From the NCBI GenBank assembly GCA_944382905.1, contig CALWNU010000002.1:1-64000 (forward strand): a stretch of 64,000 nt of DNA, in the 5' to 3' direction. Under the pieces are notes generated by a model. That model made no database searches. It worked only from the letters and a program-made list of their open reading frames with translations, and was not told the origin of the DNA. The position numbers and the translations under genes are program-made. This document shows, piece by piece, positions 1 to 64,000 of this stretch (its first letter is position 1; each line of letters starts with the position of its first letter). Source of the stretch: an uncultured Clostridia bacterium (GTDB lineage: Bacteria > Bacillota > Clostridia > Oscillospirales > Ruminococcaceae).

Positions 1-72
1 TGGGAAAGAAAAATGCCGGGTCTTGATGGCGTAGTAGCCATGGTCGATGCCGATGTTCATGGTTTTGCTCAT
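1..72 (-). CDS. ParM/StbA-like actin-type segregation protein, 5' end only
   Basis: Only the first 20-24 codons lie in the window; the gene runs off the left edge. The N-terminus MNIGIDHGYYAIKT resembles the start of actin-fold ParM/StbA-family partition ATPases, which are common on plasmids and integrative elements of gut Clostridia and open with a phosphate-1 strand of the form (N/D)IG(I/V)D.G. Two in-frame ATGs exist, at 72 (MSKTMNIG) and 60 (MNIG). A GAAAGG motif directly precedes the first, so the second has the better, though long, spacing. Such genes help partition a mobile element. With so few residues the family call is a recognition of the opening motif only. Confidence 0.5.
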   Translation of the reverse strand, partial: MSKTMNIGIDHGYYAIKTRHFSFP

Positions 73-182
73 CCTTTCTTGGCTGTTGTTGAAAACTTGG
101 TTTCCTGCTGGTTAAGAGCGAAGCGTATCTTGTTCTTTCCCAGCTGGTAAAGTATTTAGGGGGGAGAGTGTGAGAGGGGGGA

Positions 183-216
183 GCGCAAAAAACTCCCCGG
201 CCTGCCAGCCGGAGAG
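183..216 (-). terminator. Rho-independent terminator
   Basis: Near-perfect 11-bp stem (AACTCTCCGGC pairing with GCCGGGGAGTT) followed on the minus strand by six T. It would end leftward transcripts arriving from 220-480 before the ParM-like gene. Confidence 0.7.
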
Positions 217-234
217 TTCCTGAAAAAGGGCGCA

Positions 235-477
235 CTACCCCCTTGTATTTTGAGGGCTTGATTTTGTGCCGTTTTGGGCTTTCGTCAATCTATCTATGAA
301 CCTGCCGGAAACTTCTACACATTTGACAACGGGGAAAAGATCCGCAGAACGCAAAAAAGCGGGGCCTCCGACCTGAAAAATCAGGCGGAAGCCCCGCTTG
401 TGGGGTTTCTCTGCGGATTTTGCCTTGGACATCCACGGTAAAACCGTTTTCCGGATTTTCTGTCCGAAAGCCCGCAA
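235..477 (-). CDS. Doubtful 80-residue hypothetical ORF
   Basis: An 80-codon frame, ATG at 477 to TAG at 235, with no convincing ribosome-binding site. Its middle is interrupted by a terminator-like hairpin (353-399), which argues against efficient expression of the whole frame. The translation has no recognisable domain, signal peptide or membrane segment; it is basic and of low complexity near its start. It ends 19 bases before another terminator (183-216). It could be a relic or a chance frame over structured DNA, listed because nothing else occupies the interval. Confidence 0.2.
   Translation of the reverse strand: MRAFGQKIRKTVLPWMSKAKSAEKPHKRGFRLIFQVGGPAFLRSADLFPVVKCVEVSGRFIDRLTKAQNGTKSSPQNTRG
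353..399 (-). terminator. Strong hairpin with U-tract, inside larger inverted arms
   Basis: AAGCGGGGC pairs with GCCCCGCTT and the stem extends inward to a loop around ATTTTT. On the minus strand six T follow. An outer pair of arms (TCCGCAGA at about 341 and TCTGCGGA at about 409) encloses it, giving a nested structure about 75 bases long. Confidence 0.6.
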
Positions 478-492
478 ACCCGCATGAATACT

Positions 493-528
493 AAGAAAAA
501 AGGGTTGACATCTTTTTTGTCAACCCTT
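493..528 (-). terminator. Terminator downstream of ssrA
   Basis: Perfect 10-bp stem AGGGTTGACA/TGTCAACCCT with an A-rich loop and a T-run on the minus strand, starting three bases after the CCA end of tmRNA. Confidence 0.85.
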
Positions 529-530
529 CA

Positions 531-877
531 TGGTGGAGGCGAGGAGAATCGAACTCCTGTCCGAAAACCTATCCACACAGGCATCTCCGAGTGCAGTTTG
601 TCTTTTGCATTCCCTTACCCAGTCGCCGACAAACAGGCTAAAAGGCTTGGTATCCTCCTATACATCATCCGCGCGGGAGGCGCCTTGCGGTGACGTTCAC
701 CACTCATCGACGCCCAATCCAAGTCCGTGGTCCTACCTGGTTGGACGGCTGCTTAATTAAGCAGCAAAAGCAACGTTATTGTTGTCGTTTAATTTGAAAA
801 TGTCAGGTTTTTAAGAGGTCCTGCGCCTCTACTCGCTTCCCATGCTTCAAAATCCCCGTCGAGACCATTGCGCCCCC
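531..877 (-). ncRNA. ssrA: tmRNA (transfer-messenger RNA)
   Basis: The 5' end GGGGGCG (877-871) pairs perfectly (one G-U) with CGCCTCC next to the encoded 3' CCA (533-531), and the T-arm GGTTCGATTC-type loop is present near 545-560. The tag frame runs from 789 to a UAA at 757-759 and encodes NDNNNVAFAA, giving the full tag ANDNNNVAFAA with the tmRNA-carried alanine. tmRNA rescues stalled ribosomes together with SmpB, and smpB lies 23 bases upstream. No promoter is visible between them, so ssrA is probably processed from the smpB transcript. Length is 347 nt, normal for the family. Confidence 0.97.
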
Positions 878-900
878 AGATTTTTCAGCTTTTTCCTTTT

Positions 901-1365
901 TTAACGGTTTCTTTCTTTCATGGCCCGCTCCATGTCACGCTTGGCGGCTTTCTTTGCCAAATCATCCCGCTTGTCATAGAGCTTTTTACCTTTGCACAGC
1001 CCGACCTGCACTTTCACCCGCGAACCCTTGAAATACAGGGAAATCGGAATCAACGTCAGCCCCTGGGTCTTCAGTTGGCCATATAATTTTAAAATTTCTT
1101 TTTTGTGCAGCAGCAGCCGCCTAGGCCGGACAGGGTCCCGATTGAAGATATTCCCCTGCTCGTAAGGGCTGATATGCATCCCGCGGACAAAAATCTCTCC
1201 GTCCTTGATCTCACACCAGCTGTCTTTTAAGTTGGCCTTTCCCGCCCGCAAAGACTTGACCTCGGTACCGGCAAGTTCAATGCCCGCCTCATAGGATTCA
1301 ACAATAAAATAGTCATGCCGCACCTGACGGTTTTGCACAATGGTTTTGGCGCCAGCCTGATCCAT
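901..1365 (-). CDS. smpB: SsrA-binding protein SmpB
   Basis: A 154-residue protein of normal SmpB length, with the basic OB-fold core and the positively charged C-terminal tail ([17 protein letters not shown]) that enters the ribosomal mRNA channel during trans-translation. The N-terminal stretch [20 protein letters not shown] and the segment [18 protein letters not shown] are family hallmarks. The start ATG follows GGAGGAG at good spacing. It lies directly upstream of ssrA with 23 bases between, so the two partners of ribosome rescue are probably made from one transcript. A near-consensus promoter sits at 1392-1420. Confidence 0.97.
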
Positions 1366-1391
1366 CTTTTTCTCCTCCCTTGCGTGGCATT

Positions 1392-1420
1392 ATTGTACCA
1401 CGAATCACCCTGCCAGTCAA
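1392..1420 (-). promoter_or_regulatory. Sigma-A promoter of smpB-ssrA
   Basis: TTGACT (1420-1415), 17-bp spacer, TACAAT (1397-1392) on the minus strand, just upstream of the smpB ribosome-binding site. Confidence 0.75.
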
Positions 1421-1436
1421 CGGCGGTCCCACAGTC

Positions 1437-2036
1437 TTACAGTTCGCTGCGGCCTTCCAGCGCACGGTACAGCGTCACTTCATCCGCGTATTCCAGATTG
1501 CTTCCCACCGGGATGCCGTAAGCCAACCGGGTCACCTTGACCCCCAGCGGTTTGATCAGCCGGGACAGATACATAGCGGTGGCTTCCCCCTCCACGGTGG
1601 GGCTGGTCGCCATGATCACTTCCTGGATTTTCCCTTGGCCCACCCGCTGCAGCAGCTCTTTGACATACAGCTGATCCGGCCCAATACCATCCATGGGGGA
1701 AATCAGCCCATGCAGCACATGATACAAACCGTGGTATTCCTTCGTCCGCTCAATGGCCATCACATCCCGGGGTCCTTCCACCACGCACACGACGCTGGCG
1801 TCCCGAGACGCATCCTGGCACACGGGGCATAGTTCCCCGTCGGTCAAGTTCTGGCAGACCTTGCAATGCTTGATTTTTTCCTGCGCTTCGATAATGCTGT
1901 TGGCAAAATCCAACGCCTTTTCCTTGGGCAGATTCAATACATAAAACGCCAGCCGCTGGGCGGATTTTTTCCCAATGCCCGGCAGGCGCTCAAAATGCTC
2001 GATCAGCCGGGTCAGGGGCAATACATTGTACCCCAT
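1437..2036 (-). CDS. recR: Recombination mediator RecR
   Basis: A 199-residue protein of family-standard length. It opens with the helix-hairpin-helix segment (RLPGIGKKSAQRLAFY), followed by the four-cysteine zinc finger (CKVCQNLTDGELCPVC, about residues 58-73) and a Toprim domain containing VVEGPRDVMAIER. RecR works with RecO/RecF to load RecA on gapped DNA. It starts four bases after the ybaB stop and is the third gene of the classical dnaX-ybaB-recR operon. The start ATG lacks a strong ribosome-binding site of its own, which fits translational coupling to ybaB. Confidence 0.97.
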   Translation of the reverse strand: MGYNVLPLTRLIEHFERLPGIGKKSAQRLAFYVLNLPKEKALDFANSIIEAQEKIKHCKVCQNLTDGELCPVCQDASRDASVVCVVEGPRDVMAIERTKEYHGLYHVLHGLISPMDGIGPDQLYVKELLQRVGQGKIQEVIMATSPTVEGEATAMYLSRLIKPLGVKVTRLAYGIPVGSNLEYADEVTLYRALEGRSEL

Positions 2037-2040
2037 GGCG

Positions 2041-2391
2041 TTAGAACAGCCCCGGCATGCTCATACCGCCGGAGATCTTTTCCATTTCTTTGTTGGACTC
2101 CTCTTCGATTTCCCGGATCACTTCGTTGACCGCGGAAATCACCAGATCCTGCAGCATCTCGATGTCCTCCGGGTCCACCACTTCCGGCTTGATCACCAGG
2201 CTCTTGAGTTCTTTTTTCCCCGTCATGACCACTTCCACCGCGCCGCCGCCAACGCTGACCGTATGCTCTTTGGCTTCCAGTTCAGCCTGCACCCGGGCGA
2301 TTTCCGCCTGCATTTTCTGGGCTTGTTTGATCATTCCCTGCATATTGCTCGGCGCACCGCCGCCGAATCCCTGTGGTAATCTTGCTTTCAT
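2041..2391 (-). CDS. YbaB/EbfC nucleoid-associated protein
   Basis: A 116-residue protein with the YbaB signature: a glycine/methionine-rich N-terminus, the helix NMQGMIKQAQKMQAEIARVQ and the conserved core (GGGAVEVVMTGKKELKSL). The family forms dimers that bind DNA without strict sequence specificity; a role in recombination or nucleoid structure is proposed but not settled. It sits between dnaX and recR exactly as in Bacillus (yaaK). The spacing to recR is four bases. Nothing is unusual apart from a slightly glycine-rich start. Confidence 0.95.
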   Translation of the reverse strand: MKARLPQGFGGGAPSNMQGMIKQAQKMQAEIARVQAELEAKEHTVSVGGGAVEVVMTGKKELKSLVIKPEVVDPEDIEMLQDLVISAVNEVIREIEEESNKEMEKISGGMSMPGLF

Positions 2392-2457
2392 CTTGACCGT
2401 TCCTTTCTATTTTGTCTGTGCCCTCCAGCGGCAAAACCGCCGCCCCTTCAGGCATGT

Positions 2458-4119
2458 TCAGGTTTCTTCTACTGGGATTCCCGCCTGCCGGGCGGATTCC
2501 ATCAGCCTTTCCAGCGGATCCGGCTGCTGTTGCGCCGGCTGTTCCTGGGGCCGGTAAGGGCCAAGCCGGTACCGTTTTCCCGTCTGCGCCATTAGCGCGT
2601 CACGCAGGGAATCTTTTGCAAATGCGTTTTCCCGGATCAGTTTGAAAAACAATTCGTTTTTCGCATCAATGAGGATCAAATCCCCCGCCTCATACGCATC
2701 GGACTGCTTGAGCGCCGCGAACAGCGGCGGGTTGCTTTTTATCAGCCGGCCCAGCACCTCCTGCCACGGACCAAACCGTTTCGCCGCGGAAAGGTCCACT
2801 GCAGAATCTCCGGCTGGACGCGGACTGGCGGCCGGCGCTTGTTCTTGGGCCGGCTCTTCCCGGCGCTGCCGCGGCTTTTCCCGGTTCTGCTGCACACTGC
2901 CGGCCGGATCTGGTTCTAATCGGGAATTCGGCGGCAACTCCTGCTCCGGGACAGAGGTAACCGGTACGGCGGCGCCGCTGCGCACCGCCGCTTCCAGCGC
3001 CTCCAACCTAGCCAACACCGCTTCTGCGGACTGGTCCATCACTGGATTGCAGACCCGAACGGCGGCCATTTCCAATTCCGTGCGGCGGTTGGCAGTCCGG
3101 GACATCCGGTTTTGCGTCTCCTGCAGAACCGACAGGGTGTATAAAATCCCCGACAGGTTCATCTGTCCGGCCAGCTGCCGCATCTCTTCCAGTTCTTCCG
3201 GCAACGCAACGACCAAACGCTCCGGGTGCTCCACCGTTTTGATCAACATCAAATCCCGGTAAAAAGCCACCAGGTCGCCGCAAAGCCGGTCCATATCCAT
3301 GGACTGCTCATGCAGATTCCCAATCTGTTCCAGTGCAGAAGCGGTATCCTGTTTCGCAAACGCCCGGGAAAGCGCCAGCAGATGGCCCGATCCCGCCAAA
3401 CCCGCCGCCTGCGCCACCGATTCCGCCGTTACTGCGCCGCCGCGGGAAATACATAAATCCAGCAGAGAAATGGCGTCCCGCATTCCGCCGTCCGCCAATT
3501 TGCCGATCAGCAGGCCTGCGCTGTGTTCCAGCTGTACCCCTTCCTGCCGGGCGATTTTTTCCAGATATCCTGCAATATCCTCACTGCTGATCCGCCGGAA
3601 GTCAAACCGCTGGCACCGGGACAGAATTGTCGCCGGCACCTTGTGTACCTCTGTCGTCGCCAAGATAAACAGCACATGAGGCGGTGGCTCTTCCATGATT
3701 TTCAGCAATGCATTGAACGCGCCAGTACTCAGCATATGGGTCTCATCAATAATGTAGACCCGGTATTTCACCTGTCCCGGCGCAAAATAGGCGTCTTCCC
3801 GCAGCTGGCGGATATTGTCCACCCCGCTGTTGCTGGCCGCGTCGATCTCCAGCACGTCCATCACGCTGCCGTCGTCGATACCGCGGCAGATCTCACAAGT
3901 CCCGCAGGGATTGCCATCCACCGCGTTGGGGCAGTTCACCGCTTTGGCCAAAATCTTGGAACAGGTAGTCTTTCCCGTCCCACGGGACCCGGTGAACAGA
4001 TAAGCGTGGGCGGTTTTGCCTGTTTTCACTTCATTTTGCAGCGTGCGGGTAATCTGCGCCTGACCCACCACATCGTCAAACGTTTTTGGCCGGTATTTGC
4101 GATACAATGCCTGGTACAT
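2458..4119 (-). CDS. dnaX: DNA polymerase III subunits gamma/tau
   Basis: A 553-residue clamp-loader ATPase that, with delta and delta-prime, loads the beta clamp on DNA. It begins MYQALYRKYRPKTFDDVVGQ and carries Walker A GSRGTGKT (about residues 44-51), a four-cysteine zinc motif (CPNAVDGNPCGTCEIC), a DETH Walker B variant of the usual DEVH, and sensor 1 ILATTE. The last 200 residues are a proline/glutamine/alanine-rich linker and a small C-terminal domain as in tau. The frame is open further upstream, but the family-standard start at 4119 is chosen; the extension would run into the SRP RNA gene. Confidence 0.96.
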   Translation of the reverse strand: MYQALYRKYRPKTFDDVVGQAQITRTLQNEVKTGKTAHAYLFTGSRGTGKTTCSKILAKAVNCPNAVDGNPCGTCEICRGIDDGSVMDVLEIDAASNSGVDNIRQLREDAYFAPGQVKYRVYIIDETHMLSTGAFNALLKIMEEPPPHVLFILATTEVHKVPATILSRCQRFDFRRISSEDIAGYLEKIARQEGVQLEHSAGLLIGKLADGGMRDAISLLDLCISRGGAVTAESVAQAAGLAGSGHLLALSRAFAKQDTASALEQIGNLHEQSMDMDRLCGDLVAFYRDLMLIKTVEHPERLVVALPEELEEMRQLAGQMNLSGILYTLSVLQETQNRMSRTANRRTELEMAAVRVCNPVMDQSAEAVLARLEALEAAVRSGAAVPVTSVPEQELPPNSRLEPDPAGSVQQNREKPRQRREEPAQEQAPAASPRPAGDSAVDLSAAKRFGPWQEVLGRLIKSNPPLFAALKQSDAYEAGDLILIDAKNELFFKLIRENAFAKDSLRDALMAQTGKRYRLGPYRPQEQPAQQQPDPLERLMESARQAGIPVEET

Positions 4120-4157
4120 CACGCCGCCCCCCTTTTCCCGGCAATCGCCGGATACGC

Positions 4158-4374
4158 AAAACAGACAGGGCACCATGTGCGCAACGCCGGTTCTCTCACA
4201 AGGGCACACAGGTTGACTGCGGCGCACAAGAACAGCCGCTTAATGCTGCTCGGTTCCCCGCCTGACATGGTTCACAGCGCCTTGTCGCACAGGACCCGCA
4301 TCCCCTTGTGACAGGACTGGCGTCATCCTGTCTGTCGTGGCAGCTGCGGGCTAAAAAAGAACCGCAGCAATCCT
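4158..4374 (-). ncRNA. ffs: Signal recognition particle RNA (4.5S/scRNA type)
   Basis: The minus strand holds the conserved domain IV: AUGUCAGG, a CGG-GGAA-CCG stem with GGAA tetraloop, then AGCAGCAUUAAG (about 4240-4272). Compared with the common UCC-GGAA-GGA stem the base pairs have changed while pairing is kept, a sign of a real structured RNA. Flanking arms pair outward (CACAAGGG with CCCTTGTG; ACAGACAGG with CCTGTCTGT, near 4335 and 4162) and the last stem is followed by four T. A consensus promoter sets the probable 5' end near 4374; exact ends are uncertain. The RNA binds Ffh to target nascent membrane proteins. The location upstream of dnaX matches Bacillus subtilis scr-dnaX. Confidence 0.92.
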
Positions 4375-4380
4375 CATCAT

Positions 4381-4409
4381 ATTATACCCTATTTTTTCCG
4401 GTTTGACAA
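4381..4409 (-). promoter_or_regulatory. Strong sigma-A promoter of the SRP RNA gene
   Basis: TTGTCA (4409-4404), 17-bp spacer, perfect TATAAT (4386-4381). It may also feed dnaX-ybaB-recR by readthrough. Confidence 0.85.
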
Positions 4410-4437
4410 TCCCCTTTTCAAAAATACAAAACCAATG

Positions 4438-4472
4438 CAAAAGCGCGCAGGACGCCAAAGCATCCTGCGCGC
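4438..4472 (-). terminator. Terminator after the DegV gene
   Basis: Perfect 10-bp stem GCGCGCAGGA/TCCTGCGCGC with a 10-base loop, followed by TTTTGC on the minus strand. Confidence 0.8.
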
Positions 4473-4504
4473 AAACCGGTGCAACTTTGCGGGGAAAGCC
4501 CCGA

Positions 4505-5377
4505 TTACCGCTTTTCTCCCAGGAAGAAGAGCGCCACCGTCCCGGGCCCGGAATGGGCGCCTACCGTCGGCCCTACGAAATGGATCAGGTGCTTTTGAAT
4601 GCCGAATCGTTTTTGCACCTCACTGGCCAAAAACTGCGCGTCTTCCAGGCAGTCGCCATGGCTGATAAAGAAAATCTCATTGTGGTACGAGCCAATCCGC
4701 TCCGCCATCATATTCACCAGGCCCAGCAAAGACTGCTTTCTGCCGCGGACTTTGCCCACCGGGATCAATTTGCCCGCGTCATCCACATGCAAAAGCGGCT
4801 TGATGTTCAGCACCGTCCCCAACACCGCCGTGGTTTTGGAAACACGGCCGCCGCGGTAGAGATGGTTTAAATCGTCCACGGTAAACATATGGCACAAATG
4901 CAATTTATTCTGCTCTACCCATTCCACAATCTCATCCAGGGATTTTCCCGTTTCCTTCATGGTCACGGCGTAATGGGTCAGCAGCCCCTGTCCCAGCGAT
5001 GCGCACAAGGTGTCCACTACCACAACCCGCAGGTCCGGATAGGTTTCCTTCAGTTCTTCCGCCGCGATCATACCGCTGTGGTAGCTGCCGCTCAGGCCGG
5101 AAGAAAAGGCAAGATACAGCACTTCGATTCCCTGCTTGAGAAATTCTTCAAAATACATCTTCGCCTGCTCCGGATTGACCTGCATGGTTTTCACATCCGC
5201 ACCAGCGCGCATTTGATCGTAGAAAGCATGCTCGTCAATGACATCCTTATCGGCGCTGAAAGTCTTTCCATTCACGGAAAAACTCAGGCACAATCGGCCC
5301 AGCCCATGGTTTTTCAGGTATTCCTCCGGGAGGTCTGCATTGGTATCGGTAACGATCACAAATTTTTTCTCACTCAA
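4505..5377 (-). CDS. DegV family fatty-acid-binding protein
   Basis: A DegV (FakB-type) protein of 290 residues. It shows the N-terminal VIVTDTNADLPEEY strand-loop, a central AFSSGLSGSYHSG segment contacting the carboxylate in this family, and a C-terminal HSGPGTVALFF motif. FakB proteins present fatty acids to the kinase FakA for phosphorylation; a FakA gene is not in the window. The TTG at 5377 is preferred because AAGGAGG lies eight bases upstream and the family starts here; an ATG at 5419 would add 14 polar residues. It lies 53 bases behind the upstream PBP gene, in the same direction. Confidence 0.93.
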   Translation of the reverse strand: MSEKKFVIVTDTNADLPEEYLKNHGLGRLCLSFSVNGKTFSADKDVIDEHAFYDQMRAGADVKTMQVNPEQAKMYFEEFLKQGIEVLYLAFSSGLSGSYHSGMIAAEELKETYPDLRVVVVDTLCASLGQGLLTHYAVTMKETGKSLDEIVEWVEQNKLHLCHMFTVDDLNHLYRGGRVSKTTAVLGTVLNIKPLLHVDDAGKLIPVGKVRGRKQSLLGLVNMMAERIGSYHNEIFFISHGDCLEDAQFLASEVQKRFGIQKHLIHFVGPTVGAHSGPGTVALFFLGEKR

Positions 5378-5430
5378 TTTATGATCCTCCTTGCTGTCAT
5401 ATTTTTTATAGTTTATCATATTTTCCCCTG

Positions 5431-7056
5431 TTATTCAACTATTATTGTCGTATTTTCCTGGACCTGCGCCAGCCCAAGCCCATAGATGCTGTCCGCCACC
5501 TGAGCAAACAGCGGCGCGGCAGCCTGATTGCCGGATTGCCCGTTTTCCACAAACACCACAATGGCATATTGGGGATCCTCCGCCGGATAAAACCCGCCGA
5601 ACCAGGCATGGACAATTTCCGTCCCGTCCTCATCAAAAACGCCCGTCTGGGCGGAAGCGGTTTTCCCGCCGGCGCCACCGGCTGAAGGCCGCGCCAGTTT
5701 GCCGGACCCTTCATCAACGGTGGTTTTCATAAATTCCTGCAGCAGCAGCGCCGTCTGCTGGGAAATCACCCGGTTGGCGGAAAACTGTTCTTCGGGGGCA
5801 AACGCCCCTTGCGTGTAAATCCCGTCGATCAGGCGCGGGACCGGCAATTCTCCTGCATTGGCGATGGCGGCGATCATTTTGCAAATCTGGATGGGCGTGG
5901 CGGTCAAGATCCCCTGCCCAAACCCAAAATTGGCAAGTTCCGCCGGTCTTTCCAGCTGTTCGGCGGACGGGAGGGTCCCTGCTGCCGTCTGCAGGGTATC
6001 CGCCAGCAGGTCCGCCTGGGAAAAGCCGAACCGAACCGCCATCTCCCGCAACGCCTGTGCGCCGACCTGCTGCGCCAGCTGGATAAAATAGCAGTTACAG
6101 GAATGGGCGATGGCCTGCTCCAAATCCAATTCCCCATGCCCTGCCAGCTGATTGCACTTGAAAACCTGCCCGCCCACGTCAATCCATCCGTCGCATTGAT
6201 AAGTCTGCTGCGCCGAAACCCCTTGCTCCAGCGCGGTGGCGGCCACCAGCAGTTTAAACGTGGATCCCACCGCATAGGCGCCCAGCACCCGGTTGACCAG
6301 GGGGCTGTCCGGGTCGTCGATGGCGCTGGCCACGTCCCTAGGATCAAATCCCGGCGCGCTGGCGGCCGCTTTCAGCGCGCCGTCCTGCACATCCATAACC
6401 ACAATGGCCCCGTTGACCTGCGCGCCGCTTAAGATCCGTTCGCACGCCTGCTGCAAGCCTTTGTGCAAAGTGAGCACCACCCCATCTGAATCGTTTCCCT
6501 GCCGCAAAATTTCCGCCCCGCTACCGGATAGGGCGCGCCCCACCGCGTCAATCTGATACCGAATCCCGATGGATTCCCCTGCCTGCTGCAAAAAATCGTT
6601 GAAAATCCGTTCTATCCCGGTCTGCCCTTCCCCGTCGGCATTGACATACCCAATCAGGTGGGGAGCGGTATAATCCATGGAATACCGCTCAGGCACCCGA
6701 AACACCTCCACCCCCTCGCACTGGACCGCATCGGTATCCACTTCCATCAAAAAAGGCACCCGCCCGCTCATTTGCTCCCGCCAAAGCTGGGCGGAATCGA
6801 ATTGGCTGCGCAGCGCGGCGGCGCTTTCGTTGGAGGGAAGGACCGCTGCCACATAGCGGTAACTATCGTTGACCAGTGGCTGGCCCTGGCAATCGTAAAT
6901 CATGCCGCGGCTGTCGAACACTTCCAGCGTATAGGTGCTCTGCTGGTTGGCCGCCTGGGCGAAATCCTCTTTCCGGCTGATCCAGGACAGGCGCCACAGG
7001 ATCAGGCTGAACAGAAACACCATGCTGCCAAACAGCGCCACAATCCGTTTTCCCAT
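5431..7056 (-). CDS. Class B penicillin-binding protein (D,D-transpeptidase)
   Basis: A 541-residue membrane-anchored transpeptidase that cross-links peptidoglycan. One membrane helix lies near residues 6-25, then a short dimerisation-type domain and a transpeptidase domain with STFK (about 265-268) holding the nucleophilic serine and SCN (about 319-321). The third motif reads GGKTASAQTG, so the usual KTG is KTA. The domain architecture is SpoVD/PBP2-like but without PASTA repeats. The ATG at 7056 is preferred to a GTG at 7065 because AAAGGAG is then well spaced. It could be a cell-shape, division or sporulation enzyme; the sequence does not decide. Confidence 0.9.
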   Translation of the reverse strand: MGKRIVALFGSMVFLFSLILWRLSWISRKEDFAQAANQQSTYTLEVFDSRGMIYDCQGQPLVNDSYRYVAAVLPSNESAAALRSQFDSAQLWREQMSGRVPFLMEVDTDAVQCEGVEVFRVPERYSMDYTAPHLIGYVNADGEGQTGIERIFNDFLQQAGESIGIRYQIDAVGRALSGSGAEILRQGNDSDGVVLTLHKGLQQACERILSGAQVNGAIVVMDVQDGALKAAASAPGFDPRDVASAIDDPDSPLVNRVLGAYAVGSTFKLLVAATALEQGVSAQQTYQCDGWIDVGGQVFKCNQLAGHGELDLEQAIAHSCNCYFIQLAQQVGAQALREMAVRFGFSQADLLADTLQTAAGTLPSAEQLERPAELANFGFGQGILTATPIQICKMIAAIANAGELPVPRLIDGIYTQGAFAPEEQFSANRVISQQTALLLQEFMKTTVDEGSGKLARPSAGGAGGKTASAQTGVFDEDGTEIVHAWFGGFYPAEDPQYAIVVFVENGQSGNQAAAPLFAQVADSIYGLGLAQVQENTTIIVE

Positions 7057-7118
7057 CTCGCCCACGCTCCTTTTGCCTTATTGTGGGCAACCAAGGCGCA
7101 ATTCATACCCGGCCAAAT

Positions 7119-7151
7119 GAAAAAGGGCCCCGCTTTTCCCGCGGGACCCTT
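7119..7151 (-). terminator. Terminator after the SPFH gene
   Basis: AAGGGTCCCGC pairs with GCGGGGCCCTT around a GGGAAAA loop and is followed by T residues on the minus strand. It separates the SPFH/NfeD pair from the PBP gene. Confidence 0.8.
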
Positions 7152-7184
7152 GCAGACAAAACAATCTCTTGGTCCGATTCTCTT

Positions 7185-8141
7185 TTATTGTTTCAAGCCG
7201 CCGTCCGTCATCAGTTCCTTGACGGAAGTCGCCAGCCCGGCCAGACTTTGGATCTCGCTGGGGATGATGATCTTCGTCGCCTTGCCGTCGGCAGCTTTTC
7301 CAAAAGCTTCCAGCCCTTTGAGCGCCAGCACTTTTTCGGAAGGAGCCGCTTCGTTTAACAAGGCGATACTGTCCGCCAGCGCCTTTTGCACCATCATGAC
7401 CGCCTCGGCCTCGCCCTGCGCCTCGCGGATCTTCTGCTCGCGCACGGCGTCTGCATGCAGGATCGCCGCCTGTTTTTCCGCTTCTGCCCGCAGGATCTGG
7501 GATTCCTTCTCGCCTTCCGCCACCAGGATCTGGCTGCGTTTTTCGCCTTCCGCCCGCAGGATCGCTTCCCGCCGTTCGCGTTCCGCTTTCATCTGTTTTT
7601 CCATGGCGTCCTGGATTTCCCGCGGCGGCAGGATATTCTTCAATTCCACCCGGTTGACCTTGATGCCCCACTTATCCGTAGCGGTATCCAGCGTCGCGGT
7701 GATCTTGGTATTGATCACGTCGCGGGAAGTCAGCGTATGGTCCAGTTCCATCTCGCCGATGATATTCCGCAGCGTGGTCGCCGTTAAGTTTTCAATGGCG
7801 GACATGGGCCGCTCCACGCCGTAGGTAAACAGCTTGGCATCGGTTACCTGGAAAAACACCACCGTATCAATCTGCATGGTCACGTTATCCCGGGTAATCA
7901 CCGGCTGAGGTTTAAAATCCACAACCTGTTCTTTGAGGGAAACTTTTTTGGCAACCCGGTCAAAAAACGGCAATTTGAAATGCAAACCGGTCTCCCAGGT
8001 CGCGTGGTACACACCCAGCCGCTCCACTACATAGCAATTGGATTGGGGGACAATTTTAATACAGGAAATGACAATCCCCAAAACAAGAATGAGCAGGATA
8101 AAGACAATGGAAATTCCAATAATTGGCGGCATATCTACCAT
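7185..8141 (-). CDS. SPFH/Band 7 (stomatin-like) membrane protein
   Basis: A 318-residue protein with one N-terminal membrane helix (about residues 8-28), an SPFH domain (IVPQSNCYVVERLGVYHAT onward) and a long alanine/glutamate-rich coiled coil (about 180-260) with repeated RAEGEK/AEGEKE units, ending in a small C-terminal segment. Such proteins (QmcA/YbbK-like) oligomerise into membrane microdomain scaffolds or cages around proteases. The nfeD gene directly upstream is the typical partner; in this family NfeD-like proteins pair with stomatins in membrane quality control. The two are separated by a 76-base gap that holds a stable hairpin. Confidence 0.95.
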   Translation of the reverse strand: MVDMPPIIGISIVFILLILVLGIVISCIKIVPQSNCYVVERLGVYHATWETGLHFKLPFFDRVAKKVSLKEQVVDFKPQPVITRDNVTMQIDTVVFFQVTDAKLFTYGVERPMSAIENLTATTLRNIIGEMELDHTLTSRDVINTKITATLDTATDKWGIKVNRVELKNILPPREIQDAMEKQMKAERERREAILRAEGEKRSQILVAEGEKESQILRAEAEKQAAILHADAVREQKIREAQGEAEAVMMVQKALADSIALLNEAAPSEKVLALKGLEAFGKAADGKATKIIIPSEIQSLAGLATSVKELMTDGGLKQ

Positions 8142-8167
8142 CCTTTCTCCACGCAGGATTTTCTTAA

Positions 8168-8205
8168 CACAGCCGGTACTCCCGCGCGGCCCGGCGCCGG
8201 CTGTG
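8168..8205. repeat. Inverted repeat between nfeD and SPFH genes
   Basis: Perfect 9-bp arms CACAGCCGG/CCGGCTGTG around a very GC-rich 20-base loop. No U-tract follows on the minus strand, so it is not an obvious terminator; it might stabilise or process the nfeD-SPFH transcript. Confidence 0.5.
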
Positions 8206-8217
8206 GTACAGATAAAA

Positions 8218-8658
8218 TTAAAGCGCCTTTTCTACCGTGAGGGTAACGCCCTCCATCTCTTTGACCAAAACCCGGGTCCCCGCTTCCAACACGGCACCGT
8301 CCGCGGTTTTGGCCTTCCAGGACAGCCCATCCACCATGACCCGGCCGCTTTCCAGCGTGTTGTCAATGGTCTCGGTTACCAGCCCTACTTCGCCGATGGT
8401 GCGGTCCGCATTGGTATTCACCTTTTTGACCGCCAGCACCTTTTTCACAAACGGGCGGGTAAAAATCAGACAGACGGCGGCGACCACCACAAAAACGCCC
8501 GCCTGCGCCCAGATCGACCATCCCAGCAGCGCCGGGATCAGCGCGGCCAGCGAACCTGCCGCCAGCCAAATGGAAACCAACTGGACAGTAGACGCTTCCA
8601 CTGCCACAAAAAGGATCACCAATACCAACCAAAACACAGGATATATCCACTCTTGCAT
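8218..8658 (-). CDS. NfeD-like membrane protein
   Basis: A 146-residue protein with two or three hydrophobic segments in the first 80 residues (for example WIYPVFWLVLVILFVAVEA) and a C-terminal OB-fold domain (about 85-146, IGEVGLVTETIDN...GRVMVDG), the hallmark of short NfeD proteins. It lacks the serine-protease domain of long NfeD forms. Pairing with the SPFH gene downstream is the usual arrangement. ATG at 8658 is chosen over an adjacent in-frame TTG at 8661 because GGGGGA is then better spaced. Confidence 0.92.
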   Translation of the reverse strand: MQEWIYPVFWLVLVILFVAVEASTVQLVSIWLAAGSLAALIPALLGWSIWAQAGVFVVVAAVCLIFTRPFVKKVLAVKKVNTNADRTIGEVGLVTETIDNTLESGRVMVDGLSWKAKTADGAVLEAGTRVLVKEMEGVTLTVEKAL

Positions 8659-8700
8659 CAATAGTCCCCCTTTTCTGCCGCGCCGGCCAGCCCGCTCCCT

Positions 8701-9438
8701 TTAAGACAGGGCAAAGCCGCCGTCTGCGCAGATTACCTGACCGGTCACAAAGCCCGCCTGGCTGGAAGCCAAAAACACCGCCAGCGCTGCAATGTCATCG
8801 CCGGTCCCCAGCCGCCCCATCGGGGTCTGCTGGGCCAGCTGCTCCAGTTCCTCTTCCGAAAAGCTCTCCAGCATGGGAGTGCGGATCACGCCCGGTGCAA
8901 TGCAGTTTACCGTAATCCCAGACGGTCCCACCTCTTTGGCAAGCGCTTTGGTCATACCTGCCACCGCCGCTTTGGCTGCGGAGTAATGCACCTCGCAGGA
9001 AGCGCCGCAAACGCCCCATACCGAGGAAATATTGATAATCCGGCCGCTTTTTTTACGGATCATCCCGGGCAAAAGCGCCCGCGTCAGATAAAAAACGCCG
9101 TCCAGATTGACCCCCATCATCCGGCGCCAATCCTCGTCTGTGATATCCTGAAACAACTTCTGCTGCGCGATCCCCGCGTTATTGACCAGTACGTCCACCG
9201 CGCCGCACTGCGCCTGCACGGCTTTGGCAAATTCGGCCGCCTGTTTCGGGTCGGACAAATCCGCCTGCAGCGCCTGCGCCTGCGCCCCTTGTTCGCACAA
9301 AGCGCGCGCCAGCCGCTGCGCCTCTTCCAGATGGCTATTACAGCCGCAGAACACCTGGTACCCCGCCGCCGCAAACTGCCGCGCCACCGCCTGGCCAATC
9401 CCGCCGGAAGCGCCTGTTATGACCGCCGCCGGTTTCAA
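8701..9438 (-). CDS. SDR family oxidoreductase (FabG-like)
   Basis: A 245-residue classical short-chain dehydrogenase. It has the nucleotide-binding TGASGGIG motif (about residues 8-15), NNAG (about 86-89), the catalytic serine in INISSVWG and the YSAAK active-site tyrosine and lysine. The family reduces keto groups with NAD(P)H; resemblance to FabG 3-oxoacyl-ACP reductases is high, but the gene is away from fatty-acid synthesis genes, so it may be a paralogue such as the YmfI type. Initiation is at a TTG. It lies between NfeD and Smr genes on the same strand. Confidence 0.88.
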   Translation of the reverse strand: MKPAAVITGASGGIGQAVARQFAAAGYQVFCGCNSHLEEAQRLARALCEQGAQAQALQADLSDPKQAAEFAKAVQAQCGAVDVLVNNAGIAQQKLFQDITDEDWRRMMGVNLDGVFYLTRALLPGMIRKKSGRIINISSVWGVCGASCEVHYSAAKAAVAGMTKALAKEVGPSGITVNCIAPGVIRTPMLESFSEEELEQLAQQTPMGRLGTGDDIAALAVFLASSQAGFVTGQVICADGGFALS

Positions 9439-9471
9439 TCCTTCTCGCCTCTTTCCTGTTTGGGAATCCGT

Positions 9472-9813
9472 TTACAATAACACCATAGTGATCCCATGGT
9501 TCGCCCTGGAATAATCCGGATCCCTGGCCAGCGAAGGGCAGGCAGCCACAATCGCCCGCGCACCGCTGTCAAATGGGGAAAAATCCTCCCCGCGTACAAA
9601 TTCCTTGATCTGCCCGGCGCGTTTTTTCTGCGCCAGCTGGCTGAGCACATCCGCCCGGATGGCGCCGCCTTTTCCACTGGACCCATATCCGTGGATCAGT
9701 TTCAGCACCTTGACCCGGTTGGCTTTGGCACTGCGCAGCGCCATGTTCAAATGAGTCCGCGCCATATCCACCGTGGGCATCCCCGCTTCCAGATTGATCA
9801 CCTGGCACTCCAT
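9472..9813 (-). CDS. Smr-domain protein
   Basis: A 113-residue stand-alone Smr domain, the fold found at the C-terminus of MutS2. It shows the VDMARTHLNMAL helix and the conserved LIHGYGSSGKG(G) loop, normally HGxGxG, used for nucleic-acid binding or nicking. Short Smr proteins occur widely and their individual roles are mostly unknown. The start ATG lies inside the 3' end of the Rrf2 gene (16-base overlap), so translation is probably coupled to that regulator. Confidence 0.85.
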   Translation of the reverse strand: MECQVINLEAGMPTVDMARTHLNMALRSAKANRVKVLKLIHGYGSSGKGGAIRADVLSQLAQKKRAGQIKEFVRGEDFSPFDSGARAIVAACPSLARDPDYSRANHGITMVLL

Positions 9814-10277
9814 TGGCAGTTTCCTTCCTTCCCCACCGAAGCGTCATCCTTGTTTTTGCGGGTAAAATTGTCAATCAGGTCCTGCAAGGTGCGGTTGTCG
9901 ATTACCTGGTCTACCGCTTCCTTGATGTCTTTCCACAATTCATAGGTGGCGCATTCCCCGGCGTTTTGGCAGGGCGCCTGCTGGTCTGGCGACTCGCAGA
10001 CGCATTCCACCGGCGACAGGGATCCTTCCATCACGCGCAGAATCTCTCCGACGGAAATCGTATTGGCCGGCCGTGCAAGCTGGTAGCCGCCGCCGGCGCC
10101 GCGAATGCTTCTTAGCAGTCCGCCTTTGCTCGCCTGGGTGACGATTTGTTCTAAGTATTTTTCACTCAGCGACTGCCTGCAGGCAATATCCCGCACCGAA
10201 ACCGGACCTTCCTGCTGGTTCATGGCAATGTCGATCATCATCCGCAGCCCATATCTTCCTTTGGTCGATATCCTCAT
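9798..10277 (-). CDS. Rrf2 family transcriptional regulator (IscR-like)
   Basis: A 159-residue winged-helix regulator. The N-terminus MRISTKGRYGLRMMIDIA and the recognition helix region (SLSEKYLEQIV) are typical of Rrf2 proteins, and three to four cysteines in CVCESPDQQAPCQNAGEC match the iron-sulfur ligands of IscR. It may therefore sense cluster status, but no iscS/iscU genes are adjacent; only the overlapping smr gene follows. An upstream in-frame ATG at 10346 is rejected because it precedes the promoter -10; the start at 10277 matches the family. Confidence 0.93.
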   Translation of the reverse strand: MRISTKGRYGLRMMIDIAMNQQEGPVSVRDIACRQSLSEKYLEQIVTQASKGGLLRSIRGAGGGYQLARPANTISVGEILRVMEGSLSPVECVCESPDQQAPCQNAGECATYELWKDIKEAVDQVIDNRTLQDLIDNFTRKNKDDASVGKEGNCQWSAR

Positions 10278-10314
10278 CGGTTTCACAGCCTTTCCGAATG
10301 TTTTCTCGCAGGAT

Positions 10315-10343
10315 AGTATATCACAAATTCCTGATCTCTTCAA
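10315..10343 (-). promoter_or_regulatory. Promoter of the Rrf2-smr operon
   Basis: TTGAAG (10343-10338), 17-bp spacer, TATACT (10320-10315) upstream of the Rrf2 gene. Autoregulation by Rrf2 is possible but no operator can be assigned. Confidence 0.65.
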
Positions 10344-10396
10344 CATCCAGAGCCAATTCCGCGGTTGGAAAACGATGGCGGAAAAGATCGCATTTT

Positions 10397-11590
10397 TTAT
10401 CGGGACAGTTGTGCCACCGCCTGTTGCAGCTGAGAAACCCGATCTGTCTTTTCCCAGGCCACGTCCAGATCGGTGCGGCCCATTTGCCCGTATGCCGCCA
10501 GCTGCCGGTAGATCGGCCGGCGCAGATCCAGCGCCTGAATAATCGCCGCTGGCCGCAGGTCAAACACCTGCTCCACCGCTTTGGCCAGCAGCTCATCCGA
10601 TACGGTTCCCGTGCCAAAGCTGTCCACCGTCACCGATACAGGATGGGCTACGCCAATGGCATAGGCCAGCTGGATCTCGCAGCGTTTGGCCAGCCCGGCG
10701 GCTACCAAGTTTTTCGCAGCCCAACGGGCGGCGTAAGCCGCGGAACGGTCCACCTTGGTCGGATCCTTGCCGGAGAAGGCGCCGCCGCCGTGTTTGCCGT
10801 ATCCACCGTAGGTATCCACAATGATTTTCCGCCCGGTCAGCCCGCTATCCCCCTGGGGCCCGCCCACGACAAAGCGGCCGGTGGGATTGATGTAATATTT
10901 GGTCCGCTGGTCCAGCAAATGCGCCGGCACAATGGGCCGGATGACCTCGCGGATGATATCCTCCCGCAACTGCTCCATCGGGACGTCCGGGTCATGCTGG
11001 CTGGAAACGACAATCGTATCCACCCGCACCGGGCGGTTATCCTCAAATTCGACCGTCACCTGGGTCTTCCCGTCCGGACGCAGATAGGCAAGCGTCCCAT
11101 CCTTGCGTTTGGCCGTCAGCTGCCGAGCCAGCCGGTGGGCCAAAGAGATGGTAATCGGCATCAGTTCCGGCGTTTCGTCGCAGGCATAGCCGAACATCAT
11201 GCCCTGGTCGCCTGCGCCAGTGGAAAACGCGTCTTCTTCCTGTCCCTGCTTGGCCTCCAGCGCCCGGTCTACGCCCATGGCGATATCCGGGGACTGCTCG
11301 TCAATAGAGGTGATCACCGAACAGGTGTCCGCATCAAACCCGTATTTTGCCCGGGTATAACCGATCTCCCGCACCACATTGCGGGCGATTTTGGGGATGT
11401 CTACATAGCAGGAGGTGGTGATCTCCCCCATGACCATCACCATTCCCGTGGTCACCGTGCATTCGCAGGCCACCCGTCCCATGGGGTCCTTTTCCAAAAT
11501 CGCATCCAGCACCGCATCGGAAATCTGGTCGCAGATTTTATCGGGATGCCCCTCCGTCACCGATTCCGACGTGAAAAAATGTCTTGCCAT
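10397..11590 (-). CDS. metK: S-adenosylmethionine synthase
   Basis: A 397-residue enzyme, normal for the family, that makes SAM from methionine and ATP. It starts with [16 protein letters not shown] (ATP-binding histidine and magnesium ligand) and carries [12 protein letters not shown] and the P-loop-like [19 protein letters not shown]. It is preceded by a SAM-I riboswitch with its own terminator and consensus promoter, so expression should fall when SAM is plentiful. Two adjacent ATGs (11590 and 11593) are possible behind GAGGAG; the second gives better spacing. The gene is monocistronic as far as can be seen. Confidence 0.97.
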
Positions 11591-11628
11591 CATCAAAGCT
11601 CCTCTCTTTTTCCATCCTCCGCGCGGCA

Positions 11629-11658
11629 AAATAAAAAATGCCCGGAATTTCCGAGCAT
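11629..11658 (-). terminator. Riboswitch-controlled terminator of metK
   Basis: ATGCTCGGAA/TTCCGGGCAT stem followed by TTTTTTATTTT on the minus strand, 36 bases before the metK start: the expression platform of the SAM riboswitch. Confidence 0.88.
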
Positions 11659-11667
11659 TGATTTTGT

Positions 11668-11772
11668 CCTCATCTCCCGGAATGTTCCGCAGGATTTGGC
11701 ACCTTCTACTCAAACGAGTCCGGTTGCTGGGCTTCACAGGGCCTGTTCCCTCCGCCGCTCTGGATAAGGTAA
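11668..11772 (-). promoter_or_regulatory. SAM-I riboswitch (S-box) upstream of metK
   Basis: The minus strand reads CTTATCCAGAG...GGCGGAGGGA, CAGGCCCTGTGAAGCCC, CAGCAACC and AAGGTGCCAAATCC in the order of the S-box aptamer, including the k-turn and the SAM-binding core. A rho-independent terminator follows, so SAM binding should terminate transcription before metK. Confidence 0.96.
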
Positions 11773-11792
11773 TTGATTCAATTGGTGAACAC

Positions 11793-11821
11793 ATTATAGC
11801 GAAAGCCGTCGAAAATGTCAA
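11793..11821 (-). promoter_or_regulatory. Consensus promoter of metK
   Basis: Perfect TTGACA (11821-11816), 17-bp spacer, perfect TATAAT (11798-11793), directly upstream of the S-box. Its -35 box abuts the ribU terminator stem. Confidence 0.9.
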
Positions 11822-11848
11822 GCGCGGGATCTTTCAACCCCGCGCTGA
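11821..11848 (-). terminator. Hairpin downstream of ribU
   Basis: 8-bp stem AGCGCGGG/CCCGCGCT with a 10-base loop, then TGACATTTT on the minus strand. The tail is only partly T-rich because it doubles as the metK -35 box. Confidence 0.55.
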
Positions 11849-11873
11849 TTGGAAACGGCAGTTTGCTTGATTT

Positions 11874-12524
11874 TTATTTGGCTTGTTCCTGCGTGTCCTC
11901 AACCGCCTTTTCCTGCTGGGGGATCGACGCCGGGACAGGTTCTTTCATCAGGCGGCTGAGCTTTTTATAGGTTAAAAAGGTCAGCGCCGAAATGATCAGG
12001 CCTTTGATCAGGTTAAAGGGCATCGCGCCGAAAAGAATGTAGGCGTTGATGCTGTCGATCATGGGATTGACAGCATTGCAAGCGGAAACAATCGCGTCGA
12101 TGGGCATGACCTTGGAATAAAACGGGATAATCAAAAACAGGTTGGTCAGCGCGCCCACCAGGGTAACGGCCACCGTCCCGGTCAGGCAGGCCAGCAGGGC
12201 GCCTTTTTTGGTTTTATGGAACCGATACAAGAATCCGGCGCTGAGCGAAAACGCCACGTAGATCAAGAAATCGGACAATTCCCCCACGCCCCCGGTCTGG
12301 CTGGAAAGCAGATGGATCAGATCCTTGACCAGGGTAATAAAGATCCCGGCGGCAGGCCCGAACAGGAAAGTCCCGATCAAAGTGGGAACGCCGCTGATAT
12401 CCAGCTTCAAAAACGGCGGCATAAACAAGAAGGTCAGCGGCAGTTCCAGATACATCAATACGGTGGCCACCGCGGCCAGCAGGCCGATATAGACCAGTTT
12501 TCTCGTGTTCATTGTTCTTTTCAT
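11874..12524 (-). CDS. ribU: Riboflavin ECF transporter S component RibU
   Basis: A 216-residue membrane protein with about six hydrophobic segments; the first (KLVYIGLLAAVATVLMYLEL) and the loop LKLDISGVPTLIGTFLFGP are typical of RibU S components, which bind riboflavin and work with a shared EcfA/A'/T energising module. That module is not in the window. The charged C-terminal tail is dispensable-looking. An FMN riboswitch and terminator precede it, strongly supporting flavin as substrate. The start ATG at 12524 follows AAGGAGGAG; upstream codons would overlap the terminator. Confidence 0.94.
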   Translation of the reverse strand: MKRTMNTRKLVYIGLLAAVATVLMYLELPLTFLFMPPFLKLDISGVPTLIGTFLFGPAAGIFITLVKDLIHLLSSQTGGVGELSDFLIYVAFSLSAGFLYRFHKTKKGALLACLTGTVAVTLVGALTNLFLIIPFYSKVMPIDAIVSACNAVNPMIDSINAYILFGAMPFNLIKGLIISALTFLTYKKLSRLMKEPVPASIPQQEKAVEDTQEQAK

Positions 12525-12556
12525 AAAAAGCTCCTCCTTTTTTGTCTGTTTTGGCA

Positions 12557-12592
12557 AACAAAAACGCCCCCAGACAATAATGTCAGGGAGCG
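12557..12592 (-). terminator. FMN-riboswitch terminator of ribU
   Basis: GCTCCCTGACA/TGTCTGGGGGC stem with TTAT loop and GTTTTTG tail on the minus strand, between the FMN aptamer and ribU. An alternative stem GCGCAAA/TTTGCGC (about 12591-12616) lies immediately before it. Confidence 0.85.
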
Positions 12593-12616
12593 CAAAGGTG
12601 CAAATAAATTTGCGCC

Positions 12617-12745
12617 GTTTCTTTCATCCGGACTATACCGTCGGTCCCGGAATCGCACCGGATCAGCTGCCAAACGGCAGGTCGCGGACTTGTGGCTTTC
12701 GCCCATCACCGCCGGTGGGGAATCGCACCCCGCCCCGAAACAGAC
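12617..12745 (-). promoter_or_regulatory. FMN riboswitch (RFN element)
   Basis: Conserved RFN blocks appear in order on the minus strand: TTCGGGGCGGGGTG, ATTCCCCACCGGCGGT, GAAAGCC, GTCCGCGACC, TGATCCGGTG, ATTCCGG, CCGACGGT, and AGTCCGGATGAAAG. FMN binding should favour the following terminator and switch ribU off. Confidence 0.97.
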
Positions 12746-12762
12746 TTTTGATTTCGTTAGGT

Positions 12763-12791
12763 ATCATACACCGGATCGGCCGCTCTGTCAA
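12763..12791 (-). promoter_or_regulatory. Promoter of the FMN riboswitch-ribU transcript
   Basis: TTGACA (12791-12786), 17-bp spacer, TATGAT (12768-12763), just upstream of the RFN element. Confidence 0.82.
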
Positions 12792-12825
12792 TCCTTTCAC
12801 AAAAATTTTTCGCGCAGGACCCGTT

Positions 12826-13197
12826 TCAGATCATTCCCTTGCAAGGCTTGCACGCGGCAAAAAACCATTCAATCGGCAGCGGTTCTTTTCGGAAATATCC
12901 CAGCCGCTCCAGCTGCCCGCGAACCATCCCGCCCAAAGCGGAAAAATCCGCTTCCGCCGCGCCCGATAGCGAGCCGTGGTTCAGCGCCGCCCGGACCAGC
13001 CCGTCCAGCAAAGCGTCGTCCTCGCACCGGACCGCCAGCATCTGCATAGCGCCATCCATCCGAAACAGGCAGTATCCGATCAGCGCGCCTTGCTGCGCAA
13101 TGCCGAATGCGCCGCAGCCTTCCCGGCAGGGAATCTGCTCTTTTTCGAACAATGCAAAGACCTGCGCGGGATCCTGCACCGGTTTCATCTCCAGCAT
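12826..13197 (-). CDS. Hypothetical protein, possible degenerate GNAT fold
   Basis: A 123-residue soluble protein without signal peptide or membrane segment. The order of strands and the phrases IGYCLFRMDGAMQMLAV and LVRAALNHG recall the core of small GNAT-like proteins, but the acetyl-CoA loop (Q/RxxGxG/A) is not convincing, so an acetyltransferase activity cannot be claimed. Three cysteines occur (two in CKPCKGMI at the C-terminus). It starts one base after the rluB stop, behind GGAAAGGAAGG, and is therefore the distal gene of an operon with the pseudouridine synthase. Confidence 0.6.
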   Translation of the reverse strand: MLEMKPVQDPAQVFALFEKEQIPCREGCGAFGIAQQGALIGYCLFRMDGAMQMLAVRCEDDALLDGLVRAALNHGSLSGAAEADFSALGGMVRGQLERLGYFRKEPLPIEWFFAACKPCKGMI

Positions 13198-13198
13198 A

Positions 13199-13969
13199 TT
13201 ACATCCTTCCTTTCCCCTGCATGTCCTGCCCGCGGCGCAGCGCCGATTCCAGCGCCGATCGCTCCTGCGGGGTCAGCATCCGCCATTTCCCGGCGGGCAG
13301 CATGCCCAGGCGCACCGGACCGATGGCGGTCCGCCGCAGCCTTGCCACTTCCAGCCCAACCGCTTCGCACATCCGGCGAATCTGCCGGTTTTTGCCTTCG
13401 GTAATCACAATCTGCACCACCGCCCGGTTGGGCTCTTTTGTCAATACAACAACCTGCGCCGGCGCAGTTTGCTGGCCGTCCAGCTCCACCCCTTCCGCCA
13501 GCTGCATGGCCTGCTCGTCTGTAATATCCGGCCGGACCGTCACCCGGTAGGTCTTAGGCAGATGGTAGCGCGGGTGCATGATCTGGTTGGCAAACTCCCC
13601 GTCGTTGGTCAGCAGCAAAAGCCCTTCGGAATTCCGGTCCAGCCGCCCCACCGGGTAAACCCGGCCCGGCGCGTCCTTCACCAGTTCCGCCACGCATTTG
13701 CGGTCCATTTCATCCCGCATGGTGGTCACATACCCCCGGGGTTTATGTAAAGCAAGATAGATTTTTTTCTGGTTCTGGTGCAGATCCACCCGCACCCCTT
13801 CTACCGCGATGACGTCCCGCGCGGGGTCCACCTTCTGGCCGATCAGGGCCTTATGCCCGTTCACGCTTACTTTCCCTTTTTCGATATATTCCTCCGCCTT
13901 CCGCCGGGACATCACCCCGGATTCGGAAAGCGCTTTTTGAATTCTTACCAATTCTCCTTTGTTTTGCAT
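13199..13969 (-). CDS. rluB: rRNA pseudouridine synthase (RluB/RsuA family)
   Basis: A 256-residue enzyme with an N-terminal S4 RNA-binding domain (RIQKALSESGVMSRRKAEEYI) and the catalytic GRLDRNSEGLLLLTNDG motif with its aspartate. It isomerises a uridine in 23S rRNA; RluB modifies position 2605 in E. coli, but the exact target here is inferred. The C-terminal segment EGKNRQIRRMCEAVGLEVARL is also family-typical. The gene ends one base before the small hypothetical gene. In Bacillus the homologue lies beside scpB and dacB; here dacB-like and gerW/scp genes follow upstream in the same order, a conserved neighbourhood. Confidence 0.93.
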   Translation of the reverse strand: MQNKGELVRIQKALSESGVMSRRKAEEYIEKGKVSVNGHKALIGQKVDPARDVIAVEGVRVDLHQNQKKIYLALHKPRGYVTTMRDEMDRKCVAELVKDAPGRVYPVGRLDRNSEGLLLLTNDGEFANQIMHPRYHLPKTYRVTVRPDITDEQAMQLAEGVELDGQQTAPAQVVVLTKEPNRAVVQIVITEGKNRQIRRMCEAVGLEVARLRRTAIGPVRLGMLPAGKWRMLTPQERSALESALRRGQDMQGKGRM

Positions 13970-14023
13970 CTTCCGCTCCCATCCGCCGCACGGCGCTTTT
14001 GTTTCTGGCGGGATTTTTCCGGC

Positions 14024-15199
14024 TCACCATCCGAACCAGCTTTTCACCCGATCCCAAAATCCCTTTTTCTCTACAATTTTCTCCTGTGCTGCCTGTGCAG
14101 GATACACATCCCAGCAGCCCAGTTTCTGGTCCCCCAAATAAAACGCTACCTCGCCCACCTTCTGCTCTGTCCCCAGCGGCACGTAATAAAACGGCTCGAG
14201 ATAGACCTTGGCCGTGATCTGGCGCTCCTCGCCCAGCAGGACTGCCGTTTTCGTATCGCCGGAAAGCTGCCCCGGGACAACATTCACAACGCCCCCCACC
14301 ACCGGCAGGGAAAGCGCAGGCAAATAATCCGCCAGATCCACCTGCTGCACACAGGAAAAGCCATAGTCCAGCAGTTTTTTGTGTACGTTCCAATCATCCG
14401 CCGCGGACAGCGTAACGCAAATCAAAGTAATCCCATCCCGCTGGGCCGCGGATACCAAGCACCGCCCTGCTTTTTTGGTGTATCCGGTCTTCACGCCAAT
14501 GCACCCGTCATATTCCTTTAGCAAGCGGTTATGATTTTGCAGCCACCGGTCATAAGGCGGGTTGCCAAAGGCGATCTGCATTTTATAGGTGGAACAGATC
14601 GCCAGGAAATCTTCGTTTTGCAGCGCGTTGCTGGCCAGCACCGCCATATCGTAAGCGCTGGAATAGTGGTCTTCGGCGTCCAGCCCGGACGGCGTGGCAA
14701 AATGGGTATCTTCCAATCCCATTTCAGCCGCCCGCTGGTTCATCATCTGCACAAAACCTTCTGTTGTGCCGCCGATTTTGACCGCAGCCGCCCCGGCGCT
14801 GTCGTTGCCAGAATGCAAAAGCATCCCCACCGCCAGCCCCCGCAGCGTCACCTGATCGCCTGGCAGCAACCCCATAGACGAGCCCTCGACCAGAATGGCT
14901 TTGGGGTCTACCGTAAAATATGAATCCAAATCCGGCTGCTCCAGCGTCAGCAGAGCAGTCATGATTTTCGTCGTGCTCGCCATGGCCAGCCGCTCATGGA
15001 TGTCCTTGCCTGCCAGCATCCGCCCGGTCTGCATTTCCATCAGGATATAAGCGCCCGCTTCAATGCCGGAAGGCGCTGCAGGCAACTGCTGATTTTGCGC
15101 CGTATCGGTAGAATCTGTCTGCGCGAAAACCGCCGTCTGGGTTAAAATCATCACGGCGGCAAGACAAACAGCAGCCGTCAGCCGAATCAAACGTTTCAT
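14024..15199 (-). CDS. D-alanyl-D-alanine carboxypeptidase (S11, DacF/DacB-like)
   Basis: A 391-residue secreted penicillin-binding enzyme. It has a signal peptide (KRLIRLTAAVCLAAVMILT, cleavage near AQTDS), the catalytic STTK (about residues 75-78), SGN (about 130-132) and KTG (about 237-239), then a PBP5 C-terminal domain and a weak amphipathic C-terminal tail (RVKSWFGW) likely to anchor it to the membrane. It trims the terminal D-Ala from pentapeptide stems. It lies in the scpAB-DUF2953-gerW-rluB neighbourhood, as dacB does in Bacillus, so a spore-cortex role is plausible. ATG 15199 follows GGGGGGA. Confidence 0.93.
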   Translation of the reverse strand: MKRLIRLTAAVCLAAVMILTQTAVFAQTDSTDTAQNQQLPAAPSGIEAGAYILMEMQTGRMLAGKDIHERLAMASTTKIMTALLTLEQPDLDSYFTVDPKAILVEGSSMGLLPGDQVTLRGLAVGMLLHSGNDSAGAAAVKIGGTTEGFVQMMNQRAAEMGLEDTHFATPSGLDAEDHYSSAYDMAVLASNALQNEDFLAICSTYKMQIAFGNPPYDRWLQNHNRLLKEYDGCIGVKTGYTKKAGRCLVSAAQRDGITLICVTLSAADDWNVHKKLLDYGFSCVQQVDLADYLPALSLPVVGGVVNVVPGQLSGDTKTAVLLGEERQITAKVYLEPFYYVPLGTEQKVGEVAFYLGDQKLGCWDVYPAQAAQEKIVEKKGFWDRVKSWFGW

Positions 15200-15231
15200 C
15201 CAAATCCCCCCGTACAATCTATGCCGGGGAT

Positions 15232-15257
15232 CCTGCGGTTATACAGGCCGCCGCAGG
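15232..15257. repeat. Inverted repeat upstream of the carboxypeptidase gene
   Basis: Perfect 7-bp arms CCTGCGG/CCGCAGG. The T-run lies on the plus-strand side, so it is not a terminator for the minus-strand genes around it; it could stop antisense transcription. Confidence 0.4.
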
Positions 15258-15261
15258 TTTT

Positions 15262-15654
15262 TCACGGCTGCTGCGTTTCCTTTTCTTTTTTGGCTTTGGA
15301 AAAGATATCTACAAACTTATCAATCAAATCCGGGACGATCCCTACCGCCCGATCCGCCGTACTGTCATAGCTTTGCATCTGCAGCAGCCGCACCTCTCCC
15401 TGCTGGATGACCAAAAACGCCAGCGGCTGGATGGAAACGCCGGCGCCGGAACCGCCGCCGAAGAGATCCTTGGGCTTGTCCCCACCGAAATCGCTTCCGC
15501 CGGACCCATAGCCAAACGCCACCTTGGACACGGGGATAATGATGGTACCATCCGGCGCGGTGATGGGTTCGCCGATGATGGTATTGACGTCTACCAGCCC
15601 TTTTAATTTTTCCAATGAACAGTTGAGCAATCCTTCCAAATTTCCCTGACCCAT
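15262..15654 (-). CDS. gerW: GerW (YtfJ) family sporulation protein
   Basis: A 130-residue protein with the family pattern: VDVNTIIGEPITAPDGT(TI), then IPVSKVAFGYGSGGSDFG, a glycine-rich centre and FLVIQQGEVRLLQM. In Bacillus GerW is needed for germination in response to L-alanine. It follows a DUF2953 gene just as ytfJ follows ytfI in Bacillus. The ATG at 15654 sits eight bases after AAAAGGAG; an upstream in-frame ATG at 15675 would precede that site. This is one of the main pointers that the organism forms spores. Confidence 0.94.
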   Translation of the reverse strand: MGQGNLEGLLNCSLEKLKGLVDVNTIIGEPITAPDGTIIIPVSKVAFGYGSGGSDFGGDKPKDLFGGGSGAGVSIQPLAFLVIQQGEVRLLQMQSYDSTADRAVGIVPDLIDKFVDIFSKAKKEKETQQP

Positions 15655-15680
15655 TCCGATTTCTCCTTTTCTCATAGGTT

Positions 15681-16436
15681 CTATTCGGCCTTAGTCTTGG
15701 CCGTTTGCTTGTCTTTTATAATCCTCCACAAAAATCCGCCGGAAAATTGGGCGGCTGCCGCCAGCACGAAGACCGTGCGCACCGTCAGCTGAAAGGAAAC
15801 TTGCAGCCGGTCCTCTTGGGACAGGTAATCCGCCGCCACCCGCACCTTTGCTTTTTTCATCCGGACAAACCGGCTCAGCGCCGCGTAGGCGCCGTGGACC
15901 CATCCGTTCATCCGCCCATAGGCGATAGCGGTTTGGGCCGCGTCCTCCCGGGCGACAACCAGCAAAAAATCCAAATCCCGCAGCCACAGGTGCCGGTGCA
16001 ATGTCTTGATCGGGCCTTTGGCTGAACGCAGCAGTTCCAGTACCATCGTTCCGTTTTCCCGCAGCGTACGAGATTCCTGATCCGGCGCTTTTTTTGCCGC
16101 CACGCCGCTTTTTTCCGGCGTATCGGCAATTTTGGCTTCCCCTTTTGCCTTCGCAGACCCACCGTCCGGCTGATAACTACCGTCAGCCTCCGCTGGCCGG
16201 TCCTGTTTTTCCGTCTTTGACTGCTGGCCTTTCTGTTGTCCACCGTTACGGGGATTTTTGCTTTTTTTCTTTTTCTTGTTTTTTTCCTCTTTTTTCGGCA
16301 TTGCCGAATACCGCAGGAAAAGCCAGCCTGCCTTTAGTGCAATTTCATCGTTTTCGTACCGGACCCAAAGCCGGATGTTGGAAAGCAGCAAAAAAAGCAG
16401 AACCAGCCCGATTCCCAAAAGGATCCACCCTGCCAT
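15681..16436 (-). CDS. DUF2953 membrane protein (YtfI-like)
   Basis: A 251-residue protein with a membrane helix at the N-terminus (about residues 3-20), followed by a long low-complexity lysine/glutamate/alanine-rich linker (about 48-120, with KKEEKNKKKKKSK), and a C-terminal DUF2953 domain with FLLVVAREDAAQTAIAYGRM (about 155-185) and a second hydrophobic patch near the end. The function is unknown; the gene is coupled to gerW across Firmicutes. Length of the linker is greater than in YtfI. It sits between scpB and gerW, all in the same direction. Confidence 0.88.
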   Translation of the reverse strand: MAGWILLGIGLVLLFLLLSNIRLWVRYENDEIALKAGWLFLRYSAMPKKEEKNKKKKKSKNPRNGGQQKGQQSKTEKQDRPAEADGSYQPDGGSAKAKGEAKIADTPEKSGVAAKKAPDQESRTLRENGTMVLELLRSAKGPIKTLHRHLWLRDLDFLLVVAREDAAQTAIAYGRMNGWVHGAYAALSRFVRMKKAKVRVAADYLSQEDRLQVSFQLTVRTVFVLAAAAQFSGGFLWRIIKDKQTAKTKAE

Positions 16437-16466
16437 GGCATCACATCGCTTCTTTCAAATTCCCGG

Positions 16467-17027
16467 TCAGGATTCGCCGATCCGAACCTGTCCTTCCACT
16501 TCTGCTTCTTCCTGGCCGCTGTCCTGCACCACCGGCAGTTCCCCGATGGACGACAGTCCAAAACAGCGCAGGAAATGGGGCGTAGTCCCATAACAGACCG
16601 GCCTACCCGGCAATTCCAGCCTTCCCTGCTCCTCCAACAGCCCCCGCTCCACCAGCAGGTTGATGGTGCTGGACGAATCCACCCCGCGGATCTGTTCTAC
16701 AAAAGATTTGGTCACCGGCTGGTTGTAGGCCACAATGGCCAGCACTTCCATGGCCGCCTGGGACAAAGGTTGATTCTTTTTGATTTCCAGCGCTTTTTTT
16801 ACCGGCTCCTGATACGCTTCCCGGGTCGTCATTTGATATTGGGTATCCAGCTGCAGCACCTGCAGCGGGCTTTCTTCTTCCTCCAGATAATCCATCACGC
16901 GGCGCATCATCCAATGAACCGCCGCCTCGTCGCAGTCAAATACCTGTGCCAGCCGGGCGGCAGGAATCGGCTCGCCGCTGGCAAACAAAATCGCAACCGC
17001 CGCTTTTTCAGTTTTCGTCAGCTTCAT
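16467..17027 (-). CDS. scpB: Segregation and condensation protein B
   Basis: A 186-residue winged-helix kleisin partner. With ScpA and SMC it forms the bacterial condensin that compacts and segregates chromosomes. Family-typical phrases are AAVAILFASGEPIP, LSQAAMEVLAIVAYNQPVTK and RGLLEEQGRLELPGRPVCYGTT. The start at 17027 lies inside the end of scpA (20-base overlap) after GGAGGAGAC, so translation is coupled. An open frame continues upstream in this frame, but it is a shadow of scpA. Confidence 0.96.
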   Translation of the reverse strand: MKLTKTEKAAVAILFASGEPIPAARLAQVFDCDEAAVHWMMRRVMDYLEEEESPLQVLQLDTQYQMTTREAYQEPVKKALEIKKNQPLSQAAMEVLAIVAYNQPVTKSFVEQIRGVDSSSTINLLVERGLLEEQGRLELPGRPVCYGTTPHFLRCFGLSSIGELPVVQDSGQEEAEVEGQVRIGES

Positions 17028-17769
17028 CCGCCGTCTCCTCCTGCTCCTCTTCCCGCAACGCCAGCGGCGTCCGGTTGTCTCCCATCCGGATCTCTCCGCC
17101 GTCATCCACCACAATCCGCTTGGCCTTGACCAATTCCAACACCGCCAAAAAGGTTGCCACCATCTCCGAGCGGTCCTCCGTCTTGGCAAACAGGCTTTGG
17201 AACGCAACGCGTTTTTGCTGGTACAGGACGCGCAGGATCCGCACGATTCTGGACTGGACCGACACAATCCGGTGTTTGACAATCCCGGCAAACGCCTCTT
17301 TGGGCGGCGGCAATTTCCGCCGCGCTTTTCCCAGCACCGCCAAATAGGCGTTGAAAAGTTCCGGCGGTTCGTGGATTCGGCTGTAACGCAGATCCGGTTC
17401 GATCAGCGAAGGGGGCCGGGCAAACAGCTTGTCCCCCCGCCACCTTGCCGCCAACTGTGCCGCCGCTTCTTTGCAAGCCTGATACTCCAGCAGCTGGCCG
17501 GTCAGTTCCCGCTTGAGTTCTTCCCCTTCGTTTTCGTATTTGGGCAGCAGCATGGCGGACTTCATATATACCAGCCGCGACGCCATTTCCAAAAAATCGC
17601 TGGCGGTTTCCAAATCCGCAAGCGGAAGTTCTTCCATCTGTTTGAGGTATTGTTCCAGCAACAGGTCGATCTGGATATCATAGATATTCAGTTTATGTTT
17701 TGCAATCAGGGCAAGCAGAAGGTCCATCGGCCCTTCAAACTGTTCCAATTGAAATGTCAGCTTTTCCAT
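17008..17769 (-). CDS. scpA: Segregation and condensation protein A (kleisin)
   Basis: A 253-residue kleisin with the N-terminal motif LEQFEGPMDLLLALIAKHKLNIYD that binds the SMC neck, a variable centre and a C-terminal winged helix (TFLAVLELVKAKRIVV) that caps the SMC head. It bridges the SMC dimer and recruits ScpB. Gene order scpA-scpB is standard. The stop overlaps the scpB start. The gene begins nine bases after the M50 protease stop, so the protease, scpA and scpB are likely co-transcribed. Confidence 0.96.
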   Translation of the reverse strand: MEKLTFQLEQFEGPMDLLLALIAKHKLNIYDIQIDLLLEQYLKQMEELPLADLETASDFLEMASRLVYMKSAMLLPKYENEGEELKRELTGQLLEYQACKEAAAQLAARWRGDKLFARPPSLIEPDLRYSRIHEPPELFNAYLAVLGKARRKLPPPKEAFAGIVKHRIVSVQSRIVRILRVLYQQKRVAFQSLFAKTEDRSEMVATFLAVLELVKAKRIVVDDGGEIRMGDNRTPLALREEEQEETADEADEN

Positions 17770-17778
17770 CCGGGCCTC

Positions 17779-18435
17779 CTATCCGACCAGCTGGAGCAAA
17801 ACATCCACCGGGATTGTTATCCAATTCAGCCCCTGGAACAACGCGTTTCCCAAAAACTGAAGTGGGATCTGCAAAATGCCCACATACAACAACAAAACCA
17901 ATGCGATATAAAAATATTTTTCGTATTTTACCATCCGCATCCTGGCCCGGAGCGGCAGCACAGCCTGGAACAGCTGGGACCCGTCCAGCGGCGGGACCGG
18001 CAGCAGGTTAAACAACGCCAGCATCAGATTGGTCCAAAGGATGGTATAGATCACCTGTCCGAACACGATCCCCGCCGTGGTTCCCATGTTGGCAAAGGAC
18101 AGATAGACCTTAAAAACAATCATCAGCAAAAACGCCAAGCACAGATTAGACAACGGCCCGGCCAGCGCGGTCAGCACAAGATCCCGTTTCGGTTTTTTAA
18201 AATGCGAAGGGTTGATGGGTACTGGTTTTGCCCATCCAAAACCAAACAACAGCAACGCCAGCGTGCCGAACAAATCCAAATGCGCAAAAGGATTCATCGT
18301 CAGCCTGCCTTGTTCTCTCGCCGTATGGTCCCCAAGCCGGTCGGCCACCAGCGCATGTGCCAGTTCATGGATTGGAAATGCTGTTACAATAACGATGGCC
18401 ATGGTCAAATATCGGATCAGGGTTTCTACCTTCAC
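17779..18435 (-). CDS. Site-2 protease family (M50) membrane metalloprotease
   Basis: A 218-residue multi-pass protein with the zinc motif HELAHALVADRLGD in its first helix region and the second metal motif LLPVPPLDG (about residues 155-163), the hallmark of intramembrane M50/S2P proteases. Four or five hydrophobic segments are visible. In Bacillus the related YpuD/YwhC-type protein lies in the same position before scpA. The GTG at 18435 is chosen: GGAGAG precedes it, while the in-frame ATG at 18462 would coincide with the transcription start of the promoter at 18471-18499. Confidence 0.9.
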   Translation of the reverse strand: MKVETLIRYLTMAIVIVTAFPIHELAHALVADRLGDHTAREQGRLTMNPFAHLDLFGTLALLLFGFGWAKPVPINPSHFKKPKRDLVLTALAGPLSNLCLAFLLMIVFKVYLSFANMGTTAGIVFGQVIYTILWTNLMLALFNLLPVPPLDGSQLFQAVLPLRARMRMVKYEKYFYIALVLLLYVGILQIPLQFLGNALFQGLNWITIPVDVLLQLVG

Positions 18436-18470
18436 GTTGTTCTCTCCGTTTCTCCCGGGCATTTTTTCTT

Positions 18471-18499
18471 ATTATACTAAAAACCGGCCCTTAACACAA
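18471..18499 (-). promoter_or_regulatory. Promoter of the M50-scpA-scpB operon
   Basis: TTGTGT (18499-18494), 17-bp spacer, TATAAT (18476-18471) on the minus strand. The predicted transcription start near 18464 supports the downstream GTG start of the protease. Confidence 0.65.
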
Positions 18500-18566
18500 G
18501 GTTTCACCAATTTTCTGCGACTCAATCGCTTCTTGCCCCGGATAACCAAATAAATTGAAAAAAAGC

Positions 18567-18595
18567 TTGATTTCACTTTTAAAATCTGATAAGAT
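18567..18595 (+). promoter_or_regulatory. Promoter of rpmB
   Basis: TTGATT (18567-18572), 17-bp spacer, TAAGAT (18590-18595), 44 bases before the rpmB start and divergent from the M50 operon promoter. Confidence 0.7.
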
Positions 18596-18638
18596 ATTGC
18601 TGTTAACTTTTTATGAGCAGGAAAGGAGGTGCAGACCA

Positions 18639-18827
18639 ATGGCAAAATGCGACATCTGCGGAAAAGGTGTCACTTTCGGAATTAAGGTTTCCCATTCCCA
18701 TCGTCGTTCCAACCGGACTTGGAAACCGAATGTAAAGCGTGTAAAGGCAATCGTTGACGGATCTCCTCGCCACATTTATGCCTGCACCCGTTGTCTGCGT
18801 TCCAATAAAGTGACCCGCGCAATCTAA
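18639..18827 (+). CDS. rpmB: Ribosomal protein bL28
   Basis: A 62-residue large-subunit protein with two CxxC pairs (CDICGK near the N-terminus and CTRCLR near the end), the zinc-binding version of bL28. The core VSHSHRRSNRTWKPN contacts rRNA. It has its own promoter and an AAAGGAGGTG ribosome-binding site and ends in a strong terminator, so it is monocistronic. The longer open frame upstream is excluded by this ribosome-binding site. Confidence 0.97.
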   Translation: MAKCDICGKGVTFGIKVSHSHRRSNRTWKPNVKRVKAIVDGSPRHIYACTRCLRSNKVTRAI

Positions 18828-18837
18828 CATGCTGTTT

Positions 18838-18868
18838 TGAAAAAGGCTGCCGATTCGGCAGCCTTTTT
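18838..18868. terminator. Bidirectional terminator after rpmB
   Basis: AAAGGCTGCCG/CGGCAGCCTTT stem flanked by A- and T-runs on both sides. It ends rpmB on the plus strand and probably the gpsA cluster on the minus strand. Confidence 0.9.
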
Positions 18869-18928
18869 TCTTTGCTCTATTTTTTCTCCGCTTATCAAAA
18901 TCGTTTTCGAAACACGCCAGGGTTTGCG

Positions 18929-19300
18929 CTATTCCAGATCCTGCTGAAAAGGGTCCGTATCGCCGTCATTGCGGTAACGGGCGTAAATTTTCCGGTACGT
19001 CACAATCAGCACCGGCAGCCCGCCCAGCGTATAAACCATGGCGGCAACGCCCGCCGCCTCAACCGACCAAAAGCCGGCGCAGCCGATGGCCGCCATCCCG
19101 GCGGCGGCAACCAGCCACATGATGCCGTTGGCCCGGTTATAGCGCGGGACATCCCGGATCTGCGACGGCAAGACCGTACTTCCCGCCCAAAAATGCATGG
19201 GCGATTTGCGGCACAGCGCCCAAATGCCAATGGCCGCAAAAATGGCCGCGCAAATCCAAACGCAGATTACGAATATCCAGATTCCCAACCAGTCTTGCAT
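18929..19300 (-). CDS. Uncharacterised small membrane protein
   Basis: A 123-residue protein with three hydrophobic segments (about residues 3-26, 57-75 and 80-98) and a conserved-looking middle, HFWAGSTVLPSQIRDVPRYN followed by RANGIMWLV, that recurs in many Clostridia proteins of unknown function. The C-terminus is cytosolic and charged. It begins five bases after the gpsA stop and is the last gene of the DUF512-der-plsY-gpsA run, so it is probably made with them. No enzymatic motif is visible. The longer upstream in-frame ATG lies inside gpsA and lacks a better ribosome-binding site. Confidence 0.7.
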   Translation of the reverse strand: MQDWLGIWIFVICVWICAAIFAAIGIWALCRKSPMHFWAGSTVLPSQIRDVPRYNRANGIMWLVAAAGMAAIGCAGFWSVEAAGVAAMVYTLGGLPVLIVTYRKIYARYRNDGDTDPFQQDLE

Positions 19301-19304
19301 ACGC

Positions 19305-20315
19305 TTATTCTTCCCCCTCCAGCCAAATGTTTTCCGATTCATGCCGTTTTGGCCGGGTCATCAAATCCCGCAGGGCCTGGGCAGGAGATTTCTCCTGGTA
19401 CAACACCGCATAAGCCTGCTCGGTAATGGGCATTTCCACCCCCAGCTTCCGGCTCAGCGCATAGGCGGTTTTGGCACAGGGATACCCTTCCACCGTGCCG
19501 ATTTTTTCCACCGCGTCCTTCGCAGGCATCCCCTGCCCGATCAGGATCCCCGCCCGGCGGTTGCGGGAATGCATGCTGGTGCAGGTCACGATCAGATCGC
19601 CGATCCCGGACAGGCCCGCAAAGGTTTCGGCTTTCGCCCCCATATGCACCCCCAGGCGGGCGATTTCCCGGATCCCACGGGTCATCAGCGCCGCTTTGGC
19701 GCTGTCGCCCAAAGACAGGCCGTCGGCAATCCCCGCCGCCAGCGCAATCACATTTTTCAGCGCGCCGCCCAGCTCCACGCCGGTCACATCATCGTTGACA
19801 TACAGCCGCAAGGTGGGATTCATCAGCAATTCCTGGACCTGCTGCGCCGCTTCCCGGTCCGCCGAAGCTACCGCAATGGTTGCCGGCTGTCCACGGCCCA
19901 CCTCTTCCGCGTGGGATGGCCCGGACAAAACCACAATTCTTTGCCGGGGCAGCTCTTCCTCCAGCACCTGGGAAAGCCGCTTGAAGGTTTCGTCCTCCAG
20001 CCCTTTGGCCACATTGGCGACGATAGTCCCCTCCCGGAGAAACGGCGCGGCGCGCCGGGCGGTTTCCCGCACGGCAGACGACGGCACCGCCATAATGCAC
20101 AAATCGCAATCTGTCAAACAGGCAAGATCCCCCGTCAAGGCAATCTCTTTTGGCACCGCGACGCCGGGCAGCAGCCGTTTTTGCTCCCCGTCGCGCCGAA
20201 TCTGCTCCAGTTCCTGGGGAAAAAGCGACCACAGCGTCACCTGGTGCCCGCAGCCGTTTGCCATCACCGCCAGCGCCGTACCAAACCCGCAGCCCAATAC
20301 CGATATCTTCGCCAT
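19305..20315 (-). CDS. gpsA: Glycerol-3-phosphate dehydrogenase [NAD(P)+]
   Basis: A 336-residue enzyme reducing dihydroxyacetone phosphate to sn-glycerol 3-phosphate for phospholipids. The catalytic region LKNVIALAAGIADGL with its lysine, and SGPSHAEEV, are intact. The N-terminal dinucleotide motif is GCGFGTALA rather than the usual GxGxWGTxLA, one residue shorter. It starts two bases after plsY, whose acyltransferase uses the product, so the operon joins the two steps. The long frame upstream of 20315 is rejected because it runs through plsY. Confidence 0.94.
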   Translation of the reverse strand: MAKISVLGCGFGTALAVMANGCGHQVTLWSLFPQELEQIRRDGEQKRLLPGVAVPKEIALTGDLACLTDCDLCIMAVPSSAVRETARRAAPFLREGTIVANVAKGLEDETFKRLSQVLEEELPRQRIVVLSGPSHAEEVGRGQPATIAVASADREAAQQVQELLMNPTLRLYVNDDVTGVELGGALKNVIALAAGIADGLSLGDSAKAALMTRGIREIARLGVHMGAKAETFAGLSGIGDLIVTCTSMHSRNRRAGILIGQGMPAKDAVEKIGTVEGYPCAKTAYALSRKLGVEMPITEQAYAVLYQEKSPAQALRDLMTRPKRHESENIWLEGEE

Positions 20316-20317
20316 GG

Positions 20318-20971
20318 CTATTGTTCCCCCTCCTTCGCCTTTTTGCTGCCGAATCGATTTTCCGTCCCCTGCAAAAGCCTTTGGATATTGGACCGGTGCA
20401 TCCAGATCACCAGCGCCGCCATAACCGCGGAGAAGAAGAAATCCAGCCAGCTGATGCTGCCTTTGAGAAAATAGTCCACTGCCAAGGTCAGAAACGGAAA
20501 ACAGCACGCGCCGGCCAGCGAGCCCACCGAAACAATCCGGGTCACAAAGATCAGCGGCAGCCCGATGATCAAAAGCCCGGCGAACACCACCGGGTTAATG
20601 ACCGCGATAATCCCGATGGACGTCAAAATCCCCTTTCCGCCCCGGAACCCAAAATACACCGGGTACAGATGTCCCAACAAGGCGAACAGCCCGGCGATAT
20701 AGGCGCCGTCAAATAAAGTAACGCCGAAAGCGGCAAAAATCAGCCTGCCGATCCAGACTGCAACCACCCCTTTGAAAAAATCGCCCGCCAGCGTCAGGGC
20801 CGCCGCTTTTTTCCCATAGGTGCGCAGAATGTTGGTCATCCCCGCGTTCCCGCTGCCAAACTGCCTCACGTCCTGGTGGTACAACCCCTTGGAGACCACC
20901 ACCGCAAAGCTGATACTGCCCAAAAGATAGGCCGCCGCCGCAGCCAAAATGCTTGCCAAAACTGTTTGCAT
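20318..20971 (-). CDS. plsY: Glycerol-3-phosphate acyltransferase PlsY
   Basis: A 217-residue membrane protein that transfers acyl groups from acyl-phosphate to glycerol 3-phosphate. Motif 1 (DVRQFGSGNAGMTNILRTYGK), motif 2 (KGVVAVWIG) and motif 3 (FGFRGGKGILTSIG) are present, with about five hydrophobic segments. It is 28 bases behind der and two bases before gpsA. The last 15 residues are charged and cytosolic. Start ATG at 20971 directly before the QTV N-terminus of the first helix. Confidence 0.95.
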   Translation of the reverse strand: MQTVLASILAAAAAYLLGSISFAVVVSKGLYHQDVRQFGSGNAGMTNILRTYGKKAAALTLAGDFFKGVVAVWIGRLIFAAFGVTLFDGAYIAGLFALLGHLYPVYFGFRGGKGILTSIGIIAVINPVVFAGLLIIGLPLIFVTRIVSVGSLAGACCFPFLTLAVDYFLKGSISWLDFFFSAVMAALVIWMHRSNIQRLLQGTENRFGSKKAKEGEQ

Positions 20972-20999
20972 CCGTCATACCCCCCGGCAAATTCCGCTG

Positions 21000-22322
21000 C
21001 TATTTTTCGCCCCGTTCCCGCACGATCATGCGGATGGGCGTCCCGTCCAGATGAAAAGTCTCGCGGATCTGGTTTTCCAGATACCGCTGGTAAGAAAAGT
21101 GGAACAGCTCCTTTTCGTTGACGAACACCACGAAGGTCGGCGGCTTGGTCGAGGCTTGGGTCATATAGAAAATCCGCAGCCGCTTGCCTTTGTCCGACGG
21201 CGGCTGTACCCGCGCGGTGGCATAGGAAAGCATGTCGTTTAGCCGCCCTGTGGAAATCCGCATGGCGTTTTGCTCGGCGACATAACGGATCAATTCATAC
21301 AATTTTTCCACCCGCTGGCCGGTTTTGGCGGAAAGAAAGAGAAACGGCGCATAGGGCATAAAGCTAAAATCCTGCTGGAGTTTTTTGGTAAACTCCTGCA
21401 TGGTTTTCCCATCCTTTTCCACCGCATCCCACTTATTGACTGCAATGACGCAGCCTTTTCCCTGTTCATGGGCATAACCGGCGACTTTGGAATCCTGCTC
21501 GGTAAACCCTTCTGTCGCGTCGATGACAATCACGCATACATCCGACCGGTCCACCGCCATATAGGAACGGAGCACCGAATATTTCTCAATGGACTCTTCC
21601 ACCCGGGATTTCCGGCGGATTCCAGCCGTATCAATGAACACAAACCGGCCGTATTCGTTCTCCACCAGCGTATCCGTAGCGTCCCGGGTGGTCCCCGCCA
21701 CGTCGGAAACGATCACCCGCTCTTCGCCGGCCATTCGGTTGATCAGCGACGATTTTCCCACGTTGGGCTTGCCGATTACCGCGACCTTGATATCCTCTTC
21801 CCCGTAGGCGTCTTCCCGGTCAAAGTCCAGGTAGCGGTAGCAGGCGTCCAGCAAATCGCCCACGCCGTGGCCGTGTACCGAGGAAACCGGGTACGGATCG
21901 CCGATTCCCAGGTTGTAAAACTCATACAATTCCGGCGGCGGCGCGCCGACGCTGTCGCATTTGTTGACGCATAACACCACCGGTTTGCCGGAACGCTGCA
22001 GCATAGAAGCCACGTCCTGGTCGGTTGCGGTCATTCCAGAACGCAGATCCACCACAAGTATGATCACATCTGCGCTGTCGATGGCAAGCTTGGCCTGCCG
22101 GCGCATCTGCGCCAGGATCACATCGTCCGTTTTGGGCTCGATGCCGCCCGTATCTACAATATGAAACGTCTTCCCGCGCCATTCCCCTTCCGCGTAAATC
22201 CGGTCACGGGTCACGCCCGGCGTATCCTCCACAATGGAAAGACGTTTGCCTACAATTTTATTAAACAGCGTGGACTTGCCCACATTGGGCCGGCCCACTA
22301 CTGCAATCAGCGGTTTTGCCAT
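21000..22322 (-). CDS. der: Ribosome-assembly GTPase Der (EngA)
   Basis: A 440-residue protein with two tandem GTPase domains. G1 motifs are GRPNVGKST (residues 9-17) and GKPNVGKSS (about 183-191); G3 DTPG-type and DTAG, G4 NKCD and NKWD follow; the C-terminus is a KH-like domain. Der binds 50S precursors. It lies between the DUF512 radical SAM gene and plsY, a usual Clostridia neighbourhood. The start at 22322 is behind AAGGAAGGG; the further upstream ATG is out of keeping with the family. Confidence 0.97.
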   Translation of the reverse strand: MAKPLIAVVGRPNVGKSTLFNKIVGKRLSIVEDTPGVTRDRIYAEGEWRGKTFHIVDTGGIEPKTDDVILAQMRRQAKLAIDSADVIILVVDLRSGMTATDQDVASMLQRSGKPVVLCVNKCDSVGAPPPELYEFYNLGIGDPYPVSSVHGHGVGDLLDACYRYLDFDREDAYGEEDIKVAVIGKPNVGKSSLINRMAGEERVIVSDVAGTTRDATDTLVENEYGRFVFIDTAGIRRKSRVEESIEKYSVLRSYMAVDRSDVCVIVIDATEGFTEQDSKVAGYAHEQGKGCVIAVNKWDAVEKDGKTMQEFTKKLQQDFSFMPYAPFLFLSAKTGQRVEKLYELIRYVAEQNAMRISTGRLNDMLSYATARVQPPSDKGKRLRIFYMTQASTKPPTFVVFVNEKELFHFSYQRYLENQIRETFHLDGTPIRMIVRERGEK

Positions 22323-22372
22323 ACTATCCCTTCCTTTTTGCCGCCTCTGCCTCGCTTGCAAAAGGCGCTTTT

Positions 22373-23704
22373 CTACCAGGTGGCTTCCGGCAAATCCTCC
22401 TGGATTCCCAACAGCGCCTGCAAAAACTGCGCGCCATCATTGTCCACCGTGCGCACCGGCACTCCCAGAGCCTGCTGGACGTCTTCCACCGTCTTGTCGT
22501 CTAAAAATTTATCCTGCTCATGACGCAGCATCACGCCGGGGATCAGCAATTCCTCCCCCAGGTCTTTGCCCCTGAGCTGACCAATCAGGTCGGTGGCCGT
22601 CACTAGCCCCGCCACAGTAATCTCATCGCCGAAATAATCGTTGTGGATGGGGTAGACCGTACAATCCAGGCCGGGAAACCGCTGGGTCACTTTTGCGATT
22701 TCCGCCTGCAAAAACGCCGCCGGCGCTTCGCCGGTAGCCAGGCTGATCCGGCGGGAAAGACCGTCGTCCTCCCAATCCTCCAGCGCCTCAGCCAATTCCT
22801 CCCGCAGCAAGGACAGCAGCCCCACGCCGTTTTCCAGCTGGTTGTATTCTCCATAGTATTCCCCGTCCGGGATGGGGATTCCCGCCTTGAGGAAAAACTC
22901 GTCCGCCGGATACGCCAGACGCACCCCTTCCCGCTGCAAGAACGCTTCCGAGAAGGCATGGATCTGCCGGATGACCTGCTGCGCCTCTTCTTTGGAATAC
23001 GGGCGCAGCGGATACAGGCCGTCGCGAAATTTGGTCAGTCCCACCGGGACGGCAGCGATGCTTTCCACGCTGGGATACAGCTCGCCTAGTTGGCGCAGGG
23101 ATTCGTCCAAATGCGGCCCGTCGTTAATCCCCGGGCAAAGCACCAGCTGGGTATTGATCTTGATCCCCGCCGCCGCAAGCTGCCGCAGATAGTCCAGGGA
23201 AGACGCCGCCTTGGGATTTTGCATCATCTGTTGGCGCAGCGCGGGATCCATGGTATGCACCGAGACATTGACCGGGCTGATATGCATCTGGATAATCCGG
23301 TCAATATCCTTTTGTTCCATGTTGGTCAGGGTGATATAATTGCCGAACAAAAAAGACAGGCGGGCATCGTCGTCCTTAAAATAAAGGGTGTCCCGCATGC
23401 CCGGCGGCATTTGATCCACAAAACAAAAGATGCATTTATTTTTGCAGTGATGCTGCTGGTCCATCAAGTAAGAGGAAAATTCCAACCCCAGTTCTTCGTA
23501 TTCGTCTTTTCGCACCGTCACATGGCGGCAACCGCCATCCGCATCCTGCAAATCGATCCGCAGTTTTTGCTCGGTCATATAAAATTGGTAATCCAAAATG
23601 TCTTCAATCGGGTGGCAATTGAGCGCCACCAGCATTTCCCCCGGCTGTATTCCAGCCCTGTCGGCCGGTGACCCGGGCGATACCGCTATGATTTGCACCG
23701 ACAA
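22373..23704 (-). CDS. DUF512 / PDZ radical SAM-like protein
   Basis: A 443-residue protein with an N-terminal PDZ-like domain (IIAVSPGSPADRAGIQPGE), a cysteine motif CKNKCIFCFVDQ (about residues 87-98) of the radical SAM type, and a C-terminal DUF512 domain. Proteins of this TIGR03279 group are conserved in Clostridia and cyanobacteria next to der but their reaction is unknown. Initiation is at TTG, eight bases after AAAAGGAGGTG. It ends 50 bases before der and is the first gene of that cluster. Confidence 0.9.
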   Translation of the reverse strand: MSVQIIAVSPGSPADRAGIQPGEMLVALNCHPIEDILDYQFYMTEQKLRIDLQDADGGCRHVTVRKDEYEELGLEFSSYLMDQQHHCKNKCIFCFVDQMPPGMRDTLYFKDDDARLSFLFGNYITLTNMEQKDIDRIIQMHISPVNVSVHTMDPALRQQMMQNPKAASSLDYLRQLAAAGIKINTQLVLCPGINDGPHLDESLRQLGELYPSVESIAAVPVGLTKFRDGLYPLRPYSKEEAQQVIRQIHAFSEAFLQREGVRLAYPADEFFLKAGIPIPDGEYYGEYNQLENGVGLLSLLREELAEALEDWEDDGLSRRISLATGEAPAAFLQAEIAKVTQRFPGLDCTVYPIHNDYFGDEITVAGLVTATDLIGQLRGKDLGEELLIPGVMLRHEQDKFLDDKTVEDVQQALGVPVRTVDNDGAQFLQALLGIQEDLPEATW

Positions 23705-23721
23705 GGCGGCACCTCCTTTTA

Positions 23722-23760
23722 GAAAAAAAGCAGGGGCGGAACCGCATCCCTCCCCTGCCT
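23722..23760 (-). terminator. Terminator after rpmF
   Basis: GCAGGGG/CCCCTGC stem (larger with internal loop), followed by seven T on the minus strand. It ends the DUF177-rpmF transcript 12 bases after the rpmF stop; the DUF512 start lies just beyond. Confidence 0.82.
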
Positions 23761-23772
23761 TCGAAAAAGGCC

Positions 23773-23958
23773 TTATTCAGCCTCCATTTTAATGACTTCT
23801 TTGCCCTTGTAGTAACCGCAGTTTGCGCAAACCTTGTGAGGAGCCTTCAGCTCACCGCACTGGGAGCATTTGGAGAACCCCGGAACACTGATTTTCCAAA
23901 CATTGGAACGTCTTTTATTTTTTCTCGCTTTGGACGACTTTCTTTTTGGTACCGCCAT
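23773..23958 (-). CDS. rpmF: Ribosomal protein bL32
   Basis: A 61-residue large-subunit protein beginning [17 protein letters not shown] after methionine, with two CxxC pairs (CSQCGE and CANCGYY), the zinc form of bL32. It follows the DUF177 gene by 18 bases, a pairing conserved from Firmicutes to proteobacteria. Ribosome-binding site AAGGAGGTG. It ends in a terminator, so the pair forms one short operon driven by the promoter at 24506-24534. Confidence 0.97.
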
Positions 23959-23976
23959 GTCAGCACCTCCTTAAGG

Positions 23977-24480
23977 TTAGGATTCTTTCAGCAATTCACT
24001 GAGAACTTGAAGGCGAGGATCCGGCTGCTTCAGGTTACATCCACAGTCTGTTTCGTTTAAGTTGGCACCGCAGACAGGGCATAATCCCTTGCAATCCTCT
24101 CGACAATATACCACAGAAGGCAGTTCCAGAAGAATGTCGGATGTCGCCAGATCATCCAAATCCAGCTGATTGCCGGACACAACAATGAAGTCGCCATTGT
24201 CTTCCTCATTCAACTGACGAACCAGGACGTGTTCAAACCGATAGGTTTCCTCACGCCGCTGCCGTTCCAAGCATCGTCCGCACATCAGATTGTAGTCCAG
24301 TTTCGCTTCATATACGATAGACACAATCCCGGCGCGGTGAAACACCGTCCCGGAAAGATGAATCGGGCGGTCAAAAGGTGCGGTTCCCCACAGCTCGATG
24401 GAGGAAAGATCCAGGTCATGAGTGAAAGAAATGGCCTGGCCTTCTGCCTCAAATAGCTGCTTTACATCAATAAACATCAT
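23977..24480 (-). CDS. DUF177 (YceD) protein
   Basis: A 167-residue protein of the YceD/DUF177 family, linked in other bacteria to 23S rRNA synthesis or 50S assembly. It has four clustered cysteines near the C-terminus (CREDCKGLCPVCG, about residues 128-140) after the family phrase VVYCREDC, plus a central CGRCLERQRR. The gene order DUF177-rpmF is near-universal. Two ATGs (24480, 24477) are adjacent; both fit the weak GAGGT site. The upstream promoter is near-consensus. Confidence 0.93.
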   Translation of the reverse strand: MMFIDVKQLFEAEGQAISFTHDLDLSSIELWGTAPFDRPIHLSGTVFHRAGIVSIVYEAKLDYNLMCGRCLERQRREETYRFEHVLVRQLNEEDNGDFIVVSGNQLDLDDLATSDILLELPSVVYCREDCKGLCPVCGANLNETDCGCNLKQPDPRLQVLSELLKES

Positions 24481-24505
24481 GATACCTCATAACGCCACGG
24501 ATCTT

Positions 24506-24534
24506 ATTATATCGGCATCAAAACCGTTTGTCAA
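24506..24534 (-). promoter_or_regulatory. Promoter of DUF177-rpmF
   Basis: TTGACA (24534-24529), 17-bp spacer, TATAAT (24511-24506) on the minus strand, a strong ribosomal-gene promoter. Confidence 0.88.
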
Positions 24535-24639
24535 TATCCGTTTGGGGCGTAAATAGACTTTTTTCTCCCCGCTGCCGCAATCGCTGGCCGGTCCGGCAAA
24601 ACAGCGGCGCAATCCAGCCCGGCACGCTTGTTTTCCCGG

Positions 24640-24673
24640 TAAAAAGAACGGGCGCATCCTTCATGCGCCCGGC
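24640..24673 (-). terminator. Terminator after the small P-loop gene
   Basis: Perfect GGGCGCAT/ATGCGCCC stem followed by GTTCTTTTT on the minus strand. Confidence 0.8.
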
Positions 24674-24688
24674 GGGTCCTGACAAAAC

Positions 24689-25099
24689 TTACAGAATATA
24701 GGAATGAACCGATTCCGGCAGTTCGGAACGGTCGCAGGATACCGTAAAGACCATTTCCACCTTGTTTTCCGCCGTCAGCTTTTCCAGCTTTCCAATCATG
24801 TTGGCAAACGCCTCCAGATCCCGGCCGCCAATTTTCAAGGTCGCGTCGATAAAGACTTCTGTGATATCATAGTTGCCCGCGCAAATCCCGGCAATGAATC
24901 CGTAAAATGCGTCAAAACCGACAATGTCATAGCTTTCAATGTCGATCAAGCGGACGGAATAATCAATATCATAGGTCATTTTCAGGCCTTTTTCAATGCA
25001 GACAATATTGCCGGAGGTGGTTTTTGCTGCTTTGTTAATCATGTCGATCAAAGTCTTGGTCTTGCCGGAGCCTTTGTTTCCCACGATAAGTTTTATCAT
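24689..25099 (-). CDS. Small P-loop ATPase of unknown role
   Basis: A 136-residue single-domain NTPase. Walker A is GNKGSGKT (residues 8-15) and EVFIDATLKI (about 82-91) is a plausible Walker B with its aspartate. It resembles short P-loop proteins that in Clostridia are sometimes labelled PilT-like, but it has no motility domain and is far too short for PilT. Ribosome-binding site AAGGAGG precedes the ATG. It lies between pgi and the DUF177 operon and has its own terminator. No partner is evident. Confidence 0.75.
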   Translation of the reverse strand: MIKLIVGNKGSGKTKTLIDMINKAAKTTSGNIVCIEKGLKMTYDIDYSVRLIDIESYDIVGFDAFYGFIAGICAGNYDITEVFIDATLKIGGRDLEAFANMIGKLEKLTAENKVEMVFTVSCDRSELPESVHSYIL

Positions 25100-25162
25100 G
25101 TTTGTATCCTCCTTAGATTATAAAATCTTCTATGGATTCGCCCGAAGGCGAAAACAACAACA

Positions 25163-26500
25163 CTATTTCAGCTTCGCTTCCAGCTGTTCCTTTTTGCCCT
25201 CATACCCGGGCTTGCCCAACAGCGCAAACATGTTGCTCTTGTAGCTTTCCACACCGGGCTGGTTGAAGGGATTGACCCCCAGCAGATAGCCGGAAACCGC
25301 ACAGGCTTTTTCGAAGAAATAGATCAGATAGCCCAAGGAAAACTCACTCATTACCGGCATTTCCAGCACCACGTTGGGCACGCCGCCTTCCGTATGGGCC
25401 AGCACGGTCCCCTGGAAAGCTTTGTCGTTCACCACCGACATATTCTGGTTGGACAGGAAGTTCAGTCCATCGAAATTATCGGGATCATCTTTCACAAAAT
25501 AATCCTGCATGGGCTGTTCCGGGCGGATCACCGTTTCAAACATGATCCGGGACCCTTCCTGGATAAACTGCCCCAGGCTGTGCAGATCGGTGGAAAACAC
25601 TGCGGAAGAAGGATACAGCCCTTTGTTGTCCTTACCTTCGCTTTCGCCAAACAGCTGTTTGAGCCATTCGTTCATCATGGCAAAGGCCGGATCGTAAGTA
25701 ATAAACATTTCCACGCTCTTGCCCTTGCGGTACAAGATATTGCGCAGCGCAGCGTATTTGTAACACTCGTTTTGGAACAGATCCGGATTGGCATATGCTT
25801 CCCGCGCTGCCGCCGCGCCGTCCATCAGCGCCTGGATATCAATACCGGCCACTGCAATGGGCAAAAGGCCAACCGCAGTCAGCACCGAAAACCGGCCGCC
25901 TACGTCGTCCGGCACTACAAACGTCTCATATCCTTCCCGGTCAGACAATTCTTTCAAAGTACCTTTCGCCCGATCGGTGGTAGCATAAATGCGTTTTTTC
26001 GCCCCGTCTTTGCCGTATTTCTTCTCCAACAGCTCTCGGAAAATCCGAAATGCCAACGCCGGCTCGGTCGTGGTCCCGGACTTGGAAATGATATTGACCG
26101 AAAGATCCCGCCCTTCGCAGATGGAAATCACTTCGGAAAGGTAGGTAGGGTTCAGCGAATTTCCCACAAAATAAATATCCGGCGTGTCCTTTTTCTTATT
26201 ATTATACAGCGGAGACCGCAGCTGTTCAATGACGGCACGGGCGCCGAGATACGACCCGCCAATCCCGATTACCACCAGCACTTCGCTGTCCTTTTGGATT
26301 TGTTTGGCCGCTTTCTGGATCCGCGCGAACTCGTCCCGGTCATAATTGACCGGCAGATCCATCCAGCCCAAAAAATCATTGCCCAATCCCGTTTTTTCAT
26401 GCAACGTCGTATGAGCAGCTTTTACTTGTGGGACCATCGCCTCCCACTCATGGTCGCCGACAACGCCATGCAGGTATCCTGTATTACATTTGATCACCAT
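25163..26500 (-). CDS. pgi: Glucose-6-phosphate isomerase
   Basis: A 445-residue glycolytic enzyme interconverting glucose 6-phosphate and fructose 6-phosphate. It shows [16 protein letters not shown], the SIS-like phosphate segment [15 protein letters not shown] and the C-terminal active-site lysine region [11 protein letters not shown]. Length matches the Firmicutes form. It has its own promoter and no gene follows closely, so it seems monocistronic. The start ATG at 26500 follows TAGGAGG at slightly long spacing. Confidence 0.97.
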
Positions 26501-26531
26501 TTCCTCAACGTCCTCCTAATGATATAGATTT

Positions 26532-26560
26532 ATTTTACTCTAATTATGCTTTTATTGCAA
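26532..26560 (-). promoter_or_regulatory. Promoter of pgi
   Basis: TTGCAA (26560-26555), 17-bp spacer, TAAAAT (26537-26532) on the minus strand. Confidence 0.7.
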
Positions 26561-26606
26561 GAACCTTATGACAAGTTTCCAAAAAAACTTCGCTGCGCTT
26601 TTGGGG

Positions 26607-26635
26607 CAAAAAAAAGGCCGGATTCCCATCCGGCC
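26607..26635 (-). terminator. Terminator after the second carboxypeptidase gene
   Basis: GGCCGGAT/ATCCGGCC stem with a GGGA loop and eight T on the minus strand. Confidence 0.9.
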
Positions 26636-26647
26636 CGGCTGCACGTA

Positions 26648-27829
26648 TCAAAACGCCTGCGTTTTTCCGATCAATGCGCCAAACATAATTTCCAGCCCTT
26701 TTGCAAAATCCATCCGCGCCACGGCAGTTTTCGCGCAAACGGGATATTCGCCCAATACCGTTTCCCCTTTAGAAAGGATCACCTTGCCCAGCATCTGGCC
26801 TTCCTCTACCGGCGCTTCCACATCCTCCGCCAATTCCACCGTCTGCGTCAGACTCCCTTCCTCTCCCCGCTTCATTACCAACGACGGCGGGATCTCATAG
26901 GAAAGTTCCACCTGCCGGTTCACCCCATGCAGCACCGGCACCGGCGTCAGCTGATCGTCCAGCGCCGGCGGCTGGACCGTGATATAATTGGCAAACCCGT
27001 AGTCTAACAAGGTCCGGCAGCTGGCAAACCGCTGGCTGCTGGTGGCGGAACCCAGGCTCACGGCAATCAGCGACAGGCCGTCGCGCTCCGCCGATGCGGA
27101 AAGACAGCTGCCAGCCCCGTCGGTGGTCCCGGTCTTCAGCCCGGTAGTGCCTTTGTAAAAGCGCACCAGCTTGTTGGTGTTGACCAGCTGGGTCGTCCCA
27201 TCCCGCAGGCTATCCATCCAAACGGTGGTGTATTTGGTCACGTCGGGGTAATTTAGCAGCGCCGCCGACATCAAAGCGATGTCCCGGGCGGTGGAATAAT
27301 GCTCCTGGGCATCCAAGCCGGTGGCATTGGCAAAATGGGTGTTTTCCATCCCCAGCGCCTTTGCTTTTTCATTCATCATGCTGACAAACGCGTCTTCGCT
27401 GCCGGCCACCGCCTCCGCCAGTACCACCGCCGCATCGTTGGCGGAACTGATGAAAGTCGCTCGCAGCAATTCGTCCACCGTCATCTCTTCACCCGGCTCC
27501 AGCCAGATCTGGGATCCGCCCATGGACGCGGCGTGTTCGGAACAGCTGAGTTTTGTGTCATAACCGAATTTCCCTTGCTCCATGGCCTCAAAGGTCAACA
27601 GCAGCGTCATGATTTTCGTAATGGACGCCGGCGGCATGGTCTGGTCGGCGTTGCTCTCATACAGCACCTGCCCGGTGCTCTGCTCGATCAAAATGGCGGA
27701 TTGGCATTCCAGCTGCAGTCCTGCCGGATCCGCGCCGTCTGCCGGGGTCTCCTGCGCCATCGCAGGGCAAACCGCAATCCAGAACGCAAACAAGCAGGCC
27801 GCCAGTTTGGGCAATATGCGAACGGTCAT
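26648..27829 (-). CDS. D-alanyl-D-alanine carboxypeptidase (S11, DacF-like), second copy
   Basis: A 393-residue secreted enzyme with a signal peptide (ACLFAFWIAVCPAMA, cleaved before QETPADG), SITK (about residues 69-72), SAN instead of SGN (about 129-131) and KTG (about 232-234), plus a PBP5 C-terminal domain. It is a paralogue of the 14024-15199 gene and trims peptidoglycan stem peptides. There is no obvious sporulation operon next to it. The start follows GGAGGTGG. It stands alone, divergent from the DUF3298 gene. Confidence 0.93.
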   Translation of the reverse strand: MTVRILPKLAACLFAFWIAVCPAMAQETPADGADPAGLQLECQSAILIEQSTGQVLYESNADQTMPPASITKIMTLLLTFEAMEQGKFGYDTKLSCSEHAASMGGSQIWLEPGEEMTVDELLRATFISSANDAAVVLAEAVAGSEDAFVSMMNEKAKALGMENTHFANATGLDAQEHYSTARDIALMSAALLNYPDVTKYTTVWMDSLRDGTTQLVNTNKLVRFYKGTTGLKTGTTDGAGSCLSASAERDGLSLIAVSLGSATSSQRFASCRTLLDYGFANYITVQPPALDDQLTPVPVLHGVNRQVELSYEIPPSLVMKRGEEGSLTQTVELAEDVEAPVEEGQMLGKVILSKGETVLGEYPVCAKTAVARMDFAKGLEIMFGALIGKTQAF

Positions 27830-28052
27830 TTTTTGCCACCTCCACAGGTATCTCTGCTAACAGTCTATGTCTTTCTTTTTTCCAACATGTCTGCAAACGT
27901 GGCAAAATTTTCTGATTTGTGTGTTTTTCCAGCGTTTCCAAATCTTTTTCCCGCCCGCCGGCGGCTTTTGCGGGCCATTCTGCGAATACTAATCGGGAAC
28001 TGTTTGAGCAGTTCGCGCAAAAACCCATACCATGGACAGGCGGTGCGAAACC

Positions 28053-28685
28053 ATGAAACGAATCGCATGTCTGGCGGCGGCGCTTGTCTGCCTTTGGCAG
28101 ATTTCAGCCGCAGCCGCCGACGGGCAGATGGACTATCTGCCCATCGAAAACCGGATACAGGACGAATGGACGCAATACGTCTACAGTTACCCGCAGATCA
28201 CCCGGGGAGAAAGCAAAGTGACCGAACAGCGATTAAACGGATTTTTGCGGGAATACAGCCAGAGTACCGCGCTGCAAGCGCGGCTCACCGCAAAAAAAGA
28301 ATCCCGCCGGCTGCTGGGGAAAACCACGTTTGAGGTCATGCGCAACGACGCTTCCTATTTCAGCGTGGTCTTCACCTCTCAATTAGACGGGCGCCAATGG
28401 CAAAAAGGGTTTGTCTTTTTGCCGCAAAACGGCTCCCAACTGCGGCTGGAAGATCTGTTCGTCACACCGGAATTTTCCGCTGTCCTATCGCAGGCCACTG
28501 CCGCATGGCGGCAATCCAACGCAGTTGCGGACGGGTTTCCTTCCGTACAGGATTTTTACCTGACCGCCGACTGCCTGATTTTATTGTTTTCGCCTCCCGA
28601 TGGCGGCGATACCCTTTCCTGCTCAATCCCCTTGGATCAGATTGCCTCGTCTTTGCGGGAAGATCTGATTGCGCCTGTATCCTAA
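28053..28685 (+). CDS. Secreted DUF3298-type protein
   Basis: A 210-residue protein with a signal peptide (KRIACLAAALVCLWQISAAAA) and a C-terminal domain whose ending, DFYLTADCLILLF followed by SIPLDQIAS, matches DUF3298, the extracellular domain of the lysozyme-sensing anti-sigma factor RsiV and of many lone secreted proteins. No cytosolic anti-sigma part is present. The function is unknown; a cell-wall sensing or binding role is only an analogy. ATG 28053 fits the signal peptide; the ribosome-binding site is weak. Confidence 0.75.
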   Translation: MKRIACLAAALVCLWQISAAAADGQMDYLPIENRIQDEWTQYVYSYPQITRGESKVTEQRLNGFLREYSQSTALQARLTAKKESRRLLGKTTFEVMRNDASYFSVVFTSQLDGRQWQKGFVFLPQNGSQLRLEDLFVTPEFSAVLSQATAAWRQSNAVADGFPSVQDFYLTADCLILLFSPPDGGDTLSCSIPLDQIASSLREDLIAPVS

Positions 28686-28691
28686 TCCTCC

Positions 28692-28728
28692 CAAAAAAAA
28701 CAGCCGGGAATTCCCGGCTGTTTTTTTA
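28692..28728. terminator. Bidirectional terminator
   Basis: CAGCCGGGAA/TTCCCGGCTG stem flanked by A8 and T7. It serves the DUF3298 gene (plus) and mtaB (minus), which converge here. Confidence 0.92.
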
Positions 28729-28741
28729 TCCTTTATTTTGT

Positions 28742-30037
28742 TTAAAGCGGGAGCAATTCCCCCAGGCAAAGGTCGTTAAGCGCCGCCGTAATCCGCACCC
28801 GCCGGATCTGCCCGCGGATTTCCTCTTGGGTGTCCACGCACACAGGCGTATAGTTGGGCGTATACCCTTCCACTCCGTAGGGCGTTTGGGTGGTTTCAAA
28901 CAGCACTTCTTCTTCCCGGCCCACCTGGGATTGCAAAAACGCGCGCCGGGTTTCGTCCGTCACCGCAATCAGCCTGGCGCTGCGGTCTTCCTTGACCGAT
29001 TGTGGCACCTGGTCCGGCATGGACGCCGCCCGGGTCCCCGGCCGGACCGAATAGGCAAAGACATGCGCTTTTGCCAGGCCCACTGTTTGGGCAAAGGCTG
29101 CAGACTGGCGAAAATCCTCTTCCGTCTCCCCTGGGAATCCCACCATGATATCCGTAGTAATCGACGGGTTGGGGAAAGCTGCCCGGATATCCTGCACAAT
29201 TTGCAGATATTCTGCGCTGGTATAATGGCGGTTCATGGCTTTGAGCGTCCGGTCGCATCCGCTTTGCAGCGACAGATGAAACTGGGGACAGAATTTGTGC
29301 AAAGCGGCCAGCCTGTTCAAATCGTCTGCGGTCAACAGTTCCGGTTCCAGCGATCCCAGCCGGATCCGCCGGATCCCCTCCACCGCTGCGGCAGCTTCCA
29401 CCGCGTCAATCAGCCGCAGGCCCAAATCCTTCCCATAGCAGGGCAGGTTGATCCCCACCAGGACCACCTCCTGGTACCCCTGTCTGGCGAGCTGCTCCAA
29501 TTCCGCCACCAGATCCGCTACCGGCTTGGAACGCACCGGCCCGCGGGCATAGGGGATAATGCAGTAAGCACAGTACCGGTCGCAGCCGTCCTGAATTTTC
29601 ACAAAGGCTCGGGTCCGCTCCAAAAAGCGGCTGGCGGTCATGGCCTCGAACCCCTCCTCTTTGCGGTGCGGGAGAATCTGCACGATTCTCTGCCGGTCCT
29701 TCCAATATTCCTGCAGCAGGTCCAGCAGCCCGCCCCGGTTGGTGGAACCGGTAACAATATCCGCCTCCTCCAAAGCGGCGGCCTGCTGCGGGAATGCCTG
29801 CGGATAACAGCCGGTGAGCACCATCACCGCGCCGGGATTCTGCCGTTTGAGCCGGCGCAGCATCTGCTTGGTCTTCCGGTCGCCGGAGGCAGTAACCGTA
29901 CAGGAATTCACGACACACACCTCTGCCGGCTCCCCTTCGGCGGCAATTTCCATCCCGGCCTGCTGGAATTTTTCCATCAAGACCTGCGTTTCATACTGAT
30001 TTACTTTGCATCCCAATGTCACAAAAATCGCTTTCAT
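28742..30037 (-). CDS. mtaB: tRNA t6A37 methylthiotransferase MtaB
   Basis: A 431-residue radical SAM enzyme that converts t6A37 to ms2t6A37 in ANN-decoding tRNAs. It has the N-terminal UPF0004 domain with cysteines (TLGCKVNQYETQ, VVNSCTVT, LTGCYPQ), the radical SAM CxxxCxxC in CDRYCAYCIIPYARGP, and a C-terminal TRAM domain. CKVNQ at the first cysteine separates MtaB from MiaB and RimO. The ATG at 30037 follows GGAGGAGG. It converges on the DUF3298 gene. Confidence 0.95.
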   Translation of the reverse strand: MKAIFVTLGCKVNQYETQVLMEKFQQAGMEIAAEGEPAEVCVVNSCTVTASGDRKTKQMLRRLKRQNPGAVMVLTGCYPQAFPQQAAALEEADIVTGSTNRGGLLDLLQEYWKDRQRIVQILPHRKEEGFEAMTASRFLERTRAFVKIQDGCDRYCAYCIIPYARGPVRSKPVADLVAELEQLARQGYQEVVLVGINLPCYGKDLGLRLIDAVEAAAAVEGIRRIRLGSLEPELLTADDLNRLAALHKFCPQFHLSLQSGCDRTLKAMNRHYTSAEYLQIVQDIRAAFPNPSITTDIMVGFPGETEEDFRQSAAFAQTVGLAKAHVFAYSVRPGTRAASMPDQVPQSVKEDRSARLIAVTDETRRAFLQSQVGREEEVLFETTQTPYGVEGYTPNYTPVCVDTQEEIRGQIRRVRITAALNDLCLGELLPL

Positions 30038-30073
30038 GATTTCCTCCTCCACCCAAAACGGTGGAAAACTTTT

Positions 30074-30102
30074 ATTCTATTTCTACAAAAACAATGAGTA
30101 AA
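30074..30102 (-). promoter_or_regulatory. Promoter of mtaB
   Basis: TTTACT (30102-30097), 17-bp spacer, TAGAAT (30079-30074). The intergenic zone around 30080-30190 is very A/T-rich. Confidence 0.6.
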
Positions 30103-30192
30103 TTTTAAACAAAAACAACAAAGAAAAGTCCATCTGAATTTGTTTTATTCTCCAATATTATAATAAAAAACGAAAAAAAATACAATTGCGCA

Positions 30193-30221
30193 TTGACAAA
30201 AAGGCTTAAATTGTATATGGT
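30193..30221 (+). promoter_or_regulatory. Promoter of the HPr-like gene
   Basis: Perfect TTGACA (30193-30198), 17-bp spacer, TATGGT (30216-30221), 54 bases before the start codon. Confidence 0.75.
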
Positions 30222-30274
30222 GGTAATTGATAAGAAAGAAATGACAGAAAGGTATGAAAAGGAGGCTATTTCTT

Positions 30275-30505
30275 ATGACAACAAAAACAATTTCTCTGAA
30301 CACGATTGTTGACGTAAAAGAATTCGTCAACATTGTCGCTCGTTATGATTTTGAAGTGGATCTGGTTTCCGGCAGATATCATATTGACGGAAAATCGATC
30401 ATGGGCATTTTTAGCCTGGATCTTTCCAAACCCATCAAGATGGAGATTCATTCTGACGATTGCGCCGCTTTCCTCAAGGAAATTCAGCGTTTCGTTGTTG
30501 AATAA
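30275..30505 (+). CDS. HPr-like protein lacking the active-site histidine
   Basis: A 76-residue protein that aligns along its whole length with HPr: the regulatory-serine region is DGKSIMGIFSLDL, equivalent to the KSIMGVMSLG of HPr with Ser-46 (here Ser-41). The N-terminal loop that normally contains GIHARPA with phosphorylated His-15 reads TIVDVKEFV instead, so no histidine is available for PEP-dependent transfer. Bacillus Crh has the same plan and acts only as a CcpA corepressor after serine phosphorylation. Whether HPr kinase modifies this one is unknown. The start follows AAAGGAGG; own promoter and terminator make it monocistronic. Confidence 0.82.
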   Translation: MTTKTISLNTIVDVKEFVNIVARYDFEVDLVSGRYHIDGKSIMGIFSLDLSKPIKMEIHSDDCAAFLKEIQRFVVE

Positions 30506-30523
30506 TTTCCAACAGGACCAACC

Positions 30524-30556
30524 AAACGCCCCAGCCTACCGGCTGGGGCGTTTTTC
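30524..30556 (+). terminator. Terminator after the HPr-like gene
   Basis: Perfect 12-bp stem AACGCCCCAGCC/GGCTGGGGCGTT with TACC loop and T5. Confidence 0.92.
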
Positions 30557-30583
30557 CATTTGGGTTGGACACAATGGAGAAAA

Positions 30584-30619
30584 CAAAAAAGGCTGCGGAC
30601 AATCTCCGGCAGCCTTTTT
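30584..30619 (-). terminator. Terminator after rplL
   Basis: AAAGGCTGCCGG/CCGCAGCCTTT-type stem followed by T6 on the minus strand, 14 bases after the rplL stop. It closes the ribosomal operon; rpoB does not follow. Confidence 0.88.
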
Positions 30620-30632
30620 CTTGTGCAGCAGC

Positions 30633-31010
30633 TTATTTCAGCTCTACTTTTGCGCCAGCCTCTTCCAGCTTGGTCTTGATTTCTTCCGCTTCCGCCTTGG
30701 AAACGCCCTCTTTCAGGGTCTTCGGCGCGTTGTCGACAACTTCTTTCGCTTCTTTCAGGCCCAGACCGGTGATCTCTTTGACCAGTTTGATTACGCCCAT
30801 CTTAGAAGCGCCAGCTTCCGCCAGAACAACATCAAATTCGGTTTTCTCCTCCGCAGCAGGAGCAGCACCTGCAGCCGGGCCGGCAACCATTACGGGAGCA
30901 GCGGCGGAAACACCGAATTCCTCTTCAATCGCTTTGACCAGATCCGCCAGTTCCAGGACGGTCAGGGTCTTGATCTCTTCTACAAATTTTACAATTTTCT
31001 CAGAAGCCAT
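30633..31010 (-). CDS. rplL: Ribosomal protein bL12 (L7/L12)
   Basis: A 125-residue stalk protein with the N-terminal dimerisation domain ([26 protein letters not shown]), an alanine-rich hinge (about residues 36-54) and the C-terminal factor-binding domain ([15 protein letters not shown]). Multiple copies on L10 recruit translation GTPases. It follows rplJ by 50 bases under L10-leader control. The usual next genes rpoB/rpoC are absent; a terminator and an opposing gene follow. Confidence 0.97.
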
Positions 31011-31060
31011 TGTAGCTACCTCCTATAAGCTTATTGTTTCATCTTGCGGTGCAAACGCCA

Positions 31061-31573
31061 CTAGGCGCTCTCTTTTTCGTTTTCTTTCTCAACGATGGCA
31101 TTAAGCGCAACAGCCAAACCTCTGATATTGCCATTGAGCACGCTGAGCAGCTGGACCAGCAGTTGCTCTTTGGAAGGCAGCTTCGCCAATTCCGTCACAC
31201 CGGCAACATCCAGCACTTTTCCTTCTACAAAACCAGCTTTCACCGCAAACGTGCTCTTAGAATCGTCCGCGAATTTCACCAGGATTTTGGCGGCAGCAAC
31301 TGGGTCTTCATGGCTGACTGCAAAAGCGGTGGTATCTTCCAGCACCGAAGCGATTTCGCCGTATTCCGTTCCCTCCAGCGCGCGGCGCAGCAGGGTATTT
31401 TTAACAACCGCATAATCCACGCCAGCTTCTCTGAGCTCACGGCGCAGTTTCGTGTCGTCCGCAACGCTAATGCCTCTGTAATTGACCAAAACGCCAGCTA
31501 CAGCGCCATCCAGCTTTTGCTTGAGCTGAGCGACAACCTCTTGTTTTGCTTGTAAAGTTTTCTCGCTAGGCAA
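31061..31573 (-). CDS. rplJ: Ribosomal protein uL10
   Basis: A 170-residue stalk-base protein with N-terminal LNYRGI-type segment (VAGVLVNYRGISVADDTKLR) that binds 23S rRNA and a C-terminal helix carrying L12 dimers. Initiation is at TTG (31573), nine bases after AGGAGGTG. The gene is preceded by an L10 leader and an attenuator, so free L10-L12 complex should repress it by binding the leader. It forms the rplJ-rplL transcript with its own promoter at 31741-31769. Confidence 0.97.
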   Translation of the reverse strand: MPSEKTLQAKQEVVAQLKQKLDGAVAGVLVNYRGISVADDTKLRRELREAGVDYAVVKNTLLRRALEGTEYGEIASVLEDTTAFAVSHEDPVAAAKILVKFADDSKSTFAVKAGFVEGKVLDVAGVTELAKLPSKEQLLVQLLSVLNGNIRGLAVALNAIVEKENEKESA

Positions 31574-31606
31574 GTCTATTCACCTCCTGAAAATATCAAT
31601 CCATAG

Positions 31607-31641
31607 CAAAAGGGCTCTTTCCAATGCCTTGGAAAGAGCCC
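31607..31641 (-). terminator. Attenuator in the rplJ leader
   Basis: Perfect GGGCTCTTTCCAA/TTGGAAAGAGCCC stem with a GGCA-type loop, followed by TTTTG on the minus strand. It lies between the L10 leader and the rplJ ribosome-binding site. Confidence 0.85.
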
Positions 31642-31654
31642 ATGAAATCCATTT

Positions 31655-31732
31655 CATTCTGGCTACGTTTCCTCGGCAGGCAGGGAAAACTCCCTTTTAT
31701 GCATCAGCACCTGCTGTCTTTGGAATCGGACA
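31655..31732 (-). promoter_or_regulatory. L10 leader (autoregulatory RNA)
   Basis: The minus strand contains AGACAGCAGGTGCTGATGC, AAGGGAG/TTCCCT and CCTGCCGAGG, the conserved kink-turn and stem blocks of the Firmicutes L10 leader. Binding of L10(L12)4 should promote the downstream attenuator. Confidence 0.88.
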
Positions 31733-31740
31733 GCTTATAT

Positions 31741-31769
31741 AGTATATTGGATTTTTCCCCTTTTGTCAA
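31741..31769 (-). promoter_or_regulatory. Promoter of rplJ-rplL
   Basis: TTGACA (31769-31764), 17-bp spacer, TATACT (31746-31741) on the minus strand, located between rplA and the L10 leader. Confidence 0.85.
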
Positions 31770-31820
31770 GGCCTTTCCCACCTGGGGAACCAGTCTTTCC
31801 AAAAGATGGCGAGCCGTCTG

Positions 31821-32522
31821 TTAGACGGTGGGAACAAACCGGCCGGGGTTGATCTTGATGCCAGGGCCCATGGTGGGGGTAACCACACAAGAGCGGACAT
31901 ACTGGCCTTTCGCCGCGGCGGGTTTCGCCTTCACAATAGCATTCATCAGCGTATCGAAGTTTTCCTGCAACTTCTGCGCGCCGAAAGAAGCCTTGCCAAT
32001 GGGGCAGTGGATGATATTGGTTTTGTCCAAACGGTATTCGATTTTACCGGCTTTCGCCTCGGTGACCGCTTTGGCAACGTCGGGGGTAACGGTACCCGCT
32101 TTGGGGTTCGGCATCAAGCCTCTCGGCCCCAGGATTTTACCCAAACGGCCAACCACGCCCATCATGTCCGGCGTCGCGATAACAACGTCAAAATCCATCC
32201 AGCCTTCGCCTTGGATCTTCTGCATCATATCTTCCGCGCCTACATATTCTGCGCCCGCGTCTTTCGCCAGCTGGACATTGTCCCCTTTGCAGAATACCAG
32301 TACACGGACGGATTTACCCGTTCCGTTGGGCAGAACCACCGCGCCGCGGACCTGCTGGTCAGCATGGCGGGAGTCTACACCCAGTCTCACATGTACTTCC
32401 ACAGTCTCGTCAAACTTGGCGGTTGCGGTTTTGACACACAGGTCCATCGCTTCCTCCACGTCGTACAGTTTGCTTCTGTCAACAAGTTTGGAGCTGTCGT
32501 TATATTTTTTACCGTGTTTCAT
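31821..32522 (-). CDS. rplA: Ribosomal protein uL1
   Basis: A 233-residue L1-stalk protein with the typical ends ([20 protein letters not shown] and the motif [11 protein letters not shown]) and central [16 protein letters not shown]1 moves deacylated tRNA during translocation and often represses its own operon. It is preceded by rplK with 57 bases between. Downstream a separate promoter drives rplJ-rplL. Everything is standard for the family. Confidence 0.97.
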
Positions 32523-32579
32523 ACTCGTTCTCCTCCCTTATGAGTGGTAATAAACGGAATTTTCCTCCCACCCGGGAGC

Positions 32580-33005
32580 TTAGTCTACAACCTCGACGCC
32601 CATGCTGCGCGCAGTACCAGCGATCATGCTCATAGCTGCTTCCACATTGGCGGCATTCAGGTCAGGCATCTTCTGTTCCGCGATTTTTCTTACCTGCTCT
32701 TTGGTGATTTTGGCTACCTTCGTCTTATTCGGCACACCAGAACCGCTTTCGATACCGCAGGCCTTTTTGATCAGGATCGCAGCTGGCGGAGTCTTGGTTA
32801 CGAACGAGAACGAACGGTCCGCGTACACGGTGATCACCACAGGGATTACCATACCGATGTCGTTTTTGGTCCGCTCATTGAATTCCTTCGTAAAGGACAT
32901 GATGTTGACGCCATGCTGACCGAGTGCCGGACCAACAGGCGGCGCCGGCGTTGCTTTTCCGGCAGGTATCTGCAGCTTGATAAAGCCGACTACCTTTTGA
33001 GCCAT
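32580..33005 (-). CDS. rplK: Ribosomal protein uL11
   Basis: A 141-residue GTPase-centre protein starting [20 protein letters not shown], with the proline-rich [19 protein letters not shown] and the C-terminal rRNA-binding domain ending [12 protein letters not shown]. The ATG at 33005 follows GGAGGTG; an in-frame ATG 15 bases upstream is not used. A string of hairpins separates it from nusG, so it may be transcribed or regulated separately from the rpmG-secE-nusG part. Confidence 0.97.
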
Positions 33006-33121
33006 AATTTGCACCTCCATAGTTTATGTGGTTCATGGCGGAACGGAACTCTTTCCGTCCCTCCCACAGGCATGGCCGGACAACCGTCCGGAACACACCC
33101 AAACGCAGCGGATCCCGCTGC

Positions 33122-33140
33122 AAAAACCGGCATTTCTGCC
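33122..33140 (-). terminator. Terminator-like hairpin between nusG and rplK
   Basis: CGGCA/TGCCG stem with GAAA tetraloop and GTTTTTG tail on the minus strand, eight bases after the nusG stop. Three further hairpins follow before rplK (33105-33121, 33076-33091, about 33044-33057). Confidence 0.6.
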
Positions 33141-33147
33141 GATTCCC

Positions 33148-33678
33148 TCAAAAAGAAGAATCATCCAGCTGGACCTGGTCCAGCTCCAGTTCCACCGGCG
33201 TTTCCCGGCCAAACATGGAAACGACAACCTTTACTTTGTTCTTTTCCACATCCAGCTCTTTCACGATACCGGCGAACCCTTCCATCGGCCCGTCGGTGAT
33301 CCGGATGGTATCGCCAACGGCGTAGTTGATCTCGACCTGGCGTTTCTCCACGCCCAATGCCGCCACTTCCTTTTCCGTCAGCGGGATCGGCTTGGACGAG
33401 GGGCCCACGAAACCGGTACATCCGCGGGTGTTGCGGACCACATACCAGGATTCGTCGGTCATAATCATTTTGATCAGTACATAGCCGGGGAATATTTTGC
33501 GTTCGACTTCGCGCTTTTTGTTGTCTTTGATTTCGGTCACTGTCTCGGTGGGGACTTTCACTTCCTGAATCAGCTCCTGCATCCCACGGTTCTCGACAGC
33601 TTTTTCGATGTTGGTCGCTACCTTGTTTTCGTATCCAGAATAGGTGTGGACCACATACCATTTTGCCTCTTCAGACAT
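33148..33678 (-). CDS. nusG: Transcription termination/antitermination factor NusG
   Basis: A 176-residue factor with the NGN domain (AKWYVVHTYSGYENKVATNI, then KIFPGYVLIKM) and a C-terminal KOW domain (GDTIRITDGPMEGFAGIVKEL). It binds RNA polymerase and links it with ribosomes or Rho. It lies between secE and rplK as in nearly all bacteria, 51 bases after secE. Length is normal. No additional domain is present. Confidence 0.97.
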   Translation of the reverse strand: MSEEAKWYVVHTYSGYENKVATNIEKAVENRGMQELIQEVKVPTETVTEIKDNKKREVERKIFPGYVLIKMIMTDESWYVVRNTRGCTGFVGPSSKPIPLTEKEVAALGVEKRQVEINYAVGDTIRITDGPMEGFAGIVKELDVEKNKVKVVVSMFGRETPVELELDQVQLDDSSF

Positions 33679-33729
33679 TTTTCATCCCTCCACGCAAGGT
33701 TATGCACCAGTTGCAGGCATCTGCGGGTG

Positions 33730-33972
33730 TCAACCTGCGCTGCTGAGAAGCAGATTCACCAAACTGGACAGCGCCCCATCCAAAATCCAGATAAATACGC
33801 CGACGATCAAACAGCAGGCCAATACCACTGCGGAATTGTTGATAATCTGCTTTTTCGAAGGCCACACAACCTTCTTGATCTCGCCGCGCATATCCTTGAA
33901 ACCTTTGACGAATCGATGGGCGGTACGTTTCAGAAAGCCTTCTTTTTTGTCTTTGTTTGCCTTTTCAGCCAT
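33730..33972 (-). CDS. secE: Preprotein translocase subunit SecE
   Basis: An 80-residue single-span translocon subunit. The amphipathic segment KGFKDMRGEIKKVVWPSKKQ precedes one membrane helix (about residues 49-70), the minimal bacterial SecE plan. SecE clamps SecY in the membrane. It lies between rpmG and nusG, the normal context. The ribosome-binding site is weak (CAGGGG), which fits coupling within the operon. Confidence 0.95.
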   Translation of the reverse strand: MAEKANKDKKEGFLKRTAHRFVKGFKDMRGEIKKVVWPSKKQIINNSAVVLACCLIVGVFIWILDGALSSLVNLLLSSAG

Positions 33973-33999
33973 TACAGAAAACCCCTGCCTTTCTCGTCC

Positions 34000-34149
34000 T
34001 TATTTCGCCTCGCGGTGGAGCGTGTGTTTCCGGCAGAATTTGCAGTATTTGTTCATTTCCAGTCTGTCCGGATCGTTTTTCTTGTTCTTCATGGTGTTGT
34101 AGTTGCGCTGTTTGCACTCCGTGCAAGCCAATGTAATCTTTACTCTCAT
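34000..34149 (-). CDS. rpmG: Ribosomal protein bL33
   Basis: A 49-residue large-subunit protein, [19 protein letters not shown] at its start and [14 protein letters not shown] at its end, so both CxxC zinc pairs are present. The ATG at 34149 follows GGAGGTG. It heads the rpmG-secE-nusG operon from the promoter at 34252-34280. Length and motifs match the zinc form of bL33. Confidence 0.97.
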
Positions 34150-34251
34150 TTCGGCACCTCCTGATTCACAGAATTGTTTGCCTCCCTCTTGGGCAAGGAA
34201 ACGCTTTGAAAAATGAACACAAAAAAATAAACCCTTTTTAGAGGTAGTACA

Positions 34252-34280
34252 ATTCTATCACGGGATCCTGTCCGCGTCAA
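34252..34280 (-). promoter_or_regulatory. Promoter of rpmG-secE-nusG
   Basis: TTGACG (34280-34275), 17-bp spacer, TAGAAT (34257-34252). The 100-base leader to rpmG shows no conserved RNA element that I recognise. Confidence 0.78.
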
Positions 34281-34403
34281 CTGTTTTTTGGGCTGAAAAC
34301 GCGAAAAAACAAAATTTTTCCTGGCTGCGGCACATAAAACCCGCTTTTCCCCGATAAGTTTATGACAGACCGCCCTTGTGTTGTCTCAGCGGCCGGGGAA
34401 AGG

Positions 34404-34433
34404 TTGATTTTCCCTCCTGCGCTGTGGTACAAT
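34404..34433 (+). promoter_or_regulatory. Promoter of ddl-murI
   Basis: TTGATT (34404-34409), 18-bp spacer, TACAAT (34428-34433), about 75 bases before the ddl start. Confidence 0.68.
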
Positions 34434-34514
34434 AAGCCGTGCCAAAAGCAATTTGCCTTTCCGGCGCGGTTCGTCTTGTGCGGCCGCCTATTATTATATA
34501 GGAGTGATTGGATC

Positions 34515-35573
34515 ATGTCAAAGCGTTCCGTTGCAGTCGTGTTCGGCGGCGCTTCCAGCGAATACGAAGTTTCGCTGCGTTCCGCTTCTTTTGTCATTTC
34601 CGGTATCGACCGGGAAAAATATGACCTGACCATGGTGGGCATTACCAAAGAGGGCCAATGGCTGTTATACCAGGGGCCGGAATCAGAAATCGCTCCGGAC
34701 CGCTGGAACCGTCCGGACTATGTGACCCCCGCCGTCCTGCCGCCGGATCCTACCTATCACGGTCTTCTGGTGATGGAAAAAAGCGGCATGCGCACCATCC
34801 CGCTGGATGTGGTTTTCCCGGTGCTGCACGGCAAAAACGGGGAAGACGGCACCATCCAAGGCGTGTTCCAAATGGCCCGGATCCCGTTTGTAGGCTGCGG
34901 CGTCCTTTCCAGCGCCATCTGCATGGATAAAGTGATTACCCATACGGTCATGGATCAGACCGGCATTCCCAACGCCATGTGGGCCGACGTATTCCCCCAG
35001 GACCTGGACAGCTTTGACGAACTGGAAGCCGAGCTGGCGGATACTTTGGGGTACCCCATGTTCGTCAAACCGGCCAACGCGGGATCCTCAGTTGGGGTCA
35101 GCAAAGCGTCGGACAAAGCAGCCCTGCTAGCAGGACTGAAAACCGCCTTCCAGCATGATGGCAAAGCGGTTGTAGAAGAATGTATCTTCGGCCGTGAGGT
35201 GGAGTGCGCGGTCTTTGGCAACCAATGTGCCAAAGCTTCCATCCTGGGCGAAATCGCGCCGAAAAAAGAATTTTATGATTACGAAGCAAAATATGAGGAC
35301 GACAGCACCGACCTCTATGTCCCGGCCCGGATCCCGGAAGAAACCGCGGATCTGGTACGAGAACTGGCACTGACCGCTTTTGAGGCGTTGGGCTGCCAGG
35401 GGCTTGCCCGGGTGGACTTTTTCGTGCGTGACGAGGGCATTATCCTCAACGAAGTCAACACCATGCCCGGCTTTACCGGTATTAGCATGTATCCCAAGCT
35501 GATGATGGAAGGCGGCATGACCGCCTATGATCTGGTCGGCGGCTTGATTGAGCTTGCTTTGCAAAAAGAATAA
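34515..35573 (+). CDS. ddl: D-alanine--D-alanine ligase
   Basis: A 352-residue ATP-grasp enzyme joining two D-alanines for the peptidoglycan stem. It starts VAVVFGGASSEYEVSLRSA and contains VLHGKNGEDGTIQG, the ATP-binding KPANAGSSVGVSKA, the E-V-E-C-A-V segment, and the metal-binding LNEVNTMPGFT. The ATG at 34515 follows TAGGAG; the frame is open further upstream but would extend over the promoter. It is followed closely by murI, pairing D-Ala-D-Ala and D-Glu supply. Confidence 0.97.
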   Translation: MSKRSVAVVFGGASSEYEVSLRSASFVISGIDREKYDLTMVGITKEGQWLLYQGPESEIAPDRWNRPDYVTPAVLPPDPTYHGLLVMEKSGMRTIPLDVVFPVLHGKNGEDGTIQGVFQMARIPFVGCGVLSSAICMDKVITHTVMDQTGIPNAMWADVFPQDLDSFDELEAELADTLGYPMFVKPANAGSSVGVSKASDKAALLAGLKTAFQHDGKAVVEECIFGREVECAVFGNQCAKASILGEIAPKKEFYDYEAKYEDDSTDLYVPARIPEETADLVRELALTAFEALGCQGLARVDFFVRDEGIILNEVNTMPGFTGISMYPKLMMEGGMTAYDLVGGLIELALQKE

Positions 35574-35586
35574 GGGAGGGCGCAGG

Positions 35587-36411
35587 ATGGATAACCGTCC
35601 CATCGGCATCTTTGACTCCGGTTTAGGGGGACTGACGGCGTTAAAAGAGCTGCGCCGCCTGCTTCCCAATGAAAGTTTTGTGTATTTTGGGGATACCGGC
35701 CGGGTTCCCTATGGCGCGCGCAGCCCGCAGACGCTGCGCCGGTTCGCCCGGGAAAACATCCGGTTTCTCCAGCATTACGATGTCAAAATGATCGTCGCGG
35801 CCTGCGGCACCATTTCTTCGATTCTGTCGGAGGATCCCGCATGGGATCCGACGTTTCCCTTCACCGGCGTGCTGCGTCCGGCAGCGGAAGCAGCCTGCCG
35901 TGCTACCCGCTGCGGCAGGATCGGCGTAATCGGCACGTCCGCCACCATTCGCAGCGGCTCTTATGAGCGGATCATCCGGCAAATCATGCCCAACGTACAG
36001 GTTTTTTCCCGCGCGTGCCCACTGTTTGTCCCGCTGGTGGAAAACGGATATCTCGAGGAACAAAACCCGGTCACCGAACTGGTGGCGCGGGATTATCTTT
36101 CCGGCCTGGCCGCCGAACGGCCGGATACGCTGATTCTGGGCTGCACCCATTATCCGCTGATTGCCCCGGCAATCCGCCGCGTGATGGGAGACGGCGTCAC
36201 GCTCATCGACCCTGGCAAAGAAACGGCGGCGGCGGTGCAAGCTATGCTGTCTGCCCGCGGAATCTGCGCGGATGGCAGTCAAACCAGCGACACCCGTTAT
36301 TTTGCTTCCGCCGATACAGAGGATTTTGGCACGATTGCGGCGCGTTTTTTGGGCGAGCCGCTGGAAAGCGCGGTAGAATTGGTAGAAGTGGACGCGTTAA
36401 GCCGAGAATAG
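35587..36411 (+). CDS. murI: Glutamate racemase
   Basis: A 274-residue enzyme making D-glutamate for UDP-MurNAc peptides. It begins IGIFDSGLGGLTALKELRRL and has both catalytic cysteines, in VAACGTISS and LGCTHYPLI. The first motif is normally ACNTA/S, so the asparagine after the cysteine is replaced by glycine. The start lies 13 bases after the ddl stop behind GGGAGG. The gene is also spaced only 13 bases before the DUF1934 TTG, so ddl, murI and DUF1934 form one run. Confidence 0.94.
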   Translation: MDNRPIGIFDSGLGGLTALKELRRLLPNESFVYFGDTGRVPYGARSPQTLRRFARENIRFLQHYDVKMIVAACGTISSILSEDPAWDPTFPFTGVLRPAAEAACRATRCGRIGVIGTSATIRSGSYERIIRQIMPNVQVFSRACPLFVPLVENGYLEEQNPVTELVARDYLSGLAAERPDTLILGCTHYPLIAPAIRRVMGDGVTLIDPGKETAAAVQAMLSARGICADGSQTSDTRYFASADTEDFGTIAARFLGEPLESAVELVEVDALSRE

Positions 36412-36424
36412 AAAGGAAATTCCA

Positions 36425-36859
36425 TTGAAAAAGGATGTTATGATTACCCTCAAAGGGACCCAGTTTTCCGACGAGGACTCGGATTGTGTGGAATTGACCA
36501 CCGTTGGTTCGCTGTACCGGCGCAACGGCGTGTACTATTTATGCTACGACGAGTCGGAAGCCACTGGGTTTGACGGGTCAAAAACAACTTTAAAAATTGA
36601 GGGGGACCGGCGGGTCACCATGCGCCGCAGCGGGGAAAACCTGTATTCCCAGCTGATTATCGAAAAAGGACAACGGCATCAGTGCGTTTATGACACCGGG
36701 TACGGTACTTTAACCCTCGGCATTTCCGGGGATCAGATCATCAGCTCCCTAGATGACAACGGCGGGCATTTACAGGTGCGGTATACGCTGGATATCAATG
36801 CAAGCATGGCCAGCGAAAACGAGCTTTTGATCCAGGTAGAAACCTATTCCCCCTCGTAA
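36425..36859 (+). CDS. DUF1934 beta-barrel protein
   Basis: A 144-residue protein of the DUF1934 (YwiB-like) family, a lipocalin-like barrel of unknown function. Family-typical phrases are VMITLKGTQ and YDTGYGTLTLGI, followed by VRYTLDIN. Initiation is at TTG after AAAGGAAA. In many Firmicutes this gene lies immediately before argS; here it precedes an ArgS-like protein lacking the catalytic core, which keeps the context but not the enzyme. Confidence 0.88.
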   Translation: MKKDVMITLKGTQFSDEDSDCVELTTVGSLYRRNGVYYLCYDESEATGFDGSKTTLKIEGDRRVTMRRSGENLYSQLIIEKGQRHQCVYDTGYGTLTLGISGDQIISSLDDNGGHLQVRYTLDINASMASENELLIQVETYSPS

Positions 36860-36877
36860 ACAAAAGGAGGGTGCGCC

Positions 36878-37618
36878 ATGGAAACACAGCCGGTTGGCAT
36901 CGCCGAAACGGCGGAATATGTGCGCCGCCTGCTGTCGCAGAAAGCGCGGCAGGCTTTCCCCGCGTGTGCGATTGCCGCAGTTCCCGTGGACGCCAGCAGT
37001 CCGGACAAAACGGGATTTTTTTCTTCCAGCCTCCCTTTTCAGATTGCCGGCAAGGCGGGGATTGCCCCTGAGCAGGCCGCAATATGCCTGGCCGATCAAA
37101 TCCAGCTGGACAGGGCGGTCTTTTCCCGTGTTGAGCCGGCAGGTGGATTCTTGCATTTTTATCCGGCGGATCCATGGTATACCGCCTGCGCTGCCGCGCT
37201 GCCGCTGCCAGACACATCGCTGTGCTGGGCGGCGACCGAAGAGGATTTCGCCCGCTGTTTGCCTCGTACGCCGGCGCAACGGCAGATTCAGCAAACCTTC
37301 CTTCGGTTGTGCAGCGTTTTGCGCAACTGCAAGGCCGAAGGGATGCTTTGCCTGCCCTGCCCGGACGCCTGGCTGTCCTTGCTTTGCGCGCCGTCGGAAC
37401 AGCGGCTGATCTTTTCCCTTTGCCGCTTGGCGGAATCCGACCCCGCTGCCAGGACTGTCCTGCTGCTGGAGACGGCCCGCAGCTTTTCTTATTTTTACGA
37501 CACGCTGCGCATCTGGGCCGCGGATCCCCGCCGCACTGCTGCGCGCGCGGCTTTGTCTTATTCTTGCGGGGTGTGGATGCAAACCAAAATGGAACAAGCC
37601 GGGCTATTTCCCCGCTGA
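36878..37618 (+). CDS. ArgS-like protein without catalytic domain (DALR protein)
   Basis: A 246-residue protein made of the two ends of arginyl-tRNA synthetase. Residues 1-100 resemble the N-terminal tRNA-recognition domain (segment SLPFQIAGKAGIAPEQAAIC, then RVEPAGGFLHFYPADPW, the counterpart of the PGFINF strand). Residues 165-246 resemble the DALR anticodon-binding helices (ETARSFSYFYDTLRIW and the closing GVWMQTKMEQAGLFP). The Rossmann core with HIGH and KMSKS is missing, so it cannot aminoacylate. It follows DUF1934, the usual neighbour of argS, by 18 bases. A role in tRNA(Arg) binding is an inference; a pseudogene is less likely because the frame is clean and the ribosome-binding site AAAAGGAGG is strong. 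Confidence 0.75.
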   Translation: METQPVGIAETAEYVRRLLSQKARQAFPACAIAAVPVDASSPDKTGFFSSSLPFQIAGKAGIAPEQAAICLADQIQLDRAVFSRVEPAGGFLHFYPADPWYTACAAALPLPDTSLCWAATEEDFARCLPRTPAQRQIQQTFLRLCSVLRNCKAEGMLCLPCPDAWLSLLCAPSEQRLIFSLCRLAESDPAARTVLLLETARSFSYFYDTLRIWAADPRRTAARAALSYSCGVWMQTKMEQAGLFPR

Positions 37619-37647
37619 TTGGACAAGCCCGGTAAAAATTTTTTAGG
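37597..37647 (+). terminator. Possible terminator at the end of the ArgS-like gene
   Basis: CCGGGCT (in the last codons) pairs with AGCCCGG near 37627-37633, followed by TAAAAATTTTTT. The long loop makes it uncertain. Confidence 0.4.
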
Positions 37648-37709
37648 AATTGCAAAAATCCGGCGGGATTTTGGCACTAATAGAATGAACCCTTAAGGGT
37701 GGTGACAGC

Positions 37710-38243
37710 ATGAATATCGACGCCCAGCTGGTGGAAAAAGCAAAAACAGGCGACCGGGACAGTTTTGCCGCGCTGTACGAACTGGTACAGGATGATTTGT
37801 ATAAATATGCCCTGTATTCGCTGGGGAACGTACACGATGCGGAGGACGTGGTGGCGGAGACTTTTTTGGAAGCGTTCCGCGGCATTCCCAAGCTGCGGGA
37901 GGCCGAAGCGTTCCGGGGATGGATTTTTAAAATTCTATCCATCCGTATCAAACGGCGGATTTCCCGGTATGTCAAAGAGAAAAACCAGCTGCAAATCGAA
38001 GATTTTTATTCCGACCCGGCGCTCCGCTTTGAGGGAATGGACGAAACGGCCATCGCCCGGACCGACCTGCTGCAAGCGCTGTCGTCTTTATCTGCGCAGG
38101 AAAGGATGATCCTTTCGCTGTCGGTGCTATATGGCTACACGACAAAACAAATTTCTCAGATGCTGCGCTGCCCCCACGGGACAGTCAGCTCCAAGCTGCA
38201 CCGCAGCCTGCAGAAACTGAAAAAACAAATGGAAGAGAGGTGA
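37710..38243 (+). CDS. ECF-type RNA polymerase sigma factor
   Basis: A 177-residue sigma-70 family protein with only regions 2 and 4. Region 2 (about residues 20-90) includes AEDVVAETFLEAFRGIPKLR; region 4 (about 118-172) includes the helix-turn-helix YTTKQISQMLRCPHGTVSSK. Such factors direct RNA polymerase to stress or envelope genes and are held by a membrane anti-sigma. The next gene, six bases on, encodes a single-span membrane protein that may do this. No sigma-specific autoregulatory promoter could be recognised upstream. Confidence 0.92.
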   Translation: MNIDAQLVEKAKTGDRDSFAALYELVQDDLYKYALYSLGNVHDAEDVVAETFLEAFRGIPKLREAEAFRGWIFKILSIRIKRRISRYVKEKNQLQIEDFYSDPALRFEGMDETAIARTDLLQALSSLSAQERMILSLSVLYGYTTKQISQMLRCPHGTVSSKLHRSLQKLKKQMEER

Positions 38244-38248
38244 GGCAA

Positions 38249-39406
38249 ATGAACCGTTCAGACGGCAAAGAAGAATACGCCGCAATCCAGCGCGAATGGC
38301 AAAAGTTAGACCAGCAGATCCCGGTACCTTTCGCTGCGACGGCCGCCGGAATGAAAGCCCGTTTGCCCTCCCCCGGTGCGCCGGCCAAGGCCAAACGCAT
38401 AGAACACCCGAAAAAATGGGCCTGGTCCCTTGCCTCGTTGGCATTGGTAGCGGTGATCAGCCTGGCTTTGTGGCAGCCTGCCTCCCACCTATTTATTCAA
38501 GATATCTCCAAACAGAATGCAGCGAACCTGCAGATGTCGCCCCTTGCTGACGCTGCTGTGCCGCAGGACGCACCCAAACTCAAATCGGAAGCCCCGTCTT
38601 CGGAAGCGGCTAGTGGCAGTCTTTTTCAAAATTCGGAGGCGGTTTTGGGATCTTCTGCTGAGGAAAAGGGGCGCTTTCTCCCCGCCGAGACCTATGAAGA
38701 AATTGAACTTGCGCTCGCCAATGCACCTGCATCGGCAGAGGAGACGTCCTCCTTTTCGCCCACTGTTGTGACGCAGTCAAGCAGCGAGCTTGGCTCTTCC
38801 GAAGTAGAAAGCGGCGGCTATCGGTATTCGGTCGAATTTTCTCAGGAGACGGCTCAGCTGTGCGTCTACCAAAACGAAAGCGGCGCTCTTGTGGCCCAGG
38901 CCGATGTCTCCGGCGCTCCGGAACGCCTGTTCGTGCAGGAACAGACGCTGGTCCTGGCCGGTATGAGCGAAGAGGGATCGCAGCTGTCCTTTTGGGATAT
39001 TTCCAATCCAGAGTCTCCTGTGCTTGCCCGCACGTTGCGTCAAACAGGCTCTCATTATCTGGGGGCATGGCAATCCGGCAACCAGCTGCTGATCGGGTCA
39101 GTTTACCTGGTGAATGACCGCGCGGATTGCATTCCCAGCGTCTATGACAGCGCCAGCGGACAGGAAGCCAAGCTGGAACCCGGCGATATCCTGCTGTCGG
39201 AAAGCGAATCGGCGCCTTCTTACGCGCTTGTCACCTCCGTTTCCCTGGCTGGGGACGCCTCCTATACTTCCCTAGCCGTTCTGGGCGGGTGCCAGGTCGC
39301 CTATTCCGACGGATGCCTAACGGTATCCACCTCGCAGGACCCGGCTGCTGTTGCCCTCAGCGATCAGTTGCTGCCAATGGACGCCGGTCAAACCCCGGTG
39401 GAATGA
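38249..39406 (+). CDS. Membrane beta-propeller-type protein, putative anti-sigma factor
   Basis: A 385-residue protein with a basic cytosolic N-terminus (about residues 1-55), one membrane helix (about 57-76) and an extracellular serine-rich linker, then a segment resembling the Beta_propel family (WDISNPESPVLARTLRQTGS, IPSVYDSASG, YALVTSVSLAGD). The family proteins are usually about 600-700 residues and have more propeller blades; here the protein stops early. The cytosolic part could bind the sigma factor, but no zinc-type anti-sigma motif is present. It begins right after the sigma gene (an overlapping GTG is also possible). The partnership is inferred from position. Confidence 0.72.
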   Translation: MNRSDGKEEYAAIQREWQKLDQQIPVPFAATAAGMKARLPSPGAPAKAKRIEHPKKWAWSLASLALVAVISLALWQPASHLFIQDISKQNAANLQMSPLADAAVPQDAPKLKSEAPSSEAASGSLFQNSEAVLGSSAEEKGRFLPAETYEEIELALANAPASAEETSSFSPTVVTQSSSELGSSEVESGGYRYSVEFSQETAQLCVYQNESGALVAQADVSGAPERLFVQEQTLVLAGMSEEGSQLSFWDISNPESPVLARTLRQTGSHYLGAWQSGNQLLIGSVYLVNDRADCIPSVYDSASGQEAKLEPGDILLSESESAPSYALVTSVSLAGDASYTSLAVLGGCQVAYSDGCLTVSTSQDPAAVALSDQLLPMDAGQTPVE

Positions 39407-39427
39407 CCGCCAAAAAAATCATGATGG

Positions 39428-39466
39428 AAAAAGGAAGCTGGCTGTATTTTCCCGCTTCCTTTTTTG
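39428..39466 (+). terminator. Terminator after the propeller gene
   Basis: AAAAAGGAAGC/GCTTCCTTTTTT stem with a 15-base loop and T-run. Confidence 0.75.
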
Positions 39467-39478
39467 TTTGCAATCATG

Positions 39479-39484
39479 TATAAT
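39479..39484 (+). promoter_or_regulatory. Probable -10 element of the DUF4364 gene
   Basis: A perfect TATAAT lies 34 bases before the preferred TTG start; no good -35 is seen in the T-run of the preceding terminator. It supports placing the start downstream of 39490. Confidence 0.45.
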
Positions 39485-39517
39485 GGGATTGATTCTATCG
39501 GGAAGGAAGTGCCGGGG

Positions 39518-40129
39518 TTGGATTTAAACGCTTTTACAGCCGGTGTGGAGCCTGGAGGACTCACCCGCGGTTATGAGATCAAAATTTTGGTCTGCTATCT
39601 GCTGGGGCAGATTGGTACCGGCATGACCTTTACCCAAATCAACGACGCGCTGCTGCATCGAGGCCTGGTCAATTATTTCGAACTGGCCAATGCGTTGAGC
39701 GACCTGGCGGAGTCCGGCCATCTCAAAGCGGAAGATTGCGCCGGTAGGCAGGAGGATACCATTTACCGGCTGACCGACCTAGGCCGCCAGACCGCGGATA
39801 CCTTTGCCAACACGCTGCCTGCTTCCGTACGGGAAAAGGCGGTCAAGTCTGCCCGTCATCAGCTGCTTCGGCGAAAAATCGAGTCGTCCAACCATGCTGC
39901 CATCCGCCAGGCGGAGGATGGGTATGTGGTGGACATGACCATCTGCGATATCGGGTCCGACCTGCTTTCTGTTTCCCTTTTTATGCCCACCGAACAGGAA
40001 GCGCAACAGGTCCGCCAGCATTTTTTGTCCGACCCCCTTCTGGTTTACAAAGGGGTACTCGCCCTGCTCACCGGCGACCTGGAAACGGTCGGCCAGCTGA
40101 TTCCCACCAAGGATGAGGATTACCAGTAA
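39518..40129 (+). CDS. DUF4364 family protein
   Basis: A 203-residue soluble protein of the DUF4364 family found in Clostridia. The N-terminal half looks like a winged helix (KILVCYLLGQIG and LANALSDLAESGHL) and the C-terminal half is a mixed domain, suggesting a DNA-binding regulator; no target is known. TTG at 39518 is chosen since GGAAGGAAG precedes it and the -10 at 39479 would make earlier starts leaderless. It is followed by a terminator-like hairpin and then the MATE gene. Confidence 0.8.
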   Translation: MDLNAFTAGVEPGGLTRGYEIKILVCYLLGQIGTGMTFTQINDALLHRGLVNYFELANALSDLAESGHLKAEDCAGRQEDTIYRLTDLGRQTADTFANTLPASVREKAVKSARHQLLRRKIESSNHAAIRQAEDGYVVDMTICDIGSDLLSVSLFMPTEQEAQQVRQHFLSDPLLVYKGVLALLTGDLETVGQLIPTKDEDYQ

Positions 40130-40154
40130 AAAGTCGGACAATACAACACAGCAC

Positions 40155-40184
40155 AAATAAGCGGCATGTCCGCTTATTTCTTTG
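40155..40184 (+). terminator. Terminator after the DUF4364 gene
   Basis: Perfect 10-bp stem AAATAAGCGG/CCGCTTATTT with a CATGT loop; the tail TCTTTGC is only partly T-rich. Confidence 0.6.
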
Positions 40185-40217
40185 CACAAAATTTTTTTAC
40201 AGAAAATGGAGGAAACA

Positions 40218-41636
40218 ATGGCAAAACAATCTGTTAATGTTCTAACACTGGGCAAAACGCCTCTCACTACGATTTTAAGACTTTCCTGGCCGACCATCAT
40301 TGAACAGATGATGTTCACTGTTTTAAACTTTAGCGATACGGCGATGGTAGGCGCGCTAGGTGCGGTTGCTACCGCGGCGGTGGGGATCACTTCCACTTCC
40401 ATTTGGCTCAGCGGCAGCGTCATTTCCGCCGTCAGCGTGGGGCTTTCCATCCAGTTGGCCCAATCTGTCGGCGCCGGCAATTATAAGCATGCCAAGGAAA
40501 TCGTCGGGCAGTCCCTACTAACCAGCCTGGTAGCTGGGACTCTGCTGGGCCTTGTTTTCTTCTCTTTGCACTGGCACCTGCCGGTCTGGCTGGGCGCGAG
40601 GCCGGAGGTGGTTCCCCATGCGCAAGCCTATTTGCAGATCATCTCGATTTCCCTGCTGTTTAACATGCTCTCTTCGGTCTTCTCTTCTCTGTTGCGCTGC
40701 ATGGGCGATACCCACACCCCGCTAAAATATAATTTCACCGCCATCGTTTTGAACGTGATTTTTAATTTCCTGCTGATCTTCCCCAGCCGGGATCTGCATT
40801 TGTTTGGCATGACGATCCCCATGTTCGGCGCAGGGCTGGGCGTGGCGGGAGCCGCCTGGGGAACCGCGCTTTCCTTGGCAGGTTCCGCTACCCTGCTGTT
40901 CTTCTCTTTGTGCAATAAGAACCGGGAAATCCACCTTTTGCTGAAAAAAGAATACCTGCGGCCGGATCGCGACATTCTGAAAAATATGATTTTCCTCGGG
41001 GTCCCCACCGCAATGGAGCAGTTTATTTCCACCTCCGGGCAGGTGGCTTCCACCCGCATCGTATCCACTTTGGGTACGGTCGCGGTGGCTGCCAACACCC
41101 TGGCAGTTTCGGCGGAATCCCTGTCCTACATGCCGGCTTACGGGGTCAGCGTGGCCACGACAACGCTGGTTAGCCAGTCCATCGGCGCGGAGAAGAAGGA
41201 AGACGCCATGAATTTTGGCAAACTTGCCAACCGGCTGGGCTTCTGCGCTATGATCTTTGTGGGCATCCTGCTGTTTTTGTTGGCGGAGCCGCTGATCCGC
41301 CTGTTTACCCAGGATGAATCGGTCATCCCGCTGGCAGCCGCCATGCTGCGGATTGTCGCCATTGCCCAGCCGCTGAACGCCTCCTGCAGCATCCTTTCCG
41401 GTGCGTTACGCGGGGCGTCGGACGTCAAAAGTCCTTTCTTGATCGGGATTTTCGGCATGTGGGTCCTGCGCGTTCCGCTGGCGCTGCTTTTTATCTTCGT
41501 ATTCCATTGGGGCCTACACGGCTATTGGATCGCCATGGTCATCGACAATATGACCAAAGGGGCTTTGAGCATCATTCGGTTCCGCCAGGGGAAATGGATG
41601 AATAATGCCAGTCTGGGCAAAGCCTTAGATGAGTAA
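40218..41636 (+). CDS. MATE family efflux transporter
   Basis: A 472-residue, 12-helix transporter of the multidrug and toxin extrusion family. Two homologous halves are visible; family segments are FSDTAMVGALGAVATAAVGI, SVFSSLLRCMGDTHTPLKYN and, in the second half, TLVSQSIGAEKKEDA. These proteins export cationic drugs or metabolites with Na+ or H+. The substrate cannot be told. ATG 40218 follows GGAGGAAACA. It stands alone between terminators. Confidence 0.94.
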   Translation: MAKQSVNVLTLGKTPLTTILRLSWPTIIEQMMFTVLNFSDTAMVGALGAVATAAVGITSTSIWLSGSVISAVSVGLSIQLAQSVGAGNYKHAKEIVGQSLLTSLVAGTLLGLVFFSLHWHLPVWLGARPEVVPHAQAYLQIISISLLFNMLSSVFSSLLRCMGDTHTPLKYNFTAIVLNVIFNFLLIFPSRDLHLFGMTIPMFGAGLGVAGAAWGTALSLAGSATLLFFSLCNKNREIHLLLKKEYLRPDRDILKNMIFLGVPTAMEQFISTSGQVASTRIVSTLGTVAVAANTLAVSAESLSYMPAYGVSVATTTLVSQSIGAEKKEDAMNFGKLANRLGFCAMIFVGILLFLLAEPLIRLFTQDESVIPLAAAMLRIVAIAQPLNASCSILSGALRGASDVKSPFLIGIFGMWVLRVPLALLFIFVFHWGLHGYWIAMVIDNMTKGALSIIRFRQGKWMNNASLGKALDE

Positions 41637-41657
41637 CGTCCCGGCACTTTTTCTTCC

Positions 41658-41696
41658 CAAAAGGCTGATCGGCCAATGCCGAACAGCCTTTTTTTG
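41658..41696 (+). terminator. Terminator after the MATE gene
   Basis: AAAAGGCTG/CAGCCTTTT outer stem around ATCGGCCAATGCCGAA, followed by T7. Confidence 0.8.
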
Positions 41697-41731
41697 CGCG
41701 CTCGGTCGTCTGGTTATTTCTAGCAATCAGC

Positions 41732-41762
41732 CCCAATCTTTTCAAAAAAGGGAAAGATTGGG
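41732..41762. repeat. Perfect inverted repeat in the MATE-XRE intergenic region
   Basis: 10-bp arms CCCAATCTTT/AAAGATTGGG separated by 11 bases in an otherwise featureless interval (41697-41845). There is no U-tract on either strand, so it may be an operator or a processed RNA hairpin. Confidence 0.5.
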
Positions 41763-41845
41763 ATCTTCCCACGGAATTATTGCACAAAAAAAACACTGTT
41801 CTCCCTTTGTTTCTTTTGCGCTGCTCTAAATCCGCCTGGACACTC

Positions 41846-41874
41846 TTGTATTTCCAATGGAAAAAAATTATAAT
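41846..41874 (+). promoter_or_regulatory. Promoter of the XRE-cupin gene
   Basis: TTGTAT (41846-41851), 17-bp spacer, perfect TATAAT (41869-41874). Confidence 0.75.
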
Positions 41875-41926
41875 AAAAAAAATAATTTCGCTGTTTAAAA
41901 GAAGAAAGTGAGAAAGGATGTACGCA

Positions 41927-42475
41927 ATGGAACAAATCGTAGAAATTGCCGCCCGCATCCGGGAACTGCGCGAAGCCTGCGGCTATACCCAGCAGGAGCT
42001 GGCGGACAAGCTGGGCATTGAGATTGGCGTCATGCGCGGGTACGAAGAAAACGGATACAATATCCCAATCAGCGTCATTTACCAGATCGCCACCATATGC
42101 GGCGTGGAATTCACCGAAATTCTTACCGGAAACGATCCGCGGCTGGATACCTATCAGGTGGTCAAAAAAGGGCAGGGTCTCTCGGTAGAGCGCGTCCCCG
42201 GCTATGATTTTGAGGATCTGGCGTTCCGGTTTACCCACAAGATCATGCAGCCGCTCAAGGTCCGCCTGATGCCGGACGACAAGCGGCCTGCTCTCATCAC
42301 CCATACCGGCCAGGAATTCAATCTGGTGCTGGAAGGGAAGGTGAAGGTTCTGTTCGAAGACAAGGAGCTGATCCTGGAAGAGGGGGACTCCATCTATTTT
42401 AATCCTCTGCACCCCCATGGGCAGGTATGTGCTGACGACAAACCCGCTGTATTTGTCACGGTGATCGCCGAATAA
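41927..42475 (+). CDS. XRE-family regulator with cupin domain
   Basis: A 182-residue protein with an N-terminal XRE helix-turn-helix (ARIRELREACGYTQQELADK to about residue 60) and a C-terminal cupin domain (about 105-180: HTGQEFNLVLEGKVKVLF, DSIYFNPLHPHGQ). Such regulators often sense a small ligand in the cupin and control a neighbouring gene. The acyl-CoA synthetase gene follows 32 bases later and is the likely target or operon partner. The ATG at 41927 fits GAAAGGA; the ATG at 41918 has no spacing. Confidence 0.9.
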   Translation: MEQIVEIAARIRELREACGYTQQELADKLGIEIGVMRGYEENGYNIPISVIYQIATICGVEFTEILTGNDPRLDTYQVVKKGQGLSVERVPGYDFEDLAFRFTHKIMQPLKVRLMPDDKRPALITHTGQEFNLVLEGKVKVLFEDKELILEEGDSIYFNPLHPHGQVCADDKPAVFVTVIAE

Positions 42476-42507
42476 AATGCATACCACAAAAAGGAGGATG
42501 GATACCC

Positions 42508-44172
42508 ATGCTGTTAGACCGATATCTTCCTCGGATGGAATTTGATTCCTACGAGGATTTCAAAGAAAATTACCGCTGCAACGTCCCGGAAGATTTCAAT
42601 TTCGGGTTTGACATTGTGGATGAATGGGCCCGTCTGGAGCCGGAAAAAATGGCCCTGGTCTGGTGTAACGACCACGGCGAAGAAAAACGATTTACGTTTA
42701 CAGACATCAGCCGGATGTCCAATCAGGCGGCGTTGTTTTTCCAGGCCCACGGAGTGAAAAAAGGAACGGTGGTCATGCTGATTCTGCGCCGCCGGTGGGA
42801 ATACTGGATCTGCGCCACCGCCCTGCACAAAATCGGCGCAACCTTAATCCCCGGATCGCTGCAGCTGACCAAAAAAGACCTAGTTTACCGGGCCAACGCC
42901 GCAAAAATCCATATGGTTGTCTGCGTCAATGACGATTTCGTCATTCGCCAGGTAGAAGCGGCCATGCCGGAGGCGCCCACGCTGACCGAGCGCGCTCTGG
43001 TGGCCGGCAGCCGGGACGGATGGCTGGATTTTTCCAGCGAACTGGAAAAATATCCGCCGGTTTTCCCCCGTCCCACTGGCGAACAGGCGCATCGAATTGA
43101 CGACATTATGCTGGTTTATTTTACCTCCGGCACCACTGGGATGCCCAAGATGGTACGGCATAATTTTTCCTATCCGCTGGGCCATATCGTCACGGCGAAA
43201 TACTGGCAGCAGGTGCAGGAAAACAAGCTGCATATGAGCGTTTCCGACTCCGGCTGGGCCAAATTCGGCTGGGGAAAAATTTACGGCCAATGGATCTGCG
43301 GCGCGACGGTCTTTTGTTACGATATGGATAAATTTATCCCCCTGCGCCTGCTGGAAAAGCTGGAGCAGTACCGGGTCACCACCTTCTGCGCGCCGCCGAC
43401 CATGTTCCGATTCATGCTGCAGGAGGACGTGACCAAATTCGATCTGTCCTCCATTCAGCACTGCTGCATCGCAGGCGAACCGCTGAACCCGGAAGTGTTC
43501 AAGCAATGGGAAGAACTGACCGGCTTAAAGCTGTACGAAGGGTTCGGGCAAAGCGAATCCTCCGTCTTGATCGCCAACTTCTCTCCCTGGATTACACCGA
43601 AACCTGGTTCCACTGGCAAACCTTCCCCGCTGTACGACATCGACCTGATCAACAGCGAGGGAAAATCCTGTGAAGACGGCGAAGAAGGGGAAATCGTCAT
43701 CCGGCTCAAAGGGCGGCAATGGCCTACCGGCCTGTTTACCGGGTACTATCTGGGCGAGGAGATGACCCAGGCAAACCTCGGCGGCGAGTGGTACAATACC
43801 AAGGACGTGGCCTGGCGGGACAGCAACGGCTATTTCTGGTTTGTAGGCCGCAATGACGACGTGATTAAGTGCTCCGGGTACCGGATCGGCCCGTTTGAGG
43901 TGGAAAGCGCGCTGACGGAACATCCTTCGGTGGTGGAATGTGCCGTGACCGCCGCACCGGACCCCATCCGCGGACAGGTGGTCAAAGCCACCATCGTTTT
44001 GGCAAAAGGGTATGTCCCCTCCCCAGAACTGACCAAAGAGCTGCAAAATTACGTTAAAAAAGTCACGGCGCCGTATAAATATCCCCGGATTATCGAATAC
44101 GTCGACGAACTGCCCAAAACCCTGGGCGGAAAAATCAAGCGGGCGGAAATCCGGCATCGCGACCATCAATGA
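42508..44172 (+). CDS. AMP-forming acyl-CoA synthetase
   Basis: A 554-residue ANL-superfamily ligase. The ATP-binding P-loop is YFTSGTTGMPKM (about residues 207-218), A5 is YEGFGQSE, A7 is NTKDVAWRD, A8 is GRNDDVIKCSGYRIGP and the A10 lysine lies in LPKTLGGKIKRAE. The sequence is close to medium-chain acyl-CoA synthetases (ACSM type); the true acid is unknown. It activates a carboxylate as acyl-AMP then forms the CoA ester. Gene start follows AAAGGAGG. It shares a transcript with the XRE-cupin regulator. Confidence 0.93.
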   Translation: MLLDRYLPRMEFDSYEDFKENYRCNVPEDFNFGFDIVDEWARLEPEKMALVWCNDHGEEKRFTFTDISRMSNQAALFFQAHGVKKGTVVMLILRRRWEYWICATALHKIGATLIPGSLQLTKKDLVYRANAAKIHMVVCVNDDFVIRQVEAAMPEAPTLTERALVAGSRDGWLDFSSELEKYPPVFPRPTGEQAHRIDDIMLVYFTSGTTGMPKMVRHNFSYPLGHIVTAKYWQQVQENKLHMSVSDSGWAKFGWGKIYGQWICGATVFCYDMDKFIPLRLLEKLEQYRVTTFCAPPTMFRFMLQEDVTKFDLSSIQHCCIAGEPLNPEVFKQWEELTGLKLYEGFGQSESSVLIANFSPWITPKPGSTGKPSPLYDIDLINSEGKSCEDGEEGEIVIRLKGRQWPTGLFTGYYLGEEMTQANLGGEWYNTKDVAWRDSNGYFWFVGRNDDVIKCSGYRIGPFEVESALTEHPSVVECAVTAAPDPIRGQVVKATIVLAKGYVPSPELTKELQNYVKKVTAPYKYPRIIEYVDELPKTLGGKIKRAEIRHRDHQ

Positions 44173-44184
44173 CAAACCCCATCC

Positions 44185-44215
44185 AATGCCCCGTGCCCGG
44201 CACGGGGCATTTTGT
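44185..44215 (+). terminator. Terminator after the acyl-CoA synthetase gene
   Basis: AATGCCCCGTGCC/GGCACGGGGCATT stem followed by TTGTTTG. Confidence 0.82.
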
Positions 44216-44260
44216 TTGCCGCAGTTTTGTGTTATGATGGAAGAAAGGAGGCGTTTTTGT

Positions 44261-44764
44261 ATGAATGCTATTTTCACCCGCCGTTCCATCCGCGAATACG
44301 ACAGCCGGCCTGTGGAACCGGAAAAGCTGGACCGGATCCTCCGCGCCGGGATGCAGGCCCCCTCCGCTATGAACCGCCAGCCCTGGGAATTTCTGGTGGT
44401 GACCCGGCCGGAGACCATCCAGACCATTGCTTCCCTGTCGCCCTATGCCAAACCGGCAGCCCGCGCGCCGATGGTGCTGGTACCCTTGGTCAATCTACAG
44501 GTCGCGGGAGAGAAAAACCGGTTTTGGGTACAGGACCTTTCGGCCAGCGTGCAGAATATCCTGCTGCAAATCACCGAGGAAGGGCTTGGCGGATGTTGGA
44601 TGGGGATTTATCCGGACGAAAGCCGTACCCAAGCGTTGCATGACGCGCTGCATTTGCCAAAACAGGTACTCCCCTTCGCCATGATCTCCATTGGTCACGG
44701 GCTGCAGGAAAACCACTGGGTTGACCGTTACCAGCCAGACAAAATCCATTATGAAACCTACTAA
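44261..44764 (+). CDS. Nitroreductase family flavoprotein
   Basis: A 167-residue FMN-dependent reductase of the nitroreductase fold. It begins AIFTRRSIREYDSRPVEPEKL, with the RRSIR FMN-phosphate contact, then PSAMNRQPWEFLVV and, near the C-terminus, GGCWMGIYPD. Family members reduce nitro groups, quinones or flavins with NAD(P)H. The physiological substrate is not evident. The ATG at 44261 follows AAAGGAGG at long spacing. It is bracketed by terminators, so monocistronic. Confidence 0.92.
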   Translation: MNAIFTRRSIREYDSRPVEPEKLDRILRAGMQAPSAMNRQPWEFLVVTRPETIQTIASLSPYAKPAARAPMVLVPLVNLQVAGEKNRFWVQDLSASVQNILLQITEEGLGGCWMGIYPDESRTQALHDALHLPKQVLPFAMISIGHGLQENHWVDRYQPDKIHYETY

Positions 44765-44765
44765 C

Positions 44766-44804
44766 CGAAAAAAGGATCCGAAATTCATCGGATCCTTTTT
44801 TCGT
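44766..44804. terminator. Bidirectional terminator
   Basis: AAAAAAGGATCCG/CGGATCCTTTTTT stem with an AAATTCAT loop between the converging nitroreductase and glycosyltransferase genes. Confidence 0.92.
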
Positions 44805-44853
44805 CCGGCGCAAATTTGCCGGGCAAATGACTTTTTAAGGCCCCGGCAAACAA

Positions 44854-46086
44854 CTAGCTTTTCCGAATCGCTTGGCGGCATTGCCGAAGATAGGCAGCGG
44901 CCTGTTGGGAAATCCCCGCGGACTGCTCCACATAGGCGGCCCCCCGACGGCCCAGCGCCGCCCGTTTTCCCGCCGGCATGGTTCGCAGCTGTTCCAGCGC
45001 GTCGATCAGCGCCTGGGGATCCTTTGGCGGGACAACCTGCCCGCACTTTGCCAGCGCCACCGGGTTTTGCGGAATTCGGGCGGCGCATATCAGCGGGGAG
45101 CCGCTGTACATGGCCTGTAAAATGCAGGACGCGTCCGCGCCGTATTGATGCCACCGGCGCGGCTCCATCCCCACATAGACGCAATCCGCCGCCTGATACA
45201 GGTCCGCCCACTGTGCAGGCGCTACACCGTCTAAAAACAACACGTTGGTCAGCGCCTGCTGTTTGGCCTTGCGCTTGAGCGCCGCTTTGTACACGCCGTT
45301 TCCCGCGATCATAAACAGAATCTCCGCCGGCGCCTGGGAGGCCGCTTCCAGCAGCCAGGTCAGCCCGCGGCCTTTTTCCACTTCTCCGCCGTATACGCAG
45401 ACAAAGTACCCCTTGCGCCGGTACCGCTGGATAAAATCCACCTGATGTTCGGGCGGCTCATGGGGGGCGGACAAGCAGGGTGCGATTGCCTGCGGCATGG
45501 TGGCAAAGCGGGACGGGTCCGCGCCCAGCGCCTGGATATGGTCTGCCAGCGCCGGGTAAATGGAAAGGATCCGGCTGCTTTTTGTGTAAAGTTTCTTCTG
45601 AGCCCGCCGGAACAGAAAGGTCAAATAATGGTTAGGCGGGTAGGACAGCATTTCCTCCAGATGTTCCGGATAAATGCGCCGTACGTCAAATAGCAGCGGG
45701 ATCTGCAGCCGTTCGGCAATTTTCAACCCGCCGCGATATCCCAGCAGGTGCCGGGAAGACAACATTACCACGTCGGGTCCCCATTGGGTGATTTGTGGGA
45801 TACGCTGCCGGATTCCGGTTTCAAACGGCAGTGCTCCATGCAGGATTTTCTTTTCCCGGTCCTGCGCCGGCGGGGATGGAATCCATAAAAACGGCAGGTC
45901 GTCCTGCCACGCCATCTGCCCGCCAGACGCGCTTGCCGGATTTTCTTTGCGCAGATAGGAGTAGTCTGCGGCCACAATCAGCGGGATTTCCCCCGCCTGC
46001 TTCCACTGTTTCGCCAAATCATAGGCATGGGTATCCCCTCCCAATGTCTGGGTTCCCGCATCATAATCGATCAATAGGATTTTCAT
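44854..46086 (-). CDS. Glycosyltransferase family 4 protein
   Basis: A 410-residue GT-B glycosyltransferase. The N-terminal Rossmann half starts KILLIDYDAGTQTLGGDTHA; the C-terminal half has VYGGEVEKGRGLTWLLEA, ADCVYVGMEPRRWHQYGADA and SILQAMYSGSPLICA-type donor-binding features of GT4 enzymes (the catalytic E-x7-E region is not perfectly conserved). It would transfer a sugar from a nucleotide sugar to an unknown acceptor. No other polysaccharide genes are nearby. The start follows GGGAGGG. It lies downstream of the FMN-binding lipoprotein gene but behind a terminator. Confidence 0.85.
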   Translation of the reverse strand: MKILLIDYDAGTQTLGGDTHAYDLAKQWKQAGEIPLIVAADYSYLRKENPASASGGQMAWQDDLPFLWIPSPPAQDREKKILHGALPFETGIRQRIPQITQWGPDVVMLSSRHLLGYRGGLKIAERLQIPLLFDVRRIYPEHLEEMLSYPPNHYLTFLFRRAQKKLYTKSSRILSIYPALADHIQALGADPSRFATMPQAIAPCLSAPHEPPEHQVDFIQRYRRKGYFVCVYGGEVEKGRGLTWLLEAASQAPAEILFMIAGNGVYKAALKRKAKQQALTNVLFLDGVAPAQWADLYQAADCVYVGMEPRRWHQYGADASCILQAMYSGSPLICAARIPQNPVALAKCGQVVPPKDPQALIDALEQLRTMPAGKRAALGRRGAAYVEQSAGISQQAAAYLRQCRQAIRKS

Positions 46087-46238
46087 CGTTTCCCTCCCGC
46101 TGCCTGTACGGCAGGGGCAAACAGATTTGCCGCCCGCTCGACCTTTTTTCCATCCGCCCGGATGTTGTGTTTAGTGTTGGCGTTTGGCCGGGTTCCTATG
46201 CAAGGAAACACGCAGACGGCTATGGCCGGGGACACCGA

Positions 46239-46270
46239 TAAAAAAAGCCCGGGCGTTTGCCCGGGCTTTG
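46239..46270 (-). terminator. Terminator after the FMN-binding lipoprotein gene
   Basis: Perfect AAAGCCCGGGC/GCCCGGGCTTT stem with an AAAC loop, followed by T7 on the minus strand. Confidence 0.92.
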
Positions 46271-46278
46271 GGGTACGG

Positions 46279-47502
46279 TTATTCTTCCAGCTGTGCCGTT
46301 TCTTCCGCGCCATACAAAGCCTGCTCCAGCGCCGCCGTCACCAGCTTTTTAAAATTCTGGCTGGATTGGGTGGCGCCTGCCACCGTTTCCATCTCGTCTG
46401 GCAGATACTGCTTTTGAATAAACTCCTGGATGATTTGGGGGTAGAATTGGCTGGGATCGGTCCCCGCCCCGCTTTGTTGCATCTGAGCCTTATACGCGTC
46501 GTCTTTGGATTTATACGCACCGTTTTCGTCTTCCGCGTCAAAGGTAATTTGGGCGATGGCGTTGTCCTGAATGGTCAAAACCACAAATTCCGTCCATCCC
46601 TGGTCGTCCTGGGGCATTTGGGCCCGATAGGTCCCATCTTCAAATACCGGCGCCACGTCAGCAGTGGGCTGGCCTTTTTTGGCATTTTCCAGCGCCCGGC
46701 CAAGCAGCTTTTTAAAATTACGGGAGGAAACCGTAGCCCCGGCCACACCGTCCATCTGCTCCACAGAACCAGCCGCCTGGAAGTTTTCCACCAGCTGCCG
46801 CGCGTATTCTTCCGGATAGGTTTCCGGCAGTCCGTTGGCCACATTGCCGGCGATCATGCTTTTTTTGTATTCCGCATCCGCCGATTTCAAATTTCCTTCT
46901 GCGTCGCGGGAATCAAATACAATCGAGGAGACTTCTCCCTGTTCTATGGTGAGTTGAATAAAATCTCTCCACGCGTCCTCTCCTTCCGGCATCTGTACCT
47001 CATAGACCCCGTCCTGGTACAGTGGAAGGGTCTTTTCCCCGGGGACCCCTTCCTGCACAAAATCCAACAGGGCTGCCATTACTGTGCGAAACCGTTCTGA
47101 CGAGAGCGTCGCGCCCACTACCGTGTCCACTTCTTCCACATCATATTGCGCTTGCTGGAATGATGCGATCAAATCGCGGTACGCTTTTTCCGGGTAGACG
47201 GCGGGCAAGCCGTTCATCGCATTGCCTGCTGCCATTCGGTCCCGGTAAGCCGTGTCCTGGCTTTTTTTCTCCCCCACTTCATTGCGCGCGTCGTATTCCA
47301 CCTGCGCAATATAGCCGTCCGACACCGTAATCGCACCGTATTCCTGCCACCCGTCCGCGTCGTATTCCGGCGCGTAGACCAGGTACACGCCGTCTTCATA
47401 CGGGCCCCGGTCCAGTTGAACTTGGCTGCTGGGCTGCCCGTCTTCGCATCCGGCCATGACCAGGCACAGCGCTGCCGCCACTGCCAAAAAGCACCTTTTC
47501 AC
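46279..47502 (-). CDS. Lipoprotein with three FMN-binding domains
   Basis: A 407-residue lipoprotein: signal peptide ending in the lipobox VMAGC (Cys-19) and three tandem FMN_bind-like repeats of about 120 residues each. Their flavin-attachment signatures are VGATLSS (about 129-135), AGATVSS (about 254-260) and AGATQSS (about 375-381). In this family the final threonine/serine carries FMN covalently after transfer by ApbE, and lipoproteins with such domains (PplA in Listeria) take part in extracellular electron transfer. No apbE or electron-transfer genes are in the window. Initiation is at GTG. It follows ftsZ but lies behind a terminator, so is transcribed alone. Confidence 0.88.
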   Translation of the reverse strand: MKRCFLAVAAALCLVMAGCEDGQPSSQVQLDRGPYEDGVYLVYAPEYDADGWQEYGAITVSDGYIAQVEYDARNEVGEKKSQDTAYRDRMAAGNAMNGLPAVYPEKAYRDLIASFQQAQYDVEEVDTVVGATLSSERFRTVMAALLDFVQEGVPGEKTLPLYQDGVYEVQMPEGEDAWRDFIQLTIEQGEVSSIVFDSRDAEGNLKSADAEYKKSMIAGNVANGLPETYPEEYARQLVENFQAAGSVEQMDGVAGATVSSRNFKKLLGRALENAKKGQPTADVAPVFEDGTYRAQMPQDDQGWTEFVVLTIQDNAIAQITFDAEDENGAYKSKDDAYKAQMQQSGAGTDPSQFYPQIIQEFIQKQYLPDEMETVAGATQSSQNFKKLVTAALEQALYGAEETAQLEE

Positions 47503-47574
47503 GCAAAATTCCCCTTTCCTGAGCCGATACGGTTATTGTTTCCGTTCCCTTTTCGGCTATTCCCAAAGTGGTCA

Positions 47575-47612
47575 CAAAAAATTCCGCGGAACGCCTTACG
47601 CATTCCGCGGAA
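47575..47612 (-). terminator. Terminator after ftsZ
   Basis: Perfect ATTCCGCGGAA/TTCCGCGGAAT stem followed by T5 on the minus strand. Confidence 0.9.
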
Positions 47613-47626
47613 TACACCAGACTGAT

Positions 47627-48739
47627 TTACCGATCGAAAATCTTGCGGATCACTTCAAATTCGTCAATTTCCCGTTTTTCCTCTTCCTCATTCATGCCCA
47701 GGCTTTCCAAAATTGCGGTAGCCGGATCTTTTTCCACCGGCTTTTCCTCTTCCTGCGCCTGTTTGGGGAACGGCTCTTCCGATTCGAAATTCGTCGCGAT
47801 CACCGTAACCTGCATTTCATCGTTAAAGGAGGGATCCAACGCGGCGCCCCAAATGATATTGGCGTCTGGATGGGCCACATCGCGAACCATGCTGGAAGCC
47901 AGGTCCACATCCTCCAAGCTGATATCCGGCGAAGCGATGATATTGATAATCACGCCCTTGGCCCCGTTGATCGACGTCTCCAAAAGCGGGCTGGAAATCG
48001 CAGCCGCCGCCGCATCCGCCGCCTTGTCTTTGCCGGACGCGCGACCAACGCCCATGTGGGCTTGTCCGGCGTCTTTCATGACCGCGGTCACATCGGCAAA
48101 GTCCAGGTTAATCAGGCCCGGAATATTAATCAGGTCGGAAATACTCTGCACCCCGTGGCGGAGCACATCGTCCGCGACCTCAAAGGCGTTGATCAGAGTA
48201 ATTTTGGTATCGGAAAGATATTTCAGCTTCTCGTTTGGCACTACCACCAGCGCATCCACGTGCTCCCGCAGGGCCAGGATGCCCATTTCTGCCTGCTCCA
48301 TGCGTTTCCTTCCCTCAAACGCAAACGGTTTGGTCACGATGCCAACGGTCAGGATTCCCATTTCTTTTGCAATCTGAGCGACAATCGGCGCAGCGCCGGT
48401 CCCGGTGCCTCCGCCCATGCCAGCAGCGACAAACAGCATATCGGTGCCTTTTAACGCCGCCGCAATTTCATCCCGGCTTTCTTCCGCCGCCTTTTGTCCA
48501 ATTTCCGGGTGACCGCCCGCACCTTTTCCGTGGGTGGACTTCACGCCAATCTGGATTTTTTGCGTTGCGTTGGAGGAGGAAAGAACCTGGCTGTCCGTAT
48601 TCAAAGAGATAAATTCCACACTTTGCATGCCGGAGGAAATCATCCGGTTTACCGCGTTGCCGCCGCCGCCGCCGACACCAACTACTTTGATGGCAACGCC
48701 TTTATCAGCGCTGTTATCCATTTCGAAATTCATGAGCAT
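47627..48739 (-). CDS. ftsZ: Cell division protein FtsZ
   Basis: A 370-residue tubulin homologue that assembles the division ring. It has the GTP loop [12 protein letters not shown] (about residues 107-118), the T7 loop [12 protein letters not shown] and a C-terminal binding tail ([14 protein letters not shown]) for FtsA/SepF/ZapA-type partners. ftsA is not adjacent. The gene has its own promoter at 48844-48872 and a terminator after it. The start ATG is nine bases after AGGAGG. Length is normal. Confidence 0.97.
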
Positions 48740-48843
48740 TTTTTATTTCCTCCTAATTTTCTATGATCCAAAACAGCAACGATACCCATCGGTCCGCCTG
48801 CGTCCGTGATGTCAAAATCCTAGTTGATTTTCCTTCTCGTTTT

Positions 48844-48872
48844 AATGTACCATTTTTTTAAATTCAATTCAA
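48844..48872 (-). promoter_or_regulatory. Promoter of ftsZ
   Basis: TTGAAT (48872-48867), 17-bp spacer, TACATT (48849-48844) on the minus strand, in the 181-base gap between ftsQ and ftsZ. Confidence 0.68.
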
Positions 48873-48920
48873 TAGCGAATCCTCGTATTTCATCGGTTTT
48901 CCTGCGTTTTTTTCACAAAA

Positions 48921-49895
48921 TCATTCTTCTTGCTCCGGTTGTGCCGTTTCTTCTTCCGTTTGGCTGGTTTCTTCCAAGCCGTCGCTGCTGGACGAGCTGC
49001 TTTGGGCCGCATCGGAACCATCCTCCTGGCCAGATTCCGGCTGCTGCGTCCCCGGCACGGAAACGCTGCCGGATGGGCGGGTCCAAACTTCGCCGTCATA
49101 GGAAGCATCAATGGTCCCGCGGAAGGTGTTGACCAAGTCCTGGGTTTCAATCACCTCTTGCACCAATTCCATCTTATACTCCAGGTTTGCCTGGGTGCCC
49201 AGCACGATTTCAAAAAGATCCCCGTAATATAATTTCAAATTATACGGATCGGAAAGGTCGATCACGTCAAAATAAGGGAATCCCGTTTCCTCGATGGCGT
49301 TGAGCAGCACGCTCAGGCGCTGGACATTTTCCGAATCGGTCTGTTCCAAGTAGCTGCCTTCTGCAGGGGTCTCCTCGGAAAAGCCCATGACCACTGGGAT
49401 CCCCTCGGGCAGAACCGGCGTATTGCATTCCAACACACGCCCCTCTTCACTGATCAGCGTATACCCGGCCCCTGCGTCGATGGCGCCGATCGGCTGGGCT
49501 TCTTTGATTTCCAGCACAATGGTATCCGGCAGGCGACGATGGATTTTGACCTGCGCAATATAGCTGTATTCTTCGATCAGCTTCTTTTTGATTTCCCCGT
49601 CATTGAGCCGGAACATATTTTCCTCCAGCAAAATCCCGGAAGAGAGGATCAGCGACCGGTCGTTGTAATGTTCGCTCCCCGTCACTGTGATCTGTTCAAT
49701 CTTAAAAAACACCGTCGTCGTCAACACGATGGTGGTTGTCACCATGAAAACTAGAATCAGCAAATACCACAGGATATTATTGCCCCGGCGGCGGCGCCGC
49801 TTTCCCGAACGGCGCTGCGCCGAAGCCGCATCTGCCTGCCGATCGGCAGGTGAAGCGGTCCGGGCCTTTTTTCTTTTCCGTTGTTCTTTGCTCAT
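48921..49895 (-). CDS. ftsQ: Cell division protein FtsQ/DivIB
   Basis: A 324-residue division protein with a very basic cytosolic N-terminus (about residues 1-40), one membrane helix (about 41-62), a POTRA domain (FKIEQITVTGSEHYNDRSLI) and a beta domain, then a Ser/Glu/Gln-rich C-terminal tail of about 50 residues (SSSSSSDGLEETSQTEEE). It links early and late divisome proteins with FtsL. It lies 15 bases after murA. The acidic tail is longer than typical and of low complexity. Confidence 0.93.
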   Translation of the reverse strand: MSKEQRKRKKARTASPADRQADAASAQRRSGKRRRRRGNNILWYLLILVFMVTTTIVLTTTVFFKIEQITVTGSEHYNDRSLILSSGILLEENMFRLNDGEIKKKLIEEYSYIAQVKIHRRLPDTIVLEIKEAQPIGAIDAGAGYTLISEEGRVLECNTPVLPEGIPVVMGFSEETPAEGSYLEQTDSENVQRLSVLLNAIEETGFPYFDVIDLSDPYNLKLYYGDLFEIVLGTQANLEYKMELVQEVIETQDLVNTFRGTIDASYDGEVWTRPSGSVSVPGTQQPESGQEDGSDAAQSSSSSSDGLEETSQTEEETAQPEQEE

Positions 49896-49910
49896 TTTGT
49901 TTTCCTGCCT

Positions 49911-51164
49911 TTACGTTTTCCGAATCCTGGCGCCCAGCGACGCGAGGTTTTTGCAAAAATGCTCATATCCGCGTTCAATCCACTCCACGCCTTGAATCTG
50001 GCTACATCCCGACGCCGCCAGCGCCGCCAGCACCAACCCTGCGCCGCCCCGCAAATCCTCGGCGCATACATCGGCGCCGTGCAAAACCGCACATCCTTCC
50101 ACTACCGCGACTTTTCCCTCCTGCCGGATTGACGCGCCCATCCGCTGCAGGCCTGGTACGCTGCTGTACCGGTTTTCAAAAATGTTCTCCACAAAAACGC
50201 AGGTCCCCTGCGAAACCGCGGACAAAGACAAAAACAGCGGCAGCCCGTCGGTAGGAAAGCCCGGATACGGCATGGTACGCACCTGCGCCACCGCCGTCGG
50301 CGGCTGTTTGGCTTTTACCGAGCAGTGATCTCTCCCCCAGCGCACCTCGCTGCCCGTTTTTTGCAGCAGCGCCAGCATAGACATCAAATTCTGCGGTTCG
50401 ATCCCGGTAGTCAGCACCTCTCCGCCGGTCATCGCGCCCGCTACCAGATAGGTAGCGGCGGCAATTCGGTCCCCGATCACCGTATATTCACACCCGTGCA
50501 GGGAACGGACTCCTTCAATTTCAATGGTATTTTCGCCGGCGCCGCGGATCCGGGCGCCGCATCGGTTTAAAAAAGCGGCCAAGTCCACAATCTCCGGCTC
50601 ACAGGCACAGTTCATCAAAGTCGTGGTCCCTTTTGCCAGCACTGCCGCCATCATCAGATTCTCGGTCGCTCCCACGCTGGGAAAGGACAACACGATCCGT
50701 GCGCCGGTCAGTCCCTTTGGCGCATGGCACAGCAAAAACTGCTCCTCTTCCCGTACAACCGCCCCTAGCTGGCGCAAGCCGTCTAAATGCAGGTCAATGG
50801 GCCGGGGGCCCAGCTTGCATCCGCCGGGATAGGAAATTTTTGCCCGGCCCCAACGGGCCAGCAGCGGCCCCAAAAACACAATAGAAGACCGCATCTTCCC
50901 GGTCAGCGCGCCCGGGATTTCCCGGTTGCAGATCCCGGTGGGATCCACCCATATCGTGCCGTTATTCCATTCGATGGCACAGCCTAACATTTTTAAAATT
51001 TGAATGGCCAAAGACGTATCGGACAATGCCGGACAGTTATGTATCACACAGCGGCTTTGCGCAAGAACTGCCGCCGCCAAAATCGGCAAAACGCTGTTTT
51101 TTGCGCCCTGGATGCGGACCTCCCCTTCCAAACGCCTGCCGCCGATAATCTCATACCTTGCCAT
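49911..51164 (-). CDS. murA: UDP-N-acetylglucosamine 1-carboxyvinyltransferase
   Basis: A 417-residue enzyme for the first committed step of peptidoglycan synthesis, transferring enolpyruvate from PEP to UDP-GlcNAc. The start ARYEIIGGRRLEGEVRIQGAKN contains the KN substrate contact, and the loop PGGCKLGPRPIDLHL keeps the catalytic cysteine (target of fosfomycin). In many Clostridia a murA copy lies in the division cluster between murG and ftsQ, as here. It is possible that a second murA exists elsewhere. Confidence 0.96.
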   Translation of the reverse strand: MARYEIIGGRRLEGEVRIQGAKNSVLPILAAAVLAQSRCVIHNCPALSDTSLAIQILKMLGCAIEWNNGTIWVDPTGICNREIPGALTGKMRSSIVFLGPLLARWGRAKISYPGGCKLGPRPIDLHLDGLRQLGAVVREEEQFLLCHAPKGLTGARIVLSFPSVGATENLMMAAVLAKGTTTLMNCACEPEIVDLAAFLNRCGARIRGAGENTIEIEGVRSLHGCEYTVIGDRIAAATYLVAGAMTGGEVLTTGIEPQNLMSMLALLQKTGSEVRWGRDHCSVKAKQPPTAVAQVRTMPYPGFPTDGLPLFLSLSAVSQGTCVFVENIFENRYSSVPGLQRMGASIRQEGKVAVVEGCAVLHGADVCAEDLRGGAGLVLAALAASGCSQIQGVEWIERGYEHFCKNLASLGARIRKT

Positions 51165-51257
51165 AGACGCTCTTCCCTTCTGATGAAAACTCCCGCCAAG
51201 CGGTTTATTTTCATCATATGCATTCGCACTATTTCGGTGAAAAGCGCCCAGATCTGC

Positions 51258-52388
51258 TTACCGGCGCTGGCAAAGCGCCAGTATCTGCCGGTAAATGCGG
51301 TCATTGGCGTCTGGGATCGCCATGTTGGCAGCATTTTGTCCCAGCGTCCGGATTTTTTCCGGGTCCGCGTGCAGCCGGTCAAATTCTTGGCACAGCCGCT
51401 CGCCGGTGAGATATTTTTCTTCCATCACAATCGCCGCATGGTTGCGCACCAGCGCCATGGCGTTGTGGTACTGGTGGTTTTCCGCCACATTGGGCGAAGG
51501 GATCAAAATCGAGGCTTTCCCCGCTGCTTCCAGCTCGCTGAGAGTGCTCGCTCCAGAACGGCCGATCACCAAGTCCGCCGCAGCGAAACATTCCGGCATA
51601 TCGTAAATATATTCCCGGATATCCAAATTCTCCTTGTTTTTGCTAGGATCCATGCCGTTTTCCCGCAACATCTGCGGAAACAGCTCCACCCCGTAGGAAC
51701 CGGTAGCATGGATGTGATACACCCCCGGGTCATTTTGGTTATGGGCAATCAAAGCGGCCATCGCTTCGTTGACCCGGCGGGCGCCCAAACTGCCGCCAAA
51801 AGAAAGCACGCACAACTGATCCGCCCGAATCCCTATTTTTTTCCGGGCGGCGGCGCGGTCGGCAGTGAAAAACGCATCTCGTACTGGATTGCCGGTCACC
51901 ACATAACGCGCGTCTGCATGCAGGTATCGTTTGGCTTCCGGCACCGCCAGCAGCACCCGGTCCACATATTTGCTTAACAGCTTTGTCGTCACGCCGGGAA
52001 ACGCATTCTGCTCGTGGGTCAAGGTAGGAATTCCCATTTTCGCCGCCTGCCGTACCAACGGGCCGCTGACATATCCGCCGGTACCCATCACCACGTCCGG
52101 GCGAAATTCCCGCAGAATCTGCCGGGACCTGTGCCCAGACGACGCCAGATAGACCACCGCCATCACATTATTTTTGAGGTTGCGCCAGCTGAACTGCCGC
52201 TGGAACCCTTTGACCTTGATCGGAGAAAAGTCAAATCCCGCTTTTGGCACCAGTCCAGCTTCCATGCCCAAAGGACTCCCCGCAAACAAGATCTGCGCAT
52301 CCGGCTGCTGTTGTTTTAGGTACCCTGCCACCGCCAGGGCCGGGTTGATGTGGCCCCCAGTCCCCCCGCAGACAAACAATACCCGCAT
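51258..52388 (-). CDS. murG: UDP-GlcNAc transferase MurG (lipid II synthesis)
   Basis: A 376-residue GT28 enzyme that adds GlcNAc to lipid I. It starts VLFVCGGTGGHINPALAVAGYL with the GGTGGHI phosphate loop, and carries the second-domain FGGSLGARRVNEAM and, near the end, GRSGASTLSELEAAGKASILIP. It lies after ftsW (13-base gap) and before murA in the division cluster. Length is normal for the family. Confidence 0.97.
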   Translation of the reverse strand: MRVLFVCGGTGGHINPALAVAGYLKQQQPDAQILFAGSPLGMEAGLVPKAGFDFSPIKVKGFQRQFSWRNLKNNVMAVVYLASSGHRSRQILREFRPDVVMGTGGYVSGPLVRQAAKMGIPTLTHEQNAFPGVTTKLLSKYVDRVLLAVPEAKRYLHADARYVVTGNPVRDAFFTADRAAARKKIGIRADQLCVLSFGGSLGARRVNEAMAALIAHNQNDPGVYHIHATGSYGVELFPQMLRENGMDPSKNKENLDIREYIYDMPECFAAADLVIGRSGASTLSELEAAGKASILIPSPNVAENHQYHNAMALVRNHAAIVMEEKYLTGERLCQEFDRLHADPEKIRTLGQNAANMAIPDANDRIYRQILALCQRR

Positions 52389-52401
52389 GGTGCATCCCTC
52401 C

Positions 52402-53547
52402 TCACTGTTTTTCCAGCGCCGCGCGCCGGGAAACGGACAAAATGACCCCCATCTGCGCCAAAAGCATCATCAGCGCAGTCCCGCCGTAAGAGAAAAACGG
52501 CAGGCTGATCCCGGTGTTGGGAATCGTGTTGGTCACAACCGCGATATTCAACAACGCCTGCAAGCCCACCTGCGTGGTCAGACCTACCGCCAGCATGGTC
52601 CCGAATTTGTCCTGCGCCCGGATGGCAATGACGTAGCCGCGCCAGACCAAAAGAGCAAAGAGGATGACGATAATCGCCGCGCCGACCAGGCCCAATTCTT
52701 CGCATACGATGGAAAAGACAAAGTCGTTTTGCGGTTCCGGAACATACAAATACTTCTGCCTGGAATTGCCCAGGCCCAGCCCCATCACACCGCCGGAACC
52801 GATGGCCAGCAACGACTGGATGGTTTGGAATCCCAGCCCCTGTGGGTCGGAAAACGGGTCCAGCCAGTATTCCAGACGGGCTTGCGCATACTGGATGACG
52901 CCGGGGATCATTACCACCACGACGATGCCCGCCGCCAAAACGCCAACGCCCAGCGCAAACCATTTTAAATCAACGCCGCCGACGAACATCATAACTACCC
53001 CGATGGTGGCAATGAGCACCGTGCCGGACAAATGGGGCTCCATCATCATCAGCCCCGCAATGATTCCCAGTACGATCAGAAACGGGACGATTCCGTACCG
53101 GAAGGTCTTCATCTTTTCTCCATATCCCGTGACCATTTTGGCAAACATGACCACAATCGCAAATTTGGCGATCTCCGACGGCTGGAAGGTGATGATATTG
53201 CCGATGGCAATCCATCGGTGTACGCCTGCAATTTTGGGTAGAAATAAAACGATAATCAACAGCACCACAGCAACGCCCATCACCGGCAAAGCCAGCTTCT
53301 GCCAAAAGCGATAGTCAAAATGGGACGCCACAATCATCGCCACAATGCCGGCGATGGCAAACACCAGTTGGCGTTTGATGTAATAAAAGCTGTCATTGTC
53401 GTTGTAATAGGCATAGGCATAGCTGGCAGAAAACAGCATGATCAGGCCAAAGGTCAATAAAAGCAGGACCAGTACCAAAAAGGTAACGTCCAGATTTCCC
53501 CTGCCTGTCGGACGTTTTTTCTTTTCTTTTGTCTGTTGCTGCGCCAT
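52402..53547 (-). CDS. ftsW: Division septum SEDS glycosyltransferase FtsW
   Basis: A 381-residue SEDS-family membrane protein with about 10 hydrophobic segments. After a basic N-terminus it has SASYAYAYYNDNDSFYYIKR, the conserved GVHRWI-type stretch, FQPSEIAKFAIVV with the catalytic-region residues, and PNTGISLPFFSYGGTALMM near the end. SEDS proteins polymerise lipid II at the septum with a partner class B PBP, here probably the PBP of this cluster. It could also be called RodA-like, but the context favours FtsW. Confidence 0.95.
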   Translation of the reverse strand: MAQQQTKEKKKRPTGRGNLDVTFLVLVLLLLTFGLIMLFSASYAYAYYNDNDSFYYIKRQLVFAIAGIVAMIVASHFDYRFWQKLALPVMGVAVVLLIIVLFLPKIAGVHRWIAIGNIITFQPSEIAKFAIVVMFAKMVTGYGEKMKTFRYGIVPFLIVLGIIAGLMMMEPHLSGTVLIATIGVVMMFVGGVDLKWFALGVGVLAAGIVVVVMIPGVIQYAQARLEYWLDPFSDPQGLGFQTIQSLLAIGSGGVMGLGLGNSRQKYLYVPEPQNDFVFSIVCEELGLVGAAIIVILFALLVWRGYVIAIRAQDKFGTMLAVGLTTQVGLQALLNIAVVTNTIPNTGISLPFFSYGGTALMMLLAQMGVILSVSRRAALEKQ

Positions 53548-53577
53548 CCATGCTCCCTCTTTCCCGACAAAATTCCG

Positions 53578-54588
53578 CTATAAGGACACGATCCACCACA
53601 CGCCCAACACACAGCCGATGGCGGTAATCGCAGAAAATACCCCTACGATTTTCACCTCGCTCCAGCCACACATTTCAAAGTGATGGTGGATCGGGCTCAT
53701 TTTAAAGATCCGTTTTCCGGTGAGTTTAAAGGAAGCCACCTGCAGCATCACCGAAAGCGTCTCCACCAAATAGATGATCCCAAGTATGGCGATCAAAAAC
53801 GGAAGTCCCAGCCCAAACCCCAAAGCTACGACGATGCCGCCCAAAAACATGGAACCGGTATCGCCCATAAACACCTTGGCTGGATGGAAATTCCAGATCA
53901 AAAACCCAAGCATTGCCCCCGCCACCGCTATTGCCAACAGCTGCATTTCATAGGCGGAAAGGATTGCGGCGATCACCATGAACCCCAAGCTGACCACGAA
54001 TGTCACCGAGCTGGCCAACCCGTCGATCCCATCGGTCAGGTTCACCGCGTTGACAGTGCCCACCACAAGGATTAACAGCGCCACCGGATAATAAAACAAT
54101 CCCAAATCCAACGGGCCGATCACCGGAATCCACAGTACAGTGGAAGTATCCCCCGCCAGATAAAGAATACTCAGATAAATCGCCGAAATCAAGATCTGCA
54201 TCACCATTTTTTGACCGGCAGTCAGACCCAGATTGCGTTTTTTGACGACTTTAATATAATCGTCCACAAACCCCAAAAAGGCAAACGCCATAGCCATCAC
54301 CATGCCGGCGAACAGACGGGTCCCAAGCAGCGGGGACAGCTCACTTTCTCCGCCGTCTGCGCTCATATATACCAAATACCCTACCGTGGTGGCCACCAGC
54401 ACGCCTGCAATAAACAGAAATCCGCCCATAGTCGGCGTACCCTGCTTGTTTTTATGCCAAACCGGGCCAATGTCCAAAATCGTTTGGCCGTACTTGACTT
54501 TCCGCAGCAGCGGGATCAGCCAAAATCCCATCAGCGCCGTAATGCCAAAGGACAGCAAAGCTGTGGTCAAAATGATAAACGTCCTCAT
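53578..54588 (-). CDS. mraY: Phospho-MurNAc-pentapeptide transferase MraY
   Basis: A 336-residue, roughly ten-helix membrane enzyme that attaches phospho-MurNAc-pentapeptide to undecaprenyl phosphate (lipid I). The active-site motifs are visible: GTPTMGGFLF, FVDDYIKV, VNLTDGIDGLASS, GNLFMGDTGS-type FMGDTGSMFLGG and the histidine triad SPIHHHFE. It lies between murF and ftsW; murD, which usually follows mraY, is absent. Start ATG at 54588. Confidence 0.97.
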   Translation of the reverse strand: MRTFIILTTALLSFGITALMGFWLIPLLRKVKYGQTILDIGPVWHKNKQGTPTMGGFLFIAGVLVATTVGYLVYMSADGGESELSPLLGTRLFAGMVMAMAFAFLGFVDDYIKVVKKRNLGLTAGQKMVMQILISAIYLSILYLAGDTSTVLWIPVIGPLDLGLFYYPVALLILVVGTVNAVNLTDGIDGLASSVTFVVSLGFMVIAAILSAYEMQLLAIAVAGAMLGFLIWNFHPAKVFMGDTGSMFLGGIVVALGFGLGLPFLIAILGIIYLVETLSVMLQVASFKLTGKRIFKMSPIHHHFEMCGWSEVKIVGVFSAITAIGCVLGVWWIVSL

Positions 54589-54655
54589 AATCCGCCCCTA
54601 TCTGCCGGCCCGCACCAGCGTGTTGTCATTTTGCGGGATGTCAAATGGTATGCCC

Positions 54656-56014
54656 TTACGCCTGTTGATAGACCGCCTCAACCAGCGTTTCCAGCGCCAT
54701 GCCGTGGCTTCCTTTCACCCAGAGGATATCCCCTTTGCGCACGCCATCGATCACATGGTCGGTCAGCGCCTGCTTTCCCTCGAACCAAGCGGTATCCGGT
54801 ACGCCGGATTCCTTTGCCGCTTCCACCAGAAGACGGGACAGCGGCCCATAGGCATAAACCGCGTCTAAATGCAGCGTGCCCGCCAGCTCGCCAATCCGCC
54901 GATGCGCCTGCTCGGCCAAATACCCCAGCTCCAGCATATCCGCCAGTACGGCGATCCGCCGGCCCTGACAAGGCATCCCCGCCAGCGTGGTCAGCGCCGC
55001 CTTCATGGATTCCGGCCCGGCATTGTAGCAGTCTTCCACCACAGTAAAGCCGTGGAACGGCGTAATCTTCTGCCGCCAGCCGGACACCTGGTATTTGTCC
55101 AGCGCTGCAGCCGCTTCTTTGGGTTCCATGCCCAGACATACGCCCACCCCAAACGCCGCCAGCGCGTTGAGCACATTGTGCGGACCCATACAGGGGATGT
55201 GCGCCGGATACTGTTCCCCCTGATAGCAGATGGTAAAGGTGGTGCTGCCCATTAATACGATGATATCCTTTGCCGTGATTTGGCAATTTTTATTTTCGAT
55301 CCCATAAAAAATCACATGGCAGTCCGGATTTTGATATCCCCACAACAGCGGGTCGTCCCCGTTGAGCAAAAGCGGCGCGCCTTCGCGCAGGCCCTGGACG
55401 ATTTCCAATTTGGCCCGCCGGATATTCTGCTGGCTGCCAAGGCGCTCCATGTGGGAAACGCCAATATTGGTAATTACGCCGACCTGGGGCAGCAGGGTGG
55501 TCGCCAGCTCTTCGATTTCTCCCAGGGCGGTCATGCCCATCTCAATGACTGCCGCCTGATGCTCCGGCGTCAGCTGCAATAGCGTCTGGGGCACCCCGAT
55601 ATTATTATTCAAATTCTCCTGGGTCGTCAAGGTGCGGTATTTTTGCCGCACCACCGCCGCGATCATTTCCCGGGTGGTGGTTTTCCCCACGCTGCCGGTG
55701 ATCCCCACCGTCACCGGGTCGATCTTGATCCGCCGCAACCGCGCCAGGGCCCGCAGCGCCCGTTCGGTATTGCCTACATACAAGGTCTTTTCCGCCGGCT
55801 CTTCTCCTTTTTTATGAGCAATCACGGCAACGGCTCCTTTTTCCAGCGCCTGGCCAATGAATTGGTGCCCGTCGAAGTTTTCTCCCTCCAAAGCGACAAA
55901 CAAGCTGCCTGGAGTCACCTGCCGAGAATCGGTGACAATCCGGTCTACCGTCCCAAACAGCTTTTTGTCCGCGCAGACCCATTCGCTGATTTCACTCAAT
56001 GAATAGCCGTTCAA
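54656..56014 (-). CDS. murF: UDP-MurNAc-tripeptide--D-Ala-D-Ala ligase
   Basis: A 452-residue Mur ligase that adds D-Ala-D-Ala to UDP-MurNAc-tripeptide. It has the ATP loop GSVGKTTTREM, the central NNNIGVPQTLLQL and VIEMGMTALGEI, and the segment VVEDCYNAGPESMKAAL typical of MurF. Initiation is at TTG (56014), ten bases after the murE stop, behind GGGAG. The D-Ala-D-Ala ligase gene ddl lies elsewhere in the window. Confidence 0.96.
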   Translation of the reverse strand: MNGYSLSEISEWVCADKKLFGTVDRIVTDSRQVTPGSLFVALEGENFDGHQFIGQALEKGAVAVIAHKKGEEPAEKTLYVGNTERALRALARLRRIKIDPVTVGITGSVGKTTTREMIAAVVRQKYRTLTTQENLNNNIGVPQTLLQLTPEHQAAVIEMGMTALGEIEELATTLLPQVGVITNIGVSHMERLGSQQNIRRAKLEIVQGLREGAPLLLNGDDPLLWGYQNPDCHVIFYGIENKNCQITAKDIIVLMGSTTFTICYQGEQYPAHIPCMGPHNVLNALAAFGVGVCLGMEPKEAAAALDKYQVSGWRQKITPFHGFTVVEDCYNAGPESMKAALTTLAGMPCQGRRIAVLADMLELGYLAEQAHRRIGELAGTLHLDAVYAYGPLSRLLVEAAKESGVPDTAWFEGKQALTDHVIDGVRKGDILWVKGSHGMALETLVEAVYQQA

Positions 56015-56023
56015 AAAACTCCC

Positions 56024-57469
56024 TCATTTCCTGTCTTTTTGCTGCGCCAAAAGCCGCGCTACCACTTCCCGCTCGTCAAAATGGATGGTGCCGTAATCCA
56101 GCACCTGGTAATCCTCATGCCCTTTTCCCGCCAACACCAGCACATCGCCTGGCTGCGCATGATCCAGCGCCCATTCGATGGCCGTATACCGGTCCGGGAT
56201 GACTTCATACGGGACTTTTGTCCCCGCAAAGCCGGGCAGCGCGTCTTCGATAATCTTGAGCGGATCTTCCCGGCGTGGATTGTCAGAGGTCAGGATCATA
56301 TAATCCGCGTATTTGGCCACCGCCTGCGCCATGTAAATCCGCTTGGAAGGATCCCGTTCGCCCGCGCATCCAAACAATACCATCAGCCGGTTTTTCACAA
56401 ACGGTTTCAAGGCGGGAAGCACTTTTTCCAACCCGTCCGGCGTATGCGCATAATCCCGGATCACGGTAAAGTCCGTGCCGGTAGACAATACTTCCGTCCG
56501 GCCGGGAATCCCCGGACAGCTGGACAGGCCCTGGGCGACCTGGGGGAGCGTCAGCCCCAAGGATAAGGCCGCAACCCCGGCTGCCATGGCGTTTGCCACG
56601 GAAAATTCCCCCGGCATGGGGAAATCCACCCGGCTGATCTGAGACTGCCCCACGATGGTAAACCGGTTGCGGTCCACCGCCGGCCGGATATCTTTCGCCG
56701 TAAAGTCCGCCTCGTCATGATGTACAGAAAAGGTCCTGACCTGGCAGGATACCTCTCTCGCCAGCCGGCGGCCATATTCGTCGTCCAGATTGATCACCGC
56801 GGTATCGCACAAATCGAACAGCTTCTTTTTGGCCTGATAGTATGCTTCCATGGTCCTGTGGTAATCCAGATGATCCTGGGTCAGATTGGTAAATACCCCT
56901 ACCGCAAACCGGCATCCCGCCAGCCGTTTCTGATCCAGCGCGTGGGAAGACGTTTCCATCACCACGTACTCGCATCCCGCCTGGACCATGCGCGAAAACA
57001 GCACATGCAGCTCGCCGGGATCCGGGGTCGTATTCTTGGCCGGCAAAGTCATGTCATCAATTTCATTTTGGATCGTGCCGATCAAGCCCACCTTTTTCCC
57101 CGCAGATTCTAACAGATGCTTGAGCAAATAAGTACAGGTAGTCTTGCCGTTGGTCCCGGTAATGCCCACCAGTTTCATTTTGCGGGCCGGGTTACCGAAA
57201 AAATTGCCGCATAAAATGCCGTACGCTTCCCGGCTGTCGGCCACCAGCAGCTGTTGGCTCAGGCCCAAATCCTTTTCGCACACCACCGCCGCTGCGCCTT
57301 CGTCCAGCGCTTGGCGGGCCGCCGTATGCCCGTCAAAACGGGCGCCGGCGACACATACGAACAGGCATCCGGGCGTGATCTGCCTGGAATCGCTGGTCAC
57401 CTTCGCAATTTCCACATTTTCCACAGCCCCTTGAAATGGGACGCCCTGCATTACGTCAAACAGTTCCAC
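56024..57469 (-). CDS. murE: UDP-MurNAc-L-Ala-D-Glu--meso-DAP ligase
   Basis: A 481-residue Mur ligase with ATP loop ITGTNGKTTCTYLLK, NLTQDHLDYHRTMEAYYQAK and the substrate-specificity motif TSDNPRREDP. DNPR is the pattern of meso-diaminopimelate-adding MurE, whereas L-lysine enzymes differ, so the wall is predicted to contain meso-DAP. Initiation is at GTG (57469) after AAAGGGGG. An extended -10 promoter lies upstream at 57537. It is followed closely by murF. Confidence 0.95.
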   Translation of the reverse strand: MELFDVMQGVPFQGAVENVEIAKVTSDSRQITPGCLFVCVAGARFDGHTAARQALDEGAAAVVCEKDLGLSQQLLVADSREAYGILCGNFFGNPARKMKLVGITGTNGKTTCTYLLKHLLESAGKKVGLIGTIQNEIDDMTLPAKNTTPDPGELHVLFSRMVQAGCEYVVMETSSHALDQKRLAGCRFAVGVFTNLTQDHLDYHRTMEAYYQAKKKLFDLCDTAVINLDDEYGRRLAREVSCQVRTFSVHHDEADFTAKDIRPAVDRNRFTIVGQSQISRVDFPMPGEFSVANAMAAGVAALSLGLTLPQVAQGLSSCPGIPGRTEVLSTGTDFTVIRDYAHTPDGLEKVLPALKPFVKNRLMVLFGCAGERDPSKRIYMAQAVAKYADYMILTSDNPRREDPLKIIEDALPGFAGTKVPYEVIPDRYTAIEWALDHAQPGDVLVLAGKGHEDYQVLDYGTIHFDEREVVARLLAQQKDRK

Positions 57470-57536
57470 TCGAAGTTACCCCCTTTGTCGCGTTGGGGAA
57501 TGCATTTGTCTATTTCTGCATTCAACCGCACCTTTG

Positions 57537-57545
57537 ATTGTAGCA
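57537..57545 (-). promoter_or_regulatory. Extended -10 promoter upstream of murE
   Basis: TGCTACAAT (57545-57537) on the minus strand is an extended -10 (TGnTACAAT); a -35 is not clear. It could start a murE-ftsQ transcript inside the cluster. Confidence 0.5.
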
Positions 57546-57583
57546 TACGCCATGGTTCGAAGGGTGGCTGAATGGGTCGGATT

Positions 57584-59803
57584 TTAAGAGCTTTCTTCCT
57601 CCGGCGCGGCGCTGACCTGCTCCACGGTGACGGTCACCACCGTTCCAGGTTGGACCTGCTCGCCCGGCTGAGGCGACTGGCCGGTCACCTGTGTCTGCAC
57701 ATTATCGGCAAAATCCCCTTCGATTTTGATGTTCAACCCCGCATTTAGGATCGCCGTATTGGCTTGTTTTCCCGTCTTGCCCAGCACGTCTGGCACCGAG
57801 ACGGATTCGGCCAGTTCGGTTTCGTCTGTATACAAAATTACCGTGCCGCCGTATGGAATTTCATACCCATACTGGGGGACCTGCTTGAGTACCGAGGTCC
57901 CTTCGCCGACAATGCGCGCCTTCAGCCCCAGGTCATTGAGCTGAGACTGGGCTTCTTCCAGCATGACGTCAGTCAAATAGGGAACTTCCACGCTGGTATT
58001 TTCGTCCACGTCCAGCTCCGGTTCCATCCCCAGATAGGGCAGGATATCCGCCATCATATTTTTTACCACCGGCGCGGCAATGGTCGAACCGTAAGGATCG
58101 TCCAGCTTCGGTTCGTCCAGCATAACCAAAACGGCAATCTGCGGGTCGTCTGCCGGCGCGAAGCCCAGAAAGGACAAAATTTTCCAATCGCTGTCGTTCT
58201 GGCCCAGCTTTTCGGAAGTACCGGTTTTCCCGCCGATCCGGAACCCAGGCAGCGCCGCATTCCGGCCGGAACCTTCGGAAACGACTCCTTCGCACAGCAG
58301 CGCTACCGTCTGGCTGGTTTCCTCGGAAATCACCTGGCGTTTGACCACCGGGGTCGTTTCCGACACCACGTTTTGATTCTCATCCACAACCTGTTTTACT
58401 ACATACGGCTGCATCAGTTCGCCGCCGTTGATTGCCGCGGAAACAGCCGTAATCAGCTGCAGCGCGGTCACTTTAAACGTCTGGCCGAAGGAACTACTGG
58501 ACAATTCGGTAATGCCAAAATCCTCATCCGAATGGTAAATGCTTTCCGCTTCGCCAGGCAAATCGATCCCGGTTGTCTGCATTAGGCCGAACGCCTGGAA
58601 ATATTCCCGGAACTTTTCCTGTCCCAACGCCTGGCCATAGGAAATAAACGCCGGGTTGCAGGAATTTTGCAACGTCTGGGCAAAGGTCTGGGTCCCGTGG
58701 CCTGCCAGCTTCCAGCAGTGGTAGACAACCCCGCCGGACTCGTAAGATCCAGTACAGGTAAACATATTATCCAGCCCGACGACCTTTTCTTCCAGTACGG
58801 CGGAGGTGGTAATGATTTTAAAGACCGAACCCGGTTCATACGGGTCGGAAATCGCCTTGTTCCGCCATTGCTCATACTGCGCCTCCAACAGCGCTTCCTG
58901 ATACGCATCCTCATCCGTAATGGCGTCCAACTGTGCCTGCACCGCTTCATCGTAAATGGTATTGGGCGAATTGGGATCAAAATCCGGCTTGGTGCTCATA
59001 GCGAGGATTTCGCCGGTTTGTACGTCCATGACAATGGCGCAGGCCTTGTTTTGCACCTCATGCTCAATCACCGCTTGTTCCAGGTGCTTATCGACAAAGC
59101 GCTGGATATTCACGTCGATGGTCAGCACCAGATCATTGCCGTTCTGGGCTTCGTACATCTTTTCATATTTAAACGGCATGTCGGTTCCCCAGGCGTTTTT
59201 CGCCGAGACAATCTGTCCGTTGGTGCCGCTTAACACGCTGTCATAATACGCCTCGATCCCATACGCGCCCTGGTTCTCGCTGCCGGTAAATCCCAACACG
59301 GTGGAAGCCAGCGTCCCATAGGGATAGTAGCGTTTATAATCCTCCTCCAGGCCCACGCAGCTGATGTCGTTTTCCGTGATAAATTCTGTCACTTCATCCG
59401 CCAAGGGCCGCTCAATCTTTTTCTTGATGATCTCATAATAGGTATTCCGCTGGGATTTTTCCAATACAAATTCTTCCGATACGTCCAGGATCTCCGAAAG
59501 CCCCTCGGCAATCAGCTGCCGTTCCTCTTCCGAATCAATGTCCACCGGCGAAAGGTAGACCGTCCAGACCGTACCGCTCGTCGCCAAAATCTCGCCATTT
59601 CGGTCATAGATCGTCCCGCGCTGGGCGCTGAGACTGGTCACCCGCATTTGCTGGCGGGCAGCGCGCTTTTGCAAATCTTCCGCCTGCACCACCTGCAGCT
59701 GAAACAGCCTGCCGATGATAATGGAAGACCCGACCACTGAGATTGCGAGGATCAGAGCAAGGATTCTTTTTTTCATTTGCACCGTTGTGCTGGGAAAGGC
59801 CAT
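57584..59803 (-). CDS. Class B PBP with PASTA domains (FtsI/SpoVD-like)
   Basis: A 739-residue transpeptidase with one membrane helix (about residues 12-33), a dimerisation domain, and the transpeptidase motifs SVFK (about 326-329), SCN (about 381-383) and KTG (about 526-528). Two PASTA domains follow at the C-terminus (SVEVPYLTDVMLEEAQSQ and SVSVPDVLGKTGKQANTA). It cross-links septal peptidoglycan. The position between ftsL and murE is that of ftsI/pbpB or spoVD; PASTA domains favour the Firmicutes PbpB/SpoVD type, and one gene may do both jobs. ATG 59803 follows GGAGGAG. Confidence 0.93.
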   Translation of the reverse strand: MAFPSTTVQMKKRILALILAISVVGSSIIIGRLFQLQVVQAEDLQKRAARQQMRVTSLSAQRGTIYDRNGEILATSGTVWTVYLSPVDIDSEEERQLIAEGLSEILDVSEEFVLEKSQRNTYYEIIKKKIERPLADEVTEFITENDISCVGLEEDYKRYYPYGTLASTVLGFTGSENQGAYGIEAYYDSVLSGTNGQIVSAKNAWGTDMPFKYEKMYEAQNGNDLVLTIDVNIQRFVDKHLEQAVIEHEVQNKACAIVMDVQTGEILAMSTKPDFDPNSPNTIYDEAVQAQLDAITDEDAYQEALLEAQYEQWRNKAISDPYEPGSVFKIITTSAVLEEKVVGLDNMFTCTGSYESGGVVYHCWKLAGHGTQTFAQTLQNSCNPAFISYGQALGQEKFREYFQAFGLMQTTGIDLPGEAESIYHSDEDFGITELSSSSFGQTFKVTALQLITAVSAAINGGELMQPYVVKQVVDENQNVVSETTPVVKRQVISEETSQTVALLCEGVVSEGSGRNAALPGFRIGGKTGTSEKLGQNDSDWKILSFLGFAPADDPQIAVLVMLDEPKLDDPYGSTIAAPVVKNMMADILPYLGMEPELDVDENTSVEVPYLTDVMLEEAQSQLNDLGLKARIVGEGTSVLKQVPQYGYEIPYGGTVILYTDETELAESVSVPDVLGKTGKQANTAILNAGLNIKIEGDFADNVQTQVTGQSPQPGEQVQPGTVVTVTVEQVSAAPEEESS

Positions 59804-59856
59804 GGTATTCTCCTCCGTTCCGGCCGCAGCCGGATGCTGGTTGGTTTTTGTTGAAA

Positions 59857-59888
59857 CAAAAGGAGTTAAGAAATTCCTTCTCAACTCC
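59857..59888 (-). terminator. Terminator-like hairpin between ftsL and the PBP gene
   Basis: GGAGTTGAGAA/TTCTTAACTCC stem with GGAATT-type loop, then TTTTGTTTC on the minus strand. It probably attenuates readthrough from mraZ-rsmH-ftsL into the PBP gene. Confidence 0.65.
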
Positions 59889-59987
59889 CTCGCTGTCACA
59901 CTAGAAGCCGACGGCGCCGCCCGGCTGATCCAAAGCCGGCGCTGCGCATATCCCCCCTACTGTCTTCCTCTTTATATGGTTATTGCT

Positions 59988-60461
59988 TTAAAATTTCAGA
60001 TATTCCTGAATTTTGGTAATGATCTGCCCAATGGCGGCAAAAATGGGAAACCCGCCGCTGTTTTTTGCGGTTACAACATCCTGGGAAGAAAGGTTCACAT
60101 ATTCCACCTGATAATTTTCCAGCTCGTTGAGTCCCAGTTCGTTGACCGCCGTCTGCGCGATGGTCTGGTCCGACATTTTCGCATCCAGTTCCCGCGTCAG
60201 CCTGGCATTTTCGTTCTGCAGCTGCTCCAGTTCATTGGTCGCGGATGTAATTTCTGCGCTGACCTCTGCAATCATCGCGTTGTTATACAATAATAAAGCG
60301 GTGATCGAAACCACGATTGTGGCCACCATCACCAGAGTGATGGGCCGCACGCCATACAGCGATTTGACCGGCTGTGCTCTTTTGACGACTTTTACTTTCG
60401 GTTGCTCCGCGACCTTCGGCTCATAGCGCGAAAGGTCGTAAGCCTGGCTTCCTGAGGTCAT
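59988..60461 (-). CDS. ftsL: Cell division protein FtsL-like
   Basis: A 157-residue bitopic protein: a basic cytosolic N-terminus (about residues 1-38), one membrane helix (about 40-60) and a periplasmic coiled coil (AEITSATNELEQLQNENARL) of the septum-formation-initiator type. It is poorly conserved, as usual for FtsL; the identification relies on this layout and its position between rsmH and the PBP gene. It would bridge FtsQ/DivIB and DivIC. The C-terminus has an extra short hydrophobic end. Confidence 0.8.
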   Translation of the reverse strand: MTSGSQAYDLSRYEPKVAEQPKVKVVKRAQPVKSLYGVRPITLVMVATIVVSITALLLYNNAMIAEVSAEITSATNELEQLQNENARLTRELDAKMSDQTIAQTAVNELGLNELENYQVEYVNLSSQDVVTAKNSGGFPIFAAIGQIITKIQEYLKF

Positions 60462-60491
60462 CCCCTCACCCTTTCTGCTCCTTTTTTCTTT

Positions 60492-61421
60492 TTATTCCCG
60501 GTTTTTTTCCACAATCCGCAGCTTGGCGCTGCGGCTCCTGCGGTTCTGTTCCAGTTCCTGCTCCGACGGTGTAATCGGCTTGCGATTCACCAGCTTGCCG
60601 CGCGGCTTCCGCCCACAGACGCATACCGGGAAATCCGGCGGACAAATACAGCCTCGCGCAAAATCGGCAAATTTTTGTTTGACCATCCGGTCCTCCAACG
60701 AGTGGAAGGTAATCACGGCAAACCGGCCGCCCGGATTGAGAAAGTCAAACGCCTGATCCAGAACCTGCGACAGGGAATCCAGTTCGCCGTTGACGGCGAT
60801 GCGGATCGCCTGAAAGGTTTTTTTGGCAGGGTTCTTTTCCCGCCTGGCGGAATAGGGCATCGATTCCCTGATAATCTCCGCCAACTGCCCAGTAGTGGTA
60901 ATCGGCGCTTTCGCCCGCGCTTTTTCAATCTGTCTGGCGATGCTGAAAGCATATTTTTCTTCGCCGAACTCCCGGATAATCCGGGTCAATTCCTCCACGG
61001 AATAGGTGTTCACCAAATCCTGGGCGCTTGGGCCGACCTTGCTCATCCGCATATCCAACGGCGCGTCCTGATGGTAGGAAAACCCCCGCTCCGCTGTGTC
61101 TAGCTGGTAAGAAGAAACGCCCAAGTCCAGTAAGACGCCGTCCACTCCGGTAATTCCCCGCTCCTTTAACTGCCAGCACAGATCCTTAAAATCCGCCTGT
61201 ATGACCGCAGCCTGTGGATATGGCGCCAACCGCTTTTGTGCAATGCTCACTGCGTCCGGATCCTTGTCCAGTGCAAACAGCTTCCCTGTGGTGAGCCGTT
61301 TTGCAATTTGACAGGAATGTCCAGCCCCTCCTGCTGTCCCGTCCACATAGATGCCGTCCGGCCGGATGTTCAACCCCGCGATGCTTTCTTCCAACATCAC
61401 GGAATAATGGGAAAATTCCAT
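60492..61421 (-). CDS. rsmH: 16S rRNA m4C1402 methyltransferase RsmH (MraW)
   Basis: A 309-residue SAM-dependent methyltransferase acting on C1402 of 16S rRNA. It begins EFSHYSVMLEESIAGLNI, then IYVDGTAGGAGHS (SAM loop), GVLLDLGVSSYQLD and, near the C-terminus, FAVITFHSLEDRMVKQKF. It lies 28 bases after mraZ, its standard place at the head of the dcw cluster. Length is normal. Confidence 0.97.
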   Translation of the reverse strand: MEFSHYSVMLEESIAGLNIRPDGIYVDGTAGGAGHSCQIAKRLTTGKLFALDKDPDAVSIAQKRLAPYPQAAVIQADFKDLCWQLKERGITGVDGVLLDLGVSSYQLDTAERGFSYHQDAPLDMRMSKVGPSAQDLVNTYSVEELTRIIREFGEEKYAFSIARQIEKARAKAPITTTGQLAEIIRESMPYSARREKNPAKKTFQAIRIAVNGELDSLSQVLDQAFDFLNPGGRFAVITFHSLEDRMVKQKFADFARGCICPPDFPVCVCGRKPRGKLVNRKPITPSEQELEQNRRSRSAKLRIVEKNRE

Positions 61422-61449
61422 TGCTCCGCTCCTTTCGGCATGCTTGTGA

Positions 61450-61869
61450 CTAGAATCCCAACTCCTCCATCGCTTGTTCGATGGTCTCGGCGGTCAGCTC
61501 CTCGCAGTTCTGGTTCCATCTTTCTCTATCCCAGATCTCTGCCCGGCTGGATGCGCCGATGATCATGATGTCTTTTTCCAGGCCCGCATGTTCCCGCAAT
61601 TTTGCCGGAATCACAATTCGTCCCTGTTTATCCACTTCCACCTCCGCCGCGCCGGCAAAGAAATACCGCTGCAGCGGGCGGGATTTGGAGAGGGGAAGCT
61701 CCTTTATCTTTTTTTCCAGATTACCCCACTCTTCCAAAGAGTACACAAACAGGCAGCCGTCCAGGCCCTTCGACAGGATGAAGCGATCGCCAAGATCGGT
61801 TAAAAGCTTCGCGGGAAAATTGACACGGCCTTTTGCGTCCAGCGTATGCGCGTATTCGCCGATCAGCAT
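61450..61869 (-). CDS. mraZ: Transcriptional regulator MraZ
   Basis: A 139-residue protein with two AbrB/SpoVT-like half-domains, recognisable from GEYAHTLDAKGRVNFPAKL at the N-terminus and VEVDKQGRIVIPAKLREHAG in the second half. MraZ forms a ring and binds direct TGGGN-type repeats upstream of its own operon to repress the division cluster. Three such boxes lie just upstream (61903-61927). It is the first gene of the cluster. Confidence 0.97.
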   Translation of the reverse strand: MLIGEYAHTLDAKGRVNFPAKLLTDLGDRFILSKGLDGCLFVYSLEEWGNLEKKIKELPLSKSRPLQRYFFAGAAEVEVDKQGRIVIPAKLREHAGLEKDIMIIGASSRAEIWDRERWNQNCEELTAETIEQAMEELGF

Positions 61870-61902
61870 TTCCCACCATCCTCTCTTTTTCTCAACTTTT
61901 AA

Positions 61903-61927
61903 CCACTTTGCCCCACTTCACACCACT
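61903..61927 (-). promoter_or_regulatory. MraZ-binding repeats (three boxes)
   Basis: AGTGGTGTGA, AGTGGGGCAA and AGTGGTTAAA follow one another at an exact 10-bp period on the minus strand, immediately downstream of the -10 box of the mraZ promoter. This spacing is the known pattern of MraZ boxes. Confidence 0.82.
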
Positions 61928-61935
61928 GTAGCTCC

Positions 61936-61964
61936 ATTATAACGAGTTTTTTTCCAAAATGCAA
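61936..61964 (-). promoter_or_regulatory. Promoter of the mraZ division cluster
   Basis: TTGCAT (61964-61959), 17-bp spacer, perfect TATAAT (61941-61936). The MraZ boxes lie over and just beyond the predicted transcription start. Confidence 0.85.
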
Positions 61965-62077
61965 CGTTCCTTTGAAAAAAACAGAAATATTTTTTTCAAA
62001 AATTCTGTCCCATTTCCGCCATTTTCCCCATTTTTCCATTCGCATTTCATTTTTGGAATAACTTTCCAACAATTCGC

Positions 62078-62106
62078 TTGACTTTTTCCAAATCCCAGCA
62101 TAAAAT
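62078..62106 (+). promoter_or_regulatory. Promoter of the cysteine synthase gene
   Basis: TTGACT (62078-62083), 17-bp spacer, TAAAAT (62101-62106), 36 bases before the TTG start. Confidence 0.8.
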
Positions 62107-62141
62107 GGCACCAGCAGACGTAAACCAAGGAGGTATTTGAA

Positions 62142-63152
62142 TTGACACAGCAAGCACAAGACCTGTTTGAAAATCTTGCGCCAATGATCGGCAATACTCC
62201 TCTGCTGGAGATCCATGGCACCTATCAAGGTCGATGTCTGCGCGTATTTGCCAAAGCGGAATATTACAATCTGACCGGTAGTATCAAAGACCGGATTGCT
62301 TACGGAATCCTAAAGCAAGCGTATGAAACCGGCGCAATTCGCCCCGGAATGCCCATTGCAGAGGCGACCAGCGGCAATACCGGCATCGCTTTTGCCGCAG
62401 CCGGCGCGGCGCTTGGGCATCCGGTGGTTATTTTTATGCCGGACTGGATGAGCCGGGAGCGAATCGCAATGATTCAGAGTTACGGCGCCAAAGTCCGGTT
62501 GGTTTCGCAGGCGGAAGGCGGTTTCCTCGGCGCGATCCGCCTGGCCGAAGCATACGGAAAACAAGAAGGTGCATTCCTTCCCCGGCAATTTTCCAATCCG
62601 GAAAACAGCCGGGCCCATGAGACAACCACCGGCGAAGAGATCCGGCGTCAGCTCACGCAAATGGGCCTTCGGGCGGACGGGGTGGTCGCCGGGGTAGGTA
62701 CCGGCGGCACGATTATGGGCATTACCCGCCGGCTCAAAGCCGTCTGGCCTTCCTGCCGCGGGTTTGCGCTGGAGCCAAAACAGTCTCCGATGATGTCGGC
62801 CGGGGGCCCGGCGGGGGCGCACCGCATTCAGGGAATTGGCGATGATTTCATCCCGGACCTGGTACACCTTTCCGAACTGGACGGTGTGATCTCGGTGGAC
62901 GACGGCGATGCAATCCGCGCTTCCCAAATGCTTTCCCATCAACTGGGGATCGGCGTTGGGATTTCTTCCGGCGCCAACCTGATTGGATCGATCCTCGCTG
63001 CCCGCCAGCTGGGTGGCGACCCGGTGATCGTAACCGTTTTTGCGGATGACAACAAAAAATATCTTTCCACCGATTACGCACAGGAGCAACCGGTCAAACC
63101 GAAGGATCTCACCAAAGATCTGGTTCTCACCCGCGTCATCGCCCACCGATAA
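62142..63152 (+). CDS. Cysteine synthase family PLP enzyme
   Basis: A 336-residue fold-type II PLP enzyme. The PLP lysine is in NLTGSIKDRIA, the substrate loop is ATSGNTGIA, and the phosphate-binding glycines are in VGTGGTIMG. These match O-acetylserine sulfhydrylases (CysK/CysM), which make cysteine from O-acetylserine and sulfide. The usual NPxxSxKDR is altered to NLTGSIKDR, and the protein is slightly longer at its C-terminus, so a related beta-replacing enzyme is possible. Initiation is at TTG after AAGGAGG with eight bases. It stands alone with its own promoter and terminator. Confidence 0.9.
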   Translation: MTQQAQDLFENLAPMIGNTPLLEIHGTYQGRCLRVFAKAEYYNLTGSIKDRIAYGILKQAYETGAIRPGMPIAEATSGNTGIAFAAAGAALGHPVVIFMPDWMSRERIAMIQSYGAKVRLVSQAEGGFLGAIRLAEAYGKQEGAFLPRQFSNPENSRAHETTTGEEIRRQLTQMGLRADGVVAGVGTGGTIMGITRRLKAVWPSCRGFALEPKQSPMMSAGGPAGAHRIQGIGDDFIPDLVHLSELDGVISVDDGDAIRASQMLSHQLGIGVGISSGANLIGSILAARQLGGDPVIVTVFADDNKKYLSTDYAQEQPVKPKDLTKDLVLTRVIAHR

Positions 63153-63186
63153 CATTTGGCTTGTAGCCGCGTCTGCTGATAAAGAC

Positions 63187-63230
63187 AAAAAAGAAGGTGC
63201 TTTGCCTATGTGCAAAACACCTTCTTTTTA
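63187..63230. terminator. Bidirectional terminator
   Basis: AAAAAAGAAGGTG/CACCTTCTTTTT stem with a 18-base loop between the converging cysteine synthase and ABC transporter genes; it overlaps the last codon of the latter. Confidence 0.88.
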
Positions 63231-64000
63231 TTTTGCCAGAGAAGCCTGCAGCGTTACCGGCTGGGCGCGGCGGCTTTCCTGGTCCTCCAGCGCACGCCGG
63301 AACTGCGTTTCGTATAATTCGCGGTACACACCGTCCTGCCCCACCAGCTCCTGGTGCGTGCCCCGCTGGACAATGCGCCCCTGATCTACCACCAGGATTT
63401 CGTCCGCCGCCATAATGGTCGAAAGACGGTGGGCGATCACTAAGCTGGTGCGCCCTTTTAGCAGCGGATCAATGGCGTCCTGGATCATGCTTTCCGAAAT
63501 CGAGTCCAACGCAGAGGTCGCTTCGTCCAGAATCAGGATCCGGGGATTTTTTAAAATCACTCTGGCGATGGAAACCCGCTGTTTCTCTCCGCCGGAAAGC
63601 TTGATGCCCCGGTTGCCTACCATTGTGTCGTAGCCCTGCGGCAGCCCGGCGATAAAATCGTGGATATTTGCCTGCCGGCACGCCTCAATCAGCTGCTTTT
63701 CATCCGCTTGGGGATTGGCGTACAGCAAATTTTCCCGGATGGTCCCGTTAAACAGGTAGGTATCCTGGGTTACTACGCCGATATTCCGCCGCAGCGTTTC
63801 CAAATCAATATCCCGGATATCGGTTCCATCCAGGGTAATTTTCCCTTCCGTCACATCGTACAAACGGGGGATGAGGTGGATCATCGTGGATTTTCCCGCC
63901 CCGGATGGCCCGACAATGGCAACAGAATGGCCGGATGGAATCTGGAAATTCAAGTCCTTTAAAATCGGCTGTCCGGGATCGTAGAAAAAGCCCACATGAG
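63228..64000 (-). CDS. ABC exporter, nucleotide-binding domain (5' part outside window)
   Basis: The window shows about 257 C-terminal residues of an ABC protein; the gene continues past the right edge. Walker A is GPSGAGKST, followed by Q-loop VTQDTYLFNG, signature LSGGEKQRVSIA, Walker B ILILDEATSALD and H-loop VIAHRLSTI. The sequence FFYDPGQPILKDLNF upstream of the domain is typical of the fused membrane-NBD exporters (MsbA/BmrA type), so a membrane domain should precede it. Substrate and partner are not determined. It ends over a bidirectional terminator. Confidence 0.9.
   Translation of the reverse strand, partial: HVGFFYDPGQPILKDLNFQIPSGHSVAIVGPSGAGKSTMIHLIPRLYDVTEGKITLDGTDIRDIDLETLRRNIGVVTQDTYLFNGTIRENLLYANPQADEKQLIEACRQANIHDFIAGLPQGYDTMVGNRGIKLSGGEKQRVSIARVILKNPRILILDEATSALDSISESMIQDAIDPLLKGRTSLVIAHRLSTIMAADEILVVDQGRIVQRGTHQELVGQDGVYRELYETQFRRALEDQESRRAQPVTLQASLAK

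Follow-up and report, generated by a model that had tools for sequence, protein, structure and literature searches.

Non-catalytic proteins derived from aminoacyl-tRNA synthetases are already known, and their origin is seldom visible. The kinds closest to the protein described here are NrtL, which is found in actinobacteria, and vertebrate DALRD3. DALRD3 is the partner of METTL2 in vertebrates, bringing tRNA(Arg) for m3C modification, and it has been suggested to stem from an arginyl-tRNA synthetase (ArgRS) in which catalysis was lost and tRNA binding kept (PMC7237682). In E. coli ArgRS, the N-terminal domain recognizes A20 of tRNA(Arg) by way of F36, Q40, A78, and N84, with F82 stacking (PMC8975779), and this contact is described as the first recognition step, ahead of the anticodon (PMC9976931).

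The gene considered here lies in a window of 64,000 nucleotides (the whole stretch of DNA that was analysed) from an uncultured member of the Ruminococcaceae, and is an open reading frame of 246 codons beginning with ATG (Table 1). The original prediction, made from the letters of the window, was of an ArgS-like N-terminal domain joined directly to a DALR domain without a catalytic core, and Pfam and alignment agree. Arg_tRNA_synt_N is recognized above its cut-off (E 3.2e-5, residues 16-94), DALR_1 is below its cut-off in the window protein (E 0.004, residues 137-235) and above it in three orthologs (E 5e-7 to 1e-5), and Pfam finds no match to the PF00750 core. When aligned with complete relatives, the likeness to ArgS ends at about residue 107 and resumes at the DALR domain after a linker of some 25 residues, and neither HIGH nor KMSKS is present; 148 of the 225 columns conserved in complete ArgS of the family's original type (type A, see below) fall in the missing part, these two motifs included. 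Because the core is absent and the protein scores 23.8 bits against the argS equivalog TIGR00456 (cut-off 261.65), it is not an arginyl-tRNA synthetase. Five cysteines (residues 104, 145, 151, 161, and 230) are invariant in the four core-less proteins found, which have 9 to 12 cysteines each.

Table 1. Features of the core-less gene and its surroundings in the window
Feature	Position	Strand	Basis
Racemase gene (murI-type)	35584..36411	+	PF01177 E 2e-16; murI-DUF1934-argS order in relatives
DUF1934 gene, usual upstream neighbor of argS in the family	36425..36859	+	PF09148 E 3e-35
Ribosome-binding site AAGGAGGG	36864..36871	+	Sequence
Core-less ArgS-derived protein, 246 aa	36878..37618	+	ORF, Pfam, orthologs, alignment, predicted structure
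ArgS N-terminal domain, residues 14-107	36917..37198	+	PF03485 E 3.2e-5; structure match to ArgRS
Residues 90-93 GFLH, counterpart of E. coli ArgRS G81-F82-I83-N84	37145..37156	+	Alignments; E. coli contacts PMC8975779
Short linker, residues 108-131, replacing the catalytic core	37199..37270	+	Alignment with complete ArgS
DALR anticodon-binding-type helical domain, residues 132-241	37271..37600	+	DALR_1 E 0.004; orthologs; structure match
ECF-type sigma factor gene, downstream, probably its own transcription unit	37710..38243	+	Sigma70_r2 and r4; upstream stretch conserved in four species

The start codon follows the DUF1934 stop by 18 nt, and the strong ribosome-binding site that had been pointed out is indeed a good one in the window, and weaker in the relatives; together with the selection described below, it suggests that the protein is translated. 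The gene is overlapped on the minus strand (36770-37655) by two long ORFs, of 275 and 286 aa; GC-rich codon use seems to account for them, and we did not take them as genes. The stretch at 37650-37709, upstream of the sigma factor gene, is strongly conserved across four species (the window, L003, L033, and L034), ends in ...CACTGATAATATGAACCCATAAGGGTGGTGACA before the ATG in the relatives, and may carry a promoter and leader of its own. The window also contains ordinary RNA elements, all on the minus strand: a tmRNA (531-877), a small SRP RNA (4203-4301), a SAM riboswitch (11667-11770), an FMN riboswitch (12612-12746), and an L10 leader (31597-31741).

The Ruminococcaceae have two types of argS, which we refer to as type A (the original and commoner) and type B (the second). 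Type A scores low with PF00750, at most about 104 bits, and the usual order in the family is murI-DUF1934-argS; among the first 40 type-A rows, inspected by eye, 37 lie directly behind DUF1934, and in the other three the two genes are on different contigs, so DUF1934 is the common argS neighbor it was said to be. Type B scores 244 to 291 bits and is located away from DUF1934, with the exception of genome G074, in which a type-B argS stands directly behind DUF1934 (L080, G074:C4:57327-62713, at 1450-3746), an arrangement suggesting that one type replaced the other in situ; scores in other species of that genus resemble those of type A. The search for a full argS elsewhere, proposed as a check, finds one in the window genome (a draft in 52 contigs), at G000:C46:13252-14295, and it is of type B, with N and DALR parts of its own. 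Because type A normally lies behind DUF1934 and the type-B gene is on another contig, the core-less gene occupies the type-A site, which makes it the positional ortholog of the argS that is usual in the family. We note that ArgS should be essential, and that neither type was found with PF00750 or the type-A profile in G044 and G273 (both 99-100% complete) or in G079, where ArgS may have diverged too far or may fall in an assembly gap or a masked stretch.

The displacement of argS by a second type, together with a graded series of reduced forms, is the most informative part of the analysis, and was invisible to the original prediction. A type-A profile search covered 66 genomes, 61 of them with type B. 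Across 20 genera in which type B is present, the old argS has usually been lost altogether (about 50 of the 61 type-B genomes examined in the family). Both types are whole in G030, G384, and G206; G010, G097, and G185 have a shrunken type A of 402-440 aa that lacks HIGH and KMSKS; the core-less form is found in the window's genus; and in G007 the N-domain alone is left, at 97 aa. Among 58 type-B genomes from other families of the order there was no further clear remnant, and short A-like pieces in G400 and G465, both at contig ends, were not accepted as clear cases. In a ribosomal-protein tree, read without regard to its support values, type-A-only genera, such as those of G051 and G011, stand between the reduced lineages. 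A FastTree tree of the N and DALR columns places the G010 shrunken form beside the remnants of the window's genus (0.88) on long branches, a grouping that may reflect long-branch attraction; the type-B tree also has G010 near this genus (0.59; 0.94 with G030), and the trees thus hint that the two may share part of their history. Because the argS trees put G010 near the genus and the ribosomal-protein tree groups it with G045, we place the apparent number of independent reductions at two to four, and not firmly at four.

Within the genus, the gene is intact in four of five genomes (the window genome and three orthologs), and the fifth, G149, was rejected as a true absence as its contig stops inside DUF1934. 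The three orthologs are 44-45% identical to the window protein, amino-acid identity across the four species is about 44-69%, and the order racemase, DUF1934, core-less gene, and sigma factor is common to all four. The two-domain reading frame is well beyond chance, because three further species have it in the same gene order; this is also the outcome of the survey of conservation with DUF1934 that had been suggested. The draft state of the genome, in 52 contigs, might raise the suspicion that a complete argS has only seemingly lost its core, through faulty sequencing or assembly, a reading to which we assign practically no weight, as it is refuted by the core-less architecture being at the same place in four separate genomes of the genus, with divergent sequence in each. 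Outside this group, a genome_contigs scan with the window protein gave one match, in Enterovibrio (34% over 60 residues), and no match was found in phages and no relative in viral contigs.

The second rival explanation is that the gene is slowly decaying after its displacement, in a transient stage before loss and with no present function. The absence of the old argS from most type-B genomes, the series of ever shorter forms, and the bare N-domain of G007 are all consistent with this, and so are the omega values (pairwise NG86), which are 0.23 to 0.37 in all pairs for the core-less gene and 0.03 to 0.18 for three neighboring genes; in the closest pair, omega of the core-less gene is about 3 to 9 times that of the neighbors. 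Against it, omega in this closest pair is 0.26 (bootstrap range, 0.18 to 0.39), and because of this value we take selection to be current. Moreover, random placement of equal numbers of substitutions introduces 4.8 to 6.1 stops on average and leaves the frame stop-free in <1% of trials, and yet all four orthologs lack internal stops in spite of their divergence. The core-less protein is thus under purifying selection at present, weaker than that on its neighbors, and the signs of decay in relatives that would have spoken against the original prediction are not seen within the genus. Decay without function therefore seems improbable to us.

A predicted structure unlike ArgS domains had been named beforehand as one of the two outcomes that would refute the original prediction, and here, as with decay, the result favors the prediction. 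An AlphaFold2 model with full-length relatives in the alignment (pLDDT 92, pTM 0.90) has as its best structural match ArgRS in the E. coli ArgRS-tRNA complex (5b63_C; Z 19.1, 2.9 A over 222 residues), with residues 7..246 matched against 1..574, so that the match spans both ends of the enzyme. As a control, we modeled the protein from an alignment of the four core-less sequences only, leaving out full-length ArgS. This model is of lower confidence (pLDDT 64, pTM 0.45), but its N-domain still matches ArgRS (Z 11.6, 2.2 A over 98 residues), as do residues 132-244 to Campylobacter ArgRS (Z 9.5, 103 residues). Because these matches persist without the full-length rows, the predicted ArgRS identity of both domains is solid; their mutual placement in the model is not, because it depends on the full-length ArgS rows and the remnants alone give the lower pTM. 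With Foldseek alone, no match reached E 0.001, although ArgRS entries occupy its top rows.

The original prediction also suggested that the protein could bind tRNA(Arg) as a regulator or chaperone, and for such binding the residues that would contact tRNA give mixed support. The F82 counterpart (residue 91, Phe or Tyr) is kept in all four species, as is Gly90, and the three relatives have GYLN at residues 90-93; N93, the N84 counterpart, is kept in three of the four, the window protein having His. The GD[FY] signature of the D-loop pocket is lost, as are the YAH of the YAHARI helix and the C-terminal PEM from the DALR domain, which retains R143, S146, F203, Y207, A222, and R223. Of 77 highly conserved type-A positions present in the remnant, all four species share just 20 without change, which, like the rapid evolution of the gene, weighs against the tRNA-binding reading. 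In its favor, the net charge of the DALR part is +1 to +6 in the remnants and -4 to +1 in type-A enzymes. A20 is present in the tRNA-Arg genes found, as judged from D-loops inspected by eye; we also note that the D-arm of one tRNA-Arg(CCU) is unusual (GTTAAATGGATATAAC; L198, G000:C52:22440-22600, at 46-120).

These patterns bear on the main rival explanation, which is that the selected protein has a role in protein-protein contact, with type-B ArgS, DUF1934, or another partner, and that the old tRNA surfaces are disused. The loss of several tRNA-contact motifs while R143, C145-S146, E174, L177, F203, Y207, and A222-R223 stay would fit such a role, and rapid evolution is usual once a role changes. 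However, three of four species retain the F/Y91-x-N93 pair in the A20 pocket, and the DALR part has become more basic, not less; and because DUF1934 outlasts the old argS in many lineages, persisting where that gene is gone, a strict partnership with DUF1934 is unlikely. We consider a protein-contact role rather unlikely overall, although less so than decay. The kept A20-pocket residues, the basic DALR part, and the presence of A20 in tRNA-Arg genes suggest instead that the remnant may still make contact with tRNA, and most likely with tRNA(Arg), but would not charge it.

We therefore propose a history in which type-A argS was displaced by type B, lost its core, and was kept as a remnant. This is very probably correct, and is based on computed evidence of ancestry, position, the second synthetase, core loss, purifying selection, and predicted fold. 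As for the order of events, we infer that an ancestor of the genus gained a type-B argS, which would have taken over charging of tRNA(Arg), and that the old gene, freed from aminoacylation, could then lose its core (about 330 codons) with the reading frame kept. The product would be a D-loop-binding N-domain fused to a DALR domain, which might grip tRNA non-catalytically by its D-arm and anticodon arm, and the bound tRNA may be protected, sequestered, or presented, by analogy with DALRD3 in vertebrates. The protein is probably one that handles tRNA rather than an enzyme, although for tRNA binding as such we regard the chances as evenly balanced. Taken as a whole, we lean slightly toward the reading that a displaced argS has retained its ends to bind tRNA(Arg) without catalysis. 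That displaced synthetases have repeatedly and independently been retained as core-less tRNA(Arg) clamps, with a function that the new synthetase does not provide, is a more tentative suggestion, and we are equally hesitant about the reading of both the D-arm and anticodon arm of tRNA(Arg) that such a clamp would entail.

What makes these genomes useful is that a single bacterial family displays the stages through which a non-catalytic synthetase derivative arises. Some members have two intact synthetases, others an old enzyme whose core is wrecked, and others again a core-less form under selection, an isolated N-domain, or nothing at all of the old gene. Should the core-less protein prove to bind tRNA(Arg), it would reveal a role of ArgRS beyond charging and would provide a minimal two-domain tRNA reader for experiments.

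Compared with ArgRS itself (TIGR00456; PF03485-PF00750-PF05746), the remnant has in common the N-terminal and DALR domains and the gene neighborhood of the usual argS, whereas the core with HIGH and KMSKS is wholly lacking. With DALRD3 it shares a DALR domain without a synthetase core, but the N-terminal part of DALRD3 has no recognizable domain (PMC7237682), whereas that of the remnant is an ArgS N-domain; and DALRD3 partners a methyltransferase, whereas no methyltransferase gene is seen beside the core-less gene. The nearest named kind is NrtL (NCBIfam NF045898, 327 aa), which like the remnant is ArgS-derived and too short for a full core. We found no paper on NrtL, and nothing useful on argS displacement, in the literature. 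The window protein is about 80 aa shorter than NrtL and matches only its N part (15.2 bits; cut-off 340), and the orthologs are likewise below the cut-off, whereas the shrunken forms of G010 and G185 match NrtL nearly end to end (E 4e-18 and 7e-12). The window protein is thus a smaller and fully core-less variant of an NrtL-like kind, with a traceable evolutionary path.
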